64,000 bases of DNA from Clostridium sp. Cult1 (GTDB lineage: Bacteria; Bacillota; Clostridia; Tissierellales; Tepidimicrobiaceae). Shown one piece after another: positions 1-64,000 of this stretch. The stretch covers positions 517,402 to 581,401 of the forward strand of contig NZ_PPXW01000001.1 in the NCBI RefSeq assembly GCF_021655095.1, written 5' to 3'. Position numbers and translations under genes: made by a program. Numbering within the stretch: position 1 is the stretch's first letter; every line of letters begins with the position of its first letter. The notes under the pieces were generated by a model, which was not told the origin of the DNA, did no database searches, and was given only the letters and a program-made list of their open reading frames with translations.

Positions 1-665
1 TTGAAGATGATAAAAGCATATCGGAGCTTCAAAAAGATTATTTGGAAATGAGTGGTTATGAAGTTGTATGTGCTTTTGATGGTAATTCTGGTTTTGAGTA
101 TATTAAAAATGAAGATTTTGATTTAATTATTTTAGATTTGATGCTTCCTAAAAGGGATGGCTTTGATATATTAAGAGAAATATCCAATACAAAGCAAATA
201 CCTATACTTATCGTATCTGCAAAATCCGATGAAATATTTAAGATTAAAGGATTAAACTTAGGAGCTGACGATTATATAACTAAACCTTTTGGCATGGGTG
301 AACTGGTAGCGAGAGTAAATAGTCATATAAAGACATATGAAAGGTTTAAACACGGTTCTAAAATGAAGTTGTTAACAGTTGGACCATTATCTATTAATAA
401 GCAAGACCGTAGGGTCTATATAGATGATAATGAAGTTTTCTTAACTCAGAAGGAGTTTGATTTGCTCTTGTTTTTAGTAGAAAATCCAAATAGAGTTTTT
501 AGCAAAGAGGAACTATTTGAAAGGGTTTGGGGTTATGACTCTTTATCAGATGCATCAACTATAACTGTACATATAGCAAGAATAAGAGAAAAAATTGAGG
601 ATAATCCTAAAGGTCGCACATTTATTGAAACCGTATGGGGAGCAGGATATAGATTTAAAATATAA
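1..665 (+). CDS. OmpR/PhoB-family response regulator (5' end outside window)
   Basis: This is the DNA-binding half of a two-component system. The reading frame is open from base 3, where it encodes EDDKSISELQKDYLE upstream of the first ATG at 42. The gene therefore starts before the window and only a few residues are missing. The acidic pair EDD near the start, the phospho-acceptor Asp in LIILDLMLP and the conserved Lys in TKPFGMGEL define the receiver domain. The C-terminal half (from about base 360) is a winged-helix trans_reg_C domain ending in the typical TVWGAGYRF. No histidine kinase gene follows: about 100 bp downstream the sequence runs into an insertion sequence. The partner kinase must be upstream or has been lost. 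The target genes cannot be read from the sequence. Confidence 0.93.
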   Translation, partial: EDDKSISELQKDYLEMSGYEVVCAFDGNSGFEYIKNEDFDLIILDLMLPKRDGFDILREISNTKQIPILIVSAKSDEIFKIKGLNLGADDYITKPFGMGELVARVNSHIKTYERFKHGSKMKLLTVGPLSINKQDRRVYIDDNEVFLTQKEFDLLLFLVENPNRVFSKEELFERVWGYDSLSDASTITVHIARIREKIEDNPKGRTFIETVWGAGYRFKI

Positions 666-762
666 GGTGACATTTCCTATATTAGAAAATCCACTTGATG
701 TTATTTTTTAAAGCAGTCTATTATGTAGCTAAATACAGTTAAAATTAAGTGAGAAAGCAACT

Positions 763-2456
763 TAGTGTAAAATAATTGTAGGAAAAAATACAAAAAAGAA
801 TAGCCCCATATGTTATGATGGAAGTATGCTAAACAACAACATAACATAAAGGAGGCTATTCTTATGAATACAATTATACACCAAATTATTGAAAAAATCA
901 CTAAAGATATTAAGGATAATATAGAAGATTTGATGTTAAATAGCAGAGATATATCCAAATTTATTCAAAATACCAGTAAATCATTGGATGAGATAGGAGT
1001 TATGATAGTAAAAGAAGCCTTAGAGATGCTAGATGAAGTAATAAGGGAATCTAGTAAAAGGAAAAGGGAGTATTACATACAAAGAAGAAATGATAGAAAA
1101 ACTTTAATTACAAAATTTGGAGAAGTAAATTATGAAAGGACCTACTATAAAAGCAAAAAAGATGGAAGTTATAGATATCTTTCAGATGAACTAGTAGGAA
1201 TATATCCATATGAAAGAATGGACTTATCATATGAATCAGAACTAATAGAAGAAGCCATTGAGACTTCCTATGAGAAATCTGGGAAAAGGGCATCAAATAA
1301 TGTACAAGTAACAAGACAAACAGTAATGAATACCATAAGAAGGTTAGGTAACGTAGAAAACGATGAAGCAGAAATACCCCTTAAGAAAAGGGTAGTAAAA
1401 ACCCTATACATAGAAGCAGACGAAGATCATGTAGCCTTGCAAAATGGGCGTAATAAGGAAATAAAATTAATATATGTCCATGAAGGAAAAAGATTTAAAT
1501 CAAAAGGCAGATACGAACTAATAAATAAAAGACTATTTACAGGCTCTTTAATTGCCAGTGAAGATTTATGGTTAGATGTAGCTAACTATTTAGAAGAAGC
1601 CTATGATTTAGATAGAGTAGAAAAGATATACATTTCAGGCGATGGTGCAAGTTGGATAAAAGAAGGATTGAATTGGATTAAGGGAAGCGAATATGTATTA
1701 GATTACTTTCATCTATCCAAATATGTAAAAACAGCAACGGCCCATATGCCACAAACATTTGAACCATTGTGGACTTATATAAGAAATCTAAATAAAAAAG
1801 GCGTGATAGAATTACTAAACTTCATAACAGCAGAAACAGAATCAGAAACTAAAAAAGAAGCAGTAAAGAAAAGCAAACGATATATACTAAATAACTGGAA
1901 AGGGATAGAAAAAGGTATGGAAGAAGGGTATATAGGCTGTAGCGCAGAAGGCCATATAAGCCATGTATTATCCTCTAGATTAAGTTCACGACCAATGGGA
2001 TGGAGTTTAATAGGAGCAGATCAAATAGCAAGATTAAGAGTATACAAAGCAAATGGCGGAGATATATATGAACTTATGAGCAAGAAGAAAAAAGAAAACA
2101 AAAAAAGAGAAAAGAATAGTAAAGAAGAAGATAAAGACAGCATTGCCAGGGAGTATAGACAACCTACCATGTATAAACGATGGAAGGCGAACATGGCAAA
2201 GGCAGACATTAAAGGCATTAAGGGGTGCATAAAAGGGTTTTTGAAGGCATTTTAATATAAATATACTAAGCAATAATATTTGAGAAAACAGAGGTTGTAT
2301 AGAGTTTAAGATAACCGATGTTTTAAAAAATATTATTGTTTATTTGTTATGCCAAAAAAACATATTGTAATAAGTATATTAAATTAAGTATTTTAGCATA
2401 CTCCATCAAACTGGGGATAATACTAATTATTTTTTTCCTACAGTAACTTGACACTA
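763..2456 (+). mobile_element. ISLre2-family insertion sequence with imperfect inverted ends
   Basis: The element has one transposase gene flanked by imperfect inverted repeats at 763-788 and 2431-2456. I count 22 of 26 positions matching, with the core TGTAGGAAAAAA identical. A 13-bp direct repeat, AACTTAGTGTAAA, lies at 759-771 and again at 2463-2475. It overlaps the left end and sits just outside the right end, so the exact tips and target duplication are ambiguous by up to about 10 bp. The right copy of the repeat is the coding sequence of an ABC ATPase N-terminus, so the element sits inside that gene. Confidence 0.8.
864..2255 (+). CDS. ISLre2-family (UPF0236-type) transposase
   Basis: This is a 463-residue protein recognised as the UPF0236/ISLre2 transposase family. 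The N-terminal region has the RRNDRKTLITKFGEVNYERTY segment typical of the family. The centre contains IYISGDGASWIKEGL and YVLDYFHLSKYV, which carry the likely acidic catalytic residues and the conserved DxFH motif. The C-terminal part is rich in lysine and basic residues. It starts at an ATG with an AAGGAGG ribosome site, has no frameshift and is close to full family length, so it may still be active. It is the only gene of the element and lies between its inverted repeats. It transposes its own element and has no role in host metabolism. Confidence 0.93.
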   Translation: MNTIIHQIIEKITKDIKDNIEDLMLNSRDISKFIQNTSKSLDEIGVMIVKEALEMLDEVIRESSKRKREYYIQRRNDRKTLITKFGEVNYERTYYKSKKDGSYRYLSDELVGIYPYERMDLSYESELIEEAIETSYEKSGKRASNNVQVTRQTVMNTIRRLGNVENDEAEIPLKKRVVKTLYIEADEDHVALQNGRNKEIKLIYVHEGKRFKSKGRYELINKRLFTGSLIASEDLWLDVANYLEEAYDLDRVEKIYISGDGASWIKEGLNWIKGSEYVLDYFHLSKYVKTATAHMPQTFEPLWTYIRNLNKKGVIELLNFITAETESETKKEAVKKSKRYILNNWKGIEKGMEEGYIGCSAEGHISHVLSSRLSSRPMGWSLIGADQIARLRVYKANGGDIYELMSKKKKENKKREKNSKEEDKDSIAREYRQPTMYKRWKANMAKADIKGIKGCIKGFLKAF

Positions 2457-2461
2457 TCGCA

Positions 2462-3202
2462 AAACTTAGTGTAAATAATATATCAAAGTCTTATGGTAAG
2501 AAGGAGATAATTAAAGATATTTCATTGGAAGTAAATGAAGGTGAAATAGTATGTTTATTAGGAGTTAGCGGAGTAGGAAAGACTACATTATTTAATATCA
2601 TATCTGGTTTATTAGTTCCAGATGGAGGAAAAGTTTTATTAGACAATAAAGATATCACAGGAGAGTCTGGGCATATTAGTTATATGCTACAAAAGGATCT
2701 ATTATTACCATATAAAACGGTCTTGGACAATGTATCACTACCTCTTATTATAAAAGGAGAAAACAAGAGATCAGCAAATTTAAAAGCTGAAAAATATTTT
2801 AAAACTTTTGGGCTAGATGGAAACCAAGATAAATATCCTCATCAGTTATCTGGAGGAATGAGGCAAAGGGCAGCATTACTTCGGACATATTTATTTTCCC
2901 AGGAAGTTGCTTTATTAGATGAACCTTTTAGTGCTTTGGATGCTATAACCAAAAGAACTATGCATAGTTGGTACCAGAATGTTATGGAAAAGATTAAATT
3001 ATCCACTTTATTTATTACCCATGATATAGATGAATCGATTGTTTTGTCTAATCGCATCTATATTATGGCTGGAAAGCCTGGACGAATAACACAAGAGTTA
3101 AAAATAGAAGATCAAAAACCAAGAGGAGAAAAATTTGTATTAAGCAAAGAATTTATTGACTATAAAAGATGGATATTAAATGTATTGGATAATAGTTGTT
3201 AA
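2462..3202 (+). pseudogene. ABC transporter ATPase (SsuB/TauB/ThiZ-like), 5' end cut off by the insertion sequence
   Basis: This is the nucleotide-binding subunit of an importer of the nitrate/sulfonate/thiamine-precursor type. The frame reads KLSVNNISKSYGKKE from base 2462. Walker A follows (GVSGVGKTT), then the Q-loop (YMLQKDLLLPY), signature LSGGMRQR, Walker B (VALLDEP) and H-loop (FITHD). No start codon precedes the N-terminal beta-strand: the frame is closed by a TAA at 2444-2446 inside the element's right end. The first in-frame TTG (2525) lacks a correctly spaced ribosome site and would omit the A-loop Tyr. On the far side of the element, GTG-AGA-AAG-CAA-CTT-AGT-GTA at 749-769 would supply a start (MRKQLSV), which supports interruption by the insertion. 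No permease or binding-protein gene adjoins. It is probably non-functional or driven only by read-through. Confidence 0.8.
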
Positions 3203-3287
3203 GGGAGAGAGGGATAACAACTCTTTTTAGTGTCAAATAAGCGCTAAAAAGAAAGCTATTTTATTTGTCTTTGTTCTCCTTTAAAGT

Positions 3288-3328
3288 AAAACTCTAGTTT
3301 CAATAATATTTCATGAAACTAGAGTTTT
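3288..3328. terminator. Convergent bidirectional terminator
   Basis: A perfect 15-bp inverted repeat (3288-3302 with 3314-3328, 11-nt loop) has A-runs on one side and T-runs on the other. It lies between the truncated ABC gene (+) and the small gene at 3345-3524 (-). Confidence 0.8.
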
Positions 3329-3344
3329 AAACTTTATTTATAAT

Positions 3345-3524
3345 TTATTCCCATTTAGGCTCATTAAAATTACTTGGATCTTTTATCCTTTTAGCTTCTT
3401 CTTCAGATACAATATATCCAACTATGCCTTTATTGTCATAATCTTTTACTAATTTTATTGCTTCCTTTTTAGACATGGGTTCAGAAAACTTATTATCAGT
3501 TATAACAATGTACTTATCATCCAT
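3345..3524 (-). CDS. Small hypothetical protein, 59 residues
   Basis: This is a short gene on the minus strand. The protein starts MDDKYIVITDNKFSEPMSKK and ends FNEPKWE. The ATG (complement of 3522-3524) is preceded by an AAAGGAAG ribosome site at good spacing, and the frame closes just before a shared terminator. The product is soluble, highly charged (many Lys, Asp, Glu) and has no membrane segment, signal peptide or cysteine. The layout alternates short strands and a helix (KKEAIKLVKDYD), suggesting a small alpha/beta fold. I do not recognise the family and assign no function. It is downstream of, and on the same strand as, the mirror-image drug-exporter gene's neighbourhood but is not in an evident operon. 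Confidence 0.6.
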   Translation of the reverse strand: MDDKYIVITDNKFSEPMSKKEAIKLVKDYDNKGIVGYIVSEEEAKRIKDPSNFNEPKWE

Positions 3525-3589
3525 AGGCTTCTTCCTTTCATCTTGATGTTTAATTAGTATATGCTAAATATAAAATAAATATAGAAAAA

Positions 3590-4927
3590 TTATAAAGGAA
3601 TATCCTTAAATTCAGTTTGAAACCTTGTATATATGGTTAAAGCTATACCTAATGTTAGAATCTCACAAACTAAAGAAGAGATCCAGATACCAAAACTCTC
3701 CCATATATTTGGAAGAATTAACAGTGTTAAAGTGATTAGAATATATCCTCTTAATGTTGAAACAACTGTTCCTTTAACAGTTTCTTTTAATGCAGTGAAA
3801 TAGCCAGCAAGGACAATATTAAATCCACAAATTAGAAATCCAAAACTAAATACCTTTAAACCCTTTATGGCTAATAAGAATGTATTCCTATTAGATGGAT
3901 TTATAAAAAGGGAAACCAATTCATTTGGAAATAGTTGAGAAATTCCAAAAAACAAAACTGCAAAAGCTAAAGAAGTTTTTAAAGCTAAGGCTAATAAACT
4001 ATCAATATTTTTATAATTTTCTTTTCCATTATAATAACTAATCAAAGGTTGCATTCCTTGATTTATACCTACCATGGTCATAAGGACTAAATTATTTAGG
4101 TACATAATAACTCCAAAGGCTGCTAGACCATAAGTACCGATATGTTTTGAAATGGCAAAATTAAATACAAAGGTAGTGAAACCTGCTGATAATTCAGTTA
4201 GTGCTTCAGGGATACCTATGGTAAATAATTTACTTATGAGAGAAAAATTGAGTTTTGGTCTAACAAATTTCAAATTGGATTTTCCAAATAAAAAGTGGAA
4301 TAAAAATGCCATACAGGATATAAACTGGGAAGCACCAGTAGCAAATGCTGCACCTTTTATTCCATAGTCATAACGGATCACAAGAATATAATCTAGTACA
4401 ATATTGGTTATAGCAGCCAGTGTGACGAATATTATAGAGTAGATTGGGAATCCATCGGCTTTAACTAGAACTTCTAGTGAATAAGCTACCATAAAAAAAG
4501 TACTAAAAATAATTATTATTTTTAAATAATCTACAACATAAGGTAATGTTTCATTATTTGCACCTAAAAAATATGCTATTTTTTCAATAAAGACTAATGA
4601 AAGCCCAGTTAATACAATACCTATAATAGATATAAGAATTATATTTAAAGTAAATATTTCATTACTTTTTTTCTTTTCATTTTTACCAAAATAGAATGTT
4701 ATTAAGGTAGAAGACCCTACTGAAATTAATAGGGATACTGCAAAAACACCATTAATATAAGGCATAGAAAGATTAACAGCTGCTAGGGCAATAGGGCCTA
4801 CTCCTTTTCCAACAAATATCCCATCTACCATGGTATAAATAGAAAAAAACCACATGGCGGTTACGGAAGGTATTAGATATTTAAAAAATTTTTTAGTCAA
4901 ATATGACTTTGACTTACTTTGTTGCAT
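3590..4927 (-). CDS. MATE-family multidrug exporter
   Basis: This is a cation-coupled exporter with about 12 membrane helices (445 residues from the preferred start), in the cytoplasmic membrane. Family features are the N-terminal MWFFSIYTMVDGIFVGKGVGP segment, in which the DGIFVG motif precedes a Gly/Pro-rich helix, and the mid-protein GINQGMQPLISYYNGK. An ATG at 4925-4927 is preferred over the upstream GTG (4934-4936) because AAGGAG lies 8 nt before the ATG and overlaps the GTG. It is divergent from a MerR-family gene with a MerR-style promoter between them, so expression is probably induced by a drug-like ligand of that regulator. The substrate is unknown. A second MATE gene lies at 19697-21091. 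Confidence 0.92.
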   Translation of the reverse strand: MQQSKSKSYLTKKFFKYLIPSVTAMWFFSIYTMVDGIFVGKGVGPIALAAVNLSMPYINGVFAVSLLISVGSSTLITFYFGKNEKKKSNEIFTLNIILISIIGIVLTGLSLVFIEKIAYFLGANNETLPYVVDYLKIIIIFSTFFMVAYSLEVLVKADGFPIYSIIFVTLAAITNIVLDYILVIRYDYGIKGAAFATGASQFISCMAFLFHFLFGKSNLKFVRPKLNFSLISKLFTIGIPEALTELSAGFTTFVFNFAISKHIGTYGLAAFGVIMYLNNLVLMTMVGINQGMQPLISYYNGKENYKNIDSLLALALKTSLAFAVLFFGISQLFPNELVSLFINPSNRNTFLLAIKGLKVFSFGFLICGFNIVLAGYFTALKETVKGTVVSTLRGYILITLTLLILPNIWESFGIWISSLVCEILTLGIALTIYTRFQTEFKDIPL

Positions 4928-4939
4928 AGAAATCACTCC

Positions 4940-4979
4940 TTGATTACTAATATAAACCTTGGTACAATACTAATGTCAA
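4940..4979 (-). promoter_or_regulatory. MerR-type promoter (19-bp spacer) for the MATE gene, overlapping the merR promoter
   Basis: Reading leftward there is TTGACA (complement of 4974-4979), a 19-bp spacer and TATATT (complement of 4949-4954). An overlong 19-bp spacer is the hallmark of promoters activated by MerR-family proteins, which untwist the DNA. Reading rightward, TTGATT (4940-4945), 17 bp and TACAAT (4963-4968) would drive the regulator gene. The overlap implies autoregulation. Confidence 0.7.
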
Positions 4980-5004
4980 GAAGAAGTATAGGAGAGGAAA
5001 ATAT

Positions 5005-5814
5005 ATGAAGAAAGAATATATTATAGGACAAATATGCAAATTATATAATTTGGGACCAGATTCTATACGTTACTATGAAAAGAAAGGGCTTATCAATCCA
5101 AAAAGAAGGCCTAATGGGTATAGAGTATACTCTATAGATGATATTTGGAGATTAAATATAATTAAAGATTTGAGAAAACTTGATTTTTCTACAAAACAAA
5201 TAAAAGAATACCTAGAGAATAGGAGTATAGACACTACTATCCATTTAATGAGAAAAGAAATAGAATTAATTGAGGAAAAGATTAAACCTCTATTGGAGTT
5301 GAAAGAAAATTTACAGGAAAAACTGGTTAATTTAGAAGAGTTTAAAAATATAGATTCTTACGGAGAAATAATGGTAAAGAAGATAAAAGAGAGAAAGATC
5401 ATCTTGATTGAAGGTATTATGTCAAAAGATGAAGAAGTAGATTTAGCTTTTCGCAAATTAGAAGGTAGAGATGATTCTAAATTATTCCTATTCGGGAATA
5501 AAGATATGGGAGTTTTTATTGCTGATGAAGGATTGAAAAGGGAGAACTATAGTTTATATGAAAAGGCATTCTTTTTTGTAGACGATGAAGAGGAAGATTA
5601 TAATATGATATTACCTTCGGGACATTTTATAACATTGATTTATGGTGGTTCTTATAAAAAAAGTCAAAAATATTTTGAAAATATGATGGATTTTATTAAG
5701 AAAAATGGATATAAACTTAGTGGAAGACCAATGGAAATCTATCGTTTAGATATACATGGAACATCCAAGGAAAAAGAGTTTATAACAGAGATTCAGATTC
5801 CAGTAAAGAAATAA
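5005..5814 (+). CDS. MerR-family regulator with GyrI-like ligand-binding domain (BmrR type)
   Basis: This is a 269-residue transcription activator. Residues 1-75 form the MerR winged helix: YIIGQICKLYNLGPDSIRYYEKKGLI, then the RRPNGYRVYS wing. A coiled-coil dimer helix runs from about residue 75 to 115. The C-terminal 150 residues resemble a GyrI/BmrR-type multidrug-binding domain, with DYNMILPSGHFITLIYGG and a terminal beta-strand. It has no cysteine pair typical of metal sensors, so an organic ligand is more likely. It is divergent from the MATE exporter and is its probable activator. An AGGAGAGG ribosome site precedes the ATG. The gene ends in a terminator hairpin shared with the opposing OsmC gene. 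Confidence 0.9.
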   Translation: MKKEYIIGQICKLYNLGPDSIRYYEKKGLINPKRRPNGYRVYSIDDIWRLNIIKDLRKLDFSTKQIKEYLENRSIDTTIHLMRKEIELIEEKIKPLLELKENLQEKLVNLEEFKNIDSYGEIMVKKIKERKIILIEGIMSKDEEVDLAFRKLEGRDDSKLFLFGNKDMGVFIADEGLKRENYSLYEKAFFFVDDEEEDYNMILPSGHFITLIYGGSYKKSQKYFENMMDFIKKNGYKLSGRPMEIYRLDIHGTSKEKEFITEIQIPVKK

Positions 5815-5836
5815 AAAGCAACATTTGTTGCTTTTT
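5813..5836. terminator. Bidirectional terminator between merR-type and OsmC genes
   Basis: A 10-bp stem (AAAAAGCAAC with GTTGCTTTTT, loop ATTT) overlaps the stop codons of both convergent genes. Confidence 0.8.
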
Positions 5837-6254
5837 AGTCTTCAATTACTATATCATATGTCACAGATGTGACTTTTTTTAGCATTGCAGTTACACCACA
5901 ATATTTTTCTTGAGAAAGAAATACGGCCTTTTCAATATTTTTTCTCGGAAGGTTTTTCCCTTTAAATACATATGTTAAATGAATATTTTCGTAAACTTTT
6001 GGATGTTCTCCTGTATTATCGGCTTCTACTTGGATTTTTAAGTCTTCAAGTTCTACCTTCATCTTTTTTAATATAGACATTACATCGATACCGGTACAAC
6101 CAATCAAACCTACTAACAACAGTTGTTTAGGACGAGGACCTAAATCATTGCCTCCAATTTCTTCAGAAGCATCAGTAATGAAGTTATGACCATCTAATTT
6201 CATTTCAAATCCCATATTTCCTTTTAAATTAGCTTCGATTTTAGTTTTTTTCAT
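5835..6254 (-). CDS. OsmC-family peroxide-reductase-like protein
   Basis: This is a 139-residue cytoplasmic protein of the OsmC/Ohr superfamily, whose members reduce organic peroxides with a reactive cysteine pair. The two characteristic cysteines are present: C53 in GLIGCTGIDV, at the start of the central helix, and C119 in EKYCGVTAML. The length matches the short OsmC/YhfA-type subfamily rather than Ohr. The true substrate of this subfamily is not settled. It is transcribed alone from a start preceded by AAGGGG, and it converges on the MerR-type gene. A role in anaerobe oxidative defence would match the superoxide reductase and peroxiredoxin elsewhere in the window. Confidence 0.88.
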   Translation of the reverse strand: MKKTKIEANLKGNMGFEMKLDGHNFITDASEEIGGNDLGPRPKQLLLVGLIGCTGIDVMSILKKMKVELEDLKIQVEADNTGEHPKVYENIHLTYVFKGKNLPRKNIEKAVFLSQEKYCGVTAMLKKVTSVTYDIVIED

Positions 6255-6391
6255 TATAAATTACCCCTTTCTAAAGTGTTATAATCATGATACCCTAAAA
6301 TACAATATCTAAAAAGGATCCTATATTATAAAAGAATTTTACTTGACTTTTCTATCTAAATATCATACAATTATTTCAATTAAGTTAAATT

Positions 6392-6668
6392 CAATGCGTA
6401 GAAATAGTAACTAAATGGACGTGGTTTTAGCGAGTCGGAGTTGGTGGAAGCCCGATACCATAATTTTAGTGAATGGATCTACAAGGAGTTTGGCGAAATG
6501 GTAAAAATTAGAGTAGTCAATACCGGGGATTTCCCGTTATAGGAATAGGATATATAGCTTTATGCTAGGTATCTGTAGAAGCGAGATTATCCAATAGATA
6601 GTCTAATTAAGGTGGCACCGCGAAAGCAGTCTTTCGTCCTTTTATGGGATGGAAGGCTTTTTTTATTG
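6392..6668 (+). promoter_or_regulatory. T-box riboswitch, tryptophan-specific
   Basis: This leader senses uncharged tRNA. The T-box core AAGGTGGCACCGCG is at 6609-6622, followed by a G+C-containing hairpin and a T-run (about 6627-6668) forming the terminator. In Stem I the expected GAA-codon-A pattern reads GAA-TGG-A with the specifier TGG (Trp) at 6474-6476. The GGTGG of the T-box can compete with the terminator, so uncharged tRNA-Trp should allow read-through. The gene downstream is a tryptophan-transporter-type protein, in agreement with the specifier. Confidence 0.93.
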
Positions 6669-6769
6669 ATTAAATGGAAAGGTGGTGAAGTAGAATGTTG
6701 TGAACAGAACAATATGATTGGAATTACCGGAAAAATATAATAAGAAAAATAAATAAGGAGGCGTTTATA

Positions 6770-7285
6770 ATGAAATTGAAAAACAATATTTTTACAACAT
6801 TACTATTAGCCATCGGTTTTATTTTACATCAAATTACGCCAGGGATATTAGGTGGGATGAAATTTGATTTTCTTCTATCTTTTATGTTTGTTTCCCTTTT
6901 ATTAAATAATAAATTTGAAAATACTATATTGACAGGATTACTAGCAGGATTACTTTCTGCTATGGCTACCACTTTTCCAGGAGGTCAATTACCTAATATA
7001 ATAGATAAACTAATTACATGTTTAGCATTATTTATTGTTATTAAATATCTTAGTCGATTCAAAAATAACCCTATTGTAGTTGGAGTGATTGGAGGCTTGG
7101 GAACTTTTATAAGTGGAATAATATTTTTAGGGTCTGCCTCTTTTATTACAGGATTACCTGTTCCCTTGAAAATGTTAATAGTAAGTGTAGTAATTCCTAC
7201 CACTATAGTAAATGGAATAGGTACAGTTTTTGTATATGGAATAACCAGAAAGGCCATAAAGCTATCAGGAATTGCTCTTCATTAA
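6770..7285 (+). CDS. trpP: Tryptophan transporter TrpP family (ECF S-component-like)
   Basis: This is a 171-residue, very hydrophobic membrane protein with about five helices, matching the TrpP/YhaG family of small tryptophan uptake proteins. Recognisable features are the N-terminal LLLAIGFILHQITPGILGGMKFD segment and the later GQLPNIIDK and FITGLPVPLKM loops. AAGGAGG sits 7-8 nt before the ATG. The assignment is strengthened by the upstream T-box whose specifier is a Trp codon, so uptake should rise when tRNA-Trp is uncharged. A strong hairpin terminator follows. I see no ABC partner next to it. Whether it works alone or with a shared ECF energising module cannot be decided here. Confidence 0.88.
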   Translation: MKLKNNIFTTLLLAIGFILHQITPGILGGMKFDFLLSFMFVSLLLNNKFENTILTGLLAGLLSAMATTFPGGQLPNIIDKLITCLALFIVIKYLSRFKNNPIVVGVIGGLGTFISGIIFLGSASFITGLPVPLKMLIVSVVIPTTIVNGIGTVFVYGITRKAIKLSGIALH

Positions 7286-7291
7286 TTTAAA

Positions 7292-7328
7292 TTAAATATA
7301 GTGACGAGTTTTTCGTCACTATATTTAA
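7292..7328. terminator. Strong bidirectional terminator
   Basis: A perfect 16-bp stem (7292-7307 with 7313-7328, 5-nt loop) lies between convergent trpP and the gene at 7340-7840, with A/T runs on both sides. Confidence 0.85.
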
Positions 7329-7339
7329 AATTCTATACC

Positions 7340-7840
7340 TTATTCTTTAAAATCAACTTTTATTAGTTTACCTTTTTCATCTAAAGTAATTTGGGTTATT
7401 TTAACTAGTTTAGGCATATCATCTATTTTAGCGCATTCAAGAATTTGGTATACTTTAGAAGTATCTCTATTTTCCTTGAAAACTTCTCTTAAAAGTTTAA
7501 AAATTGAATAAGGATGTTCTGGATCTTTTATACTTATGAAAGATGTATTAGGGGTAGCCATAGCTTGGGCGATTAATTTTTCAAAATCAATATCATTTAT
7601 CCCTGGAATCAAGAAGTATTCAGTTTTGTCATTTTTTAAATCATCAAAACCCTTAACTTGAATGGCTTTGGAATTCATTTTGGCTACAGCCATTAAAGTA
7701 GCCATTAAGGGACGAATTCCCCAGCCTTTATGGCCTGAAACTATGATAGATTCTTTTCTTTTAATGACTTCTTCTAGATATTCACATTGAGACTCTGTCA
7801 TGAAATCTTGGTCAACTAATTTTTGTAACATTGGGTTCAT
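7340..7840 (-). CDS. Hypothetical protein with degenerate P-loop resembling secretion/pilus ATPases
   Basis: This is a 166-residue soluble protein. Residues 15-50 (ESQCEYLEEVIKRKESIIVSGHKGW followed by GIRPLMATLM) resemble the strand and P-loop of type II/IV secretion ATPases of the CpaF/VirB11 group. In those the motif reads GxxGxGKTT; here it is GHKGWGIRP, so the nucleotide-binding Lys and Thr are absent. The remaining segment (IAQAMATPNTSFISIKDPEHPYSIFKLLREV) is reminiscent of the region after Walker B. It is probably a non-catalytic relative or only a look-alike. It stands alone, on the minus strand, behind an AAGGAG ribosome site. Function unknown. Confidence 0.7.
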   Translation of the reverse strand: MNPMLQKLVDQDFMTESQCEYLEEVIKRKESIIVSGHKGWGIRPLMATLMAVAKMNSKAIQVKGFDDLKNDKTEYFLIPGINDIDFEKLIAQAMATPNTSFISIKDPEHPYSIFKLLREVFKENRDTSKVYQILECAKIDDMPKLVKITQITLDEKGKLIKVDFKE

Positions 7841-7933
7841 TTATTACCACTCCTTTACCAATTTTATATCACATTTATATAATACCCTTTTTTGAGGTTA
7901 AATAATAGCTTTGATTAATTATGAAAATTTTAC

Positions 7934-7962
7934 TTGACCAGAATAGTAAAAAGTAGTATTAT
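7934..7962 (+). promoter_or_regulatory. Sigma-A promoter of tRNA-Ala
   Basis: TTGACC (7934-7939), a 17-bp spacer and TATTAT (7957-7962) lie 10 bp upstream of the tRNA 5' end. Confidence 0.75.
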
Positions 7963-7972
7963 CTTATACGAT

Positions 7973-8047
7973 GGGGATATAGTTCAGTGGGAGAATGCTT
8001 GACTGGCAGTCAAGAGGTCAGGGGTTCGAATCCCCTTATCTCCACCA
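7973..8047 (+). tRNA. tRNA-Ala (anticodon GGC)
   Basis: This is a complete cloverleaf with encoded CCA. The acceptor arm is GGGGATA paired with TATCTCC and includes the G3:U70 pair that marks alanine tRNAs. The anticodon stem CTTGA/TCAAG encloses loop CTGGCAG, giving anticodon GGC at 8005-8007, which reads GCC/GCT. The T arm is GGGGTTCGAATCCCC. It is a single tRNA, not part of a cluster, with its own promoter and terminator. Confidence 0.96.
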
Positions 8048-8096
8048 ATAATATTAAAGGTCTTCTTAACTTAAGAAGACCTTTAATATTATTTTC
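8047..8096 (+). terminator. Terminator of tRNA-Ala
   Basis: An almost continuous 22-bp perfect inverted repeat (8047-8068 with 8072-8093) starts at the last base of CCA and is followed by T residues. The rest of the gap to 8250 is AT-rich and shows no gene. A further imperfect hairpin at 8229-8262 overlaps the end of the next minus-strand gene and may terminate it. Confidence 0.85.
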
Positions 8097-8249
8097 TAAA
8101 CAAGTCTAAAAATCTTTCTAGATAGCTTTATTTTTTTCGATTTTTAATTGAGTTTCATTTTTTCTATATATTTGTATAGTTATTATTCAATAAAATTATC
8201 CTTATCCATTCTATTATAGTATATAATGAAGAGGATATCGACATATAAG

Positions 8250-9191
8250 TCAATATCCTCTTTTTAAATCTACAATATTGATTAAATCTTCATTATTTAT
8301 ATACCGTTTCATATTTTTATAGGCAATTTCATACCTCCTTCTAAAATTCATCTCTGAAGCCCAAGAATTATGAGGAGAGATTATTACATTATCCATATTC
8401 CATAGAGGACTATTCTCTGGTAATGGTTCAATTTCAAATACATCTAAAGCCGCTTTTTTTATCTTTCCTGATTTTAAATTGCGAATAAGTGCTTCTTCAT
8501 CTATTATACTACCTCGAGCTATATTGATTAGATAGGTTCCATCTTTCATATTTTTGAATACATTTTCATCTATAAGGTGATGACTTTCTTCAGTATAAGG
8601 TGCTGCTACTATTAAAACATCACATTGGTTTACTATTTCATCTAATTTATCTACACAGAAACATTCATGAAAATGTTCTGCTTTTTTTCCGCTAGCGTTT
8701 ATTCCAATTATATCTACACCAAACCCTTCAAACCTCTTTGCTGCTTCTTGAGCAATAGAACCAGTTCCTATAAAACCTATGGTTTTTCCATAAATCTCTA
8801 AGAGAGAAGTATCTATTTTCCAGTTTTTATTCTTTTGTTTTTCATAAAACTCTTTACTATTTTTATACATCTCTAATGTTTTAAGTATGATCCATTCAGC
8901 TATAGGAATACTGTATCCTCCCCTATTGTTTGTAAGAATAATATTTTGATTTAATACTTTATCTACTGGAACTTGATTGATACCAGCGCTTAGAAGCTGT
9001 ATCCATTTAAGTTTCGGCAACATACTGATATCCAGCTTATTGAAAGGATCAAAACATACCAAAATATCTGCATCTTTCATTTCATCAGAAAAACTTATAT
9101 CCCTTTCATCCTTAAATATTATTTCATAACCTAAGTTTTCTAAAGTTTTAAACTCTTCGTCTGTGTACTTAAAAGTTATTAGTGCTTTCAA
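8250..9191 (-). CDS. D-isomer-specific 2-hydroxyacid dehydrogenase family protein
   Basis: This is a 313-residue NAD(P)-dependent oxidoreductase of the D-2-hydroxyacid dehydrogenase family (glyoxylate/hydroxypyruvate/phosphoglycerate dehydrogenase-like). The cofactor motif is TIGFIGTGSIAQEAAKRF. The catalytic Arg is in LINIARGSIIDEEAL, the acidic partner in ALDVFEIEPLPENSPLW, and the catalytic His in VIISPHNSW. An AAGGAGG ribosome site precedes the ATG. The N-terminal half is the less conserved substrate domain (MKALITFKYTDEEF). No pathway partner adjoins, so the physiological acid is unknown. It is followed on the same strand by nothing before the tRNA region, and preceded by the arginase gene 55 bp upstream, with which it could be co-transcribed. 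Confidence 0.9.
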   Translation of the reverse strand: MKALITFKYTDEEFKTLENLGYEIIFKDERDISFSDEMKDADILVCFDPFNKLDISMLPKLKWIQLLSAGINQVPVDKVLNQNIILTNNRGGYSIPIAEWIILKTLEMYKNSKEFYEKQKNKNWKIDTSLLEIYGKTIGFIGTGSIAQEAAKRFEGFGVDIIGINASGKKAEHFHECFCVDKLDEIVNQCDVLIVAAPYTEESHHLIDENVFKNMKDGTYLINIARGSIIDEEALIRNLKSGKIKKAALDVFEIEPLPENSPLWNMDNVIISPHNSWASEMNFRRRYEIAYKNMKRYINNEDLINIVDLKRGY

Positions 9192-9246
9192 AGCAAAACC
9201 TCCTTTTTCTTTAGTTATTTATAAAAATCCTTTATATTTAAAAAAA

Positions 9247-10143
9247 TTATAAATATTTAAAAATCCAATCCACTAGTTCTATACAGAGTTCAGCTGTGGT
9301 ATCATTTTCATCTAGTAGAGGGTTTAACTCTACTAGATCCATAGATTTAATCATTCCTAGGGCCAGCAACTCTTTAAGAAGTATCTTCCCTTCATCTAGA
9401 CTAAAACCTTTTTCTACTGGAGTTCCAGTTCCAGGTACGAGGCTTTTATCTAATACATCAATATCAAAGCTTAAATGAATTCCATCTACATTAGATTTGT
9501 TTATTATGTCAATAATTTCCTGTATTACAGATTCTAGGCTAACTTTTCTAATAGAGTCCATTGTATATAGGTTTAAATTTAATTCTTCAGCAAGCTCAAT
9601 CTCTCCTTGGTCTAAATCCCTAGCACCAATAATGAATACGTTTTCAGGTTTTACTTTAGGTCCATTATAGTATACGTTGACTAATGAAGGCTCTCCAACT
9701 CCTAAAGCTGCAGCCAAAGGCATACCATGAGAATTACCTGATGGAGAAGTCTCACCAGTATTAATATCGCCATGGGCATCAATCCATATTACTGCCAAAT
9801 TATTATGAAATTTACTAGAACCTGAGATACTGCCTAAACCGATGGAATGATCTCCGCCAATTATGAAAGGAAAACTTTTTGAAGATAAAGCACTAAAGAC
9901 TGAATGGGCTAAGTTGGTATTTATATCAACTACAGGTTTTAAATACTTGATTTTTTTATGGTGGGCATATTTATTTTCTACTGGAATATCTGGGATAAAC
10001 AGATTACCTAAATCATAAACATTTTTCCCGTGCTTCTTTATTATCTCTATTATGCCCTTATGTCTTAACTTTTCTGGTCCATATTGAGCGCCTTGGCGAT
10101 CACAACCATACATAATGGGTACTCCGATTAAACTAATATCCAT
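9247..10143 (-). CDS. rocF: Arginase (ureohydrolase family)
   Basis: This enzyme hydrolyses L-arginine to ornithine and urea and uses a binuclear Mn centre. All metal-ligand motifs are present: GGDHSIGLGS, WIDAHGDINT and LSFDIDVLD, plus SGNSHGMPLAAALG for substrate binding. The preferred start is the ATG at 10141-10143 (MDISLIGVPIMYGCDRQGA), preceded by AAGGAGG. A longer frame from 10194 would add 17 residues without a ribosome site. The resulting length of 298 residues is that of Bacillus RocF. Agmatinase is the main alternative, but the RocF-like N-terminus (GCDRQGAQYGPEKLR) and the C-terminal VELNPLLDENDTTAEL favour arginase. Together with other genes here it points to amino-acid catabolism. 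Confidence 0.92.
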   Translation of the reverse strand: MDISLIGVPIMYGCDRQGAQYGPEKLRHKGIIEIIKKHGKNVYDLGNLFIPDIPVENKYAHHKKIKYLKPVVDINTNLAHSVFSALSSKSFPFIIGGDHSIGLGSISGSSKFHNNLAVIWIDAHGDINTGETSPSGNSHGMPLAAALGVGEPSLVNVYYNGPKVKPENVFIIGARDLDQGEIELAEELNLNLYTMDSIRKVSLESVIQEIIDIINKSNVDGIHLSFDIDVLDKSLVPGTGTPVEKGFSLDEGKILLKELLALGMIKSMDLVELNPLLDENDTTAELCIELVDWIFKYL

Positions 10144-10239
10144 TATAAAGCCTCCTTTATAATATAATATTTGACAAAATAGTACCTGACACAATTTAAT
10201 TATACCATTTATAATATTTAGAACAAGTAAACATTTTAG

Positions 10240-10289
10240 ATTATTTGAAATATTTAGTTTTAAATAAATTATCAGTTATTTCAAATAAT
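10240..10289. repeat. Inverted repeat in the divergent arginase/nitroreductase intergenic region
   Basis: ATTATTTGAAAT (10240-10251) and ATTTCAAATAAT (10278-10289) form a perfect 12-bp inverted repeat separated by 26 bp between two divergent genes. Its position suggests paired operator half-sites, but I cannot name a regulator. Confidence 0.4.
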
Positions 10290-10332
10290 AGGGTATATAG
10301 ACAATATAAAATAATTAACAGGAGGATTAATA

Positions 10333-11004
10333 ATGGATAGAAAAAAGGAAGAAATTTTAAAAGCTCATAGGTTTAGATTTGCTTGTAAGGAGTTCGACAA
10401 GAATAAAAAGGTAGCGGAAGAAGATTTAAAATTCATACTGGAGGTAGGGAGACTATCCCCTAGTTCTTTTGGATTTGAGCCTTGGAAATTCCTTGTAATA
10501 GAAAATGAAAATCTTAGGCAAAAAATTTTACCTGTTGCATGGGGAGTTCAAAGGCAAATGCCTACTTTAAGCCACTTGGTTATAATATTAGCACGTAAAA
10601 AAAGGGATATGATATTTAGTTCCGATTATATTAAATACATGGTTGAGGATGTTCATAATATACCTGGAGATTTGGCGGAAGCAAGAATAGAAAGATATAG
10701 GAATTTCCAGAAGGAGGATTTTAAACTTCTTGAAGAAGATAGAAATATATTTGATTGGGCAGTAATGCAAACTTACATAGCCCTTGGGAATATGATGACT
10801 GCAGCTGCAGAAATTGGTATTGATTCTTGTCCTATAGAAGGATTTCATAGAGAAAAGTTAGAGATATTATTGGAAAAAGAGGAGATTATCGATAGAGAAC
10901 ACTTTGGTGTTTCTTCTATGGTGGTTTTTGGCTATAGAAAAGAGGATCCAAAAAGACCAAAGACTAGAAAATCTATGGAAGAAGTAGTAGAATGGATATA
11001 CTAA
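10333..11004 (+). CDS. Nitroreductase-family NAD(P)H-dependent FMN oxidoreductase
   Basis: This is a 223-residue flavoprotein of the nitroreductase (NfsB/YfkO-like) superfamily, which reduces nitro compounds, quinones or flavins. The FMN-binding N-terminal motif HRFRFACKEFD and the following LSPSSFGFEPWKFLVI are characteristic. The central ALGNMMTAAAEIGIDSCPIEGF supplies the second FMN contact, and the C-terminus has the family GYR followed by KRPKTRKS. It starts at an ATG with AGGAGG and is divergent from arginase. The RNase H1 gene follows after 21 bp on the same strand and may be co-transcribed. The physiological substrate is unknown. Confidence 0.9.
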   Translation: MDRKKEEILKAHRFRFACKEFDKNKKVAEEDLKFILEVGRLSPSSFGFEPWKFLVIENENLRQKILPVAWGVQRQMPTLSHLVIILARKKRDMIFSSDYIKYMVEDVHNIPGDLAEARIERYRNFQKEDFKLLEEDRNIFDWAVMQTYIALGNMMTAAAEIGIDSCPIEGFHREKLEILLEKEEIIDREHFGVSSMVVFGYRKEDPKRPKTRKSMEEVVEWIY

Positions 11005-11025
11005 TATGAATTTAAGGGGTGAACT

Positions 11026-11634
11026 ATGGCTAAATATTATTATGCAGTCAAAGAAGGCAGAAAAACAGGTATATATGAAACTTGGGATGAATGCCAGACT
11101 CAGGTAAAGGGATATTCTAATGCAAAGTATAAGAAATTTTCTACTTATGAAGAAGCTTTAGGTTTTATGGAAGGAGCAGGAAAATTATCTGAAGAAAAGG
11201 ATATAATGGATTTAAAAGAAAATGAAATGGCTGCTTATGTAGATGGTAGCTTTGATTTGAATAATAGATGTTATAGTTTTGGTGCCGTTATATTTACAGA
11301 TGAAGGAAAAGAAACTTACTCAAAAAAAGAAGAGGATGCCAATCTAGTAGATATGAGAAATGTTGCTGGAGAAATAAAGGGAGCCATATTTGCAATGGAA
11401 GAGGCCTTAAATAGACATAAGGAAGTTCTTTATCTACACTATGATTATGCAGGGATAGAAAAATGGGCAGTCGGAGAATGGAAAACTAATAAATATGGTA
11501 CTAAAAAATATAAAAAATATTATGATTCCATTAAAGATAGATTAAGAGTAGTGTTTATAAAAATCAAAGCCCATTCCGGAAATAAATATAATGAGGAAGC
11601 AGATATGTTAGCAAAAGAAGCTTTAGGCATATAA
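11026..11634 (+). CDS. rnhA: Ribonuclease H1 with N-terminal viroplasmin-like hybrid-binding domain
   Basis: This 202-residue enzyme cleaves RNA in RNA-DNA hybrids. Residues 1-50 (AKYYYAVKEGRKTGIYETWDECQ, then SNAKYKKFSTYEEAL) are the caulimovirus-viroplasmin/RNase H1 hybrid-binding domain. The catalytic domain follows from about residue 65. The first acidic residue is in AAYVDGSFD, the Glu in NVAGEIKGA, the Asp in LHYDYAGIEKW and the last Asp in NEEADMLAKEAL, so the DEDD set is complete. The binding domain lets such enzymes act at R-loops. An AAGGGGTG ribosome site precedes the ATG. It ends in a perfect palindromic terminator shared with the opposing deaminase gene. Confidence 0.95.
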   Translation: MAKYYYAVKEGRKTGIYETWDECQTQVKGYSNAKYKKFSTYEEALGFMEGAGKLSEEKDIMDLKENEMAAYVDGSFDLNNRCYSFGAVIFTDEGKETYSKKEEDANLVDMRNVAGEIKGAIFAMEEALNRHKEVLYLHYDYAGIEKWAVGEWKTNKYGTKKYKKYYDSIKDRLRVVFIKIKAHSGNKYNEEADMLAKEALGI

Positions 11635-11669
11635 TACTAATGGAATATTCCATTAGTATTATATTTTTT
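11631..11669. terminator. Bidirectional palindromic terminator
   Basis: A perfect 32-bp palindrome (arms 11631-11646 and 11647-11662) followed by T-run lies between convergent RNase H1 and dCMP deaminase genes. Confidence 0.8.
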
Positions 11670-12084
11670 CATAAGGAATATTATTTTTTTTCAATAATTC
11701 TAAAGCATAATCGTCGATCCTATAGCTGTGCTTGTAAAAAATTTTTTTAATTCCAGCTTGTATTAATGCCTTGGTGCAATTAAGACAAGGAAAATGGGTA
11801 ACGTATATCTTACACCCGTTAACTGAGATACCTTCCTTTGCACAATATAGTAGGGCATTCATTTCAGCATGTATAGTAGCAATACAATGACCATCTCTCA
11901 TAGTATGTCCTACATCATCACAATGAGGATTGCCAGATATAGAGCCATTATATCCAGTAGAGACTATCCTGTTATCATCATTGACGATTAAACATCCAAC
12001 CTCTGCCCTATCACAGGTAGAACGAGTAGCCACTATTTCGGCTATTTGCATAAAATATTCATTCCAAGATTTTCTTTTCTCCAT
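11659..12084 (-). CDS. dCMP deaminase (ComEB-like)
   Basis: This zinc-dependent 141-residue enzyme converts dCMP to dUMP, feeding thymidylate synthesis. The zinc and catalytic motif is HAE (H72, E74) in [13 protein letters not shown], and the cysteine pair PCLNC is C100/C103. The [14 protein letters not shown] segment and [13 protein letters not shown] insertion are typical of dCMP rather than cytidine deaminases. It is a single gene with an AAAGGAG ribosome site, converging on RNase H1. The comEB label reflects the Bacillus homologue; no competence genes adjoin it here. Confidence 0.93.
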
Positions 12085-12249
12085 CTATCTTTTCTCCTTT
12101 ATGAATATATAGATAATTATATAATATATTATCATATTTTATTGTTTTATTGAACCTAAATGATATAGTATATGGATATATTCATTTATATATAATATAA
12201 TGTAAGTGTCTAAGGTTTATTAAAATAAATGCAATAGAAGGAGAATGTG

Positions 12250-12738
12250 ATGAGATATATAATAAAAGAAAAAATTTTTACATTTGCAGATAGATTTAAT
12301 ATTGAAGATGAGCATGGCTATCCCCAATACGAGGTAGTAGGTAAAATATTCTCTTTAGGTAACAAACTTAATATATATGATTTAAATGGAAGAGAGCTTA
12401 TATATATAGAACAGCAGCTACTTAGATTTTTGCCAGAGTATCATATCTATAGAGATGGAAGTCTTATAGGAAAAATTAAAAAAGAGTTTACTTTTTTCAA
12501 ACCTAAATTTTATATTGAAAGCTCCTATGGTGATTTGACTATTGATGGGGATGTATTCCATCATGATTTTAATATTTTAAAAAATGGCCAACCAGTTGCA
12601 TGGATAAACAAGAAGTGGATTTCCTTTTCTGATACCTATTCTGTAGATATATTAGATGAGGAAGACCAACCATTTATTTTATCAATTGTTATAGTATTAG
12701 ACCAAATATTTTATGATGGAAATAGGAACAATTCCTAG
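12250..12738 (+). CDS. LURP-one-related (YxjI-like) family protein
   Basis: This 162-residue protein is of the LURP-one/Tubby-like fold family (Bacillus YxjI). The sequence is a succession of short beta-strands: MRYIIKEKIFTFADRFNI, then YEVVGKIFSLGNKLNIYD, IYRDGSLIGKIKKEFTFFKPKF and the closing DTYSVDILDEEDQPFILSIVIVLDQIFY. The last hydrophobic stretch corresponds to the central helix that plugs the Tubby-type barrel. The ATG at 12250 is preferred to a GTG three bases earlier because AAGGAG lies 6 nt before it. The sigma-54 activator gene starts 25 bp downstream and may share the transcript. The biochemical role of the family in bacteria is unknown. Confidence 0.82.
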   Translation: MRYIIKEKIFTFADRFNIEDEHGYPQYEVVGKIFSLGNKLNIYDLNGRELIYIEQQLLRFLPEYHIYRDGSLIGKIKKEFTFFKPKFYIESSYGDLTIDGDVFHHDFNILKNGQPVAWINKKWISFSDTYSVDILDEEDQPFILSIVIVLDQIFYDGNRNNS

Positions 12739-12763
12739 TTGATTATAGAGGGATGTGGTTTAA

Positions 12764-14527
12764 GTGGAGTTGTTTAATATACAAAATTCCGTTCAAGAAG
12801 TTGCTGAGGCTATTTCAGCAGTACTAAATGTAGATGTAACCATTGTAGATAAAAAGTTAATAAGAGTTGCAGCTACTGGTATGTATAAAGAACTAATAGG
12901 CAAAACTTTGCCTAAAAACTGTTCCTTTGAATTAGTGGCTAATAAAGGGAAACCGGAATTTATTGATAGTCCTAATATAAGTAAGAAATGTTTTGGTTGT
13001 AGTTTGAAGGGCAATTGTGCTGAATTGGCCACTGTTGGATATCCAATTATTAGCAAGGGAGAATTATTAGGAGTTATTGGACTTATAGCCTTTGATATAG
13101 AACAGAAAAATAAAATTCAAGAAGATTATGATTCTCTAATAATTTTTTTAAGCAAATTAGGAGATCTATTAGCAGGTAATTTGAAATATACTAATATGAT
13201 AACTGCATTGACCATACAAGGTGAAGAAACTAAAATGATAATAGATGGTCTTGGTAATGGAATAATATGTACTGATGTTGATGGAAGTATAAAGTTTATC
13301 AACTCTAAAACCGAAGACTATTTACAGATTAAGGCTCAAAATTTAATTAACAAACCTATATCGAGAATTTTGCCAGAATTAGATTTTGATTTGAAAGCTC
13401 AAACTCCTATTGAAACAAAGATAACTGTAAAAGGTAAGAGAAAAAGTTTTATAATAAAGACAATCCCAGTAATGATAAAGGATGAAAAAGTAAGCAATAT
13501 AATTGAAATCCACGAAACATCTAATATGGTAAGGAGTGCTTACAGATTAATAGAAGGTGGAAGCAGTATAACCTTTGATCATATAATTGGAGATAGTCCT
13601 AAAATGTTAGAAGTAAAGAATTTAGCTAGTAAAATAGCATCTAGCAAATCTACAGTATTATTAAGGGGAGAGAGTGGAACTGGCAAGGAATTATTTGCTA
13701 GGGCTATCCATAATGCTAGTGGTAGGAGTAATTTTCCTTTTGTAGCTATAAATTGTGCCTCGATCCCGGATAATCTATTAGAGAGTGAACTATTTGGTTA
13801 CGATGGCGGAGCTTTTACAGGAGCAAATAAGCAAGGACAGATGGGGAAATTCGAATTAGCTAATGGTGGTACTTTGTTTTTAGATGAAATAGGAGACTTG
13901 CCTCTACATCTTCAGCCAAAGATCTTGAGGGTTTTACAAGAAGGAGCATTTATGAGGGTAGGAGGCAAAGAGTTAATTTCTGTGGATTTTAGGCTAATAG
14001 CTGCTACAAATAGGAATTTAGAAGAGATGATACAAGAAGGAGAATTTAGAGAGGATCTGTATTATAGATTAAATGTAATACCAATTTATATTCCTCCATT
14101 GAGGGAAAGGATAGAGGATATTGAAAGTTTAAGCAGATATCAACTTCAAAAATACTGTGATAGATTAGGGAAAGAATTGAAAGTATTATCCCAAGATGTA
14201 AAAGATGCATTCAATAAATATAACTGGCCAGGCAATGTAAGAGAACTGGAGAATGTAGTGGAGTATTTGGTAAATGTAGTAAAAGGAAAGAAGATAAGAT
14301 TTGAAAATTTACCCTATGGGATAAGGGATTATTCCAATGATTGTCTTGTAAAAACAGAGAAAAATAATAGGCTAAAGGACATTTTAGATAATTATGAAAG
14401 GGAAATACTTAAATCCTATTTAGAGGAATATGGGAAGACTACAGAAGATAAAGAAAAAATATCTTCAATATTGGGAATCAACTTATCTACCCTATATAGG
14501 AAATTGAATAAATATAATTTGCAATAG
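12764..14527 (+). CDS. Sigma-54-dependent enhancer-binding activator with Cys-rich N-terminus and PAS domain
   Basis: This 587-residue activator of sigma-54 RNA polymerase has an N-terminal sensor (residues 1-150) containing C53, C76, C79 and C85 in a C-x22-C-x2-C-x5-C pattern, which could bind a metal or sense redox or thiols. A PAS domain follows at about 155-250 (IIDGLGNGIICTDVDGSIKF). The AAA+ domain (about 275-500) has Walker A GESGTGKE, the sigma-54-contact loop GAFTGA, Walker B TLFLDEIGD and the arginine-finger region. A Fis-type helix-turn-helix closes the protein (SSILGINLSTLYRKLNKY). It starts at GTG. Immediately downstream is a good sigma-54 promoter driving a cysteine-desulfidase-family gene, its most likely target. 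This resembles the CdsR-type control of cysteine catabolism described in clostridia, as far as I recall. Confidence 0.93.
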   Translation: MELFNIQNSVQEVAEAISAVLNVDVTIVDKKLIRVAATGMYKELIGKTLPKNCSFELVANKGKPEFIDSPNISKKCFGCSLKGNCAELATVGYPIISKGELLGVIGLIAFDIEQKNKIQEDYDSLIIFLSKLGDLLAGNLKYTNMITALTIQGEETKMIIDGLGNGIICTDVDGSIKFINSKTEDYLQIKAQNLINKPISRILPELDFDLKAQTPIETKITVKGKRKSFIIKTIPVMIKDEKVSNIIEIHETSNMVRSAYRLIEGGSSITFDHIIGDSPKMLEVKNLASKIASSKSTVLLRGESGTGKELFARAIHNASGRSNFPFVAINCASIPDNLLESELFGYDGGAFTGANKQGQMGKFELANGGTLFLDEIGDLPLHLQPKILRVLQEGAFMRVGGKELISVDFRLIAATNRNLEEMIQEGEFREDLYYRLNVIPIYIPPLRERIEDIESLSRYQLQKYCDRLGKELKVLSQDVKDAFNKYNWPGNVRELENVVEYLVNVVKGKKIRFENLPYGIRDYSNDCLVKTEKNNRLKDILDNYEREILKSYLEEYGKTTEDKEKISSILGINLSTLYRKLNKYNLQ

Positions 14528-14542
14528 TGCAAAAAAATTGCA
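14519..14542. promoter_or_regulatory. TTGCA dyad repeats, candidate activator-binding site
   Basis: TTGCA (14519-14523), TGCAA (14528-14532) and TTGCA (14538-14542) form two overlapping dyads about 180 bp upstream of the sigma-54 promoter, a normal distance for an enhancer site. They overlap the activator gene's stop codon. Assignment is speculative. Confidence 0.35.
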
Positions 14543-14654
14543 ACCCTGAGAAATATAATAATTCCTCTATATTTACACATTTATATAGGCTTATTCCAAT
14601 AGTTTAATATATAATTCTCAATAATGGGAAAGACCTCTTATTAAAATTTTAGTC

Positions 14655-14702
14655 AAATAAAAGGACAAACTGAGTAATGATCAGGAGGTCCTTTTATTTT
14701 TT
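14655..14702 (+). terminator. Terminator of the activator gene
   Basis: A 12-bp stem (14655-14666 with 14688-14699) with a 21-nt loop is followed by T residues. It ends just before the sigma-54 promoter and so insulates the downstream gene from read-through. GACCTC at 14632-14637 can also pair with GAGGTC at 14685-14690, an alternative fold. Confidence 0.65.
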
Positions 14703-14706
14703 GATG

Positions 14707-14723
14707 TTGGCATGGTTATTGCA
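14707..14723 (+). promoter_or_regulatory. Sigma-54 (RpoN) promoter
   Basis: TTGGCATG-GTTA-TTGCA matches the -24/-12 consensus TTGGCACG-N4-TTGCA, with the GG and GC dinucleotides exactly 10 bp apart (14709-14710 and 14721-14722). It lies 44 bp before the next start codon. Confidence 0.88.
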
Positions 14724-14766
14724 AAACAATGGAGTAAGAGTATAATAACAGAAAGGCGGTGCTGAT

Positions 14767-16044
14767 ATGGTGGATAACAAAATTATAGAAAAACTGCTAA
14801 TCATAATAAAAGATGAAACTATACCTGCCTTAGGCTGTACAGAACCTGTAGCTGTAGCTTATGCAGCCTCTGTAGCAAATAGATATTTAAAAGATGAAAT
14901 TGATAGCCTTGAAATAAAAACAAGTAAGAATATATTTAAAAACGGGAAATCGGTGATTATTCCTAATACAAAAGAGTGGGGATTAGATTTAGCAGGAGTG
15001 TTGGGGATTTTAGGTGGCAATCCAGATGATGAGTTAATGGTCTTAAAGAGCATAAAGGAGGAACATATTAGAAAAGCACATAAAGTATTAGAAGAAGGAA
15101 AAGTAGAAGTAAGTTACTTGGGAAACACCCCAGATGTTTATATAGAGATCGTTGCCATAAGTAAAGAAAAAACGGTAAAAGTAGTATTAAAGGATGCTCA
15201 TAATCATATTGACAGGGTTGAAGTAAATGGAAAAATAGTTTATAAAGGTGTTTTAAACAAGGACAAGGGTTTAGTAGCAGATTTTATAAAGAATTTGACT
15301 TTTAAAGATATAGTAAAAATTGTGGAAACAATTCCTTTAAACTCCATAGCCTTTATAAATGATGGAATAGATATGAATAAAAATGCTGCAGAAATGGGAA
15401 TGAAGGCAGAAAATGGGTTAAATATAGGTAGAGGACTTATAGAGTTAGAGAGACAAGGAAGATTAAAGGTTGACGGGCCAACTAGAGCAAGAATTTTAAC
15501 AGCAGCAGCTGCAGATATGAGGATGGGCGGAGGCAATTGCCCAATAATGACTAGTTCAGGTAGTGGAAATCAAGGCCTGGGTGTAGTTTTACCAATAATA
15601 GTTGTAGCAGAAGAAAATAATATATCGAGAGAAAGATTGAAAAGGGCAATATTTTTAGCCCATATAATAAACAAATATGTAAAGTTGCATACTGGGAAAC
15701 TATCAGCCATGTGTGGATGCGCCATTGGTGCCGGTGTAGGAGCTAGTGCAGCTATATCTTGGATGTTGGGTGGTAGTCAAGAACAGATTAGTGGGGCTTC
15801 TAATAATATGTTAGCTAACCTTACTGGCATGATATGTGATGGAGCTAAAGATACTTGTGCTATGAAACTATCTACATCAGCAGAAGAGGCAGTTATTGCC
15901 GCCTATTTGGCCAATGAAAATATAATAGTAAAACCAAACATTGGTATTATAGGCAATACTATAGAGGAAACTATTAAGAATTTAGAAATTTTATGTAAAG
16001 AAGGACTTTTTAAAACGGATTCAACTATTATAAATATAATATAA
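14767..16044 (+). CDS. L-cysteine desulfidase family protein (CyuA/YhaM, UPF0597)
   Basis: This 425-residue enzyme belongs to the serine-dehydratase-alpha-like UPF0597 family, whose characterised members break L-cysteine into pyruvate, ammonia and sulfide using a 4Fe-4S cluster. Candidate cluster and catalytic cysteines are C24 in PALGCTEPVAVAYA, the MCGCAIGAGVGAS motif and MICDGAKDTCAMK. GGGNCPIMTSSGSGNQG forms the glycine-rich active-site segment. The ATG is preceded by AAGGCGG. Transcription should start from the sigma-54 promoter immediately upstream under the activator encoded next door, so the gene is probably induced by an amino-acid or thiol signal. An L-serine or other amino-acid deaminase activity is the alternative. 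A terminator hairpin follows. Confidence 0.88.
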   Translation: MVDNKIIEKLLIIIKDETIPALGCTEPVAVAYAASVANRYLKDEIDSLEIKTSKNIFKNGKSVIIPNTKEWGLDLAGVLGILGGNPDDELMVLKSIKEEHIRKAHKVLEEGKVEVSYLGNTPDVYIEIVAISKEKTVKVVLKDAHNHIDRVEVNGKIVYKGVLNKDKGLVADFIKNLTFKDIVKIVETIPLNSIAFINDGIDMNKNAAEMGMKAENGLNIGRGLIELERQGRLKVDGPTRARILTAAAADMRMGGGNCPIMTSSGSGNQGLGVVLPIIVVAEENNISRERLKRAIFLAHIINKYVKLHTGKLSAMCGCAIGAGVGASAAISWMLGGSQEQISGASNNMLANLTGMICDGAKDTCAMKLSTSAEEAVIAAYLANENIIVKPNIGIIGNTIEETIKNLEILCKEGLFKTDSTIINII

Positions 16045-16072
16045 AACATCTGTTTAATGGCAGATGTTTTTA
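16043..16072 (+). terminator. Terminator after the cysteine desulfidase family gene
   Basis: A 10-bp stem AAAACATCTG/CAGATGTTTT with an 8-nt loop and trailing T residues. Confidence 0.8.
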
Positions 16073-16130
16073 TTACATCTAGAATGGGTAATAATTAACA
16101 AACAAAAATTTATGGCTGGGAGGAATATAA

Positions 16131-16568
16131 ATGCTCAAAGAATTTAAAGAATTTGCAGTAAAAGGTAATGTAATTGATTTAGCAATAGGAGTTATTATTG
16201 GAGGAGCTTTTGGGAAAATAGTATCTTCTTTAGTAAATGACGTAATAATGCCTATAGTTGGTGGATTGATTGGAAATATTGATTTTACTAATTTTTTTAT
16301 TAGTCTAGATGGGAATAATTATTCAACATTACAACAAGCTAAAGATGCAGGTGCTGCTACCCTAAATTATGGTGTATTTCTAAATACCGTTATTGAATTT
16401 TTAATAATATCCTTTTCTCTATTTATAGTCATCAAGCAGATCAATAGATTTAAGAGAAAAGAAGAACAAGCTCCTATAACAACTAAAAAATGTAAATATT
16501 GTTATAGTGAAATACCTATAGAAGCTACAAGATGTCCAAATTGTACTTCAGTTTTAGAGGATAAATAG
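16131..16568 (+). CDS. mscL: Large-conductance mechanosensitive channel with C-terminal zinc ribbon
   Basis: This homopentameric membrane channel opens under membrane tension to release solutes during hypo-osmotic shock. Residues 1-110 match MscL: the amphipathic start [31 protein letters not shown], with pore helix TM1, followed by a periplasmic loop (about 50-80) and TM2 ([19 protein letters not shown]). After the usual basic RFKRKEE the protein carries an extra C-terminal domain with C121, C124, C135 and C138 (CKYC and CPNC), a zinc-ribbon that replaces the normal C-terminal helical bundle. The gene is preceded by GGGAGG and stands alone between a terminator and the patatin gene. Confidence 0.95.
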
Positions 16569-16633
16569 ATCTTAGAATATTTAGTTCCTTTATGCAAAAG
16601 TTGATAAAACTGGGGAGAAGGAGGTAAGGTTAT

Positions 16634-17827
16634 TTGTATGGGTTGGTATTAGAAGGTGGTGGAGCCAAGGGTGCCTATCATATTGGAGCTTATAAAGCAA
16701 TAATGGAAGAAGGAATTGAGATAAAAGGCATAGCAGGTACCTCTGTAGGAGCTTTGAATGGGGCCATGATAGTTCAAGGTGATTTTGAGAAGGCCTACGA
16801 AATATGGCATAATATTTCTTATTCTAAAGTTATCAATGCTAGTGAAGAAGAACTAAAAAGGATAAAAAGCGGCAAACTGAGCAAAGAAGATATTTTACTA
16901 TTGGTAGATAGTATTAAAGGGTTTTTTGTTGATAAAGGTCTGGATATAACACCTTTGAAAAATTTATTAATGGAATTAATAGATGAAGAAAAAATTAGAA
17001 GTTCAGGTAAGGACTTTGGCATAGTTTCCGTTTCATTGACGGACTTTAAGCCATTGGAGATATATATTGAAAACATTCCTTTAGGACAACTGGTAGAGTA
17101 TTTATTAGCTAGTGCTTACTTACCTGTATTTAAAACGGAAAGAATAGATGGAAAAAGATATATAGATGGGGGAATTTATAATAATTTACCTGCTAATTTA
17201 TTAAAGGATAAAGGATATAAGAATTTAATACTAGTTAGAACTCATGCTCCAGGTATCGTTAAAAAGATAGATTCCCGTGGACTAAACATTTTAACTATTT
17301 CACCTAAAGACAATTTAGGAAGGGTTTTGGATTTCGATAGAGAAACTGCCAGATATAATATTAAATTAGGTTATTATGATGGATTAAAAGTGTTGAGAGG
17401 ACTTAAAGGACATCATTACTATATTGAACCTATAAATGATGAAGATTATATTATAGATTTCTTATTTAAATTAGATGAAAAAAAGGTATTAAAGTTAAAA
17501 GAAATATTTAAAATAGAAGGGATGCCTAACAAAAGAGCAGTGTTTGAGATTCTTATCCCTAAAATAGCAACAATCTTGGGAGTGGAAAAAGAATCAGATT
17601 ATGAAGATATCTTTATATTATTATTAGATAGATTAGCAGAGATCTATGAGATAGAAAGGTTTAAGATTTACTCATACCATGAATTATTAAACTTGATAAA
17701 ACAAAGTTTAAGATCAGAGGAGAATGAAAAAGTTGGGATAGTAAATAGAATAATAGAAAAAGTGGATTTATTATCTTTTTTTACTAAAGATGAGATTATT
17801 AAAGAGGTTGGTAAAATTTTATTCTAA
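16634..17827 (+). CDS. Patatin-like phospholipase family protein
   Basis: This is a 397-residue lipid acyl hydrolase-type protein. The oxyanion motif GGGAKGAYHIGA, the nucleophile elbow GTSVG (Ser) and the catalytic Asp in YIDGGIYNNLP form a complete Ser-Asp dyad in the first 200 residues. The C-terminal half (from about 230) is helical and lacks a recognised domain. No signal peptide is visible, so the protein is probably cytoplasmic or peripheral to the membrane. The start is a TTG at 16634 (MYGLVLEGGGAKG) with AGGAGG upstream; a nearby ATG is out of frame. The substrate is unknown. The AT-rich 240 bp that follow hold the cold-shock leader. Confidence 0.9.
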   Translation: MYGLVLEGGGAKGAYHIGAYKAIMEEGIEIKGIAGTSVGALNGAMIVQGDFEKAYEIWHNISYSKVINASEEELKRIKSGKLSKEDILLLVDSIKGFFVDKGLDITPLKNLLMELIDEEKIRSSGKDFGIVSVSLTDFKPLEIYIENIPLGQLVEYLLASAYLPVFKTERIDGKRYIDGGIYNNLPANLLKDKGYKNLILVRTHAPGIVKKIDSRGLNILTISPKDNLGRVLDFDRETARYNIKLGYYDGLKVLRGLKGHHYYIEPINDEDYIIDFLFKLDEKKVLKLKEIFKIEGMPNKRAVFEILIPKIATILGVEKESDYEDIFILLLDRLAEIYEIERFKIYSYHELLNLIKQSLRSEENEKVGIVNRIIEKVDLLSFFTKDEIIKEVGKILF

Positions 17828-17970
17828 CCTTTATCCTTAATCAATGTTTCAAGCAAAAATATATATTAAATACTAGTTGCTATTTTTTAGAATACGGGTT
17901 ATAATAAATTGAAACTTTAATTCATCAGTAACATTTTATTTTAAATATTGTCTAACAGAAATTGGTTTAA

Positions 17971-18017
17971 AGAAATAAGATTTAAATAGATTATTTAATC
18001 TCCAAATCTTTATTTCT
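17971..18017 (+). promoter_or_regulatory. Hairpin in the cold-shock gene leader
   Basis: AGAAATAAGATTTA (17971-17984) and AAATCTTTATTTCT (18004-18017) can pair apart from one bulge, upstream of the csp ribosome site TGGAGG. Cold-shock mRNAs often have structured leaders. Whether this one responds to temperature is unknown. Confidence 0.35.
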
Positions 18018-18067
18018 TATTAAGGCCCTGTGAATTAAAGGAAATAAATTTTTGGAGGTAATTAAGA

Positions 18068-18271
18068 ATGACTAACGGTACAGTTAAATGGTTTAACTCA
18101 GAAAAAGGTTTTGGATTTATTCAAACTGAAGAAGGAAATGATGTATTCGTACATTTTTCTCAAATTAACAAACAAGGATTCAAAACTTTAGAAGAAGGGG
18201 AAGCAGTATCCTTTAGAATAGTTGAAGGACAAAAAGGCCCTCAAGCAGAAGACGTTACACCAATTAAATAA
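18068..18271 (+). CDS. Cold shock protein (CspA family)
   Basis: This 67-residue single-domain nucleic-acid chaperone melts RNA secondary structure at low temperature. The five-stranded OB fold carries RNP1 (KGFGFIQ) and RNP2 (VFVHFS). The acidic C-terminus [15 protein letters not shown] is typical. It is preceded by TTGGAGG and a long leader of about 200 bp with potential structure, and followed by a strong terminator, so it is monocistronic. The high similarity to clostridial and Bacillus Csp proteins leaves little doubt of family. Which paralogue it represents cannot be said. Confidence 0.97.
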
Positions 18272-18280
18272 TTAAGTAAT

Positions 18281-18316
18281 AAAAACCCTAAAGCCATTGG
18301 CTTTAGGGTTTTTAAA
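18281..18316 (+). terminator. Terminator of the csp gene
   Basis: A perfect 15-bp stem AAAAACCCTAAAGCC/GGCTTTAGGGTTTTT with a 3-nt loop. Confidence 0.88.
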
Positions 18317-18372
18317 TAAATGGTAATAAGTTCTCGCTTATGCTATTAGGGGCAAAAATGGAAACTTATTAT

Positions 18373-18391
18373 GATAACGATAATTGCTATC
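18373..18391. promoter_or_regulatory. Fur/PerR-type operator upstream of the peroxiredoxin
   Basis: GATAACGATAATTGCTATC matches the classical 19-bp Fur box at 15 of 19 positions by my count and lies in a wider dyad ATGATA...TATCAT (18371-18393). It lies 80 bp upstream of the peroxiredoxin start codon. PerR, which uses a similar box, is the likelier regulator of a peroxide-detoxifying gene. Confidence 0.55.
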
Positions 18392-18470
18392 ATTATATGT
18401 TTAAAAAATTAATTATTGGATATAAATAAGATAGTTACAAAAGAATAGACTTATATATAGGAGGTAAGAA

Positions 18471-18992
18471 ATGGAAAGGTTAGTAGGAAGAAAAGCACCA
18501 GATTTTATAATGAATGCTTGTGAAGGGGACGGAAGTGACTTTTGTAAAATTGGGTTAAAGGATTATGAAGGCAAATGGTTAGTTATGTTCTTCTACCCAT
18601 TGGATTTTACATTCGTATGTCCTACAGAAATTACAGGATATAGTAAGAGATATGAAGATTTTAAAAAAGAAAATGCAGAAGTACTTGCTATAAGTGTGGA
18701 TAGTGAACATTCCCATAAGGCTTGGATTAATTCAAGTCTAGGAAAAATTAATTTCCCAATAGCATCAGATATGACAAAGAAGGTTGCAAAAGATTATGGA
18801 GTATTAATTGAAGAAGAAGGCGTTGCTCTAAGGGGGCTATTTATAATTGATCCAGAAGGCATTGTTAGATATTCTGTAGTACATGATCTAAATGTGGGAA
18901 GATCTGTTGACGAAACATTAAGGGTGTTAAGGGCACTTAAAACAGGGGGGCTTTGTCCAGTAGATTGGGATGAAGGAGAAGCTCTGTTATAA
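18471..18992 (+). CDS. 2-Cys peroxiredoxin (AhpC/Prx1 type)
   Basis: This 173-residue thiol peroxidase reduces hydrogen peroxide, organic peroxides or peroxynitrite. The peroxidatic cysteine C50 is in DFTFVCPTEI, and the resolving cysteine C162 in GGLCPVDW near the C-terminus marks a typical 2-Cys enzyme acting as an obligate dimer. The N-terminal VGRKAPDF is the family start. A slightly unusual insertion with two extra cysteines (C17 and C25) sits between strands 1 and 2. An AGGAGG precedes the ATG. A Fur/PerR-like box lies upstream, consistent with peroxide or iron control. No dedicated AhpF-type reductase adjoins, so reduction is probably by thioredoxin or a rubredoxin-type system elsewhere. 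Confidence 0.95.
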   Translation: MERLVGRKAPDFIMNACEGDGSDFCKIGLKDYEGKWLVMFFYPLDFTFVCPTEITGYSKRYEDFKKENAEVLAISVDSEHSHKAWINSSLGKINFPIASDMTKKVAKDYGVLIEEEGVALRGLFIIDPEGIVRYSVVHDLNVGRSVDETLRVLRALKTGGLCPVDWDEGEALL

Positions 18993-18999
18993 TATAAAA

Positions 19000-19031
19000 A
19001 GGCGGTCATGTATGACCGCTTAAATTTTTTA
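19000..19031 (+). terminator. Terminator of the peroxiredoxin gene
   Basis: Stem GCGGTCAT/ATGACCGC (19002-19009 with 19012-19019) followed by TTAAATTTTTT. Confidence 0.8.
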
Positions 19032-19044
19032 TGGGGGTATATCT

Positions 19045-19656
19045 ATGGATATAGAAGATATTATTAATAAGATAAAGGAAAGAAGAGTAGAACCATTGGA
19101 GGTCAAACAAAAATATGCAGTTCTTATTCCTTTAATAGAGAATAAGGGAAAATGGGAAATAATATATGAGCTAAGAGCTAAAGATTTAAAAAGACAACCT
19201 GGAGAAATATCTTTTCCAGGAGGACAAGTAGAAAAAGATGAAACTTATAGTGAAGCAGCCATAAGGGAAACTATGGAAGAACTTAATATTGAGAAAGAAA
19301 ATATAAATATAATAGGAGAATTAGATTATCTTGTTTCCCATGCGAATACAGTAATCCATTCTTTTTTAGCCACAATTCACAATATAGATGTGGATAAGAT
19401 TATACCAAATAAGGATGAGGTAGATCATATATTCACAGTTCCTATAAATTTTTTTATTAATAATGAGCCAAATCTATATTATATAGATTTGCATCCAGCT
19501 ATAAGTGAGGATTTCCCATATAATCTAATACCTAATGGGAAAAATTATAATTGGCGGTTTGATAAACATTCAGTCTATTTTTATAATTATAATGATTATA
19601 TAATCTGGGGTTATACTGCTAAGATGACTAAGCATTTCATAGATTTAATAAAATGA
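19045..19656 (+). CDS. Nudix hydrolase, CoA pyrophosphatase-like
   Basis: This 203-residue Nudix enzyme hydrolyses nucleoside diphosphates linked to another moiety. The Nudix box GGQVEKDETYSEAAIRETMEEL is intact with its metal-binding RExxEE equivalent (RETMEEL). Just upstream, LKRQPGEISFPGG matches the UPF0035-type signature that distinguishes CoA pyrophosphatases (NudL/YeaB/PCD1), which cleave CoA to 4'-phosphopantetheine and 3',5'-ADP. A simple ribosome site (TGGGGG) precedes the ATG. It is probably monocistronic, with a 19-bp-stem terminator overlapping its stop. The substrate is inferred from motif only. Confidence 0.88.
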   Translation: MDIEDIINKIKERRVEPLEVKQKYAVLIPLIENKGKWEIIYELRAKDLKRQPGEISFPGGQVEKDETYSEAAIRETMEELNIEKENINIIGELDYLVSHANTVIHSFLATIHNIDVDKIIPNKDEVDHIFTVPINFFINNEPNLYYIDLHPAISEDFPYNLIPNGKNYNWRFDKHSVYFYNYNDYIIWGYTAKMTKHFIDLIK

Positions 19657-19693
19657 GTTCTCTTTTGGCATGAAGCCAAAAGAGAACTCATTT
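19651..19693. terminator. Bidirectional terminator between Nudix and MATE genes
   Basis: A perfect 19-bp stem (19651-19669 with 19675-19693), 5-nt loop, between convergent genes. Confidence 0.88.
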
Positions 19694-19696
19694 GTT

Positions 19697-21091
19697 TTAC
19701 CTTTCTTCGATCATCCTATTATTTATGTGAATACCATTATTTAATTCTTTTAAATCCTTTATCAAAAATAAAGCGGTTACAATTGATGCAGTCAGATCCG
19801 ATACTGGACCTGCTAACCATACTCCTGTTAGACCAAAAAACCTTGGTAAAATCAATAGGGCTGGTATTAGAACTAACACTTGCCTAGATAGGCTTAAAAA
19901 GGCAGATTGCTTAGGTTTGCCAGTAGCTTGAAAATAATTGGAACTAACTATTTGGAAACCTATAATAGGTAACATAGCTAAATAAATCTTTAATCCCTTA
20001 ATACCAACATCTGCTATCTTATCCATCTCAGGTCCTTTTTCTAAAAACATACCAAATAACCTATGGGGTATTGTCTGAGTAATTAGGAAACCTAAAGTTA
20101 ATACGGCAGTTGCAGCCATTATTGCTTTTTTTAGAGCTTCTTTTACCCTTGTATATTTTTTTGCACCATAGTTAAAACCGATAATAGGTTGAGCTCCTTG
20201 ATTTATACCAAAGACTGGCATAAGTATTAGCATAGTAATACTATGGATAACTCCCATGCTTGAAACAGCAATGTCTCCCCCATAAGTATTTAAACTATTA
20301 TTTAAAATAGCTGTTACTAAACTAGCAGCTAATTGCATACTAAAAGGTGCAAAACCAATGGAAAAAATACTTTTAATAATATTCTTTCTCAATTTCATAT
20401 TTTCTTTTTTTAAATTCAACATACTTCTACTACCAAAGAAATAACTGAGAACCCAAATGGCAGAAACTGCTTGAGAAATAATAGTAGCTAATGCTGCCCC
20501 TTTTATTCCCATATTGAATATAAATATGAATATATAATCTAATATTATATTAAGGATTGCTCCAATTAGCATGGTAACCATTGCAATTTTTGGATTACCT
20601 TCTCCTCTAATAAAAGCGTTAATTCCAAAGCCTACAGCTTGGAAAGGTGCTCCTATAAGGATTATAGACATATAATCTACAGCATGAGGCAGTATGGTTT
20701 CACTTGCACCAAAAATTTTAAGTAATGGTTCAATAAAAATTAGGCCTGAAATACTAAGCGTTATTGAAATAATGAATAATAATACTAGAGCATTTCCTAA
20801 GATTTTTTCTGCTTCATCTTTCTTACCTTCTCCTAATCTTATAGATGATAAGGAATTTCCACCAAATCCTATTAGCATACCAAAGGCCATAAGAATTAAA
20901 GCAACAGGTGAAGTGACAAATATAGCACCAATTCCTATGCTGCCTACTCCCTTACCTATGAATATTCGGTCTACTATATTATATAATGCATTTACTAACA
21001 TACCTACTATAGCAGGTATAGAAAACTTCAAAAGAAGTTTACCAATTTCTTCTTCACCTAAAAATTTTGATCTTTCATTTCTTTCATTCAT
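19697..21091 (-). CDS. MATE-family efflux transporter (MepA-like)
   Basis: This 464-residue exporter has about 12 transmembrane helices. MepA-type features include GEEEIGKLLLKFSIPAIVGMLVNALYNIVDRIFIGKGVG at the N-terminus and the repeated FGINQGAQPIIGFNYGA in the second half. These proteins export cationic drugs in exchange for Na+ or H+. Its start codon overlaps the stop of the upstream MarR gene by one base (TAATG), so the two are translationally coupled, exactly as in mepRA-like operons. It should be repressed by that MarR protein through the palindromic operator at 21567-21601. Substrate unknown. It ends at a strong bidirectional terminator. Confidence 0.94.
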   Translation of the reverse strand: MNERNERSKFLGEEEIGKLLLKFSIPAIVGMLVNALYNIVDRIFIGKGVGSIGIGAIFVTSPVALILMAFGMLIGFGGNSLSSIRLGEGKKDEAEKILGNALVLLFIISITLSISGLIFIEPLLKIFGASETILPHAVDYMSIILIGAPFQAVGFGINAFIRGEGNPKIAMVTMLIGAILNIILDYIFIFIFNMGIKGAALATIISQAVSAIWVLSYFFGSRSMLNLKKENMKLRKNIIKSIFSIGFAPFSMQLAASLVTAILNNSLNTYGGDIAVSSMGVIHSITMLILMPVFGINQGAQPIIGFNYGAKKYTRVKEALKKAIMAATAVLTLGFLITQTIPHRLFGMFLEKGPEMDKIADVGIKGLKIYLAMLPIIGFQIVSSNYFQATGKPKQSAFLSLSRQVLVLIPALLILPRFFGLTGVWLAGPVSDLTASIVTALFLIKDLKELNNGIHINNRMIEER

Positions 21092-21543
21092 TAATCATCC
21101 CTCACTTTTTCCAATATTTCTACGATGGTTTTTAAACTTTCATTAAATTTATTGATTTCTACTTCAGAAAGAATATGAAAAAGTTCTTCTATTCGTTTAT
21201 TAAACTCTTCTTCTTGTTTTGCATAATATTGTTTACCTTCTTCGGATAATTTAATAATAGTCTTTCTTTTATCTCTTGGATCATCTTCCCTATATACTAG
21301 ATTCATATTTTCCATAGAATCAATTAAAGTGGTAATGCTGCCTTTTTCCATGTCCATACATTTTCCTAATATAGTGGGAGTGATTTCTCTAGTTTTACCA
21401 AGAATCATTATTGCCCTTACTTGGTTTTTAGTACAGCAGTATATATCATCCTTTACCTTTTTAAAGGTTGGAGTAAACAATCTATGAAATAATGACATAA
21501 ATTTAACTAAACCATATCTAATATCTATAATAGTATTATCCAT
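21091..21543 (-). CDS. MarR-family transcriptional regulator
   Basis: This 150-residue winged-helix repressor has its recognition region at about residues 55-100: ITPTILGKCMDMEKGSITTLIDSMENMNLVYREDDPRDKRKTII, with the family DxRxxx wing motif DPRDKR. The N- and C-terminal helices form the dimer interface. It is the first gene of a two-gene operon with a MATE exporter. Its own promoter carries a perfect 35-bp palindrome right after the -10 box, so it most likely represses itself and the exporter until a ligand binds. An AGGTGA ribosome site precedes the ATG. Cysteines C36 and C37 (YCCTK) and C62 could allow thiol sensing, but this is speculation. Confidence 0.92.
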   Translation of the reverse strand: MDNTIIDIRYGLVKFMSLFHRLFTPTFKKVKDDIYCCTKNQVRAIMILGKTREITPTILGKCMDMEKGSITTLIDSMENMNLVYREDDPRDKRKTIIKLSEEGKQYYAKQEEEFNKRIEELFHILSEVEINKFNESLKTIVEILEKVRDD

Positions 21544-21566
21544 ATATATTCACCTCAAACAAAAAA

Positions 21567-21601
21567 GTAGTTAGAATTCTAATAATTAGAATTCTAACTA
21601 C
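21567..21601. promoter_or_regulatory. Palindromic double operator for the MarR/MATE operon
   Basis: This is a perfect 35-bp palindrome (17-bp arms, centre at 21584). It contains two copies of the self-complementary 12-mer TTAGAATTCTAA (21571-21582 and 21586-21597), 15 bp apart. It starts immediately downstream of the -10 box of the marR promoter, so bound repressor dimers would block initiation. On the minus strand the palindrome is followed by a T-run, so the RNA could also terminate transcription coming from the CAP gene. Confidence 0.8.
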
Positions 21602-21603
21602 TA

Positions 21604-21632
21604 ATTTTATACTTTTACTATCTTAAAGTCAA
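21604..21632 (-). promoter_or_regulatory. Sigma-A promoter of the MarR/MATE operon
   Basis: Reading leftward: TTGACT (complement of 21627-21632), 17 bp, TAAAAT (complement of 21604-21609). It abuts the palindromic operator. Confidence 0.78.
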
Positions 21633-21635
21633 GGG

Positions 21636-22397
21636 CTAATTTGTGAACATCTGAGTCCAATAGGTAGTACCATTAGCTTTAACATAACCAACCCCAATAG
21701 TTCCGAAGCTTGGATTAAGTATATTTGCCCTATGACCTGATGAATTCATCCAGCCGTTGACTACAGATTTAGCACTGGAATACCCTTTAGCAATGTTTTC
21801 GCCAGCCGTCTTGTATTGAATGCCAAAGCTTCTCATCATACTAAAGGGATCTCCATATGTAGGAGAAGTATGACTAAAATAATTTTTATTGGCCATGTCT
21901 TGGGATTTTGCTCTAGCTACCTTAGATAATTCTTCACTATAGGCTAATGGATTTAGTCCAGCTTTTTCTCTTTCTATATTTACAAGTCTTACCACTTCTC
22001 TTTCTATCGAAGTATTTGCTCCTACTTCGACTTCAGTAGCAGGATTACTTGGTTTTGTTTCAGGAGTTTTATTGCTGTTGTTCTTACTGTTATCTATATC
22101 TGAATCTGGAGTTTTTACATCTTCCACAGGAGTTTCAGGTTTTGTTGGCGTATTTGTGTTATTATTATCCCAATATTTTGGAGTTAATCTAATAATTACA
22201 TTACTGTACCTATTTTTTAAATAATTATTAGAGTAATTATTGTAAGTAATAACATAACCCTCTCTACTCTGTTCACTGTTATAGGATCTATAATTGGTAT
22301 TACCCTTATAGTTTATACTTGCAGCTTGTCCTATTGATGTTGATAAAAGCATAGTTGCAGCTAATGAAAGTAATACTTTTTTACCATTTTTATTCAT
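21636..22397 (-). CDS. Secreted CAP-domain (SCP/PR-1, YkwD-like) protein
   Basis: This is a 253-residue exported protein. Residues 1-25 form a signal peptide (KKVLLSLAATMLLSTSIGQAAS, cleavage likely after GQA). A low-complexity Asn/Ser/Thr/Pro linker follows (about 70-130). The C-terminal 120 residues are a CAP domain: VVRLVNIEREKAGLNPLAYSEELSKVARAKSQDM, the HTSPTYGDPFSMM segment, GENIAKGY and GHRANILNPSFGTIGVGY. Bacterial members are often associated with the spore or cell surface, but their activity is unknown. The gene lies upstream of the MarR/MATE operon on the same strand but is separated from it by a promoter and operator. A ribosome site GGAGG precedes the ATG. Confidence 0.92.
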   Translation of the reverse strand: MNKNGKKVLLSLAATMLLSTSIGQAASINYKGNTNYRSYNSEQSREGYVITYNNYSNNYLKNRYSNVIIRLTPKYWDNNNTNTPTKPETPVEDVKTPDSDIDNSKNNSNKTPETKPSNPATEVEVGANTSIEREVVRLVNIEREKAGLNPLAYSEELSKVARAKSQDMANKNYFSHTSPTYGDPFSMMRSFGIQYKTAGENIAKGYSSAKSVVNGWMNSSGHRANILNPSFGTIGVGYVKANGTTYWTQMFTN

Positions 22398-22540
22398 ATT
22401 ATATCCTCCTTATTATTTAGATTCGATCCGGCCCCCTTTCATATTTCTTATTTTTTAAAAGTATAACATTAAATTTCTATTAAATAAATACTCAATAGAT
22501 GGTAGGTCAACATAATATTGGAATTGATGTGAAAATAAAA

Positions 22541-22595
22541 GAGGGGCTACCTCAAAGTGAATTTACTTAACCATTTTTGAGATAGCCTCCTTTAC
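22541..22595 (-). terminator. Terminator of tyrS
   Basis: On the minus strand GGAGGCTATCTCAAA pairs with TTTGAGGTAGCCCCTC (one bulge) and is followed by TTTTATTTT. The remaining gap up to the CAP gene start is AT-rich with no other gene seen. Confidence 0.75.
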
Positions 22596-22610
22596 CTAAT
22601 CTATATTGCA

Positions 22611-23837
22611 TTATTTTATTCTTATTTGATGATATACTTTCTTACCTTTTCTAATAAGGACTTTACCGTCTTTAAAGTCATCTAAGGTAATGATTCTATC
22701 TATGTCTTCAACTTTTACATCATCTATAGATATTCCACCTTGTTCTATAAGTCTTCTACCTTCGCTATTGGATTTAGTAAGACCTACATTTTTTAATAAA
22801 TCTAATATTCCTATACCTTTTTCAAATACACTCTTGTTAAATTCTGTGAAGGGTATAGAACCTTCCTCTTTAGAGCCAGCAAATAATGCTCTAGATGCTT
22901 TTTGTGCTTTAATAGCTTCTTCTTCCCCGTGGACCATTTTGGTTACTTCAAAAGCTAGGATTTCTTTTGCTTTATTGATTTCAGCACCTTCTAATCCTCC
23001 TAGCCTTTTTACCTCATTCATAGGTAAGAAGGTCAATAGACTTAAGAACTTTTCTACATCTCTATCATCAGAATTTCTTAGGTATTGGTAAAATTCATAA
23101 GGAGATGTTTTTTTAGGGTCTAACCATATAGTACCAGCTGCAGTTTTACCCATTTTAATTCCTGCGGCAGTGGAGAGTAACTTGAAGGTCATAGCATAGA
23201 CTTTGTCTCCTTCCAGCTTTCTTACTAACTCATATCCTCCTAATATATTGGACCATTGGTCGCTACCCCCTACTTGGAGGCGACAATTATAATCCCTATA
23301 TAGTTTTAAATAGTCATAGGATTGCATCAACATATAGCTAAATTCAAAGAAGGTTAGTCCTTGCTCTAATCTATTTTTATAGCAATCAAAGGTCAGCATT
23401 CTATTTACAGAAAAATGGACCCCAACTTCTCTCATGAATTCTAGGAAATTCAAATTTAATAACCAATCTGCATTATTAACTAGTATAGCTTTATTATCAT
23501 TAAAATCGATGAACCTTGAAAGTTGTTCTTTAAATTTTGAAGCGTTGTGATCAATCATTTCTTTAGTTAGCATTTTTCTCATATCAGTTCTTCCGGAAGG
23601 GTCTCCTACCATGGTAGTTCCACCGCCTAGTAAAGCAATAGGTCTATGTCCAGCTCTTTGCATATGCATCATTACCATTATTTGAATAAAATGACCTAAA
23701 GTCAAGCTATCAGCAGTGGCATCAAATCCAACATAAAAGGTTACAGACTCCTTATCTAAAAGTTCCTTTAGTTCTTCTTCATAGGTTACCTGATCGATAT
23801 AACCTCTTTCCTGTAATACATCAAATACATTAGCCAT
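22611..23837 (-). CDS. tyrS: Tyrosyl-tRNA synthetase
   Basis: This class I aminoacyl-tRNA synthetase charges tRNA-Tyr in the cytoplasm (408 residues). Motifs are the HIGH equivalent (GHFIQIM in [39 protein letters not shown]), the tyrosine-binding [13 protein letters not shown] and the KMSKS equivalent [10 protein letters not shown]. The C-terminal S4-type RNA-binding domain covers about residues 345-408 ([19 protein letters not shown]). KMGKT and HFIQ forms occur in the TyrZ/second TyrRS subgroup. A T-box leader with a tyrosine specifier precedes the gene, and an AGGAGG ribosome site lies 7 nt before the ATG. Expression should rise when tRNA-Tyr is uncharged. Confidence 0.97.
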
Positions 23838-23879
23838 TATATAACCTCCTAAAAATTACATTAATTTTTATTTTCATTA

Positions 23880-24097
23880 AAAAAGGGCATCTTCTCCTAA
23901 AAGGACGAGAAGACACCCGTGGTACCACCTTAATTTGCATAAAGCCTCTAATCACGTAACGTGTGATAATCGCAATAGTTTCCTATTGAAACTTTGGATT
24001 CGTAATTCACTCTATTATTAGGTTATAGATCTCTCACCAATGATCTATTCTCTGTATTTTAACCATAATAGGCTACTATTATCCGTCATCGTTTTAT
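23880..24097 (-). promoter_or_regulatory. T-box riboswitch, tyrosine-specific
   Basis: On the minus strand the core AAGGTGGTACCACG is at about 23918-23931. It is followed by a terminator stem (23885-23897 with 23903-23918) and T-run in front of tyrS. Stem I carries GTGAATTACGAA, where TAC (complement of 24002-24004), a Tyr codon, sits at the specifier position. Specifier and downstream gene agree. Confidence 0.93.
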
Positions 24098-24164
24098 ATT
24101 GATTTTAAATGTATATTAATATATAAACCACTTATTGTCAAGGGGAAAAGAAAAAGAGGACTTA

Positions 24165-24542
24165 CTAGTCCTCTACTATTAATTCTACACTATTTTCCCA
24201 TAGACCATGGATATTACAATAGCTTGTAGCATGAAGAGTTCCGGATTTTTCAACCTTAAACTTAGCCGATACATAAGGCTCTGTAAATGCACCGTGTTCT
24301 CCATGACTATTAAAATTATAACTACCTATTTCTACTGGGAAATTACTTCCTTCTGGGTGGAAATAAAGCTTAATCCATGCTATGTAATGCTCTTGAGTAT
24401 TTGGATGAGCAATTTCTTCACCAATGTTAAGGTTAACTTCTACTAAATCTCCCTTTTTAACTTTTTCAGGTGCATGAATAACAGGCACATGTTTTTCACC
24501 TTTCCAATCTCCACTTTGATATAACTTTCCTATGCTTTTCAT
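24165..24542 (-). CDS. Superoxide reductase (neelaredoxin-type, class II)
   Basis: This 125-residue iron enzyme reduces superoxide to hydrogen peroxide without making oxygen, a typical anaerobe defence. The Fe(His)4(Cys) ligands are visible: H18 in GEKHVPVIH, H46 and H52 in AHPNTQEHYIAW, and C109 and H112 in YCNIHGLW. The catalytic Glu/Lys pair is E16-K17. The N-terminal desulforedoxin domain of class I enzymes is absent. The peroxide produced could be removed by the peroxiredoxin at 18471-18992. The gene is alone on the minus strand with a GGAGG ribosome site, divergent from the rRNA methyltransferase gene. Confidence 0.95.
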   Translation of the reverse strand: MKSIGKLYQSGDWKGEKHVPVIHAPEKVKKGDLVEVNLNIGEEIAHPNTQEHYIAWIKLYFHPEGSNFPVEIGSYNFNSHGEHGAFTEPYVSAKFKVEKSGTLHATSYCNIHGLWENSVELIVED

Positions 24543-24693
24543 ATTTTAAAACCTCCTAATTTTTTAATTATATTCCTAAAGAACAATCTATATAGATTAA
24601 TACCCAAGTAATATAAAAAATACACAAGAGGGAAGTAATTATTTATTTTTTTAGGTATAATAGAATTGAATCCAATTAGAAAGGAAGTATAAA

Positions 24694-25830
24694 ATGGGAC
24701 AAATTCAGTTAATTGCAACTACAACCTTTGGGTTAGAAGCTGTTGTAAAAAGGGAATTGCAAAATTTGGGATATAATGATTTGGTAGTTGAAAATGGGAA
24801 GATTACCTTTAGAGCTACAGAAAAGGATATTCCTATTACTAATCTATGGTTAAGGTCTGCTGATAGGGTATTATTAAAAATGGGGGAGTTTAAAGCTACT
24901 TCTTTTGAGGAATTATTTGAAAAGACGAAGGCATTACCATGGGATGAATGGATTACTGAAGATGGCGAATTTATTGTAGAGGGAAAATCTGTCAATTCAA
25001 AGTTATTTAGTATTTCAGATTCACAAGCTATTGTGAAAAAAGCCGTTGTAGAGAAGCTAAAAACTAAATATAAAAAAGAATGGTTTGAAGAAACTGGGGC
25101 TAAATTTACAATAGAAGTATCTTTACTCAAAGATACTGCAACCTTGACTATTGATACCTCTGGATCTGGGTTACATAAAAGAGGATATAGAACCCATAGC
25201 GTAGAAGCCCCTCTCAAGGAAACTTTAGCAGCAGCTTTAATCCAATTAAGCTATTGGAATAAGGATAGGTTTTTATTAGATCCATTCTGTGGCTCGGGAA
25301 CTATTCCTATAGAAGCAGCAATGATTGGCAAAAATATAGCACCGGGGTTGAATAGAAATTTCGCTTCTGAAGGTTGGCCTAGGGTTAAAAAAGAATATTG
25401 GCAGGATGCAAGAAGGAAAGCATGGGATGTAATGCTTAAAGATTTTAATTTAAATATTATTGGTTCAGATATAGATAAAAAGGCTATAGGTATAGCAAAA
25501 GAAAATGCAGCCAATATAGGTTTAGAAGGAGATATAAAATTTATTACTAAGGACTTTAGAGATTTTAAATTTAAAGACGATTATGGAGTAATCATTTGCA
25601 ATCCTCCTTATGGTGAAAGACTAGGAGAAGAAAAAGAAGTAGATAAATTATATAAGGATATGGGAAAGTTTTTGGGAAAGTTGGATACCTATTCTATCTA
25701 TGTTTTAACTTCCAATAAAGATTTCGAAAGATTATATGGGAAAGATGCAGATAGAAAAAGAAAACTCTACAATGGCAGAATTAAAGTAGATTATTATCAA
25801 TACTATGGTCCAAGACCACCAAAAAATTAG
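24694..25830 (+). CDS. THUMP-domain class I RNA methyltransferase (RlmL N-terminal-like, YpsC)
   Basis: This 378-residue SAM-dependent methyltransferase probably makes N2-methylguanosine in 23S rRNA. Residues 1-160 are the ferredoxin-like plus THUMP RNA-binding region. The catalytic Rossmann domain has DPFCGSGTIPIEAA for SAM binding, IGSDIDKKAI, and the active-site motif ICNPPYGERLG (NPPY). The C-terminal region DRKRKLYNGRIKVDYYQY is typical of the YpsC/RlmL family. It starts at an ATG with AAGGAAG. The cobalamin adenosyltransferase gene follows after 58 bp. The target nucleotide is inferred from homologues. Confidence 0.93.
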   Translation: MGQIQLIATTTFGLEAVVKRELQNLGYNDLVVENGKITFRATEKDIPITNLWLRSADRVLLKMGEFKATSFEELFEKTKALPWDEWITEDGEFIVEGKSVNSKLFSISDSQAIVKKAVVEKLKTKYKKEWFEETGAKFTIEVSLLKDTATLTIDTSGSGLHKRGYRTHSVEAPLKETLAAALIQLSYWNKDRFLLDPFCGSGTIPIEAAMIGKNIAPGLNRNFASEGWPRVKKEYWQDARRKAWDVMLKDFNLNIIGSDIDKKAIGIAKENAANIGLEGDIKFITKDFRDFKFKDDYGVIICNPPYGERLGEEKEVDKLYKDMGKFLGKLDTYSIYVLTSNKDFERLYGKDADRKRKLYNGRIKVDYYQYYGPRPPKN

Positions 25831-25888
25831 TGAAGATATAGTTAATTTGAGGGTATAATTAAATTAAAAGAATGAAGGGGGAAATTTT

Positions 25889-26419
25889 ATGAGTATTTAT
25901 ACTAAAACTGGGGATAAAGGAACCACTTCTTTATTCGATAACAAAAGGGTATCTAAGGATGATATTAGGGTGGAAAGCTATGGGACTGTAGATGAGCTGG
26001 TATCCTTTTTGGGTCTAGCTAAGAATTATATTGATGAAGAGGAAATATACAACATAATCCAAGAAGTTCAAAACAAGCTATTTACTGTAGCTAGTAATTT
26101 AGCTACAGAAGATAAGACCAAAGTAAAATACCATATAGTAGAGGAAGATATTAAATACTTGGAGGAAAATATTGATGAATATATGGGAAGATTAAATAAT
26201 CCTATAGGCTTTATAGTCCCTGGTTCAGGGGAAAAGTCAGGTTACCTTCATGTGTGCAGGACTATATGCAGAAGGGCTGAGAGAAGAATAATCACCTTAG
26301 GATCCTATAGAGAAGTAGATCCTTTGGTGATTAAGTATGTTAATAGACTTTCTGATTTGATATATGCCTTAGCTAGATATCTTGAAGAAGAAGAAATAAA
26401 GGTAGAATATAGAGCATAG
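25889..26419 (+). CDS. pduO: Cob(I)alamin adenosyltransferase, PduO type
   Basis: This 176-residue enzyme transfers the adenosyl group of ATP to cob(I)alamin to make coenzyme B12. The N-terminal ATP-binding motif YTKTGDKGTTSLFDNKRVSKDD, the VESYGTVDELVSFLGLAK segment and the trimer/active-site region CRTICRRAERRI are diagnostic of the PduO-type/MMAB family. An AAGGGGG ribosome site precedes the ATG. No other B12 gene is adjacent. The product cofactor is what the methylmalonyl-CoA mutase at the right end of the window requires, so the two probably cooperate although they lie 36 kb apart. Confidence 0.96.
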   Translation: MSIYTKTGDKGTTSLFDNKRVSKDDIRVESYGTVDELVSFLGLAKNYIDEEEIYNIIQEVQNKLFTVASNLATEDKTKVKYHIVEEDIKYLEENIDEYMGRLNNPIGFIVPGSGEKSGYLHVCRTICRRAERRIITLGSYREVDPLVIKYVNRLSDLIYALARYLEEEEIKVEYRA

Positions 26420-26424
26420 GAAAA

Positions 26425-27729
26425 CTAAATTTTAATATTCTCTATCATCTTATTTAGCTTATCGGCAATTGAAGATAGGTTTTCAACAGATGCAGTAATT
26501 TCTTCCATAGAAGCAAGGTTGTTTTCTACAGCAGCAGCACTAGTTTCAGAGGCTGCTGTTGTTTCTTCTGAAATTGCAGATATTTCAGATGCCCTTTCTA
26601 GAATATATTCACTATTGTTACGCACATCCTTTGCAGCTTCTGTAATTTCTACTATTAAGATATTGATTTGATCAATTTTAATCAATAAATCATCAAAGGA
26701 TTTTTTAGTTAAATCGGCTATATTTACGCTTTCTTCTACAACCTCACTTACTTCATCGATACTGTTTACTGCACTTTTACTACTATTGGTAACATTAGAA
26801 GTAATTGCAGATATTTCTCCTGAATATGTATGAGTAGCATCAGCCAGTTTTCTAATTTCTTCTGCGACCACTGCAAAACCCTTACCAGCTTCCCCTGCCC
26901 TTGCAGCTTCAATAGCAGCATTTAATGCAAGGAGATTAGTTTGTTCAGCTATTTCATTAATAATAATTACTATATTGTCGATGTTCTGAATTTGATGGTT
27001 TAATTCCTCTATAATATTGGAAGTGTCTTTTGTTGTATTTTCTATTAAATTCACCATATGTATAATCTGATCCACATCTTCATAACCTTTTTTAGCAGAC
27101 TTGGCCATGGAAATAGAAAGCTCCCCAGCTTGTTCTGCGAAATTTTCTGTGTCTTGGGATAGACTATTAAGGTTTGAAATAGCTTCGCTTAACTCGGTAA
27201 TATTCATAGAGGTATCTTCTGAGCCCTTAGCAATTTCATTAACGCTTATAGCTATGTTTTCGATAGAAGAAGTAGTATCTTCTATTACTGATGATAGGTT
27301 TTTAGCATTATCAGCCAAGACATTTGCATTGTCCCTAACACCAGAAGCCATTCTATTACTAGCTGAGATTATTCTATTTAAAGAATTATTTATATTGGGC
27401 AGCTCTTTAATATCTTTAAGTTCATTCAATTTAGCGTATTCCCCATTGGCTATATGTTCTATTGTAGAAGATACATTATTTAAAGTTTTATTAATAATTT
27501 TATTAAATAAAACCCTTGTAGTAAGGCCAATTATCAATGTGTTTACTATGGCCGTTATAAGGATATATAATTGTGAATTTTGAGTTGAGTTTATTTTAGT
27601 AGCATTAACAATGAAATATGTAAGAATGATACTTAAGAAAATGGTTATAAAAACTAGTGATAAGAATTTAAGCTTCAATTTACTCAGACTATTTTTATTT
27701 TTTTGCTTATATTTTTTTTCTTTCATCAT
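26425..27729 (-). CDS. Methyl-accepting chemotaxis protein with minimal extracytoplasmic region
   Basis: This is a 434-residue chemoreceptor. Two N-terminal transmembrane helices (about residues 20-46 and 53-77) are separated by only a handful of residues, so it has no classical periplasmic sensor domain and must sense in or at the membrane or inside the cell. A HAMP-like segment follows, then the signalling coiled coil with the hairpin tip [32 protein letters not shown], which binds CheA/CheW. Many Asn/Ser/Glu heptads (for example [17 protein letters not shown]) mark the methylation and adaptation bundles. An AGGAGG ribosome site precedes the ATG. It is convergent with pduO, with only 5 bp between stop codons. 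Confidence 0.95.
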
Positions 27730-27947
27730 AGTTTCCTCCTTCTATTTTTGATTATAATATATATAATACTATATATTCCGCTTTATGTTAATAGAGAGTC
27801 AAAAATAAGTAGAAAAATGGTAATATATATCTAATAAAGTAATTTGTAAAATGAATATTAATGATAAACATATTTAAAAACTTTGTATTTTAAAAATTAT
27901 TATGATATTATTAAACCAAGTACCTATTTTATTAAAAGGGTGATAAT

Positions 27948-29072
27948 ATGCTTATTAGAGAAGAATCTAACTCTTTAATTAATAATATGGAAGAATATAG
28001 TATATTAAACTATCATGTTTTAGAAAGTATGGCTGATTGGGTTAGAGTAGTAGATATTAATGGTACTATTATATATGCCAATAAAGCTATGAAAAAAGCT
28101 TTAGGAGATGATTTAGTAGGTAAAAAATGTTATCAATCCATTGGCAAAAAGGAACCTTGTGGTTTTTGTATATCTAAAAAGACTATAAGGACTAATGAGA
28201 CAGTTCAAAAAGAAGAAATAATAAATGGTAGATATTTTTCAGTTAAAAGTTCTCCAGTTTTAGATCCTAATGGTAATGCAATAGCTGCCGTAGAAGTCCT
28301 TAGAGATGTGACAAGGGAGAGAAAACTAGAACTAGAATTAATTGAAAGAAATAAAAAGATGGTTAAAGATTTAAGGTTTGCTAAAAGGCTTCAGCATAGG
28401 ATTTTGCCTAAAAGAGGTATATATAATGGATTGAAAATTGATCATTTATATAAGCCCTCAGAGATGTTAAGTGGAGATATGTTTGATGTTTATCGTATTG
28501 ATGAAGATAACATGGGGATATATATCTGTGATGTAGTAGGAAATGGCATTACAGCATCTATGATGACTATGTTCGTTAGACAAACTATGAGGGCCATAAA
28601 GGACGATATATTAAGTCCATCCATGGCATTGACAGAACTTCATAAAAATTTTAGTACTTTAGGCTTAGAAATAGATAAGTATTTTACAATTTTTTATGCA
28701 GTATTTAATGCCAAGGAAAATCACTTCACTTACGCCAATGCCGGCCATAATTGTATTCCCATTAAATATAACTCCAATGAAATAGAACTATTGACAACAA
28801 AGGGCTTCCCTATATCTTTAATATTTAATGAAATATATTATGAAGAAAATGATATCGTATTGGATAAAGGCGATAAAATACTATTTTATACTGATGGTAT
28901 AACGGAGGTAAAAAACATCGAAGGAGATGAATTCGGAGTAGATAGAATAGTTGAAATCATAAAGAACGATGAAACAAACCTATTGAATAAAATAGTTGAG
29001 AATGTGGAAAGGTTTAGATGGGGAGAACAAGAAGATGATTTTGCCATGGTATTAATGGAAGTGTTAAACTAA
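27948..29072 (+). CDS. PAS-domain PP2C (SpoIIE/RsbU-like) serine phosphatase
   Basis: This is a 374-residue signalling protein. Residues 20-130 form a PAS sensor (LESMADWVRVVDINGTIIYANKAMKKALG, then VLDPNGNAIAAVEVLRDVTRERK), with a Cys-rich stretch KCYQ/EPCGFCISKK containing three cysteines. After a short coiled coil, residues 160-374 are a PP2C-type phosphatase: SGDMFDVYRID, GIYICDVVGNGITASMM, FYTDGITEV and the final EQEDDFAMVLMEV supply the metal-binding acidic residues. Such proteins dephosphorylate anti-anti-sigma factors or similar targets. No anti-sigma genes adjoin, so the partner is unknown. It has a GGGTGA ribosome site and its own terminator. Confidence 0.92.
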   Translation: MLIREESNSLINNMEEYSILNYHVLESMADWVRVVDINGTIIYANKAMKKALGDDLVGKKCYQSIGKKEPCGFCISKKTIRTNETVQKEEIINGRYFSVKSSPVLDPNGNAIAAVEVLRDVTRERKLELELIERNKKMVKDLRFAKRLQHRILPKRGIYNGLKIDHLYKPSEMLSGDMFDVYRIDEDNMGIYICDVVGNGITASMMTMFVRQTMRAIKDDILSPSMALTELHKNFSTLGLEIDKYFTIFYAVFNAKENHFTYANAGHNCIPIKYNSNEIELLTTKGFPISLIFNEIYYEENDIVLDKGDKILFYTDGITEVKNIEGDEFGVDRIVEIIKNDETNLLNKIVENVERFRWGEQEDDFAMVLMEVLN

Positions 29073-29113
29073 TAAAAAGTCCTAGAAGGAAACTTCTAAG
29101 GCTTTTTATTATT
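29071..29113 (+). terminator. Terminator of the PAS-PP2C gene
   Basis: AATAAAAAGTCCTAGAAG pairs with CTTCTAAGGCTTTTTATT (some G-U or mismatched pairs), followed by AT-rich sequence. Confidence 0.7.
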
Positions 29114-29157
29114 AAATTATATAGTGTGATTTATAACTAATAAATGGGGGTTATCTT

Positions 29158-30468
29158 ATGGATAATATTACATTTGACTATTCAAATGGTTTTATTGAAA
29201 AACATGAAATTAAATATATGGAATATTTGATAGAGTCTTCTCACAGATTGCTGCAAAACAACATAGGAGCAGGCAAGGAATTTACCGGATGGTTAGAGTT
29301 GCCTAGGAACTATGATAGAGAAGAGTTGGAAAGGATCAAATCTTCTTCAGCAAAGATAAGAAAAAGTTCTCAAGCCTTTATCTTAATAGGTATAGGGGGC
29401 TCTTATTTAGGGGCTAGGGCATGCATAGAAGGTTTAAATCATAGTTTCCATAATAATCTACCAGAAGAAAAACGGAAAGGGCCTGAAATCTATTATGCCG
29501 GGAATAATATAAGTAGTAATTACATATCTGATATATTGGATTTATTAGAGGACAAAGATATAAGTATAAATGTAATATCAAAATCGGGAACTACTACAGA
29601 ACCAGCCTTGGTTTTTAGAATCTTCAAGGAATACATGGAGAAAAGGTATGGAAAAGAAGGAGCAAGAGAAAGGATATATATTACTACAGATAGTTCTAAA
29701 GGCGCTTTAAGGGAGTTAACTGAAAGAGAAGGTTACACTTCTTTTATAATACCTGATGATATAGGAGGAAGGTACTCTGTACTTACTGCTGTAGGGTTGC
29801 TTCCAATAGCTGTTTCAGGAATTGATATAGATAAGCTTATGGAAGGTGCTTTAGCAGGTATGAATGAATATTCAAAAGGGGATTTAGAACATAATATCTG
29901 TTATCAATATGCTTTAGCAAGAAATATTTTATATAATAAAGGAAAGGATATAGAAGTACTTGTAAATTATGAGCCAAATCTACATTACTTTGCAGAATGG
30001 TGGAAACAACTGTACGGAGAAAGTGAAGGAAAGGATAATAAGGGCATATTTCCTGCCTCAGCTAATTTTACTACTGATTTACATTCTCTAGGGCAATTAA
30101 TCCAGGATGGGAAAAGGAACTTGTTTGAAACCACAATAAATATAGAAAAACCAGCTAAGGATATAACAATAAGAGTAGATAAGGAAAATCTAGATGGTCT
30201 TAATTTTTTAGCCAATAAAACAATAGATTATGTGAATAAAAAAGCCTTTGAAGGTACTTTAATTGCACATACTAAAGGCGGTGTGCCTAATTTAGTAATT
30301 AACTTGCCAGAGTTAAATGAATATTATTTGGGGAAATTAATCTACTTTTTTGAAAAATCTTGTGCTATTAGTGGGTATATATTAGGAGTTAATCCCTTTG
30401 ATCAACCAGGAGTAGAAGAATATAAAAAGAATATGTTTACACTTTTGGGTAAGCCTGGATATAAATAA
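29158..30468 (+). CDS. pgi: Glucose-6-phosphate isomerase
   Basis: This 436-residue enzyme interconverts glucose 6-phosphate and fructose 6-phosphate. It contains the phosphosugar-binding motifs [11 protein letters not shown] and [10 protein letters not shown] and the signature [21 protein letters not shown]. The catalytic Glu is in [16 protein letters not shown], the His in TDLHSLGQ and the Lys in [11 protein letters not shown]. The length matches the shorter Gram-positive type. A GGGGG ribosome site precedes the ATG. It is monocistronic, with a 13-bp-stem terminator. It links hexose metabolism to the UDP-GlcNAc pathway (glmU at 35718). Confidence 0.97.
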
Positions 30469-30493
30469 AGACGGAATGTTCCGTCTTTATTTA
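30464..30493 (+). terminator. Terminator of pgi
   Basis: Perfect 13-bp stem AATAAAGACGGAA/TTCCGTCTTTATT with a 2-nt centre, overlapping the stop codon. Confidence 0.82.
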
Positions 30494-30531
30494 TGCTATG
30501 TGTCAGATCTTAAATAGTTTAATCAAACAAA

Positions 30532-30585
30532 TTGTTAATAAATAAACAAACTTTAGTTGTTTTATTATATAATATTTGATAAAAT
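30532..30585 (+). promoter_or_regulatory. Rex-like operator and promoter of crt-hbd
   Basis: TTGTTAATAAATAAACAA (30532-30549) matches the clostridial Rex site TTGTTAA-N4-TTAACAA with one mismatch. Just downstream TTGTTT (30557-30562), 17 bp and TAAAAT (30580-30585) form a promoter. A redox (NADH/NAD+) repressor site is expected for these NADH-linked genes. Confidence 0.65.
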
Positions 30586-30625
30586 ATGGATAGGTTAATA
30601 GAATTTTAATGGAGGTGGAAACTCT

Positions 30626-31405
30626 ATGGATTTTAAGGGGATTCTATTTGAAAAGGATAAAAATATAGGTGTTTTATCTATCAATAGGCCAGATGCATTA
30701 AATGCTTTAAATTCTGATGTTTTAGATGAAATTAACAATGTTATAGATATGATAATAGAGGATGACCAAGTACATATATTGATAGTTACAGGAGAAGGAA
30801 GGGCTTTTGTGGCTGGGGCGGATATTTCTGAGATGAAGGATATGGATATGTTTAAGGCCAGAAAGTTTGCAGAAAAAGGATTAAAACTTTTTAGAAAAGT
30901 AGAGTTAATGGAGAAGCCTGTTATAGCCGCAGTAAACGGCTTTGCCCTAGGTGGTGGTTGCGAGTTAGCTATGTGTTGTGATATTAGAATAGCTTCTCCA
31001 AAAGCTAAATTTGGGCAGCCAGAGGTAGGTCTTGGAATTATTCCTGGGTTTGCTGGAACTCAAAGACTATCTCGTATAGTTGGATTGGCAAAAGCTAAGG
31101 AATTAATATTTACAGCAGATATGATAGATGCTGAAGAAGCTTATAGAATAGGATTAGTTAATAAAGTAGTTCCAGAAGAAGACCTAATGGACGAAGCTAT
31201 GGCTATGGCAAATAAGATTCTATCTAAAGGACAAATTGCAGTAAGGTTTGCAAAGGTTGCTATAAATAGAGGGATAGAAACGGATATTGAAACAGGTATG
31301 GATATTGAGAGGGATTTGTTTGGATTATGCTTTGCTACAGAAGATCAAAAAGAAGGTATGGATGCGTTTTTAATGAAACGTAAACCAAACTATAAATTAA
31401 AATAA
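30626..31405 (+). CDS. crt: Enoyl-CoA hydratase / crotonase
   Basis: This 259-residue enzyme hydrates crotonyl-CoA to 3-hydroxybutyryl-CoA, or runs the reverse. The oxyanion-hole segment is FVAGADISEM and the helix AAVNGFALGGGCELAM. The two catalytic glutamates of the family are present at E113 (GGGCELA) and E133 (QPEVGLGIIPG). The C-terminal FLMKRKPNYK is typical of clostridial Crt. TGGAGGTGG precedes the ATG. It forms a two-gene operon with hbd (17-bp gap) behind a Rex-like operator. The usual partners thlA, bcd and etfAB are not in the window. Confidence 0.95.
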   Translation: MDFKGILFEKDKNIGVLSINRPDALNALNSDVLDEINNVIDMIIEDDQVHILIVTGEGRAFVAGADISEMKDMDMFKARKFAEKGLKLFRKVELMEKPVIAAVNGFALGGGCELAMCCDIRIASPKAKFGQPEVGLGIIPGFAGTQRLSRIVGLAKAKELIFTADMIDAEEAYRIGLVNKVVPEEDLMDEAMAMANKILSKGQIAVRFAKVAINRGIETDIETGMDIERDLFGLCFATEDQKEGMDAFLMKRKPNYKLK

Positions 31406-31422
31406 AATTTGGGGGTGTCTAG

Positions 31423-32277
31423 ATGAAAAAAATAGGTGTATTAGGTAGAGGAACTATGGCCTCTGGTATAGTACAAGTTTTTGCCCAAAAAGAATATGAT
31501 GTAATTATGTGGGTTAGAAGTATTGATTCATCAGATCCAAGGGGAAGCTTAAAAGTAGTTGATAAAAATCTAGATAGACTAGTTAAGAAAGAAAAGATTA
31601 CTGAAGAAGATAAAAATAACATATTGGAAAAGGTTGAAGTCACTACTAATTATGAAGACCTAAAGGATTGTGACCTAATTATTGAAGCAATTTCAGAAAA
31701 TATGGATGTAAAGAAAGAAACCTTTAAAAGATTAGATGAATTGTGTAAAGAAGATACAATATTAGCAACAAATACTTCTTCCTTATCTATTACAGAAATA
31801 GCAAGTAGTACAAATAGACCTGATAGAGTAATAGGGATGCATTTCTTTAATCCAGTACCTGTAATGAAGCTGGTTGAAGTGATAAAGGGGATAGGAACTT
31901 CGGAAGAAGTTAAGAATAAAATAATAGACTTATCTGAAGCTTTAGGTAAAACACCTGTAGAAGTAGAGGAAGCTCCAGGCTTTGTAGTAAATAGAATACT
32001 GATACCTATGATTAATGAAGCTGTTGGCATATTAGGAGATGGAGTAGCGACAGCAGAGGATATAGATGAAGCTATGAAACTTGGCGCAAATCACCCAATG
32101 GGACCACTGGCCTTAGCAGATCTAATAGGTTTAGATGTATGTTTAGCTATTATGGATGTATTATATACTGAGTTTGGAGATCCAAAATATAGAGCTCATC
32201 CACTTCTTAGAAAGATGGTAAGAGGAGGATTCTTAGGTAGAAAAACGAAAAAAGGATTTTTTGATTATTCAAGATAA
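31423..32277 (+). CDS. hbd: 3-Hydroxybutyryl-CoA dehydrogenase
   Basis: This 284-residue NAD(P)-dependent enzyme interconverts acetoacetyl-CoA and 3-hydroxybutyryl-CoA. The Rossmann motif reads [12 protein letters not shown], with Arg where most homologues have Ala. Catalytic residues are S119, H140 ([11 protein letters not shown]), E152 and N190 ([11 protein letters not shown]). The C-terminal dimerisation domain ends [12 protein letters not shown]. With crt it covers two consecutive steps of the butyrate/crotonate pathway, and could also serve breakdown of amino-acid-derived acetoacetyl-CoA, such as that made by the cleavage enzyme at 60806. It is followed by a 19-bp-stem terminator. Confidence 0.95.
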
Positions 32278-32296
32278 TTTCTATAGATGAATTTCT

Positions 32297-32342
32297 AAAA
32301 CCTTCTTTATTGGTTTCAACAACCAATAAAGAAGGTTTTTTA
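32297..32342 (+). terminator. Terminator of crt-hbd
   Basis: Perfect 19-bp stem (32297-32315 with 32321-32339), 5-nt loop, ending in TTTTTT. Confidence 0.9.
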
Positions 32343-32417
32343 ATGTATATTTGATATATATAAGAAAAGATTGGACACAATATATAGAAATATTATTTGT
32401 GGAAGGTGGATATTATA

Positions 32418-33416
32418 ATGAAAACTTTTTGGAAAGTTTTTATTGTGTCTTTTATTTTTTTCTTTATTGCTATTTTTTTGGGCTCCTATTCCTATATTAA
32501 ATCTAATAAATATAGGATGGAAACCAATACGAGTGGTGGAGAACCTAAAATAGAAGAAGAGAGTGCTTTAGAAGAAACAAGTATTAAAACTAAAACTTAT
32601 TCTTCTCTTTCAGAGGCATTTAAGGACAATAATAGGATAAATGTGATTTTACTAGGCATGGAGGATATTAGAACGGATACTATTATATTTGCAACCTTTG
32701 ATCCTTTATCTAAGCAAGTGAACGCAATTTCTATACCTAGAGATACTTATATACATAGGAAGGGATATAACTATGGAGAACAAAGAAAGATTAATGCTAT
32801 ATATGGGGATCATGGCGTAGAGGGAGTTAAAAAAGCTGTGTCTCACATATTAGAAGGTGTTCCTATTCATCATTATATAATGGTAGATTATAAGGGGGTA
32901 GAAAATATTATCGATTCAATTGGCGGAGTAGAGGTGATGGTACCTTTTAATATGAAGTATGAGGATCCAACGGCTAACCCTCCATTGAAAATAGATATAA
33001 AAGAGGGGAAACAGGTACTAAATGGGAAAAAATCCCTAGAGTTTTTACGATATAGAAAAGGGAATAATAACAAAGAGGGTTATATAGACGGAGATTTAGG
33101 TAGGATTAAAGCTCAACAACAATTTCTTCAATCTTTTGTAGACAAAGTTTTGTCTTACAGATTACCTGTGGTCATAAAAAAAGGTCTTGATTATGTCAAA
33201 ACAGATATTAAGCTATGGGAAGGTCTTTCCTATTCAAGGAAAGCTCTAGGTATTAAATCGGATGATTTTACATTTAATACTTTGCCAGGAAAGGCAGAGT
33301 TAAAAAGTATAAATGGGAAAATACTGTCCTACTTTATATTTGATCCAGTAGAAGTTAAAAAAGCATTAGAAGAAATTTACAACGTAGAAAAGACTTCTTA
33401 TAAAAGCATTAAATGA
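32418..33416 (+). CDS. LytR-CpsA-Psr (LCP) family cell-wall ligase
   Basis: This 332-residue membrane-anchored protein probably attaches teichoic acid or other polymers to peptidoglycan. One N-terminal transmembrane segment (VFIVSFIFFFIAIFLGSYSYI) is followed by an extracytoplasmic LCP domain: INVILLGMEDIRTDTIIFATFDP, ISIPRDTYIHRKGYNYGEQRKINAIYGDHG, FLRYRKG and the later GRIKAQQQFLQSF. The conserved Asp and Arg residues that bind the polyprenyl pyrophosphate head group are present. The ATG at 32418 is chosen because GGAAGGTGG lies just before it. A longer TTG start would consume the ribosome site. It converges on murC, with a shared hairpin between. Confidence 0.93.
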   Translation: MKTFWKVFIVSFIFFFIAIFLGSYSYIKSNKYRMETNTSGGEPKIEEESALEETSIKTKTYSSLSEAFKDNNRINVILLGMEDIRTDTIIFATFDPLSKQVNAISIPRDTYIHRKGYNYGEQRKINAIYGDHGVEGVKKAVSHILEGVPIHHYIMVDYKGVENIIDSIGGVEVMVPFNMKYEDPTANPPLKIDIKEGKQVLNGKKSLEFLRYRKGNNNKEGYIDGDLGRIKAQQQFLQSFVDKVLSYRLPVVIKKGLDYVKTDIKLWEGLSYSRKALGIKSDDFTFNTLPGKAELKSINGKILSYFIFDPVEVKKALEEIYNVEKTSYKSIK

Positions 33417-33418
33417 TA

Positions 33419-33442
33419 AAACCCCCTAGCCTAGGGGGGTTA
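33419..33442. terminator. G+C-rich bidirectional terminator between LCP gene and murC
   Basis: AACCCCCTAG pairs with CTAGGGGGGTT (one extra G). It sits between the two convergent stop codons. Confidence 0.75.
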
Positions 33443-34840
33443 AATAGCTTCTTTTTCACTGCTTTCAAGGAGAGCCTCTCCTATAGTGTAGACATTTCCT
33501 GCTCCCATAGTGACAACAGTATCTCCTTTTTTGGCGTTCTTTAAAATATAGTCTTCAATACTTTCAAAAGATGATATATATTTTGCATCTATTCCATTCT
33601 TCACCAAAGCTTCTACTAGATGAGTAGAATGAACTATACCATTATCTTTTTCCCGAGCGGCGTATATATCGGGTATTATTACCCTATCTGCTTCTGAAAA
33701 AGATTCAGCAAAACTATTTAATAGCATTTTTGTTCTTGTATAGGTATGAGGTTGGAATATACACCAAATTTTATTATTTGTTGAATTCCTTAAAGCTTTC
33801 AATGAGGCTTTAATTTCTGTAGGATGATGAGCATAATCATCAACTATTTTTATTCCATTTATTATTCCTTTCATTTCCAGTCGTCGATGGGTTCCTTTGT
33901 ACTCTTCTATGGATTTTATTATAGTGTTAATAGGTATTCCTAAAGTATGAGTAGCACAAATACTAGCTAATGCATTGTAAACATTATGAGTTCCCATTAC
34001 GCTTAATTTTACCGGATATAAGGATTCCCCTTTTATATTGAGCATAAATTTAGGATAGCCTTCTGAAGTAAATGAAATATTTTCAGCAGAATAATCAGAT
34101 TTATTATTTAATCCGAAAGTAATTATATTTGCTTTAGTATTTCTAATTACTTTTTTAGAATTATAATCGTCAGTATTTATGATTAAATATCCGTCCTCTT
34201 TAATGTTTTCTACGTATTGAGTAAATGTATCTACTATGTGGTCTATATTATGAAAATAATCTAAATGTTCTTCTTCCATGTTTAAAATAATAGCTATAGT
34301 AGGAAAATACTTTAAAATATTTCCCTTATACTCACATGCTTCTGTTAAAAGATATTTTTTAGTGCCTAGCTTAACATTACCACCAATCTCATCTAATTGG
34401 CCTCCAAGTAGAATGGTTGGACTTAAAAGAGAACGATTTAAAATAGTAGCAATCATACTTGTGGTAGTAGTTTTTCCATGAGTTCCAGATACTGCAATTG
34501 AGTTTTCGTAATTCTTCATCAGTGCACCAAGAAAAGTAGCTCTATCTACAGTTGGAATATTGTTTTGTAATGATGTTACTAGTTCCTCATTATCTTTTGA
34601 AATGGCATCTGTATATACGACTAAATCCGAGCCATTAATATTGTCTTTGTCGTGACCTATGTATATATCAGCACCTAAGGTTTTTAATCTTTCTATTATA
34701 TAGCTATTATTCATATCAGAGCCAGAAACTTTATATCCTTCTGTTAATAAAATTTCTGCTAAACCACTCATACTAATTCCGCCAATTCCTATGAAATGAA
34801 CGTGAGAGTATTTATGGTCATTTATGCAAAATTCAAACAT
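33440..34840 (-). CDS. murC: UDP-N-acetylmuramate--L-alanine ligase
   Basis: This 466-residue cytoplasmic Mur ligase adds L-Ala to UDP-MurNAc with ATP. The N-terminal UDP-binding GIGGISMSGLAEILL, the ATP loop SGTHGKTTTTSMIA, the central NMEEEHLDYF and the C-terminal DDYAHHPTEIKASL and IFQPHTYTRT are diagnostic of MurC. It starts at an ATG behind AGGAGG and is the only murein ligase in the window. It faces the LCP gene. The 369 bp between murC and spoVG hold only AT-rich sequence, the murC ribosome site and the spoVG promoter region. Confidence 0.97.
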   Translation of the reverse strand: MFEFCINDHKYSHVHFIGIGGISMSGLAEILLTEGYKVSGSDMNNSYIIERLKTLGADIYIGHDKDNINGSDLVVYTDAISKDNEELVTSLQNNIPTVDRATFLGALMKNYENSIAVSGTHGKTTTTSMIATILNRSLLSPTILLGGQLDEIGGNVKLGTKKYLLTEACEYKGNILKYFPTIAIILNMEEEHLDYFHNIDHIVDTFTQYVENIKEDGYLIINTDDYNSKKVIRNTKANIITFGLNNKSDYSAENISFTSEGYPKFMLNIKGESLYPVKLSVMGTHNVYNALASICATHTLGIPINTIIKSIEEYKGTHRRLEMKGIINGIKIVDDYAHHPTEIKASLKALRNSTNNKIWCIFQPHTYTRTKMLLNSFAESFSEADRVIIPDIYAAREKDNGIVHSTHLVEALVKNGIDAKYISSFESIEDYILKNAKKGDTVVTMGAGNVYTIGEALLESSEKEAI

Positions 34841-35128
34841 AAACTTACCTCCTATGTCGTTTAAAATGAATGTTTCTTTTCAATATTATTACCAAGTTAC
34901 ATATTAATATTATTTTATTCTAATAAGAGTTTTTTGTCACTGCTTGATTATATCATATTACTATAATAATAAAAAGGCAATATAAAAGGCCTATGACAAA
35001 ATATGTAAGTGTATTTCAATGGCATGTGGAAGTGAAAGTTAAAACTATATAATTAATTAATAAAACTATTAATTTAAAATAAAATTAATAAAAAGTTAAA
35101 AAAATTCAAAATAATTTACAAAATAAGA

Positions 35129-35153
35129 AGGATTTTTAAAAAATATAGAGAAT
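35129..35153 (+). promoter_or_regulatory. Sigma-H-like promoter of spoVG
   Basis: AGGATTTTT (from 35129) and GAAT (35150-35153) lie 21 nt apart start to start. This is the arrangement of sigma-H promoters, including spoVG of B. subtilis. It is about 57 bp upstream of the start codon. Confidence 0.78.
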
Positions 35154-35209
35154 ATAGAGAATATTTAATAATATTTTTTGGCTTCTATGGAAGGTGGTGA
35201 ACATAAGCT

Positions 35210-35473
35210 GTGAAAGTAACTGACGTAAGAGTAAGGAAGGTTACCGAAGAAGGGAAGATGAAGGCAATAGTATCTGTAACTTTTGATGAAGAATTTGTTG
35301 TACACGATATAAAGATAATCGAAGGACAGAACGGACTTTTTATTGCTATGCCTAGTAGGAAGATGCCAGATGGAGAATTTAGAGACATTGCACATCCTAT
35401 TAATGCAGAAACTAGGAAAAAAATTCAAGATGCAATTTTTGAAGAATATGAAAAAATTTTAATATCTGAGTAA
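35210..35473 (+). CDS. spoVG: Septation/sporulation RNA-binding regulator SpoVG
   Basis: This 87-residue protein is strongly conserved in Firmicutes ([20 protein letters not shown], then [17 protein letters not shown] and [23 protein letters not shown]). SpoVG binds nucleic acid, affects asymmetric septation in sporulation and acts as a pleiotropic regulator in several genera. The start is GTG at 35210 with an AAGGTGG ribosome site somewhat distant. It is transcribed from a sigma-H-like promoter, as in Bacillus, and ends with its own terminator before glmU. It opens the conserved spoVG-to-ftsH block. Confidence 0.97.
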
Positions 35474-35504
35474 AAAGGGCCTTAAAGGCCTTTTTACTTT
35501 TTTT
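35470..35504 (+). terminator. Terminator of spoVG
   Basis: GTAAAAAGG(G)CCTT pairs with AAGGCCTTTTTAC and is followed by a long T-run. Confidence 0.85.
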
Positions 35505-35717
35505 ATAACCAATAGGAAAGTTCTTATTTATAAAATAATAATTAAAAGGACTTTTCGTTAGGAGTTTCAAGGACTTCGATAGAAGCTTTTTTTTATAAGG
35601 TAAAATTTATTATAATAAAAGGGAAGATTATTAAGGAATTTATATATTTAGTGTGGACTTATAGATTAAATAGGTTAAAATATAATTTGGATAGATAAAT
35701 ATAAAAGAGGTGTTAAC

Positions 35718-37103
35718 ATGAATATATCTATAATATTGGCAGCTGGAGAAGGAACAAGGATGAAATCTAAGATACCAAAGGTATTACATAAAATATGTGG
35801 GAAACCTATATTAGAATATGTAATAAATGCTAGTAAAAATGCAGATATAGAAGAAAATTATGTAATAGTTGGTCATGGAGGGGAAAAAGTAAAAGAAGAG
35901 TTCAAAGACTCAAATATTATATTTAAAACCCAGCCAATAGGCAAAGAATATCCTTATGGAACTGGTTATGCTGTTATGCAGGCTATAGACTATATAGAGG
36001 ACGATAGTAATGTAATAATTTTATATGGAGACACTCCTCTCATTACTGGTGAAACAATAGGAAGGCTTATAGATTACCATAATAAAAATGGTTACGATGG
36101 CACTGTCCTAACAGCTTATTTGGAGGATACTGCGGGCTATGGTAGAATTGTTAGGGATGGTAATGGGCATGTATTTAAAATTGTTGAACATAAGGATGCA
36201 TCAGAAGAAGAGCTAAAAATAAAAGAAATTAATTCTGGTATATATTGTTTTAAAGGAGATAAATTGAAACATGCTCTTAGCAAAATAGATAATGATAATG
36301 CTCAAGGCGAATATTATATTACAGATGTGATTAAAATTTTGAATGAGGAAGATTGTAAAGTTGGAGCTTATGTAATTGAAGATTCAAGGGAAATCTATGG
36401 AATTAATTCAAGGGTTCAATTGGCCTTGTGCGAGAAGATAATGAGAAATAGAATTAATCAAAACTATATGGAGAATGGAGTAACTATAATAAATCCAGAA
36501 AATACCTACATAGAACTAGGTGCTAATATTGGAAAAGATAGTATAATATATCCTGGAACAATAATTACCAAGGGAACTATTATAGGAGAAAATTGTATAA
36601 TAGGAGAAAATTGTAGGATAGAAGATAGTAAAATTGGCAACAAGGTAAAAATATATTCATCTACTATTAGTGAAAGCACTATAGAAGATGGATGCACAAT
36701 AGGGCCATATGCTCATTTACGACCAAATAGTCACTTGGGCAAGAATATTAAGATTGGTAACTTTGTAGAAGTTAAAAATTCTACAATTGGAGATAATTCA
36801 AAAGCTGGACATCTAGCTTATATTGGAGATGCAGATGTAGGTAAAAATGTAAATGTAGGTTGTGGTGTAGTGTTTGTAAACTATGATGGTCAGTCAAAGT
36901 TTAGATCTGTGGTTAAAGACAATGCATTTTTAGGCAGCAACTCCAATCTAGTAGCTCCTGTAGTGGTAAGGGAATGGGGCTATATAGCAGCAGGATCTAC
37001 CATAACAGAAGAGGTTGGGGAAGGCGATCTATCTATTGCTAGAGCTAGGCAGATAAATAAGGATGGATGGGTAGAAAAAAAAGGCCTTAAAGGTAATAAG
37101 TAA
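35718..37103 (+). CDS. glmU: Bifunctional GlmU: GlcN-1-P acetyltransferase / GlcNAc-1-P uridylyltransferase
   Basis: This 461-residue enzyme makes UDP-GlcNAc for peptidoglycan. The N-terminal uridylyltransferase domain has LAAGEGTRMKSKIPKVLHKICGKP and ILYGDTPLI, and the linker ends near residue 230. The C-terminal left-handed beta-helix consists of hexapeptide repeats (IGENCIIGENCRIEDSKIG, IGPYAHLRPNSHLG) and carries the acetyltransferase site (FVEVKNSTIGD followed by KAGHLAYIGD). An AGAGGTG ribosome site precedes the ATG. prs follows 20 bp downstream, so the two form an operon as in Bacillus (gcaD-prs). Confidence 0.97.
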   Translation: MNISIILAAGEGTRMKSKIPKVLHKICGKPILEYVINASKNADIEENYVIVGHGGEKVKEEFKDSNIIFKTQPIGKEYPYGTGYAVMQAIDYIEDDSNVIILYGDTPLITGETIGRLIDYHNKNGYDGTVLTAYLEDTAGYGRIVRDGNGHVFKIVEHKDASEEELKIKEINSGIYCFKGDKLKHALSKIDNDNAQGEYYITDVIKILNEEDCKVGAYVIEDSREIYGINSRVQLALCEKIMRNRINQNYMENGVTIINPENTYIELGANIGKDSIIYPGTIITKGTIIGENCIIGENCRIEDSKIGNKVKIYSSTISESTIEDGCTIGPYAHLRPNSHLGKNIKIGNFVEVKNSTIGDNSKAGHLAYIGDADVGKNVNVGCGVVFVNYDGQSKFRSVVKDNAFLGSNSNLVAPVVVREWGYIAAGSTITEEVGEGDLSIARARQINKDGWVEKKGLKGNK

Positions 37104-37123
37104 ACTAATAGGAGGAATTTGAA

Positions 37124-38071
37124 ATGAAATTACAAAAGGGTAGAATTAAAGTTTTTTCTGGAAATGCCCATAGGGAGTTGGCGAAAAATATATGTAAGGA
37201 GTTAGATGTTCCTTTTGGTTGCTGTGAAGTAGGAAAGTTTAGTGATGGAGAAGTATTTGTAAATATTGACGAGACCGTTAGAGGCAGCGATTTATTTATC
37301 ATCCAGCCTACTTGTACTCCAGTGAATGATAATTTAATGGAAGTATTAATACTTATAGATGCTTTCAAAAGAGCTTCTGCAGGGCGTATAAACGCTGTAA
37401 TTCCGTATTATGGATATGCAAGGCAGGATAGGAAAACAAAAGCTAGAGAGCCTATTACAGCTAAATTAATTGCCGATTTACTAACTACAGCAGGTATTGA
37501 TAGGGTTGTAAGTATGGATTTACATGCTGGACAAATTCAAGGTTATTTTAATCTTCCTGTTGACCATTTATCTGGGGTTCCTATTTTAGCAGAATATTTT
37601 AAAGACATTGTGGACAGGGAAACTGTCGTAGTATCTCCAGATTTAGGTGGAGTAGCTAGAGCAAGAAATTTTGCTAATCTATTAGATCTTCCTATAGCTA
37701 TTATCGAGAAGAGGAGGCCTAAAGCTAATGTTTCGGAGGTAATGAATGTAATTGGTGATATTGAAGGAAAAAATGTAATAATCGTAGATGATATAATAGA
37801 TACAGCTGGGACTATAACTAAAGCAGCTCAAGTATTAAAAAACTTTGGAGCAAAAACCGTATACGGATGTGCTACCCATCCAGTGTTATCTGGACCTGCT
37901 ATAGAAAGAATTGAAAATTCAGTTATAGAAAGGTTTGTAGTGACAGATACTATACCTTTAGCAGAGGAGAAAAAAATTGGCAAGATAGAGGTAGTAAGTG
38001 TAGCGCCAATATTTGCTGAAGCTATAAGAAGAATTCATTATAATGAATCCGTAAGTATACTATTTGATTAA
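37124..38071 (+). CDS. prs: Ribose-phosphate pyrophosphokinase
   Basis: This 315-residue enzyme makes PRPP from ribose 5-phosphate and ATP for nucleotide, His and Trp synthesis. Landmarks are the N-terminal [11 protein letters not shown], the catalytic flexible-loop region [20 protein letters not shown], the metal-binding [15 protein letters not shown] and the PRPP loop [17 protein letters not shown]. It starts at ATG with AGGAGG. It follows glmU and precedes pth with 16 bp between stop and the preferred pth start, giving an apparent glmU-prs-pth operon. Note that ctc, present between prs and pth in Bacillus, is absent. Confidence 0.98.
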
Positions 38072-38087
38072 TTCAAGAGGTGATGAA

Positions 38088-38657
38088 TTGTTTGTAGTGG
38101 TTGGATTAGGAAATCCAGGGAAGAATTATTTTCATACTAGACATAATGTTGGATTCGATACTATGGACTTATTGGCTTATAGAAATAATATTGTAATAAA
38201 CAAACTAAAATTTAAGTCTATATATGGTGAAGGAACTATTGGTGGTGAAAAAGTCCTACTTATTAAACCTCAGACTTATATGAATAATAGTGGTATGGCA
38301 GTGCTAGGCTTGTATAATTTTTATAAAATTCCCTTAGAGAATATTATAGTTGTAGTAGATGATGTAGATATAGAATTTGGGCATATTCGGATTAGAAAGA
38401 AAGGTAGTGCTGGTTCTCATAATGGATTAAAATCAATAATTTACCATTTACAATCTGAAAATTTTCCAAGGGTCAAGATTGGCATAGGAAATAAAAGAGA
38501 AGGACAAGATTTAGCTGATTTTGTTTTAAGTAGATTTAATAAGGATGAAAGAGCAGATATAGATTTTGCTATAGAAAAGGCTGCTTTAGCTGTGGAGACT
38601 ATTATAGCTTATGATATAAATAAAGCTATGAATGAATTTAACAAGAAAGGAAACTAA
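38088..38657 (+). CDS. pth: Peptidyl-tRNA hydrolase
   Basis: This 189-residue enzyme frees tRNA from prematurely released peptidyl-tRNA. The N-terminal VGLGNPGKNYFHTRHNVGFD contains the catalytic His (RHNVGF) and the essential Asn. Other motifs are LLIKPQTYMNNSG, VVDDVDIEFG and KKGSAGSHNGLKSI. The TTG at 38088 (protein start MFVVVGLGNPG) is preferred because AAGAGGTG lies directly upstream and this matches the usual Pth N-terminus. The longer frame from 38064 would overlap prs. The gene is called spoVC in Bacillus. Confidence 0.95.
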   Translation: MFVVVGLGNPGKNYFHTRHNVGFDTMDLLAYRNNIVINKLKFKSIYGEGTIGGEKVLLIKPQTYMNNSGMAVLGLYNFYKIPLENIIVVVDDVDIEFGHIRIRKKGSAGSHNGLKSIIYHLQSENFPRVKIGIGNKREGQDLADFVLSRFNKDERADIDFAIEKAALAVETIIAYDINKAMNEFNKKGN

Positions 38658-38681
38658 GCCCAGGAACTATTCCTGGGCTTA
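38655..38681 (+). terminator. Hairpin between pth and mfd
   Basis: Perfect 12-bp stem TAAGCCCAGGAA/TTCCTGGGCTTA with a 3-nt loop. No T-run follows, so termination may be weak, letting transcription continue into mfd. Confidence 0.55.
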
Positions 38682-38714
38682 AGGCCTATGTTTAAATTAA
38701 GGAGCGCTGATATA

Positions 38715-41700
38715 ATGCTAAATATGTTCATTGATCCTTTGAAGAATTTAGCTTCTTATAAGAACTTGATAAAGGATATAGAGGAAAAGAAAGCCCTTAT
38801 ATCAACTTATGGGATTATTGATCAAAATATAGGGCATATTTCTTATGCCATAAATCAAGATTTAGGTAAACAGGTTTTAATACTTACTCATGATGAAAGA
38901 AAAGCTAAAAGAATATATGAAGATATTAAAAATTTTGATACTAATTTAGTGGAAAAGTTTCCTAATAGGGATATTTTGTTTTATAAGGTAGATGCTATTA
39001 GTTCCGAAAGGACTAATGAAAGGTTAAAGGTACTTTCTCGTTTAATTGAAGGAGATCCAATAATTGTTGTGGCTCATATTGAAGGGATATTGAATAAACT
39101 TATAAATCCTATAATATTTAAAGAAAAATCAATTAAAATTGATCTTAGAACTAGAATAGAGTTGGAGAAATTATCTACACAACTTATAACTTGTGGTTAT
39201 GAAAGGGAAAGCATGGTTGAAGGCATAGGACAGTTTAGTATAAGGGGAGGAATAGTAGATTTCTTTCCACCTAACAGTGAAAACCCATATAGGATAGAGA
39301 TGTTTGATGATGAAATAGATTCAATAAGAACTTTCGACATAGGTACTCAACGGTCTTTGGAAATGGTAGAATCTGTATTTGTACCGCCAGTAAAAGAAGT
39401 ATTGGTGTTAGATGATTATAGGAATAGCGTCATAAAAAATATGGAAAGAGCCTTAAAAAAGGCAACTAATAAACTAGAAAAGAGCTCAAAAACAAGACGG
39501 AATATAGAAGATAAGTTTATGGGTTACATCGAAGAATTAAAAGAGAAGCTATATATTTCTAATATGGATATGATTGTTCCTTATATACCTGATGAGTATC
39601 TATCAAATATACTTAGCTACTTTAAAGATAATAGTATAGTATTTATTGATGAGCCAAGAAGAATAGAAGAAAGGGTAAAAACCATAAAAGAGCAATATAT
39701 GCTTAGATATTCTTATGTTCTAGAGGCAGGAGAAGTTCTTCCAGGGCATGAGGATATTAATTATGAATATAGGGATATAGAAAAGAATATTAGAGGAAAA
39801 ATTACTATAACTAATTCAGCCCTATTAAGAAACGATCCTAAACTAAAACCTGAATCCCTATTAAGATTTACAACTAAGTCTATGCAGTCCTTCCATAATG
39901 ATATGGATTTATTAAAGGAGGAGCTAGAACATTATAAATATCGAGGATATAAGGTTATAATACTGTCGGGAACAGAAGAAAGAGGAAGAAGGCTCCAATC
40001 TGCTTTGATGGATCTAGGCCTTTTATGTAGTTTTGTGGAAAATGGTAATCGGCATATTAAATCGAATCAAGTTTTCATCACATCAGGAAGCATTAATGGA
40101 GGATTTGAATATCCAGATATTAAAATGGCCATTATTTCTGATGGTGAAATTTTTGGCTCTTCTAAAGAAAGCAGAAAAGGTAAAAGGAAACCTAGAGGGG
40201 AAACTGTTAGTTTTTCTGATTTGAAAATAGGGGATTTTGTAGTTCATGAAAATCATGGTATTGGTCAGTATGAAGGAATTGAGCAATTAGATATTCAAGG
40301 GATAATCAAAGATTATTTGACCATTAGATATAAGGGAAATGATAAATTATACGTGCCTATAGATCAGATGAATTTAATACAAAAATATATAGGTTCAGAT
40401 TCTATTAAACCTAAGGTTAATAAACTTAGTAGCGTAGAATGGGCCAGAACTAAACAGAAGGCAAAAAAGGCTGTTGAAGATATGGCTAAGGACTTGTTGG
40501 AGCTTTATGCCAAGAGAGAGAGTCAAAAAGGCTTTTCCTTTTCAAAGGATACCGTTTGGCAGAACCAATTTGAAGATTTATTTCCCTATGAGGAAACTGA
40601 TGCCCAGACAAAAAGCATAGAAGAGATTAAAAGAGATATGGAAAAAGAAAAACCAATGGATCGATTACTGTGTGGCGATGTGGGATATGGTAAAACTGAA
40701 GTAGCTTTAAGGGCTGCTTTTAAAGCTATAATGGATGGGAAACAAGTAGCATTTTTAGTACCTACTACCATATTAGCTCAACAACATTATAACACTATAA
40801 TGGAAAGATTTGGCAGCTTCCCTATTAAAGCAGCTATGTTAAGTAGATTTAGAACAGCAAAGGAGCAGAAAGATACTATTGATGGAATCAGAAAGGGGAC
40901 TATAGATATTGTAGTAGGTACCCATAGGCTTCTATCGAAAGATGTGATATTTAAAGATTTAGGTCTCCTTCTAGTAGATGAAGAACAACGGTTTGGAGTA
41001 AAACATAAGGAAAGCTTGAAAAGATTGAAGGAAAATGTAGATGTACTAACTCTTACAGCAACACCAATTCCTAGAACTCTCCATATGTCTTTAATAGGCA
41101 TTAGGGACATGAGCATAATAGATGAACCTCCTGAAGAAAGATATCCTGTACAGACCTATGTAGTAGAGTTTAACGAACAGATGATTAGAGAGGCTATTTT
41201 AAAAGAAATAGAAAGGGGAGGGCAAGTCTATTTTGTATATAATAGGGTAGAAAATATAGATAAGATAGCAATACATTTAAAGGAATTGGTGCCAGAAGCC
41301 AAGATTACAGTTGGCCATGGTCAAATGAGTGAAAGAGAATTGGAAAAAGTTATGATGGATTTTATATCCAATGAGTATGATGTCCTAGTGTGTACAACCA
41401 TTATCGAAACAGGATTAGATATATCTAATGTAAATACTATTATCATATATGATGCAGATAAAATGGGATTGTCCCAGCTCTATCAATTAAAGGGGAGAGT
41501 TGGAAGGACAAATAAGGTGGCCTATGCGTATTTTACTTATGAGAAAAACAAAGTTCTAACTGAAGTGGCAGAAAAAAGGTTAAGAGCTATAAAGGACTTT
41601 ACTGAATTTGGATCTGGATTTAAAATCGCCATGAGAGATTTAGAAATAAGAGGGGCAGGGAATCTATTGGGAGTAGAGCAACATGGACATATTGAAGCTA

Positions 41701-42230
41701 TAGGTTATGACCTCTATGTTAAGTTTTTAAATCAAACCATTAAAAAAATGAAAGGCGAGATCTTTGAAGAGACTATAGATACTACAATCGATTTAACGGT
41801 AGATGGGTATATACCGTCAGAATATATTGAAGATGAGGAACATAAGATTGAAATCTATAAAAAAATTGCAGCTATTATAGAGGAAGAGGATTATAGTGAA
41901 CTATTAGACGAATTAATTGATAGATTTGGTGATATACCTAAAGAAGTAAAAAACTTAATGGACATTTCCTATATTAAGAATAATGCAAGTAGATATCATA
42001 TTAAAAGTATTAGTCAGTCTAGAAACATAATTAGCTTAGAATTTAGCTCTATGGAATATATTTCTCCAGATTTGATTCATTATCTATCTGAAGAATATGG
42101 AAGAAAGATAAGCTTTGATCTATCAAATACTCCTTCTTTTAGTTATAGATTTAATGGAGATGTATTAATGGATTTAAAGAGATTAATTGAAAAAATTAGA
42201 GGTTTCCATAATCTAAGAAATACTATATAA
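38715..42230 (+). CDS. mfd: Transcription-repair coupling factor Mfd
   Basis: This DNA translocase of about 1171 residues removes stalled RNA polymerase and recruits UvrAB. The N-terminal third is the UvrB-like module (GQFSIRGGIVDFFPPNSENPYRIEMFDDEIDSIR). The RNA-polymerase-interacting domain has GDFVVHENHGIGQYEGIEQ. The RecG-like motor has Walker A CGDVGYGKTEVALRAAFKA, the DEEQ box LLVDEEQRFGVKH and TATPIPRTLHMSL. The C-terminal TRCF domain follows. An ATG at 38715 (MLNMFIDPLKNL) is preferred because AAGGAG lies 11 nt upstream. A start at 38688 would include the ribosome site in the coding region. Confidence 0.96.
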   Translation: MLNMFIDPLKNLASYKNLIKDIEEKKALISTYGIIDQNIGHISYAINQDLGKQVLILTHDERKAKRIYEDIKNFDTNLVEKFPNRDILFYKVDAISSERTNERLKVLSRLIEGDPIIVVAHIEGILNKLINPIIFKEKSIKIDLRTRIELEKLSTQLITCGYERESMVEGIGQFSIRGGIVDFFPPNSENPYRIEMFDDEIDSIRTFDIGTQRSLEMVESVFVPPVKEVLVLDDYRNSVIKNMERALKKATNKLEKSSKTRRNIEDKFMGYIEELKEKLYISNMDMIVPYIPDEYLSNILSYFKDNSIVFIDEPRRIEERVKTIKEQYMLRYSYVLEAGEVLPGHEDINYEYRDIEKNIRGKITITNSALLRNDPKLKPESLLRFTTKSMQSFHNDMDLLKEELEHYKYRGYKVIILSGTEERGRRLQSALMDLGLLCSFVENGNRHIKSNQVFITSGSINGGFEYPDIKMAIISDGEIFGSSKESRKGKRKPRGETVSFSDLKIGDFVVHENHGIGQYEGIEQLDIQGIIKDYLTIRYKGNDKLYVPIDQMNLIQKYIGSDSIKPKVNKLSSVEWARTKQKAKKAVEDMAKDLLELYAKRESQKGFSFSKDTVWQNQFEDLFPYEETDAQTKSIEEIKRDMEKEKPMDRLLCGDVGYGKTEVALRAAFKAIMDGKQVAFLVPTTILAQQHYNTIMERFGSFPIKAAMLSRFRTAKEQKDTIDGIRKGTIDIVVGTHRLLSKDVIFKDLGLLLVDEEQRFGVKHKESLKRLKENVDVLTLTATPIPRTLHMSLIGIRDMSIIDEPPEERYPVQTYVVEFNEQMIREAILKEIERGGQVYFVYNRVENIDKIAIHLKELVPEAKITVGHGQMSERELEKVMMDFISNEYDVLVCTTIIETGLDISNVNTIIIYDADKMGLSQLYQLKGRVGRTNKVAYAYFTYEKNKVLTEVAEKRLRAIKDFTEFGSGFKIAMRDLEIRGAGNLLGVEQHGHIEAIGYDLYVKFLNQTIKKMKGEIFEETIDTTIDLTVDGYIPSEYIEDEEHKIEIYKKIAAIIEEEDYSELLDELIDRFGDIPKEVKNLMDISYIKNNASRYHIKSISQSRNIISLEFSSMEYISPDLIHYLSEEYGRKISFDLSNTPSFSYRFNGDVLMDLKRLIEKIRGFHNLRNTI

Positions 42231-42262
42231 TATAAGTATACTTATTAGAGAGGATGTTATGA

Positions 42263-43237
42263 GTGTTTAGACTAAATAAAAGATTTTTAATATTAGTAGT
42301 AATCGTCGGTTTAATGTCTTGGTTTATTTCAGGATGTGAAAATAAAGGAAAAGAAGAGGGTATAGTGGCTAAAGTAGATGATGAAATAATCACTCAGAAA
42401 GAATTTAATGAAGATTTTGAGCTTGCAAAAAAAGTCCGTCAACAACAATTTGGAGAAGATATTTTGTCTCAAGAAGTAGGAGATAATAAAGTTTATGAAG
42501 ATATATTAAGGGAAGATTTATTAGGTACATTAATAATTGAGAAGGTAATAAATAAAGACCTAGATGAGATGAACATAGCGGTTACAGACAAAGAAGTAGA
42601 AGAAGCCCTTAAAGATCGATATATAGCCGAAATGGGTGGAGAAGAGCAGTATAAGGAATATTTAGAAAATAACGGAATTACAGAAGAAGCTTTTAAAAGA
42701 GATTTGAAAAGGGTTTTAACCTTTGAAAAACATAGAGAAGACTTTTTTAATAAAGTAGATTTGCCAGAAGATGAAGTCAAAGAATATTTTGATAAAAACA
42801 AGGATTCCTTTATCAAAATTAGAGCCAGCCATATTTTAGTTAGAACTGAGGAAGAAGGTAATAAAATATTGGAAAAACTAAAAAAAGGTGAGGATTTCCA
42901 CAATCTAGTAGGTATGGAATCAGCAGATATTGATTCAGCGGTACAAGGTGGAGATTTGGGTTATTTCACAAGGGATTCATTATTAGAAGGGTATAAATCC
43001 ATTGGGGATGTAGCTTTAAAATTAAAAAAAGGTGAAATTAGTGGATTGATTAAGACGGAAGTAGGATATCATATTATTCTAATAGAGGATAGGATAGATA
43101 GATATGAGGATTTAAAAGAGGACGTAATTCTAACATTGAAATATAAGAAACATAATGAAAAAATATTGGACTTAAAGGAAAAGGCAAATATAAAAATATA
43201 TATGGATAAAGATAGAGATAGTAACAAAAATGACTAA
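42263..43237 (+). CDS. PrsA/SurA-like parvulin peptidyl-prolyl isomerase lipoprotein
   Basis: This 324-residue extracytoplasmic foldase has a signal sequence ending in the lipobox FISGC (lipidated Cys about residue 25), so the protein is anchored to the outer face of the membrane. A SurA_N-like helical chaperone region spans about residues 30-180 (VAKVDDEIITQKEFNEDFELAKK). The parvulin PPIase domain is at about 185-285: IRASHILVRTEEEGNKILEKLKKGEDF, GGDLGYFTRDSLLEGY and VGYHIILIEDR. The start is GTG with GAGAGG upstream. The gene sits between mfd and spoVT, where Bacillus has no such gene, and ends with a good terminator. Confidence 0.93.
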   Translation: MFRLNKRFLILVVIVGLMSWFISGCENKGKEEGIVAKVDDEIITQKEFNEDFELAKKVRQQQFGEDILSQEVGDNKVYEDILREDLLGTLIIEKVINKDLDEMNIAVTDKEVEEALKDRYIAEMGGEEQYKEYLENNGITEEAFKRDLKRVLTFEKHREDFFNKVDLPEDEVKEYFDKNKDSFIKIRASHILVRTEEEGNKILEKLKKGEDFHNLVGMESADIDSAVQGGDLGYFTRDSLLEGYKSIGDVALKLKKGEISGLIKTEVGYHIILIEDRIDRYEDLKEDVILTLKYKKHNEKILDLKEKANIKIYMDKDRDSNKND

Positions 43238-43238
43238 T

Positions 43239-43267
43239 AAACCTCCACTTTTTAGTGGAGGTTTTCA
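43239..43267 (+). terminator. Terminator of the prsA-like gene
   Basis: Perfect 11-bp stem AAACCTCCACT/AGTGGAGGTTT with a TTTT loop. Confidence 0.85.
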
Positions 43268-43367
43268 ATTAATGTAAATACTTTAACTTAAGATTACCAT
43301 AAATGTATAAAAAATTCCTATTAGTAAAATAATAAATACACAACAAATTTTCTTGAGGAGGGAAAAG

Positions 43368-43919
43368 ATGAAGGCAACAGGTATAGTTAGACGTATTGAT
43401 GATTTAGGAAGAGTTGTTATACCTAAAGAAATCAGGAGGACCTTAAGAATAAGAGAAGGAGATCCATTAGAAATATTTACAGATAGAGAAGGAGAAGTGA
43501 TACTTAAAAAATATTCTCCTATTGGAGAATTAAACGAATTTGCTAATGAGTATTGTGAGTCCTTGTATGAAGCTACTACATTTACTGCTATTATTTCAGA
43601 TAGGGATCATATAATTGCTGTTGCTGGGGGCTCTAAAAAAGAGTATCTTGAAAAAAGAATTAGTCCAGAATTAGAGCGAATTATGGAATCAAGAAATACT
43701 TATTTAACAAAAGATACAGATAAGCCTATTAAATTATTTTATGAAGATGAAAGTCCCGATGTATATACAGCACAAGTAATAGCACCAATAATCATGCAAG
43801 GAGATCCTATAGGAGCTGTAATCTTAATGTCAAAAGAGCCTAATGTAATTATGGGTGAAACTGAAGCAAAGTTATTAGAAACAGCAGCAGGATTTTTGTC
43901 AAAACAGATGGAAAGCTAA
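43368..43919 (+). CDS. spoVT: Stage V sporulation protein T (AbrB-like regulator)
   Basis: This 183-residue regulator modulates forespore gene expression. The N-terminal swapped-hairpin AbrB domain is MKATGIVRRIDDLGRVVIPKEIRRTLRIREGDPLEIF. The C-terminal GAF-like domain (residues 55-180: FANEYCESLYEATTFTAIISDRDHIIAVAGG) is specific to SpoVT and absent from AbrB or Abh. The ATG at 43368 is used: GAGGAGG precedes it, and a TTG 15 bases earlier would place the ribosome site within the gene. It lies between mfd and the spoVB-like flippase, as in Bacillus. Its presence supports endospore formation. Confidence 0.97.
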   Translation: MKATGIVRRIDDLGRVVIPKEIRRTLRIREGDPLEIFTDREGEVILKKYSPIGELNEFANEYCESLYEATTFTAIISDRDHIIAVAGGSKKEYLEKRISPELERIMESRNTYLTKDTDKPIKLFYEDESPDVYTAQVIAPIIMQGDPIGAVILMSKEPNVIMGETEAKLLETAAGFLSKQMES

Positions 43920-43922
43920 AAG

Positions 43923-43952
43923 AGCCTACCAAATTTGGTAGGCTATATTATT
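43923..43952 (+). terminator. Palindromic terminator of spoVT
   Basis: Perfect 22-bp palindrome AGCCTACCAAA/TTTGGTAGGCT followed by an AT-rich stretch with a modest T-run. Confidence 0.65.
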
Positions 43953-44073
43953 TAGCAGCTATTAGGTGCTTAAAATATATAATATTGGTTTTCCATGTTA
44001 TAATACTATATTATATTAAATATATTTTTGGTATAATAGGTTTAGTTTGTATTAAATATTAGGGGGAAATGTA

Positions 44074-45684
44074 ATGACGAAGGACAATTTTTTAAAGGGA
44101 GCGGCCATTCTTGGAATTGCTGGTGCCATAGTTAAAATACTTGGGGCCTTTTATAGGATACCTCTTAACAATATACTTGGAAGCGAAGGGATAGGATATT
44201 ATCAAACTGCTTATCCTCTTTATGTACTACTGCTAACTATATCAACTGCAGGTTTCCCCGTAGCTGTAGCAAAGTTGGTTTCGGAAAAAAGGGCCATAGA
44301 GGATCATAGGGGAGCTCATAAGGTATTTAAGGTAGCATTTTTAGGATTATTGATAGCTGGCGCACTTACTTCATTATTTGTTTTTGTTAATGCCAAAAAC
44401 ATTGTCGAATCCTTAGGGAATGAAGATGCTTATTATGCTCTTATAGCATTGGTACCAGCTCTATTCTTTGTGCCTATTATGGCAGCTTTCAGAGGATATT
44501 TCCAAGGAAGACAGACTATGACGCCAACTGCACTATCTCAGATTGTGGAGCAGCTTTTTAGGGTTGTTGCAGGGTTATTGGTGACCTATTATTTATTAGA
44601 TAGAGGGTTGCCCATAGCAGCAGGAGGAGCATCCTTTGGAGGTTCCATAGGGGCTATAACAGGTGCTATAACAATGATATTCATGTATATATTTAAAAGA
44701 CGAGATATTGGAGAGGAAATAAAAAATAGTTTAGAAGCAGAAGAAGAATCAGTAAATAAAATAATAAAGGATTTATTGATCATAGCTATTCCCATAACTA
44801 TAGGGGCAGCTATAGTTCCCATAATGAACTCTATAGATACATTATTGGTGTTTAAACGATTGAGTAGCATAGGGTTTACTAAGGAGGAAGCCAATGCTCT
44901 ATATGGTCAACTTACAGGGCATGCCCAAACTTTAATCAATTTACCCTTAATTTTTTCTACAGCTTTAGCGATATCTTTAGTTCCAGCCATTGCTACTGCT
45001 AATATGAAGAAAAACTATAAAGCAATTAGAAATATTACCGCTTCAGGCATAAGAATTACCTTGTTAATTGGTTTGCCTGCTGCTTTGGGATTGTTTATCC
45101 TTGCAAAACCTATTATTGGATTATTATATTTTAAATTAAGCAAATGGGAAATAATTAGTACTGGAGAAATATTATCCATACTTTCTTTCGGGGTTATATT
45201 TTTGACTTTAGTCCAGTCCTTAACGGCTATATTGCAAGGATTAGGGAAACCATTAGTACCTGTAGTCAATTTAGCTATAGGGGCGGCAGTTAAAGTATTT
45301 TTAACCTATACCCTAACAGGAATTAGAACCATAAATGTAAAAGGAGCAGCCGTATCTACTGTAGCCGCCTATTTGATTGCTGCAATCCTTGACTTAATGG
45401 CTGTTCGGAAGTATACTAGATTAAAATTGAGTTTTAGAGAAATATTTTTAAAACCTTTGACATCATCTATAGGGATGTTATTAGTTGCAAAATTAGTTCA
45501 TACCAGCTTAATTAATATTATTGGAGATAAACTATCTACTATACTAGCTATAATCTTTGCAGCAATAACTTATTTTATACTTCTTATACTAACTGGTTCA
45601 TTAACCTATGAAGATTTCAAACTATTGCCAAAAGGAGATAAAATTGCTAACCTATTGGTAAAGTTTAAGTTAATGAGAAGTTAA
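44074..45684 (+). CDS. MOP-superfamily polysaccharide/lipid flippase (SpoVB/YabM-like)
   Basis: This 536-residue integral membrane protein has about 14 helices and belongs to the MviN/SpoVB/Wzx flippase superfamily, which moves lipid-linked cell-wall precursors across the membrane. The N-terminus MTKDNFLKGAAILGIAGAIVKILGAFYRIPLNNILGSEGIGYYQTAYPLY is typical of the SpoVB/YabM group, with the arginine-containing FRGYFQGRQTMTPTALSQIVEQLFR motif in the middle. In Bacillus the paralogue at this locus is YabM and SpoVB lies elsewhere. Here it could serve vegetative wall or spore cortex synthesis. GGGGGA precedes the ATG. The yabN gene follows after 25 bp. Confidence 0.92.
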   Translation: MTKDNFLKGAAILGIAGAIVKILGAFYRIPLNNILGSEGIGYYQTAYPLYVLLLTISTAGFPVAVAKLVSEKRAIEDHRGAHKVFKVAFLGLLIAGALTSLFVFVNAKNIVESLGNEDAYYALIALVPALFFVPIMAAFRGYFQGRQTMTPTALSQIVEQLFRVVAGLLVTYYLLDRGLPIAAGGASFGGSIGAITGAITMIFMYIFKRRDIGEEIKNSLEAEEESVNKIIKDLLIIAIPITIGAAIVPIMNSIDTLLVFKRLSSIGFTKEEANALYGQLTGHAQTLINLPLIFSTALAISLVPAIATANMKKNYKAIRNITASGIRITLLIGLPAALGLFILAKPIIGLLYFKLSKWEIISTGEILSILSFGVIFLTLVQSLTAILQGLGKPLVPVVNLAIGAAVKVFLTYTLTGIRTINVKGAAVSTVAAYLIAAILDLMAVRKYTRLKLSFREIFLKPLTSSIGMLLVAKLVHTSLINIIGDKLSTILAIIFAAITYFILLILTGSLTYEDFKLLPKGDKIANLLVKFKLMRS

Positions 45685-45709
45685 TTTTATTAAACGAAGG
45701 AGAATAAAT

Positions 45710-47182
45710 ATGAGTAAAATATATATTTTAGGTTTAGGGCCTGGTGATGTGGAATCTCTAACTTTAGGTGTAGTAAAAAGAATAGAAAGTGGAGATAAAA
45801 ACTTTTTAAGGACAGAGAAACACCCTACAGTAGAATATTTTAAAGTAAATAATATAGAATACCAGTCCTATGATTATGTTTATGAAAAGGAAGAAGGATT
45901 TTTAGATGTATATAAATATATAGTAAATGATTTGATTAATAAGGCTAAGACTTATAAATCTATTAATTATTTAGTTCCGGGTAACCCTATGGTTGCAGAG
46001 AAAACAGTAGAGCTTCTACTAGAAAGAAAAGATGAGAATTTAGAGGTGGAAATATTAACAGGTGTTAGTTTTATAGAACCTACAATTGAACTAATAAAGA
46101 GAGACCCTATTAACAACGGTCTTAAAATAGTTGATGGAACTGTATTTGATTTTAATGATATCGATATTAATATTGATTATATTATAACACAAGTGTATAA
46201 TAGGAGAGTCGCTTCCGACATAAAGCTTGTGCTTTCGGAAGTATATGGGGATGAATATGAAATATATATAGTCAATAGGGCAGGAATAAAGGGAGAAGAG
46301 AAACTTTATAAAATTCCTATGTATGAATTAGATAGAATTGATGAGATAGACTCTTTAACTAGTATATATATTCCCAAAGTGGATAAAATAATTAAAAAAA
46401 TATATGATGTTGCCGATATTATTAATACAATGAAGTTATTACGAAGCGAGAAAGGATGTCCTTGGGATTCTAAGCAGACCCATGAGTCTATAAGGCAATC
46501 TATTATTGAAGAAGCTTATGAGGTAGTGGATGCAATTGATAGAGAAGATAGGGATGGACTTGTTGAAGAACTAGGAGACCTTCTTTTTCAGATAATCTTT
46601 CATTGCCAAATAGCCTCAGAAGAAGGAATATTTAACCTTTACCATATTACAACTGAACTCAATAAAAAATTAATTTTTCGACATCCTCATGTATTTAGTG
46701 AAAAAAAAGTAGAAAAATCTGACGAAGTAATATATAATTGGAATAAACTAAAGTATAAGGAAAGAGGAATATCAACTTATACCGGTATATTAAAAGATAT
46801 ACCTAAACTTCCTTCATTGATGAGAAGCTATAAAATTCAAGAAAGGGCAGGACAAATAGGATTTGATTGGGAGAGTGTAGATGGAGCCCTAGACAAGGTA
46901 AAGGAAGAATATTATGAGGTTATTGAATCTATTAATGCCTTTAAAGGTGGTGATGTTGAGAAGTTAGAAGTAGAATTAGGAGATTTATTATTTGCTGTAG
47001 TCAATGTATGTAGATTTTTAAATATTAATCCGGAAGTTGCATTAAATAGAACAGTAAATAAATTTATTGACAGGTTTGAAATTATGGAAATAAAGAGTAG
47101 AAAAATGGGTAAAAAATTAGAAGAAATGACTTTAGAAGAAATGGATATACTATGGAATGAAGCTAAATTACATATATTTTAG
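45710..47182 (+). CDS. yabN: YabN: tetrapyrrole-methylase-like domain fused to MazG pyrophosphohydrolase
   Basis: This is a 490-residue fusion. Residues 1-225 resemble SAM-dependent tetrapyrrole methylases (KIYILGLGPGDVESLTLGVV, then NYLVPGNPMVAEKTVELLLE). Residues 240-490 are a MazG NTP pyrophosphohydrolase with two repeats: LLRSEKGCPWDSKQTHESIRQSIIEEAYEVVDAI ending in EELGDLLFQIIFHCQ, and EEYYEVIESIN ending in VELGDLLFAVVNVCRF. These supply the EExxE...ExxD metal sites. MazG proteins destroy aberrant dNTPs. The role of the methylase-like half is unknown. AAGGAGAA precedes the ATG. It lies between the flippase and hup, in the Bacillus-like order. Confidence 0.96.
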   Translation: MSKIYILGLGPGDVESLTLGVVKRIESGDKNFLRTEKHPTVEYFKVNNIEYQSYDYVYEKEEGFLDVYKYIVNDLINKAKTYKSINYLVPGNPMVAEKTVELLLERKDENLEVEILTGVSFIEPTIELIKRDPINNGLKIVDGTVFDFNDIDINIDYIITQVYNRRVASDIKLVLSEVYGDEYEIYIVNRAGIKGEEKLYKIPMYELDRIDEIDSLTSIYIPKVDKIIKKIYDVADIINTMKLLRSEKGCPWDSKQTHESIRQSIIEEAYEVVDAIDREDRDGLVEELGDLLFQIIFHCQIASEEGIFNLYHITTELNKKLIFRHPHVFSEKKVEKSDEVIYNWNKLKYKERGISTYTGILKDIPKLPSLMRSYKIQERAGQIGFDWESVDGALDKVKEEYYEVIESINAFKGGDVEKLEVELGDLLFAVVNVCRFLNINPEVALNRTVNKFIDRFEIMEIKSRKMGKKLEEMTLEEMDILWNEAKLHIF

Positions 47183-47212
47183 CAATTTGGCAAAAAATAT
47201 ATTGTTTTAAGA

Positions 47213-47237
47213 AGGATTTTTAAAATCAGTATAGAAT
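47213..47237 (+). promoter_or_regulatory. Sigma-H-like promoter of hup
   Basis: AGGATTTTT (from 47213) and GAAT (47234-47237) are 21 nt apart start to start, about 49 bp upstream of the HU start codon. Confidence 0.72.
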
Positions 47238-47285
47238 AACTTAAGTAGAGTATTATTAAGATTAGGATAAGAGGAGGAATTAACT

Positions 47286-47564
47286 ATGAATAAAGCTGAA
47301 CTAGTTGCTAGCATAGCAGAAAAAAGTAATTTAACTAAAAAGGATGCAGAAAGTGCATTAAATGCTTTCATGGAAGTAGTAGAAGAAACTTTAGCTGGTG
47401 GTGACAAAGTACAATTAGTTGGATTTGGAACCTTTGAAGTAAGAGATAGGAAAGCAAGAGAAGGTAGAAATCCAAGAAACCCAGAAGAAGTAATCCAAAT
47501 ACCAGCTTCAAAAGCTCCTGTATTTAAAGCAGGAAAAGGATTAAAGGAAGCTGTAAATAAGTAA
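47286..47564 (+). CDS. hup: DNA-binding protein HU
   Basis: This 92-residue nucleoid protein has the full HU fold: MNKAELVASIAEKSNLTKKDAESALNAF (helical dimer interface), GFGTFEVRDRKAREGRNPRNPEEVIQIPASKAPVFKAGKGLKEAV (beta-arm with the RNPRNP-type tip). It bends and compacts DNA as a dimer. AGGAGG lies 6-7 nt before the ATG. A sigma-H-like promoter upstream suggests extra expression at entry to sporulation. In Clostridia hup commonly occupies this position between yabN and the S4-domain gene. A strong terminator follows. Confidence 0.98.
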   Translation: MNKAELVASIAEKSNLTKKDAESALNAFMEVVEETLAGGDKVQLVGFGTFEVRDRKAREGRNPRNPEEVIQIPASKAPVFKAGKGLKEAVNK

Positions 47565-47592
47565 AAATCAGGTCTAAGACCTGATTTTTTTC
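47563..47592 (+). terminator. Terminator of hup
   Basis: Perfect 12-bp stem AAAAATCAGGTC/GACCTGATTTTT with a TAA loop, followed by T-run. Confidence 0.88.
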
Positions 47593-47611
47593 ATAGTAAG
47601 GAGGTGGCTTC

Positions 47612-47854
47612 ATGAGAATAGATAAATACTTAAAGAATTCTAGAATAATCAAAAGGCGAACTGTAGCTAAAGAAGCTTGTGAACAGGGGAGGATTTATAT
47701 AAATGAAAAATTAGCTAAGCCTGGAGATGAAGTTAAGATAGGGGATATAGTGCAAATCAACTTTGGTACAGGCTCTATGAAGATTGAAGTATTGAAAGTT
47801 GATGATAATGTTAAGAAAGATGAAGCAGAAGAATTATATAAAACTATAGATTAA
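47612..47854 (+). CDS. rqcP: RqcP (YabO) S4-domain ribosome-associated quality-control factor
   Basis: This 80-residue protein is nearly all S4 RNA-binding domain: MRIDKYLKNSRIIKRRTVAKEACEQGRIYINEKLAKPGDEVKIGDIVQINFGTGSMKIEVL. The Bacillus homologue binds the 50S subunit and helps RqcH add C-terminal alanine tails to stalled nascent chains. AAGGAGG precedes the ATG. Its own terminator follows, separating it from the sporulation genes yabPQ. Confidence 0.95.
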   Translation: MRIDKYLKNSRIIKRRTVAKEACEQGRIYINEKLAKPGDEVKIGDIVQINFGTGSMKIEVLKVDDNVKKDEAEELYKTID

Positions 47855-47884
47855 AGGCTTTGTTCTAAAAGCCTTTTTTTTTTC
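47853..47884 (+). terminator. Terminator of rqcP
   Basis: 9-bp stem AAAGGCTTT/AAAGCCTTT (47853-47861 with 47868-47876) followed by a long T-run. Confidence 0.85.
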
Positions 47885-47922
47885 ATAAATATTAGTAAAG
47901 AATAGAGTGGGAGGGGATTGGA

Positions 47923-48204
47923 TTGACTGAAACAAAGGTGAATTTTAAAAATCAGAATATATTAGTAGAAGATAGGAATAGAGTTACTATTACGGGAGTA
48001 GAACAAGTGGATAGTTTCAATGATAATACTATTATTCTTAGAACAATAAAAGGAGGTATGGTTATAAAAGGAGAAGGACTTAATGTAGGTAAATTAAATT
48101 TAGATGATGGGAATATAAAAATAGATGGGATAATCAATGGAATTAATTATATAGATAAGGAATTATCTCAGAAAGGAAATATTATTGGGAAGATTTTTAA
48201 ATAA
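47923..48204 (+). CDS. yabP: Spore cortex biosynthesis protein YabP
   Basis: This 93-residue member of the YabP/YqfC family is needed in the mother cell for spore cortex formation. The family pattern is seen in NILVEDRNRVTITGVEQVDSFNDNTIILRTIKGGMVIKGEGLNVGKLNLDDGNIKIDG. It has no membrane segment. The start is TTG at 47923 with GGGAGGGG just upstream. It is followed after 15 bp by yabQ, forming the yabPQ pair. In Bacillus these are sigma-E genes. I could not place a convincing sigma-E promoter here. Confidence 0.94.
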   Translation: MTETKVNFKNQNILVEDRNRVTITGVEQVDSFNDNTIILRTIKGGMVIKGEGLNVGKLNLDDGNIKIDGIINGINYIDKELSQKGNIIGKIFK

Positions 48205-48219
48205 GGTAAGGGGTAAGGT

Positions 48220-48696
48220 ATGGATACTACAATAAAAATTCAGCTTTATATATTTTTAACTTCTATATATGGAGGATTGATATCGGGCTTAGCCTATGAT
48301 ATATATAGGATTACTAGGTATTATTTCAAACCAAAGAAAATAGTTACTATCTTAGAAGATTTATTATTTTGGATAGGGATATCATTTATATTTTTTTATA
48401 TTATAAATAAAAGTAACTGGGCAAGTTTAAGAGGATATATTTTTATCGGTTTCTTTCTAGGGGGATTTATTTACCTGAAATTGTTGAGCAAACTGATATT
48501 TCCATTGTGGGTAAAATTATTTAAAGGAATTATTACTATAATTAGTCGTATTTTTAGAACCATTAGCTTACCTTTTAGAAAAATTAAGAATGTTTTATCT
48601 CCTAAGATAAAAAAGATAAATAGAATAAGAAAAGTTCCTAGTGAAGCAATAAATGAAATAAAGAGATATAAAAAAATTATATCTAATAAAAAATAA
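48220..48696 (+). CDS. yabQ: Spore cortex biosynthesis protein YabQ
   Basis: This 158-residue polytopic membrane protein has four hydrophobic segments in the first 110 residues (IQLYIFLTSIYGGLISGLAYDIYRITRY, ILEDLLFWIGISFIFFYIINKS, GYIFIGFFLGGFIYLKLL and a following helix) and a basic C-terminus. This matches YabQ, which localises to the forespore membrane and is required for cortex synthesis. A GGTAAGGGG ribosome site precedes the ATG. It partners YabP upstream. A sigma-H-like promoter for the next gene begins exactly at its stop codon. Confidence 0.93.
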   Translation: MDTTIKIQLYIFLTSIYGGLISGLAYDIYRITRYYFKPKKIVTILEDLLFWIGISFIFFYIINKSNWASLRGYIFIGFFLGGFIYLKLLSKLIFPLWVKLFKGIITIISRIFRTISLPFRKIKNVLSPKIKKINRIRKVPSEAINEIKRYKKIISNKK

Positions 48697-48721
48697 AGGA
48701 TTTTTTAAAAGAATGTAGAAT
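48697..48721 (+). promoter_or_regulatory. Sigma-H-like promoter of divIC
   Basis: AGGATTTTTT (from 48697) and GAAT (48718-48721) are 21 nt apart start to start. The box begins at the last base region of yabQ and lies 23 bp upstream of the divIC start codon. Confidence 0.68.
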
Positions 48722-48743
48722 ATATTATGTAGGTGGTGGTAAT

Positions 48744-49064
48744 ATGAAAAGAAAAGGAAGGAGAAAAGCAGGTTTTAGATTAAGACATTTAATAATTTTA
48801 TTCTTAGTTTTTTGGATTGGTAAAACTTTGATCAGCCAAAGCGTTATGATCAAGGATTTAACTAGTAAAAAGCTAGAAGAGGAAGAGGAGATTGCTCAGC
48901 TTGAAAAAGATATAGAGGAATTAAATGAAGAGATTAAAAACAAAGATTCTTTAACATTTGTTGAAAAGATTGCTAGGGAAGATCTAAGAATGGTTAGACC
49001 TAGGGAAATAATTTATATAGATAAGAAAAAGGATAAAAGTCCGTTTAGCTTCTTTAAAAGGTAG
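48744..49064 (+). CDS. divIC: Septum formation initiator DivIC/FtsB family
   Basis: This 106-residue bitopic division protein has a short basic cytoplasmic N-terminus (MKRKGRRKAGFRLR), one transmembrane helix (HLIILFLVFWIGKTLI) and an extracytoplasmic leucine-zipper coiled coil (LTSKKLEEEEEIAQLEKDIEELNEEI). The family ends FVEKIAREDLRMVRPREIIYI. DivIC joins FtsL and DivIB in the divisome. GGTGGTGG precedes the ATG. It lies between yabQ and yabR, as in Bacillus. The sigma-H-like promoter would raise its dose at sporulation septation. Confidence 0.95.
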   Translation: MKRKGRRKAGFRLRHLIILFLVFWIGKTLISQSVMIKDLTSKKLEEEEEIAQLEKDIEELNEEIKNKDSLTFVEKIAREDLRMVRPREIIYIDKKKDKSPFSFFKR

Positions 49065-49070
49065 AATTCA

Positions 49071-49099
49071 TTGACAATAATGGTTTTCTAATATATACT
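49071..49099 (+). promoter_or_regulatory. Sigma-A promoter of yabR
   Basis: TTGACA (49071-49076), 17 bp, TATACT (49094-49099), about 40 bp before the yabR start codon. Near-consensus. Confidence 0.82.
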
Positions 49100-49140
49100 A
49101 GAGTAAGAATATATTTTTTATAAGGAGGAATTGTTTATTT

Positions 49141-49557
49141 ATGCCCGTAACTGTTGGAAAAGTAGTTGAGGGCAGAGTCACAGGTATTACGAATTTTGGT
49201 GCCTTTGTTCAATTGCCCCAAGGGGAAAGTGGATTGGTGCATATTTCTGAAATATCTGATGACTATGTTGAAAAGGTAGCCGACTACTTGAAAAAAGACC
49301 AAAAAGTTAAAGTGAAAATCTTATCAATATCTGAGGATGGGAAAATAAGCCTTTCCATTAGACAAGCCAAACCTAAAACAAACAATCCTGTTGAAATCGA
49401 TTGGAATAAAACTGATGAAAAGCAAAAGTACATGTCTTTTGAAGATAAGTTGTCTAAGTTCTTAAAGGATAGTAATGAAAAACAAGATCAGCTAAAGATG
49501 AGGGAAGGTAGGAGAGGACTTGGCCAAAGGTATAGAGGGAAAAGCATGGACTTATAA
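49141..49557 (+). CDS. yabR: S1-domain RNA-binding protein YabR
   Basis: This 138-residue protein has a single S1 OB-fold at residues 1-75 (VGKVVEGRVTGITNFGAFVQLPQGESGLVHISEISDDYVEKVADYLKKDQKVKVKILSI, then GKISLSIRQ) and a charged, probably disordered C-terminal tail (DKLSKFLKDSNEKQDQ ending RGLGQRYRGKSMDL). S1 proteins of this kind associate with ribosomes or mRNA. The exact function of YabR is not established. AAGGAGG precedes the ATG. It has its own near-consensus promoter and ends at a perfect palindromic terminator. Confidence 0.95.
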   Translation: MPVTVGKVVEGRVTGITNFGAFVQLPQGESGLVHISEISDDYVEKVADYLKKDQKVKVKILSISEDGKISLSIRQAKPKTNNPVEIDWNKTDEKQKYMSFEDKLSKFLKDSNEKQDQLKMREGRRGLGQRYRGKSMDL

Positions 49558-49581
49558 AACCGGATTAATCCGGTTTTTTTA
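49556..49581 (+). terminator. Terminator of yabR
   Basis: Palindrome AAAACCGGATT/AATCCGGTTTT followed by T-run. Confidence 0.88.
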
Positions 49582-49788
49582 TTTGTTTTTTTCAACTTAA
49601 CCTTAAATTTATATTAAACTATATTAAGTGGATATTTAGATTGTAGTGATATATGCAAGACTTCAAACAAAAATATACATCAGATGTATTTGTTTTCCAT
49701 TAAGGATTTGAACCTCTATTTTTACAAGAACAAGCCCTATCTTTTTCTTTCTTTAGATTAGAAAATAATAGAATATATGAATCTATTA

Positions 49789-49854
49789 TGTCAAAAATTT
49801 CTTATGTTTTAGCAAGAAGTATTGACAAAATATTTTCCCTAATTTTGATAGTAT
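49789..49854 (+). promoter_or_regulatory. Spo0A-type promoter of spoIIE (21-bp spacer)
   Basis: TTGACA (49822-49827) and TAGTAT (49849-49854) are separated by 21 bp, too long for plain sigma-A use but characteristic of Spo0A-activated promoters such as Bacillus spoIIE and spoIIG. TGTCAAA at 49789-49795 differs from the 0A box TGTCGAA by one base. The -35 itself read backwards (TTTGTCAA) is a weaker box. The remaining part of the 330-bp gap (49582-49788) is AT-rich with no gene. Confidence 0.62.
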
Positions 49855-49888
49855 GTATTTAAAAGATTAAGAAATAGGGGGAATAGAA

Positions 49889-52234
49889 ATGCTAAATACA
49901 GAATATGTTTCAGCTAAGGGGAAAAAGAAGGAAAGTCCATTTGTTATTAATTGGAGTTATGTACTACCTGTTATTTTAGCTTTCTTCATTAGCAGAGCAA
50001 GTATAATCGATAAATTGACGCCATTTGGTTTAACTTTTATGGCTGCTTACATCTTATCGGGAAGATCCAATATTTTTGTTTGTGTTTTTTCTATATTAGG
50101 ATTAATTTCTTTTCATGGATTAAATGGAATAGACTATATTGTCGCAATGCTGACTATTTGGATTATATTTAATCGAGTTAAATCAGTAAAAACTTTTTCA
50201 TCAATAAAATCATCCATTATAACAGGGATCATTTTTGTACTTATTAAATCTGTATTTTTATTAACATTAAACAATATATTTGTTTACGACTTATTCATCA
50301 TCATATTTGAAGGACTAGTAGTATTTACTCTAACATATATTTTTCTATATAGCTTTTCTGCAGAAGCAATGGGTAGCATATATACCAATGAACGAATTAT
50401 ATGCGCTTTTATAACTTTAGCCTTAATACTCTCAGGTTTTCACAATATTTCTTTATTTGGTGCTTCTATTAAAAATATAATAAGTATATTATGTATTCTA
50501 TTTTTTGGGTATACAGAAGGAGCTTTTATAGGAGGAACTGTAGGAATGATTCTAGGGATGATATCCTACGTATCTCAACCAGAAATGCCATTTCTTCTTG
50601 CTATATATGGACTAGCAGGCTTGTTAGCTGGAGTTTTTAAAGATTTAGGTAGGACAGGCTCTGTTTTGGGATTTTTATTAGGGAATGGAATTATATCTTT
50701 TTATATAAATGGTTATGGAACAAGTTTTTTATATATAAAAGAATTGATTATATCTATTGTTCTTTTTAGTTTTCTATATAAGCCACTAGAAGGTTATATA
50801 TTTAGTAATATGGAGTTTATAACAAAAAGGTCTAAAGTAAAAAATTATTCCCATAGGAAGGATGAAATGACGGTAAAAAGATTGAATGAAATATCAGAAG
50901 TATTTAAAGAATTAGGCCAAACTTTTAAAAATTCAATAGAGAATAATAATATTAATAATGTTAAGGAAGTTTACGAATTAATCGATGATGTCGCTAATTC
51001 TATTTGTTCTAACTGTGGGATGAAGAAGTTTTGTTGGGAAGAAGGATTTTATACTACATACCATTCTATGTTTAAGACGGTAAGCTTATTGGAAGAGAAG
51101 ATACCCTTAAAAGATGAAAATTTACCTTCCTTTATAAAGGACTATTGTATAAATAAAGATGAAATAATCAAGGAAATACAAAGGCATTTTGAAAATCTTA
51201 AGATCAACAATATGTGGAAAGATAAGATAATTGAAAATAGATTATTAGTCTCTGAACAATTAGAAGGAATATCAAAAATAATGGAAGATATGGCTAAAGA
51301 TATATACATTAATCCCATTTTTAAAGAAGATGTTGAAGAAAAAGTATTGACTAATTTAAAAAACAATAAGGTAAACGCAAGAGATGTAATTGTAGCAGAA
51401 TTAGAAGACCATAATATTGAAGTATATGTAGAAGTGGACAAACCCTATAAAAAAGAAAATAGTCAAGACAATATTAGAAGAATAGTCTCAGATACTTTGG
51501 GGATTCCACTAAAAGGAGAATTTAATATGAGCCAATCAAAGAAGGAGAGACAAAGATTCAAATTAATAAGATGTAATCGATATAATGCTTTAACAGAAAT
51601 AGTTTCAAAAACTAATTATTATAATGAAGTATCAGGCGATAATTATACCTTTGGAGAAGGAGAAAACAGCTATTTTGTGGCTTTAAGTGATGGCATGGGA
51701 ATAGGCAGAAAAGCTAATAATGAAAGTAGTATAGCAATAAATTTATTAGAAAAGTTTCTAGAAGCTAAATTTGATAAGGAATTGGCCCTAAAAACCATTA
51801 ATTCCATATTAATGTTAAAATCCAACGATGAGGTATTTACAACATTTGATATATCTTTAATAGATTTATACTCTGGGAAATTACAGATAATTAAAACAGG
51901 GGCACCAGCTACTTTTATTAGAAAAAAAGACAGGGTAGAAATAATAAATTGTCAATCACTGCCAGTAGGGATTTTAAAAGATGTAGACTTCAATGTTTAT
52001 GAAAAATATTTGGATGATGGAGACATTATTATAATGATGTCTGATGGTGTATTAGAAGCTAATGAAGCAACAGAAAATGGAGAAAGGTGGATGAAGGATG
52101 TAATTGGTGGAATAGACAGTTTAAATCCGAAGAAAATTGCTGATGAAATAATGGAAGCGGTTAAACAAGCAAGTAATGGTAAGATAAAAGACGATATGAC
52201 TTTATTAGTAACAAAGGTTTGGAAGACGGTATAG
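49889..52234 (+). CDS. spoIIE: Stage II sporulation protein E, membrane PP2C phosphatase
   Basis: This 781-residue protein is bifunctional: it interacts with FtsZ at the polar septum and dephosphorylates SpoIIAA-P to activate sigma-F. The first about 300 residues contain some ten membrane helices. A cytoplasmic regulatory region follows (about 310-570) with a CSNCGMKKFCW cysteine motif. The C-terminal PP2C domain includes FVALSDGMGIGRKANNESS, DISLIDLYSGKLQIIKTGAPATFI, DIIIMMSDGVLEANEA and KDDMTLLVTKVW, with the metal-binding aspartates. Length and domain order match Bacillus SpoIIE. GGGGGAA precedes the ATG. It is followed by yabS and yabT. Confidence 0.97.
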   Translation: MLNTEYVSAKGKKKESPFVINWSYVLPVILAFFISRASIIDKLTPFGLTFMAAYILSGRSNIFVCVFSILGLISFHGLNGIDYIVAMLTIWIIFNRVKSVKTFSSIKSSIITGIIFVLIKSVFLLTLNNIFVYDLFIIIFEGLVVFTLTYIFLYSFSAEAMGSIYTNERIICAFITLALILSGFHNISLFGASIKNIISILCILFFGYTEGAFIGGTVGMILGMISYVSQPEMPFLLAIYGLAGLLAGVFKDLGRTGSVLGFLLGNGIISFYINGYGTSFLYIKELIISIVLFSFLYKPLEGYIFSNMEFITKRSKVKNYSHRKDEMTVKRLNEISEVFKELGQTFKNSIENNNINNVKEVYELIDDVANSICSNCGMKKFCWEEGFYTTYHSMFKTVSLLEEKIPLKDENLPSFIKDYCINKDEIIKEIQRHFENLKINNMWKDKIIENRLLVSEQLEGISKIMEDMAKDIYINPIFKEDVEEKVLTNLKNNKVNARDVIVAELEDHNIEVYVEVDKPYKKENSQDNIRRIVSDTLGIPLKGEFNMSQSKKERQRFKLIRCNRYNALTEIVSKTNYYNEVSGDNYTFGEGENSYFVALSDGMGIGRKANNESSIAINLLEKFLEAKFDKELALKTINSILMLKSNDEVFTTFDISLIDLYSGKLQIIKTGAPATFIRKKDRVEIINCQSLPVGILKDVDFNVYEKYLDDGDIIIMMSDGVLEANEATENGERWMKDVIGGIDSLNPKKIADEIMEAVKQASNGKIKDDMTLLVTKVWKTV

Positions 52235-52298
52235 AGAAAAAGTGAATATATTTTTAAAACTTGTCAATAATCCAAGTAAAAATTAAAGGAGGTAAAAC

Positions 52299-52988
52299 AT
52301 GTTAGATCAAATTATAGTTATATCTGATGGTCAATCTAATGTAGGACCAGATCCATCCGATATGGCCGAGCTGGCCCTAACTAACAACATAAGGGTAAAT
52401 ACTATAGGGATTATTGATAATAATAGAAATAAGGATTCTATATTGGAACTGGAAAGTATGGCAGAAAGAGGTGGAGGGGTATGTGAACTAACCAGCCTAG
52501 ACAATCTTTCAGAAACATTAAGTAGAGTTACTATTAATTCTGTTTATAGCTCTATAGAGGAAGTAGTAAGTAATGAACTTAAAGAACTAATGGATGTTGA
52601 CCTAAATGAAATAAATCCTAATGACAGAAATAAAATAATCAATATGATAGATAAAATAGGAAATGAAATTAATTTAAAATGCTTAATTCTTTTAGATACA
52701 AGCGGTAGTATGAAAAATAAAATTAACATAGCTAGAAAAAGTGTATTAGAATTGTTGATGTTTTTAAAAGAAAGAAAGGGAGAAAATCATGTAGGGTTTA
52801 TGACATTTCCAGGCAAAGACGGATATTATCAGCTACTATGTGATTTTACAATGGATATAGATGAACTAAAAGAGAAAATTGAAAATATAGATACAGGTGG
52901 TACTACTCCTACAGGTTATGCCCTTGAGGGAGCAATAAAGGCATTTGCAGAAGAGGAAGAATATTCTATTAACCAATATATAGTATAG
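52299..52988 (+). CDS. yabS: YabS-like von Willebrand factor A protein, circularly permuted
   Basis: This 229-residue protein lies between spoIIE and a Ser/Thr kinase gene, as YabS does in Bacillus. The order of VWA elements is unusual. The protein begins with what is normally the late part of the fold (LDQIIVISDGQSNVG, VNTIGIIDN and GGGVCELTSLDNL) and ends with the normal first part, including the MIDAS motif DTSGSMKNKINIARKSVLELL, VGFMTFPGKDG and GGTTPTGYALEGAIKAF. It could close as one permuted domain. AAGGAGG precedes the ATG. The kinase gene starts 8 bp after its stop. Function unknown, but it is likely sporulation-linked. Confidence 0.88.
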   Translation: MLDQIIVISDGQSNVGPDPSDMAELALTNNIRVNTIGIIDNNRNKDSILELESMAERGGGVCELTSLDNLSETLSRVTINSVYSSIEEVVSNELKELMDVDLNEINPNDRNKIINMIDKIGNEINLKCLILLDTSGSMKNKINIARKSVLELLMFLKERKGENHVGFMTFPGKDGYYQLLCDFTMDIDELKEKIENIDTGGTTPTGYALEGAIKAFAEEEEYSINQYIV

Positions 52989-52996
52989 GTGGTCTA

Positions 52997-53854
52997 ATGA
53001 TAATAAAAGGGAAATGGAATAGAAACGAATATAAACTTATCCAACTAATAGGTTCTGGTAATTTTGGGAAAGTATATAGGGCAACAGATAAAAAGGGGAA
53101 TATAAGGGCTGTTAAAATTTCAGAAGATTTGTTTTCCTCAACTAATGAATACAATGCAATGTTAAAATTGAAAGACCTCCCTTTTATACCAGAGGTATAT
53201 GACTTTGATGATTGGCAGACCGGTAAGAAAAAACATTATTTTATTGTAATGGATTTTATTCAAGGGAAGAACCTAAAGGAAATAGGTAGCAATAAAGAAA
53301 TTGCTGCAAAGAAAATATTTAAAATAGGATATATTTTAGTGAATATCATGGAAAAAATCAATGGATTAGGCTATAGATATACGGATATTAAATTGGAGAA
53401 CATAATCATAGATATAAAAGGGATGATATATTTCGTGGATTTTGGAAGTTTAACAGAAGAAGGCATGCCTACTAAAGAGTACACTCCCACCTACAATATA
53501 AATTCTTGGAAGGTAAAAGGTAAATATAATCAAGATGAAAGTACATTGTTTAGTGTAACTATGATTATGGTAGCTTTGATAGGAAGGAATGAGTATAATC
53601 CATTAGTATTTAGCTTGGAGCAGGTTTTAGATCAGATAGATAAATTCCCAATAACAAGAAAAGAAAGACAATTTTTAATGAATGGGTTGCAAGGAAAGTT
53701 TGCAAAGTATAATCAATATTTAAATTCCCTTTCTTTTCTATTGAAGGAAGAGAAGAATTATGAAGGTTTAGACAAAATTGACTATATATTAATAGTTAGT
53801 ATAGTCAGTTTTGTTTTTGTTGTTATTTTTGGGATAAAATCTATTTTAAGTTAA
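52997..53854 (+). CDS. yabT: YabT-like membrane-anchored Ser/Thr protein kinase
   Basis: This is a 285-residue Hanks-type kinase. The glycine loop is IGSGNFGKVYRAT, the ATP-binding Lys is in IRAVKISE, the catalytic loop is YRYTDIKLENIIID (HRD replaced by RYTD but Asp, Lys and Asn retained) and the DFG equivalent is FVDFGSLTEEG. A single C-terminal transmembrane helix (YILIVSIVSFVFVVIFGI) anchors the kinase domain on the cytoplasmic face. In Bacillus YabT phosphorylates DNA-associated proteins such as RecA during spore development. The gene follows yabS by 8 bp and precedes tilS. Confidence 0.92.
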   Translation: MIIKGKWNRNEYKLIQLIGSGNFGKVYRATDKKGNIRAVKISEDLFSSTNEYNAMLKLKDLPFIPEVYDFDDWQTGKKKHYFIVMDFIQGKNLKEIGSNKEIAAKKIFKIGYILVNIMEKINGLGYRYTDIKLENIIIDIKGMIYFVDFGSLTEEGMPTKEYTPTYNINSWKVKGKYNQDESTLFSVTMIMVALIGRNEYNPLVFSLEQVLDQIDKFPITRKERQFLMNGLQGKFAKYNQYLNSLSFLLKEEKNYEGLDKIDYILIVSIVSFVFVVIFGIKSILS

Positions 53855-53890
53855 TAGCGATATTATGTATAATATATATAGGTGATATTT

Positions 53891-55279
53891 GTGAAAAATA
53901 AAGTTTTAGAAGCTATAAAAGAATATGGATTGATTGAAGAAAATGATAATATAGTAATAGGCCTTTCTGGGGGGCCGGATTCTATGGCATTGCTTCACAT
54001 ACTATTAGATATAAAAGAGGATATGAACTTTAATATTTTTATAGCCCATGTAAACCATGGTGTACGAGGTGAAGAGGCTTTAGCAGATGAAAAATTTGTA
54101 GAAAAGTTGGCCAAAGATTTAAATCTACCTTATTACTCAAAGAGAGTAAATATGGAGAAATATGCGAAAGAAATGGGGTTATCATCTGAAGAAGCTGGAA
54201 GGGCTTTACGTTATGGTTTTTTTAGAGAAATACTATCTAGTATTGGTGGAGGTAAAATTGCTGTTGCTCACAATAAGAACGATCAAGCTGAAACACTATT
54301 GATGAGATTTTTTAGAGGCACTGGCATAGATGGATTAAAAGGAATGGAATATAAAAATGAAGATATAATAAGGCCAATTTTGGGTATAGAAAGAAGCGAG
54401 ATAGAAAAATATCTATTAGATAGAAATATTAAGACTAGACTTGATAAAACCAATTTAGAGCCAATATATAATAGAAACAGAATTAGATTAGAGTTAATAC
54501 CCTATATAAAAAAATATTTTAATCCCAATATAATAGACACTCTCTGGAGAACATCAGAAGTTGTATCTGTTGATAGTAATTTTTTAGAAAGATATTCTAA
54601 AGAAACTTATAGTAAATTGGTGAAAAAAAGAGAAAAGAATAGTATAATTCTAGATGGAAGTTTATTTGTTAAAGAAGATAGGAGTATTCAACAAAGGGTT
54701 ATAAGAAATTGTATATTGGAAATAAATGGGGACTTGCAAGGATTTACCCATAGGCATATTTTAGATATATTAACACTTTTTTTAGAAAGGGGGACAGGAA
54801 AGAGCATTGACTTAGTCAATAATACCGTAGCTAAGACAAGCTATGAAGATTTTATAATAGAGAAGAGAAAAAGTGTTGAACAAGGGGATTTTTTGTTTAA
54901 AATAAAACATGAAGGTTTTACATATATAGATGAACTTCAACTTAGTTTAAATTTGAGGATATTACCTATTGAAGAAATAAAAACAGATATTAAAGGTAAG
55001 TTTGTAAAATACTTTGATTATGATAAAATAGTAGGCGATCTATATATTAGAAATAGAAGAAATGGAGATCGTTTTATACCCTATGGAATGAAAGGAAGTA
55101 AAAAAATAAAGAATTATTTTATTGATGAAAAAATCCCTAAAGAAAAAAGGGATAGTATCCCACTAATAACTGATGAAGAAAATATTTTATGGGTAGTTGG
55201 CTATAGAACTAGTGATATATTTAAGATAACTAAAGATACAAAAAATGTGTTAGTAATCCAGCTGTTGAAAGAATTTTAG
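53891..55279 (+). CDS. tilS: tRNA(Ile)-lysidine synthase
   Basis: This 462-residue ATP-pyrophosphatase converts C34 of the CAU-anticodon tRNA-Ile to lysidine so that AUA is read as Ile. The PP-loop SGGPDS in NIVIGLSGGPDSMALLHILL, the HVNHGVRGEEA segment and KNDQAETLLMRFFRGTGIDGLKGM are diagnostic. The C-terminal TilS domain begins about residue 380 (RNRRNGDRFIPYGMKGSKKIKNYFID). The GTG at 53891 is preferred: GGTGAT lies 5 nt before it and its N-terminus matches the family length. A GTG at 53882 is the longer alternative. hpt follows after 17 bp. Confidence 0.95.
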   Translation: MKNKVLEAIKEYGLIEENDNIVIGLSGGPDSMALLHILLDIKEDMNFNIFIAHVNHGVRGEEALADEKFVEKLAKDLNLPYYSKRVNMEKYAKEMGLSSEEAGRALRYGFFREILSSIGGGKIAVAHNKNDQAETLLMRFFRGTGIDGLKGMEYKNEDIIRPILGIERSEIEKYLLDRNIKTRLDKTNLEPIYNRNRIRLELIPYIKKYFNPNIIDTLWRTSEVVSVDSNFLERYSKETYSKLVKKREKNSIILDGSLFVKEDRSIQQRVIRNCILEINGDLQGFTHRHILDILTLFLERGTGKSIDLVNNTVAKTSYEDFIIEKRKSVEQGDFLFKIKHEGFTYIDELQLSLNLRILPIEEIKTDIKGKFVKYFDYDKIVGDLYIRNRRNGDRFIPYGMKGSKKIKNYFIDEKIPKEKRDSIPLITDEENILWVVGYRTSDIFKITKDTKNVLVIQLLKEF

Positions 55280-55296
55280 GTTTAAGGAGGATAAAA

Positions 55297-55833
55297 ATGG
55301 AGGATATTATAAAGGAGATATTATTAACTGAAGAAGAAATAGAAGCAAAAATAAAAGAACTAGGTAAACAAATTACCGAAGATTATAAAGGTAAAAACTT
55401 AATGTTAGTGGGTATATTAAAAGGAGCAGTAATGTTTATGGCTGAACTAGCTAAGAATATTGATATGCCAGTTTTGATGGACTTTATGGCAGTATCTAGT
55501 TATGGCAAATCATCTACTTCAACAGGAATAGTAAAGATAATTAAGGACTTAGATTGTAGTATAGAAAATAAGGATATATTAATTGTAGAGGATATAATAG
55601 ATACAGGCCTTACTTTATCATATTTGACAGATAATTTGAAAAAAAGAGGGGCTAAAAGCGTTAAGATTGTAACCCTTTTAGATAAACCAGATAGAAGAAA
55701 AGCCAATGTGCCTGTGGATTATAGAGGCTTTTCAATTCCTGATGAATTCGTAGTAGGTTTTGGTCTTGATTATGCTGAGCAATATAGAAATTTGCCATAT
55801 GTGGCAGCATTAAAGGAAGAAGTTTATAGTTAG
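55297..55833 (+). CDS. hpt: Hypoxanthine phosphoribosyltransferase
   Basis: This 178-residue purine salvage enzyme joins hypoxanthine or guanine to PRPP. The PRPP-binding loop is ILIVEDIIDTGLTLSYL. The N-terminal LVGILKGAVMFMAELA and C-terminal VVGFGLDYAEQYRNLPYVAAL complete the type I PRTase fold. AAGGAGG precedes the ATG. In the tilS-hprT-ftsH order of Bacillus it may interact with TilS. Its substrate PRPP is made by prs upstream in the same block. Confidence 0.97.
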   Translation: MEDIIKEILLTEEEIEAKIKELGKQITEDYKGKNLMLVGILKGAVMFMAELAKNIDMPVLMDFMAVSSYGKSSTSTGIVKIIKDLDCSIENKDILIVEDIIDTGLTLSYLTDNLKKRGAKSVKIVTLLDKPDRRKANVPVDYRGFSIPDEFVVGFGLDYAEQYRNLPYVAALKEEVYS

Positions 55834-55853
55834 ATGAAACAAGAGTGAGAATG

Positions 55854-55882
55854 TTGTTTTTTAACAGAAAATATGCTATAAT
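55854..55882 (+). promoter_or_regulatory. Sigma-A promoter of ftsH
   Basis: TTGTTT (55854-55859), 17 bp, TATAAT (55877-55882), about 44 bp before the ftsH start. Confidence 0.72.
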
Positions 55883-55925
55883 CTAGGAATATAATCTTGG
55901 CATTAGATAGAAGGGAGGACTTGGA

Positions 55926-57740
55926 TTGAGAAAATTTTTTAGAGGAACAAGTCTATATTTGCTTCTACTTATCATAATTATTTTTGTAGTTACTATGATT
56001 GGGAAAGATGTAGAGCAAGTTAAGGAAATAGATGTAACTGAGTTTTTAGCACATTTAGAAAACAATGAAGTAGGAAGCATAATAACTGTAGGAGATACAC
56101 TAAAAGGAAAATTAAAGGATGGAACCCAGTATACAGTTATGATACCTACACATATGGAAGATACTTTTTATGTAGATTATTTAAAAGAAAGAGTTGAATC
56201 TGGTCAAATAGAGAGTTATGGGGCAGAACCTGTACCCTCTGAACCTTGGTTTATTACTGCGTTACCAACTATTTTCATGGTTTTAATAATTGTTGTATTC
56301 TGGTTTGCTTTCATGCAACAGTCCCAAGGTGGAGGCAGTAGGGTAATGTCTTTTGGAAAGAGTAAAGCTAGAATGCATAAAGAAGAAGATGGAGATAGAA
56401 TAACCTTTGAGGATGTAGCAGGTTTAGAAGAAGAAAAAGAAGAACTTAAAGAGGTAGTAGATTTTTTAAAAAATCCAAGAAAATACATTGAAATAGGTGC
56501 TAGAATTCCTAAAGGAGTGTTATTAGTAGGACCTCCAGGTACGGGTAAAACTTATTTAAGTAAAGCTGTAGCAGGAGAAGCAGGTGTACCATTCTTTAGT
56601 ATTTCTGGTTCTGACTTTGTTGAAATGTTTGTCGGTGTTGGAGCAAGTAGGGTTAGAGATTTGTTTGAACAAGCCAAGAAGAACTCACCATGCATTATAT
56701 TTATAGATGAAATTGATGCAGTAGGTAGAAGAAGAGGAGCAGGTCTTGGTGGGGGCCATGATGAAAGAGAGCAAACTTTGAACCAACTGTTAGTGGAAAT
56801 GGATGGGTTTGGTACTAACGAAGGAATAATTGTTATGGCAGCTACCAATAGGCCCGATATATTAGACCCGGCGATTTTAAGGCCAGGAAGATTTGATAGA
56901 CGAATATACGTAGGCTTACCTGACATAAAGGCTAGAGAAGAGATTTTAAAAGTGCATACTAGAAATAAACCTTTAGAAGAAGATGTAGACTTAAAAGTGG
57001 TTGCAAAAAGGACCCCAGGTTTTTCTCCAGCAGATTTAGAAAATTTAACTAATGAAGCAGCGTTGCTAACAGCGAGAAAGAATCTAAAGAAGATTCCTAT
57101 GGATATCATAGACGAAGCTTCTATTAAGGTAGTTGCTGGACCTGAGAAGAAAAGTAGGGTTATTAGCGAAGAGGAAAAAAGATTAACAGCTTATCATGAG
57201 GCTGGCCACGCTATTACATCTAGGCTTTTGCCCAATGCGGATCCAGTCCATATGGTAACGATTATACCAAGAGGGATGGCAGGAGGGTTTACTGCATATC
57301 TACCAGAGGAAGATAGATATTTTATGACTAAAAGTAAAATGGAGGATGAGTTGATTTCCTTATTAGGAGGTAGAGTTGCAGAAGCTTTAGTTCTAGGGGA
57401 TATAAGCACTGGAGCTCAAAACGATATTGAAAGGGCAACTAAATTAGCCAGGAAAATGGTAACTCACTATGGCATGAGTAGTAATTTAGGTCCTATGACT
57501 TATGGTACTGATGAGGAAGAAGTATTTGTAGGAAGAGATTTTGGTAGAGCAAGAAACTATAGTGAAGAGGTAGCTGCGGCCATAGATAGAGAAATGAGAA
57601 GTTTAATCGACAAGGCCTATAATAAAGCAGAAGAACTATTAAAAGAGAATATTAACAAGCTTCATAGAGTAGCAGAAGCTTTGCTTGAGAGGGAAACTCT
57701 TGATGGTAAAGAATTTGAAGAAGTGTTTCAAGGAGCATAA
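55926..57740 (+). CDS. ftsH: ATP-dependent zinc metalloprotease FtsH
   Basis: This 604-residue membrane-bound AAA+ protease has TM1 (about residues 8-26) and TM2 (about 109-130) flanking an extracytoplasmic segment. The AAA domain has Walker A GPPGTGKT (202-209), the pore loop [15 protein letters not shown], Walker [13 protein letters not shown] and the second region of homology [19 protein letters not shown]. The zinc site is HEAGH with the downstream Asp in [12 protein letters not shown]. The start is TTG with GGGAGG upstream. FtsH degrades membrane and regulatory proteins, including Spo0A-pathway inhibitors in Bacillus. It ends the conserved block. Confidence 0.97.
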
Positions 57741-57744
57741 ACAG

Positions 57745-57773
57745 GTAGCTAAATTTTTTAGCTACTTTTCTTT
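57745..57773 (+). terminator. Terminator of ftsH
   Basis: 9-bp stem GTAGCTAAA/TTTAGCTAC with a TTT loop, followed by TTTTCTTTT. Confidence 0.78.
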
Positions 57774-57804
57774 TGGATAAAAATAAAAAAAATATTAAAA
57801 AAGA

Positions 57805-57829
57805 AGGATTTTTTGAATAGATGTAGAAT
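57805..57829 (+). promoter_or_regulatory. Sigma-H-like promoter with no ORF behind it
   Basis: AGGATTTTTT (from 57805) and GAAT (57826-57829), 21 nt start to start. Downstream there is no open reading frame with a ribosome site before a terminator at 57959-58001, so it most likely drives the small RNA described next. Confidence 0.68.
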
Positions 57830-57835
57830 ACAATA

Positions 57836-58001
57836 TAAAAGCTGAATATTTAGATGATTCGCAATCTATCAAAAAAACCTATAATTCAAAAAATAGTCGT
57901 CTAAGTACTGCTTTATTTGTGGCAATAAGGCTGACCCCAAATTGCTTAGCAAATAGAACCCAGTATTAATGATTTTCTGTTGTCATTAATACTGGGTTTT
58001 T
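57836..58001 (+). ncRNA. Candidate sigma-H-driven small RNA, copy A of a repeated element
   Basis: The predicted transcript (about 165 nt) runs from the sigma-H-like promoter to a terminator with a perfect 14-bp stem (57959-57972 with 57983-57996) and a T-run. The core at 57906-57972 aligns without gaps to 62084-62150, 54 of 67 positions by my count; the first 24 nt match at 23 positions. A hairpin is predicted in the most conserved part, CTTTATT-TGTGGC-AATAAG (one bulge), with loop TGTGGC. No coding potential was seen. I cannot name an RNA family. The 5' end is inferred from the promoter only. Confidence 0.6.
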
Positions 58002-58089
58002 ATATTTTAACTGGAAAGGAGAGTGAGTAAAAATATAAAATTGTATATTTAAAGTACAAAATAATGTGGGTAAAAAGGAGTGATATTTA

Positions 58090-59391
58090 GTGAAAAAAAG
58101 AAAGCTTAAATTATTTCACAAAATTTTTATTGGCTTATTCTTGGGGATTGTTTTAGGAGCTATTTTAAGCGCAATAGGAAAAGACCAACCTTTTGTTGTC
58201 AAACTATTACCTTGGCTTGGATTACTTGGAGACATATTTTTAAGACTTATCAGAATGGTAGTAGTTCCATTAGTGCTTTTTTCAATAACTAGTGGGGTAT
58301 CAAATCTTACTGAAATTAAAAAACTTAGAAGTATTGGAACTAAGACAGTAATATTTTTTTTCTTAACGGGTTTTCTTTCTATAGGAACTGGTCTTATAAT
58401 GGCAAATATATTTAAACCTGGTGCAGGATTAAATATTGCAGAACTGGGAGCGGGAACTGTAGAAATGAGAGAACTCCCAACGGTATTTGAATCCATATTA
58501 GGACTATTTCCAGCCAATATATTTGAGTCTTTAGCTCAAGGAGAAATGCTACACATTATTTCCTTTGGTATATTCATAGGAGCTGGTTTGTTATTAATGG
58601 GAGAAAGAGCCAAACCTATTGTGGATTTAGTAGATAGATGTTCTGAAATGATGTATAAGGTTGTTGATATTGTAATACAATTTACTCCCATTGGAGTATT
58701 TGGATTGATGGCACAAGCTGTAACGACATTTGGTGTAGGGATATTTGGGCCTGTATTTAAATTTATTTTGGTGGATTATGGAGCAAATATATTTAATATA
58801 GCAGTATGGTATTCATTGATATTGTTCTTCATAGCAAGAGTAAACCCACTAAAATTCTATAAAAAGTCTTTTCAACCTTGGGCTATAGCATTTAGCACTT
58901 GTAGTAGTGCAGCAGCTCTTCCAGTAACTATGAAAGTAGGGACTAATGAATTAGGTATCCCTAAGGAGACGGCCAGTTTTATACTACCTCTTGGGGCAAC
59001 TGCTAATATGAATGGAACTGGAATTTATTTTGGAATTGTAGTAATGTTTGCAGCTCAACTTTACGGCATACCGATTTCTATTGGGCAACAGGTAATGCTA
59101 GTCTTAACTGCTACAATGTTGTCTATAGGATGTGCAGCAGCACCTCAGACAGGACTAATTATATCTATAGCACTTTTAACAGGATTAGGAATTCCATTAG
59201 ATGGTATAGCTTTAATAGCTGGAGTATATAGAATAGTCGATCAAATCCATACTTCTACCAATGCTTTAGGAGATTTAATGGTTGGAACTGCAGTATCAGC
59301 TTTAGAGGGAGATTTGGATAGGGAAGTATTTAATCATGGGGGAATGTTCGCTACTAATAATATTTCAAATGGATTAAAGGAAAACGTTTAA
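58090..59391 (+). CDS. Dicarboxylate/amino acid:cation symporter (DAACS family)
   Basis: This 433-residue membrane protein resembles GltP/GltT/DctA-type Na+ or H+ symporters. Hallmarks are the N-terminal IFIGLFLGIVLGAILSAIG and LIRMVVVPLVLFSITSGVSNL, the re-entrant hairpin 1 motif FSTCSSAAALPVTMK (usual serine-rich FSTSSSAATLP), the NMNGT sodium-binding motif in GATANMNGTGIYFGIV, and hairpin 2 CAAAPQTGLIISIALL. The start is GTG with AAAGGAG. It is first in a cluster with an aminotransferase and a beta-keto acid cleavage enzyme. It therefore probably imports the amino acid or acid that these enzymes degrade rather than, or in addition to, glutamate. Confidence 0.92.
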   Translation: MKKRKLKLFHKIFIGLFLGIVLGAILSAIGKDQPFVVKLLPWLGLLGDIFLRLIRMVVVPLVLFSITSGVSNLTEIKKLRSIGTKTVIFFFLTGFLSIGTGLIMANIFKPGAGLNIAELGAGTVEMRELPTVFESILGLFPANIFESLAQGEMLHIISFGIFIGAGLLLMGERAKPIVDLVDRCSEMMYKVVDIVIQFTPIGVFGLMAQAVTTFGVGIFGPVFKFILVDYGANIFNIAVWYSLILFFIARVNPLKFYKKSFQPWAIAFSTCSSAAALPVTMKVGTNELGIPKETASFILPLGATANMNGTGIYFGIVVMFAAQLYGIPISIGQQVMLVLTATMLSIGCAAAPQTGLIISIALLTGLGIPLDGIALIAGVYRIVDQIHTSTNALGDLMVGTAVSALEGDLDREVFNHGGMFATNNISNGLKENV

Positions 59392-59419
59392 CAACAAAAC
59401 ATTAAAAGGAGGATAATTT

Positions 59420-60793
59420 ATGAGTTTAAACAAAGCTCCAAAAAATTATGTGTTTTATAGAAATCAGAATTGGCATTATCCTAGAATTGAAAAGGGAGAG
59501 GGAATCTTTTTATATGGAGAAGATGGAAAGAAATATATTGATGGTTGCTCTGGTTCTGCTGTGGCTAATATCGGCCATGGGAACAGAGAAGTGGCAGAAT
59601 TTGCAAAAGAACATATAGAAAGGATCGCTTTTACTCACCTATCTCGTTGGACAGTAGATTCTATTGAAAAATGTGCAGAAAGAATTGCTAATTGGTGTCC
59701 TGAAGGATTAAATCATGTATATTTCGTATCTGGTGGATCAGAAGCTACAGAAACAGCAATAAAAATGGCTAGACAGTATTTTGTAGAAAGGGATGGTCAT
59801 AAGACAAGTAAGTGGAAAGTTATTTCTAAATGGAATTCCTATCATGGAGCTACAATGGGTTCCTTATCAATGACTGGAAGCATTGGTAGAAGAAAAATAT
59901 ATGATCCTTTATTAGCTAACTTCCCTAAAATACAACAATTCTATCATTATAGAAACCCGTGGGGAGCAAAAACATTAGAAGAGACAAGTATATTAGCAGC
60001 CAAAGAATTAGAAAAGGAAATACTAAGGCATGGACCAGAAAATATAGCTGCATTTATTTCAGAACCAGTGATAGGGTCTGCGGCTCCAGGTGTTCATCCA
60101 GAGAAGATTTATTTTCAGCTGGTAAGAGAAATCTGTGATAAATATGATATTTTATTCATAATGGATGAGGTTATGGCAGGTACAGGTAGAACAGGTAAGA
60201 AAATGGCCTCGGAACATTTTGACGCCAAGCCAGATATTTTAGTGATTGCTAAGGGGTTAAGTAGTGGTTATACCCCAATAGGTGCAGCAGTATGTACTGA
60301 TGAAATATTTAATACCATTATGATAGATGGATCGGGTAATTTTATTCATGGTCATACTTATGCAGGAAATCCACTGTCTTGTGGAATTGCAGATAAGGTA
60401 ATGGAAATAATTGAGAGAGAAAATTATATAGAAAATTGTGTTTTACAAGGAGAATATCTACTGAAGAAACTAGAGGATTTGTACAATTATCCTATAGTAG
60501 GTGATATTAGAGGTAAAGGTCTTATGATAGGAATTGAATTCGTTAAGGACCAAGGAACTAAGGAGCCATTTGAAGTATCAGAGAATGTTAAAGGAAAGAT
60601 AACCAACAATGGATTAGTAGAAGGATTAGTAGTATACCCAGGTGGAGGATCTGTTGATGGGGTTAGAGGAGATCATATATTATTGGCACCTCCAATTAAT
60701 ATTACTAAAGAAGAAGTAGATTTGTTATATGATAAATTAGACAAATCCATTAACAAGACTACTTCTGAAGTATTAGGACAAAAAGCATATTAA
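59420..60793 (+). CDS. Class III (PLP) aminotransferase
   Basis: This 457-residue enzyme of the omega-amino-acid/diaminopelargonate aminotransferase group has the cofactor-binding regions VYFVSGGSEATETAIKMAR, WNSYHGATMGSLSMTG, FIMDEVMAGTGRTGK and VIAKGLSSGYTPIGA, where the Lys forms the Schiff base. The N-terminal KGEGIFLYGEDGKKYIDGCSGSAVANIGHG is the family start. AAGGAGG precedes the ATG. It lies 28 bp after the symporter and ends 12 bp before the cleavage-enzyme gene, so the three are co-transcribed. The likely role is to remove the amino group from a beta- or omega-amino acid, giving the keto acid for the next enzyme. The exact substrate is not decidable from sequence. Confidence 0.92.
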   Translation: MSLNKAPKNYVFYRNQNWHYPRIEKGEGIFLYGEDGKKYIDGCSGSAVANIGHGNREVAEFAKEHIERIAFTHLSRWTVDSIEKCAERIANWCPEGLNHVYFVSGGSEATETAIKMARQYFVERDGHKTSKWKVISKWNSYHGATMGSLSMTGSIGRRKIYDPLLANFPKIQQFYHYRNPWGAKTLEETSILAAKELEKEILRHGPENIAAFISEPVIGSAAPGVHPEKIYFQLVREICDKYDILFIMDEVMAGTGRTGKKMASEHFDAKPDILVIAKGLSSGYTPIGAAVCTDEIFNTIMIDGSGNFIHGHTYAGNPLSCGIADKVMEIIERENYIENCVLQGEYLLKKLEDLYNYPIVGDIRGKGLMIGIEFVKDQGTKEPFEVSENVKGKITNNGLVEGLVVYPGGGSVDGVRGDHILLAPPINITKEEVDLLYDKLDKSINKTTSEVLGQKAY

Positions 60794-60805
60794 GGAGGCA
60801 TGACT

Positions 60806-61633
60806 ATGAATTATAGAAAGGAAAAGTTGATAATTACCGTAGCTCTTACGGGAAATGTTCCTACAAAAGAAATGAACCCACATACTCCTATTACTGTAGA
60901 AGAAATTGTAGATGATATTATAAAATGTAAAGAGATTGGCGCATCGGTAGCTCATATTCATGTAAGAGACAAAGAAGGGAATCCAACTTGTGATAGAGAA
61001 CTATATAAAGAGGTCTTAGATGAATTAGAAAAAAGGAGTTGTGACATTATAACTCAACTGTCTACAGGAGCTAGGGGTGGAGGAAATACTTCTGAATGGC
61101 GAGGCCAAATGTTGGATTTAAATACTGAGATGGCTAGTTTATCTACAGGTTCCTCTAACTTTGCAACTCAAGTAAATGCAAACTCTTTTGAATTAATTGA
61201 AGAACTAGCAAATAAAATGTATTCAAATAATATAAAACCAGAAATAGAAGCCTTTGATTTAGGAATGATTGATAATGCTAAGTATCTAATTAAAAAAGGT
61301 GTATTAAAACCTCCTCTACAATTTAATCTTGTAATGAATGTTAGGGGTTCAGTATCCGGTACTCCTAGGAACTTGTTGCATATGGTAGAATCCTTACCAG
61401 AAGGTTCCACCTTTACAGTTTCAGGGATAGGACCAAGCCAAGTACCAATGTTGACTATGTCTATTCTATTAGGAGGACATACAAGAACCGGACTAGAGGA
61501 TACGATTCTTTATGATAAAGGTATCTTAGCTACTAATCCAATGTTAGTAGAAAGAGTAGTTAGAATTGCCAAGGAACTAGGGAGAGAAGTAGCTATTCCA
61601 AATGAAGCTAGAATGATATTAGGTCTCAAATAA
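60806..61633 (+). CDS. kce: Beta-keto acid cleavage enzyme (Kce/BKACE, DUF849)
   Basis: This 275-residue Zn-dependent enzyme is homologous to 3-keto-5-aminohexanoate cleavage enzyme of lysine fermentation. It condenses a beta-keto acid with acetyl-CoA and splits it into acetoacetate plus a CoA ester. The Zn-binding pair H50/H52 is in VAHIHVRDKEG. The N-terminal IITVALTGNVPTKEMNPHTPITVEEI, TQLSTGARGG and FTVSGIGPSQVPML segments are family landmarks. The start at 60806 is preferred because AGGAGG lies 7 nt before it; the ATG at 60800 is only 1 nt away. kamA, kamDE, kdd and kal are absent, so the substrate may differ from that of lysine fermentation. Confidence 0.92.
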   Translation: MNYRKEKLIITVALTGNVPTKEMNPHTPITVEEIVDDIIKCKEIGASVAHIHVRDKEGNPTCDRELYKEVLDELEKRSCDIITQLSTGARGGGNTSEWRGQMLDLNTEMASLSTGSSNFATQVNANSFELIEELANKMYSNNIKPEIEAFDLGMIDNAKYLIKKGVLKPPLQFNLVMNVRGSVSGTPRNLLHMVESLPEGSTFTVSGIGPSQVPMLTMSILLGGHTRTGLEDTILYDKGILATNPMLVERVVRIAKELGREVAIPNEARMILGLK

Positions 61634-61638
61634 GTAAT

Positions 61639-61674
61639 AGAAAAGGCTGCTATAAATAGTGCAGCCTTTTCTAA
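61639..61674 (+). terminator. Terminator of the symporter-aminotransferase-kce operon
   Basis: Perfect 12-bp stem AGAAAAGGCTGC/GCAGCCTTTTCT with a 10-nt loop. The T-run is inside the stem end. Confidence 0.75.
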
Positions 61675-61683
61675 AATTAATAA

Positions 61684-61708
61684 AGGATTTATTAAGGAAA
61701 TATAGAAT
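61684..61708 (+). promoter_or_regulatory. Sigma-H-like promoter of the DUF3870 gene
   Basis: AGGATTTATT (from 61684) and GAAT (61705-61708), 21 nt start to start, 25 bp before the start codon. Confidence 0.62.
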
Positions 61709-61732
61709 GTACCTTATAAAGGAGGAGGAAAA

Positions 61733-62083
61733 ATGAGGGAGATCCAAGATTTTGGTGAGGATACTGTATACTTTGTTTCCTATGCTAAGCTTCCATCGGA
61801 TATAGCTGCTACCTATGTGCATAAGGTAGTTGGAGTTGGGTTCTTAATCAATACTAAAACAGGGATAATAGAAGATGTAATGGTAACTTTAATATCTGAT
61901 TTAGTTAAAGATTTTTTATCTTACCTTATCATAGGTCATAATATTGACAAGGATGGCATAGACGGTATAATAGAGAAAATAGAAGCTAGGTTTTTTGGAT
62001 ATTCACAGAAGGCTATAATTGTAGCTACCAAAGGAGTATATAGGAGATATTTAAAATGGAAAGAAGAAAACCATAAATACTAA
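61733..62083 (+). CDS. DUF3870 domain protein
   Basis: This 116-residue soluble protein consists almost entirely of a DUF3870 domain: YFVSYAKLPSDIAATYVHKVVGVGFLINTKTGIIEDVMVTLISDLVKDFL, then GYSQKAIIVATKGVYRRYLKW. The function is unknown. In anaerobes the domain is found near amino-acid catabolism genes, which fits its position between the cleavage enzyme and methylmalonyl-CoA mutase. AAAGGAGG precedes the ATG. It has its own sigma-H-like promoter rather than being part of the upstream operon. The small-RNA-like element copy B begins at the base after its stop codon, so they share a transcript. Confidence 0.85.
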   Translation: MREIQDFGEDTVYFVSYAKLPSDIAATYVHKVVGVGFLINTKTGIIEDVMVTLISDLVKDFLSYLIIGHNIDKDGIDGIIEKIEARFFGYSQKAIIVATKGVYRRYLKWKEENHKY

Positions 62084-62178
62084 TACTGTTTTATTTGTGG
62101 CAATAAGATTAAACTCAAGTTGCATATCAAATAAAGTCCAGTACTAATGACTAGGGTAGCCATTAGTACTCTTTTTTT
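62084..62178 (+). ncRNA. Candidate small RNA / structured 3' UTR, copy B of the repeated element
   Basis: This element begins at the first base after the DUF3870 stop codon and ends in a terminator (stem AGTACTAATG/CATTAGTACT, 62140-62149 with 62161-62170, then T-run). It aligns without gaps with copy A over 67 nt (54 identities). Two base changes preserve pairing: C-G to T-G in the TGTGGC-loop hairpin, and T-A to C-G in the terminator stem. It could be a 3' UTR-derived small RNA released from the DUF3870 mRNA. Confidence 0.55.
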
Positions 62179-62241
62179 GTAGATTTTGCAATATTTATTT
62201 CATTTTCGAAAAATGTTGAAATATATGTTGCAAAATCTACA
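62178..62241. repeat. Long inverted repeat upstream of the mutase gene
   Basis: TGTAGATTTTGCAA (62178-62191) and TTGCAAAATCTACA (62228-62241) form a perfect 14-bp inverted repeat, extended inward by about 8 of 10 more pairs. The right arm contains the -35 hexamer of the next promoter, so this may be an operator. Confidence 0.55.
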
Positions 62242-62257
62242 AGATTATTACTATAAT
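62228..62257 (+). promoter_or_regulatory. Sigma-A-like promoter of the mutase gene
   Basis: TTGCAA (62228-62233), 18 bp, TATAAT (62252-62257), about 59 bp upstream of the start codon and overlapping the inverted repeat. Confidence 0.65.
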
Positions 62258-62315
62258 AGATAGTGGATAGTAATATTATAAACGGTAAAAGCTTTTCCAA
62301 TAAGGAGGATGGAAT

Positions 62316-63995
62316 ATGTTTAATGAGAAAAAATTAGAGGAAATTAAAGAAGCTGAAAAGAAATGGACAGAAGAAAAGGTGCAAAAAGCTATTAGTAGAT
62401 TTCCTGAAAGGAAAGAAAAATTTACAACCGGATCTAATCTAGAAGTTGATAGACTATATACACCAGAAGATGTAAGGGAAATAGATTATAAAGAAAAATT
62501 AGGTTTTCCAGGAGAGTATCCCTTTACAAGAGGAGTCCAACCTACTATGTATAGAGGCAGACTTTGGACTATGAGACAATATGCAGGATTTGCTACTGCA
62601 GAAGAATCTAATAAAAGATATAAATACCTATTGGAACAAGGTCAAACAGGTTTATCCGTTGCCTTTGATTTACCAACCCAGATTGGATATGATTCCGATC
62701 ATGGATTATCTGAAGGAGAAGTAGGAAAAGTAGGAGTTGCCATAGACTCGTTAAAGGATATGGAAATATTATTTGATGGAATACCTTTGGATAAGGTGAG
62801 TACTTCCATGACTATTAATGCACCGGCAAGCGTTTTATTAGCTATGTATATTGCTGTTGCAGAAAAACAAGGAGTATCTAAGGATAAATTAAGAGGTACT
62901 ATCCAAAACGATATACTCAAAGAATACATAGCAAGAGGAACCTATATATTTCCACCGGAACCATCCATGAGATTAATAACCAATATATTTGAATATTGTT
63001 CAAAGGAAGTACCTAAATGGAACACCATAAGTATTAGTGGTTATCATATAAGGGAAGCTGGTTCCACGGCAGCCCAAGAAGTAGCCTTTACATTAGCTGA
63101 TGGAATAGCTTATGTAGATGCTGCCATTAATGCAGGGTTAGATGTAGATGATTTTGCTCCGAGATTATCCTTCTTCTTTAATGCTCATAATGATTTATTA
63201 GAAGAAGTAGCAAAATATAGGGCAGCAAGAAGGCTATGGGCAAAGATAATGAAAGAAAGATTTGGAGCAAAGAAAGAAAAATCCATGATGCTAAAATTCC
63301 ATACTCAAACAGCTGGTTCTACATTAACAGCACAACAGCCAGATAACAATATAATAAGAGTAACGATTCAAACCTTAGCAGCAGTACTTGGAGGAACCCA
63401 ATCATTGCACACTAACTCTAGGGACGAAGCATTAGCATTACCTACAGAGGAATCAGTACGCATTGCTTTAAGAACACAGCAAATAGTAGCCCATGAATCT
63501 GGAGTAACGGAAACTATAGATCCATTAGCTGGTTCTTATTATGTAGAAAACCTTACAAATAGAATAGAAGAAGAAGCCATGAACTATATTAAAAGAATTG
63601 ATGAATTAGGAGGAGCACCAAAAGCTATAGAAAAAGGATATATTCAAAAAGAAATTCAAAATTCAGCTTACAATTATCAAATGGAAATAGAATCAGAAGA
63701 AAGAATAGTAGTAGGAGTAAATAAATTCCAAATAGAAGAAGAACATCATAAAGACATATTAAAGGTAGATCCGGAAGTGGAAAGATTACAAAGAGAAAAA
63801 TTGAAAACATTAAAAGAAGAAAGAAATAATGAAGAAGTAGAGAATAGATTAAAAGAATTAAAGAATGCAGCTAATACTTCAGAAAACTTAATGCCTTATA
63901 TACTAGAAGCAGTAAAATCATATGCTACATTAGGTGAAATATGTGGAGTGTTAAGGGAAGTATTTGGTGAATATCAACAATCAGTAATACTTTAA
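62316..63995 (+). CDS. mcmA: Methylmalonyl-CoA mutase, catalytic (large) subunit without B12 domain
   Basis: This 559-residue subunit of an adenosylcobalamin-dependent acyl-CoA mutase carries out the radical carbon-skeleton rearrangement. The TIM-barrel motifs are [45 protein letters not shown] and [20 protein letters not shown], plus [36 protein letters not shown]79 (PTMYRGR) and R207 (ARGTYIF) correspond to the residues that bind the substrate carboxylate in true methylmalonyl-CoA mutases; isobutyryl-CoA mutases have Phe and Gln there, as I recall. The protein ends before the cobalamin-binding domain, which in this two-gene type is encoded separately, presumably just beyond the window. AAGGAGG precedes the ATG. 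The cofactor could be made by the adenosyltransferase at 25889. Confidence 0.95.
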
Positions 63996-64000
63996 AGGGA

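Follow-up and report, generated by a model that had tools for sequence, protein, structure and literature searches.

HutP is a small stand-alone protein that is tuned by an amino acid and antiterminates catabolic hut operons, recognising a target RNA with UAG-type repeats. Leaders of the RAT type, which are governed by the CAT-domain proteins BglG, LicT and SacY, form an antiterminator hairpin, with asymmetric internal loops, that excludes an intrinsic terminator, and they too belong to catabolic operons (PMC3369936 and general knowledge). In the ANTAR leaders (AmiR, NasR, EutV) a hairpin stabilised by the protein has a distal strand that overlaps the terminator, again at catabolic genes (PMC3369936).

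The window analysed here, a stretch of 64,000 nucleotides from Clostridium sp. Cult1, contains two related elements that are best read as RNA switch leaders able to block a terminator, and not as the small RNAs proposed in a preliminary description; all features given below lie on the forward (+) strand. The two copies, at 57906-57972 (copy A) and 62084-62150 (copy B), share 54 of 67 positions without gaps, 23 of the first 24 among them, while the next-best ungapped match to copy A on either strand of the window reaches only 35 of 67, and the likeness reported earlier is thereby upheld. Also borne out were the intrinsic terminator directly 3' of each copy (57955..58003 for copy A; 62140..62178, with a T tract, for copy B), the T-A to C-G change between the two terminator stems, and the start of copy B at the base after the stop codon of a gene for a DUF3870 protein (61733..62083).

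The likeness to RAT leaders lies in the mutual exclusion of hairpin and terminator, in the catabolic operons, and in a protein gene that may be flanked by leader copies on both sides; at L124/G048 the order is hairpin-DUF3870-hairpin-symporter, as with BglG. The RNA core, however, is a different one. The RAT-type RNA (Rfam RF03530, bglG-cis-reg) scores 33.1 bits in the window and 30.6 in L048 against a cut-off of 80, and a CAT/PRD protein was ruled out, the window DUF3870 having neither a CAT nor a PRD domain in a Pfam scan. With the ANTAR leaders the elements share a hairpin strand overlapping the terminator and the catabolic genes, but an ANTAR leader is made of two small hairpins, with A1 and G4 as loop residues, whereas the DUF3870-linked leader consists of a single long hairpin whose apex varies. 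Identity as an ANTAR leader was rejected on the lack of the A1/G4 double loop and of a Pfam ANTAR domain in the window DUF3870. Like HutP, DUF3870 is a small stand-alone protein and a proposed antiterminator of catabolic operons; unlike the DUF3870-linked hairpin, the RNA recognised by HutP carries UAG-type repeats. Membership of the HutP family was dismissed as well, PF12986 (DUF3870) being the only Pfam match of the window protein.

The RNA common to both copies is a predicted 60-nt hairpin composed of P1 (UACUG/CAGUA), an internal loop, P2 and P3. It spans 57906..57965 in copy A (P1 57906-57910/57961-57965, P2 57912-57920/57949-57957, P3 57921-57926/57941-57946) and 62084..62143 in copy B. 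Two-sided changes occur at 16 of the 20 pairs in an alignment of 73 sequences, and covariation across P1-P2-P3 was seen in successively deeper alignments. Searches with covariance models recovered the hairpin from 26 genomes among 249 of the order, and also from other Bacillota, with low-scoring matches inside open reading frames set aside (G375, G714, G900, G914, the second match in G709, and L037:6928). The covariation and the homologues found in relatives uphold the earlier suggestion of a structured RNA family. No Rfam 15 family reached its gathering score across the element, whether in the window or at the 23 related loci scanned, in agreement with the earlier failure to name it, and a literature search for a prior account of such a motif found nothing; the leader family is considered undescribed.

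Conservation within the family is concentrated in the switching region, that is P1/P2 and the internal loop of P1 (core RCUGCUUU...URAAAYCCAGY), while P3 and the apex are free to vary, and complete elements of only 33-43 nt are found in Bacillaceae. The short hairpin with a TGTGGC loop that had been put forward for both copies is a local pairing: none of its pairs shows a two-sided change among 15 homologues, of which 6 have a broken outer pair. Its loop accordingly finds no support as a conserved contact, the conserved part being the long P1-P2-P3 hairpin. A conserved, exposed target-pairing region, which would mark a small RNA, was not found; the conserved segments belong to P1/P2 and to the internal loop of P1.

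In 83 of 84 copies the terminator uses the 3' strand of P1 as its 5' arm, as it does in both copies of the window, while the same overlap arises at 53 of 1500 random positions (3.5%). Folding of growing transcripts has P1 forming first and the terminator later capturing the P1 strand. The shared strand therefore indicates an antiterminator/terminator switch, in which the two structures are mutually exclusive. Together with a position before catabolic or transport genes, often directly after DUF3870, this overlap gives the elements the marks of cis-acting leaders. Every element does end in a terminator, and plain, constitutive and unregulated terminators that happen to have a hairpin upstream would account for that much; the covariation, the sequence-invariant core and the systematic P1 overlap across many families make such an explanation scarcely credible.

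The genes that follow the hairpins, across copies, encode transporters and enzymes that handle amino acids, dipeptides and acyl-CoAs and constitute a catabolic regulon. In the window, copy A is followed by genes for a sodium:dicarboxylate/glutamate symporter family (SDF) protein (58090..59391), a class III aminotransferase (59420..60793) and a beta-keto acid cleavage enzyme (BKACE; 60800..61633), and the first gene after copy B encodes the large subunit of methylmalonyl-CoA mutase (62316..63995). A sigma-A-like promoter recognised by consensus match (TTGCAA-18-TATAAT, 62228..62257) may give the mutase gene a separate start 3' of terminator B, which counts against its control by the leader.

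Sigma-H-like boxes precede both copies: AGGATTTTTTGAATAGATGTAGAAT (57805..57829) before copy A and AGGATTTATTAAGGAAATATAGAAT (61684..61708) before DUF3870. Boxes of the form AGGATTT-N-TAGAAT occur at the same position in several relatives of the same family, although degenerate in some, against a background rate for the pattern of 0.11 per 260 nt. A sigma-H-like promoter is plausible before both copies and recurs in close relatives, but the preliminary link to sporulation is not general, because Tissierella relatives have sigma-A-like -10 sequences instead of such boxes. These recurrent boxes, and the terminated leader transcripts of about 100-190 nt that would exist, are what could be said for a trans-acting small-RNA family expressed as cells enter sporulation. 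That proposal is now very improbable and was set aside as the main reading on two grounds: P1 and the terminator overlap in almost all copies, and the copies sit in leaders. In addition, the supposed contact loop is not kept as a hairpin, the elements are associated with catabolic operons downstream and with DUF3870, and promoter type differs among relatives.

The hairpin adjoins the stop codon in 53 of 80 DUF3870 genes, a set picked by similarity to hairpin-linked proteins, and in 49 of these 53 it lies within -35 to +30 nt; no hairpin was found at 22 of the 80 loci. All credible matches at the class and phylum level are within 7 kb of DUF3870. DUF3870 is present in 25 of 26 hairpin genomes versus 67 of 249 overall (P=2.4e-15), a genome-level association of which much comes from physical linkage. 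The nearness of the stop codon, which in Geobacillus-type loci falls inside the element, could also reflect a ribosome that prevents or permits P1 while finishing DUF3870, coupling downstream transcription to its translation. Such coupling is improbable, since no DUF3870 stop codon precedes copy A, the mutase leaders of G020, G031 and G057, or the hairpins upstream of DUF3870 in G048, G234, L180, L194 and L195. Elsewhere (e.g. G057, G204 and G218) hairpins lie far from a DUF3870 gene located in another part of the genome.

Several observations count against DUF3870 as the partner of the RNA. Anaerosalibacter bizertensis has an intact mutase hairpin but a truncated DUF3870, in G200 (62% complete) the hairpin is present and DUF3870 was not found, and the sole DUF3870 of G020 has no adjoining hairpin. 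Mutase-operon hairpins in such genomes, the same switch anatomy and the catabolic genes downstream would also suit a small riboswitch, in which a metabolite bound to the conserved core stabilises P1 against the terminator, with DUF3870 serving the same regulon as an accessory protein. This alternative is unlikely, though less so than the others: a conserved core of one short helix and a single asymmetric loop, a variable P3 and apex, and the very short Bacillaceae elements offer little for a ligand pocket, and the persistence of the RNA beside DUF3870 across phyla is left unexplained.

The DUF3870 protein is not strongly basic (15 K+R versus 16 D+E), which counts against RNA binding. Sequence searches found no relative of solved structure, and its AF2 model (pLDDT 89.8) did not convincingly match any RNA-binding fold in Foldseek or VIA-align. 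The best Foldseek E was 0.066, with HutP not among the matches listed, and the best VIA-align hit was IscU (Z 8.2, rmsd 3.2, 101 aligned), a score in the range of common arrangements and therefore not taken as functional evidence. A literature search on DUF3870/PF12986 returned only unrelated work.

From the linkage and the RNA architecture we infer, with a probability of roughly 0.6, that DUF3870 is an RNA-binding antiterminator of these leaders that controls read-through into the downstream genes. The nascent leader would first fold as the P1-P2-P3 hairpin and, once the rest is transcribed, the more stable terminator would capture the 3' strand of P1 and transcription would stop. DUF3870, probably responding to a pathway metabolite, would bind the conserved P1/internal-loop core, keep P1 closed and block the terminator, allowing expression of the transporter, aminotransferase, BKACE and methylmalonyl-CoA mutase genes.

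More broadly, and with slightly better than even confidence, DUF3870 may represent an unrecognised family of metabolite-tuned antiterminators with its own leader RNA, present across Bacillota and in at least one proteobacterial genus and governing how amino acids, dipeptides and acyl-CoA intermediates are taken up and broken down. If true, this would assign a function to a widespread domain and add one more protein-RNA pair, with a leader recognisable by sequence, to the short list of protein-controlled antiterminators. The predicted co-regulated operons in amino-acid-fermenting Clostridia/Tissierellia and in Bacillaceae would include those for symporters, aminotransferase/BKACE, methylmalonyl-CoA mutase, dipeptide epimerases and DUF819 transporters.

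The two elements at 57906-57972 (copy A) and 62084-62150 (copy B), which the preliminary description took for small RNAs, are identical at 54 of 67 positions and at 23 of the first 24, while the next best match in the window reaches 35 of 67. Copy B indeed starts at the base directly after the stop codon of the DUF3870 gene (61733-62083, + strand), with a methylmalonyl-CoA mutase gene downstream. Copy A is flanked by ftsH and a sodium:dicarboxylate symporter gene, the latter being the first of an apparent operon with class III aminotransferase and BKACE genes. The source genome is closely related to [Clostridium] ultunense and Schnuerera. Two T-box leaders are also found in the window (6385-6644, + strand; 23898-24098, - strand).

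Folding gives both copies a common hairpin made up of a basal helix P1 (strands UACUG/CAGUA), an internal loop, P2 (strands UUUAUUUG.../...CAAAUAAA) and P3; the internal loop has 1 nt facing 3 nt in copy A and differs slightly in copy B. It is this long hairpin, not the local one with loop TGTGGC proposed originally, that covariation backs at three alignment depths. Two-sided changes occur at 7 of 22 pairs among 15 sequences aligned with MAFFT and not fitted to the model. In alignments that were so fitted, and are thus biased towards it, they occur at 11 of 20 pairs among 36 distinct sequences (score 0.285 versus 0.168 shuffled) and at 16 of 20 among 73 (0.348 versus 0.207; slid controls at most 0.10), the last set coming from 74 rows of which one (L037:6928) is probably a chance match. 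The TGTGGC hairpin exhibits no two-sided changes among 15 homologues, and in six of them its outer pair is disrupted. No Rfam 15 family matches the element at its cut-off, and in some Bacillaceae the whole element spans only 33-43 nt.

The 5' arm of the terminator includes the 3' strand of P1, and sequence conservation is maximal where the two structures compete (RCUGCUUU...URAAAYCCAGY). When the growing transcript is folded, P1 appears first and is captured by the terminator from about 85-90 nt, most of P2 and P3 being kept; the terminator fold beats the best P1-enforced fold by 13.7 kcal/mol in copy A and 2.5 kcal/mol in copy B. This overlap is present in 83 of 84 copies, compared with 53 of 1500 random positions at an equal energy limit. 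The sole exception (locus L034, Anaerosalibacter bizertensis) has transposase-like genes immediately 3' of the hairpin, which makes an insertion at that point likely. The anatomy of the element is that of a leader deciding between read-through and termination. Tandem hairpins, each with its own terminator, lie between DUF3870 and a BKACE gene in Fusibacter and a UBA genome (L118, 4332/4642; L120, 4344/4499).

The element recurs in related genomes, as anticipated: a 15-sequence covariance model recovered 41 copies, spread over 26 of 249 genomes from the order Tissierellales, and broader models found further copies in the class and phylum, under strict genome-wide filters that miss many copies recovered by local search. 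DUF3870 is present in 67 of the 249 genomes and in 25 of the 26 with the hairpin (P=2.4e-15), the one exception being an assembly 62% complete. Fifteen of the 41 copies lie within 40 nt downstream of a DUF3870 match; a further 16 share its strand and lie in other positions no more than 4 kb off, and the remaining 10 are not near it. A protein-first survey of 80 DUF3870 loci in named genomes, including Bacillaceae, Sporomusa and the proteobacterium Wohlfahrtiimonas, placed the hairpin on the same strand, next to the stop codon, in 53, which is not a rate for DUF3870 overall because loci were picked by similarity to a query including hairpin-linked proteins. Of these 53 hairpins, 49 start -35 to +30 nt from the stop (median +4); among the other loci, five have the hairpin at another place within the locus and 22 have none detected. 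Outside the order, all credible blind-scan matches (L097, L098, L180-L184, L188) lie within 7 kb of DUF3870. Hairpins distant from DUF3870 occur in genomes that have it elsewhere (G057, G204, G218), preceding a mutase operon in G057 and an M20 peptidase in G204.

The source genome has a second DUF3870 gene (G000:C1:824954-825232, - strand; L081) adjoining an epimerase-like gene, with no hairpin detected. Downstream of DUF3870, three Desulfobacteraceae loci (L146, L161, L170) carry a different hairpin, CTTGTTTATTCAG...GTAAACAAGACC, which may represent a divergent class of the switch; GGTCTTG lies further beyond it in L170. An Rfam Clostridiales-2 RNA lies upstream in the DUF3870 locus of Geosporobacter ferrireducens (L112, 2640-2722, + strand).

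The partner of the P1 core is most likely the DUF3870 protein. The conserved RNA, a short helix interrupted by a single asymmetric loop, accompanies DUF3870 across phyla. Its binding would keep P1 shut, and polymerase would then pass the terminator; by analogy with other antiterminators of catabolic genes, a metabolite signal is assumed. The protein, which is not strongly basic, has a confident predicted structure (mean pLDDT 89.8) that only weakly resembles solved folds (IscU/SufU, a lipoate-ligase domain) and therefore argues neither for nor against RNA binding. Arguing against this partner are the 22 loci in which no hairpin was detected, genome G200, genome G020, whose only DUF3870 gene lacks an adjoining hairpin, and A. 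bizertensis, in which the mutase hairpin (L033) is intact and DUF3870 truncated. A pure riboswitch therefore stays the main rival to control by DUF3870. The A. bizertensis operon (L034 from 5010, and L115) is decaying, with transposase-like genes after the hairpin and a DUF3870 without its N-terminal part.

Both copies had been linked to sigma-H-like promoters. The boxes at 57805-57829 and 61684-61708 recur ahead of these elements, some degenerate, in several relatives of the same family (pattern background 0.11 per 260 nt). The Tissierella relatives (G239, G241, G244) lack them, and inspection by eye shows sigma-A-like -10 sequences there. Sporulation control may hold in this bacterial family and is not inherent to the RNA. 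No convincing promoter was found between terminator A and the gene, although a promoter scan gives two 9-of-12 matches in that interval. Downstream of copy B, a promoter-like consensus match (62228-62257, + strand) could drive mutase transcription independently; an inverted repeat, TGTAGATTTTGCAATATTT...TGCAAAATCTACA (62179-62257, + strand), between terminator B and the mutase gene overlaps this site and is possibly a repressor operator. A perfect sigma-A consensus, TTGACA-16-TATAAT, lies within the DUF3870 reading frame (61944-61971, + strand).

As in RAT/LicT and ANTAR leaders (PMC3369936), the antiterminator hairpin of this element excludes the terminator, and the arrangement hairpin - DUF3870 - hairpin - symporter at L124/G048 resembles the RAT sites flanking bglG. 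Unlike RAT, the element scores 33.1 with the Rfam bglG-cis-reg model (cut-off 80); unlike ANTAR leaders, it lacks the A1/G4 double loop; and unlike the proteins of the RAT/LicT, ANTAR and HutP systems, the window DUF3870 has no CAT, PRD, ANTAR or HutP match. No functional description of DUF3870 was found in the literature searched. We file the element as a new variant among protein-controlled antitermination leaders, its protein step being one that we infer. The first genes after the hairpin mainly encode class III aminotransferases, DUF819 transporters, enolase-superfamily (dipeptide-epimerase-like) enzymes, sodium:dicarboxylate symporters, M20 peptidases, methylmalonyl-CoA mutase, and D-aminopeptidase and beta-lactamase-like hydrolases; these are genes for importing and degrading amino acids, dipeptides and acyl-CoA intermediates.
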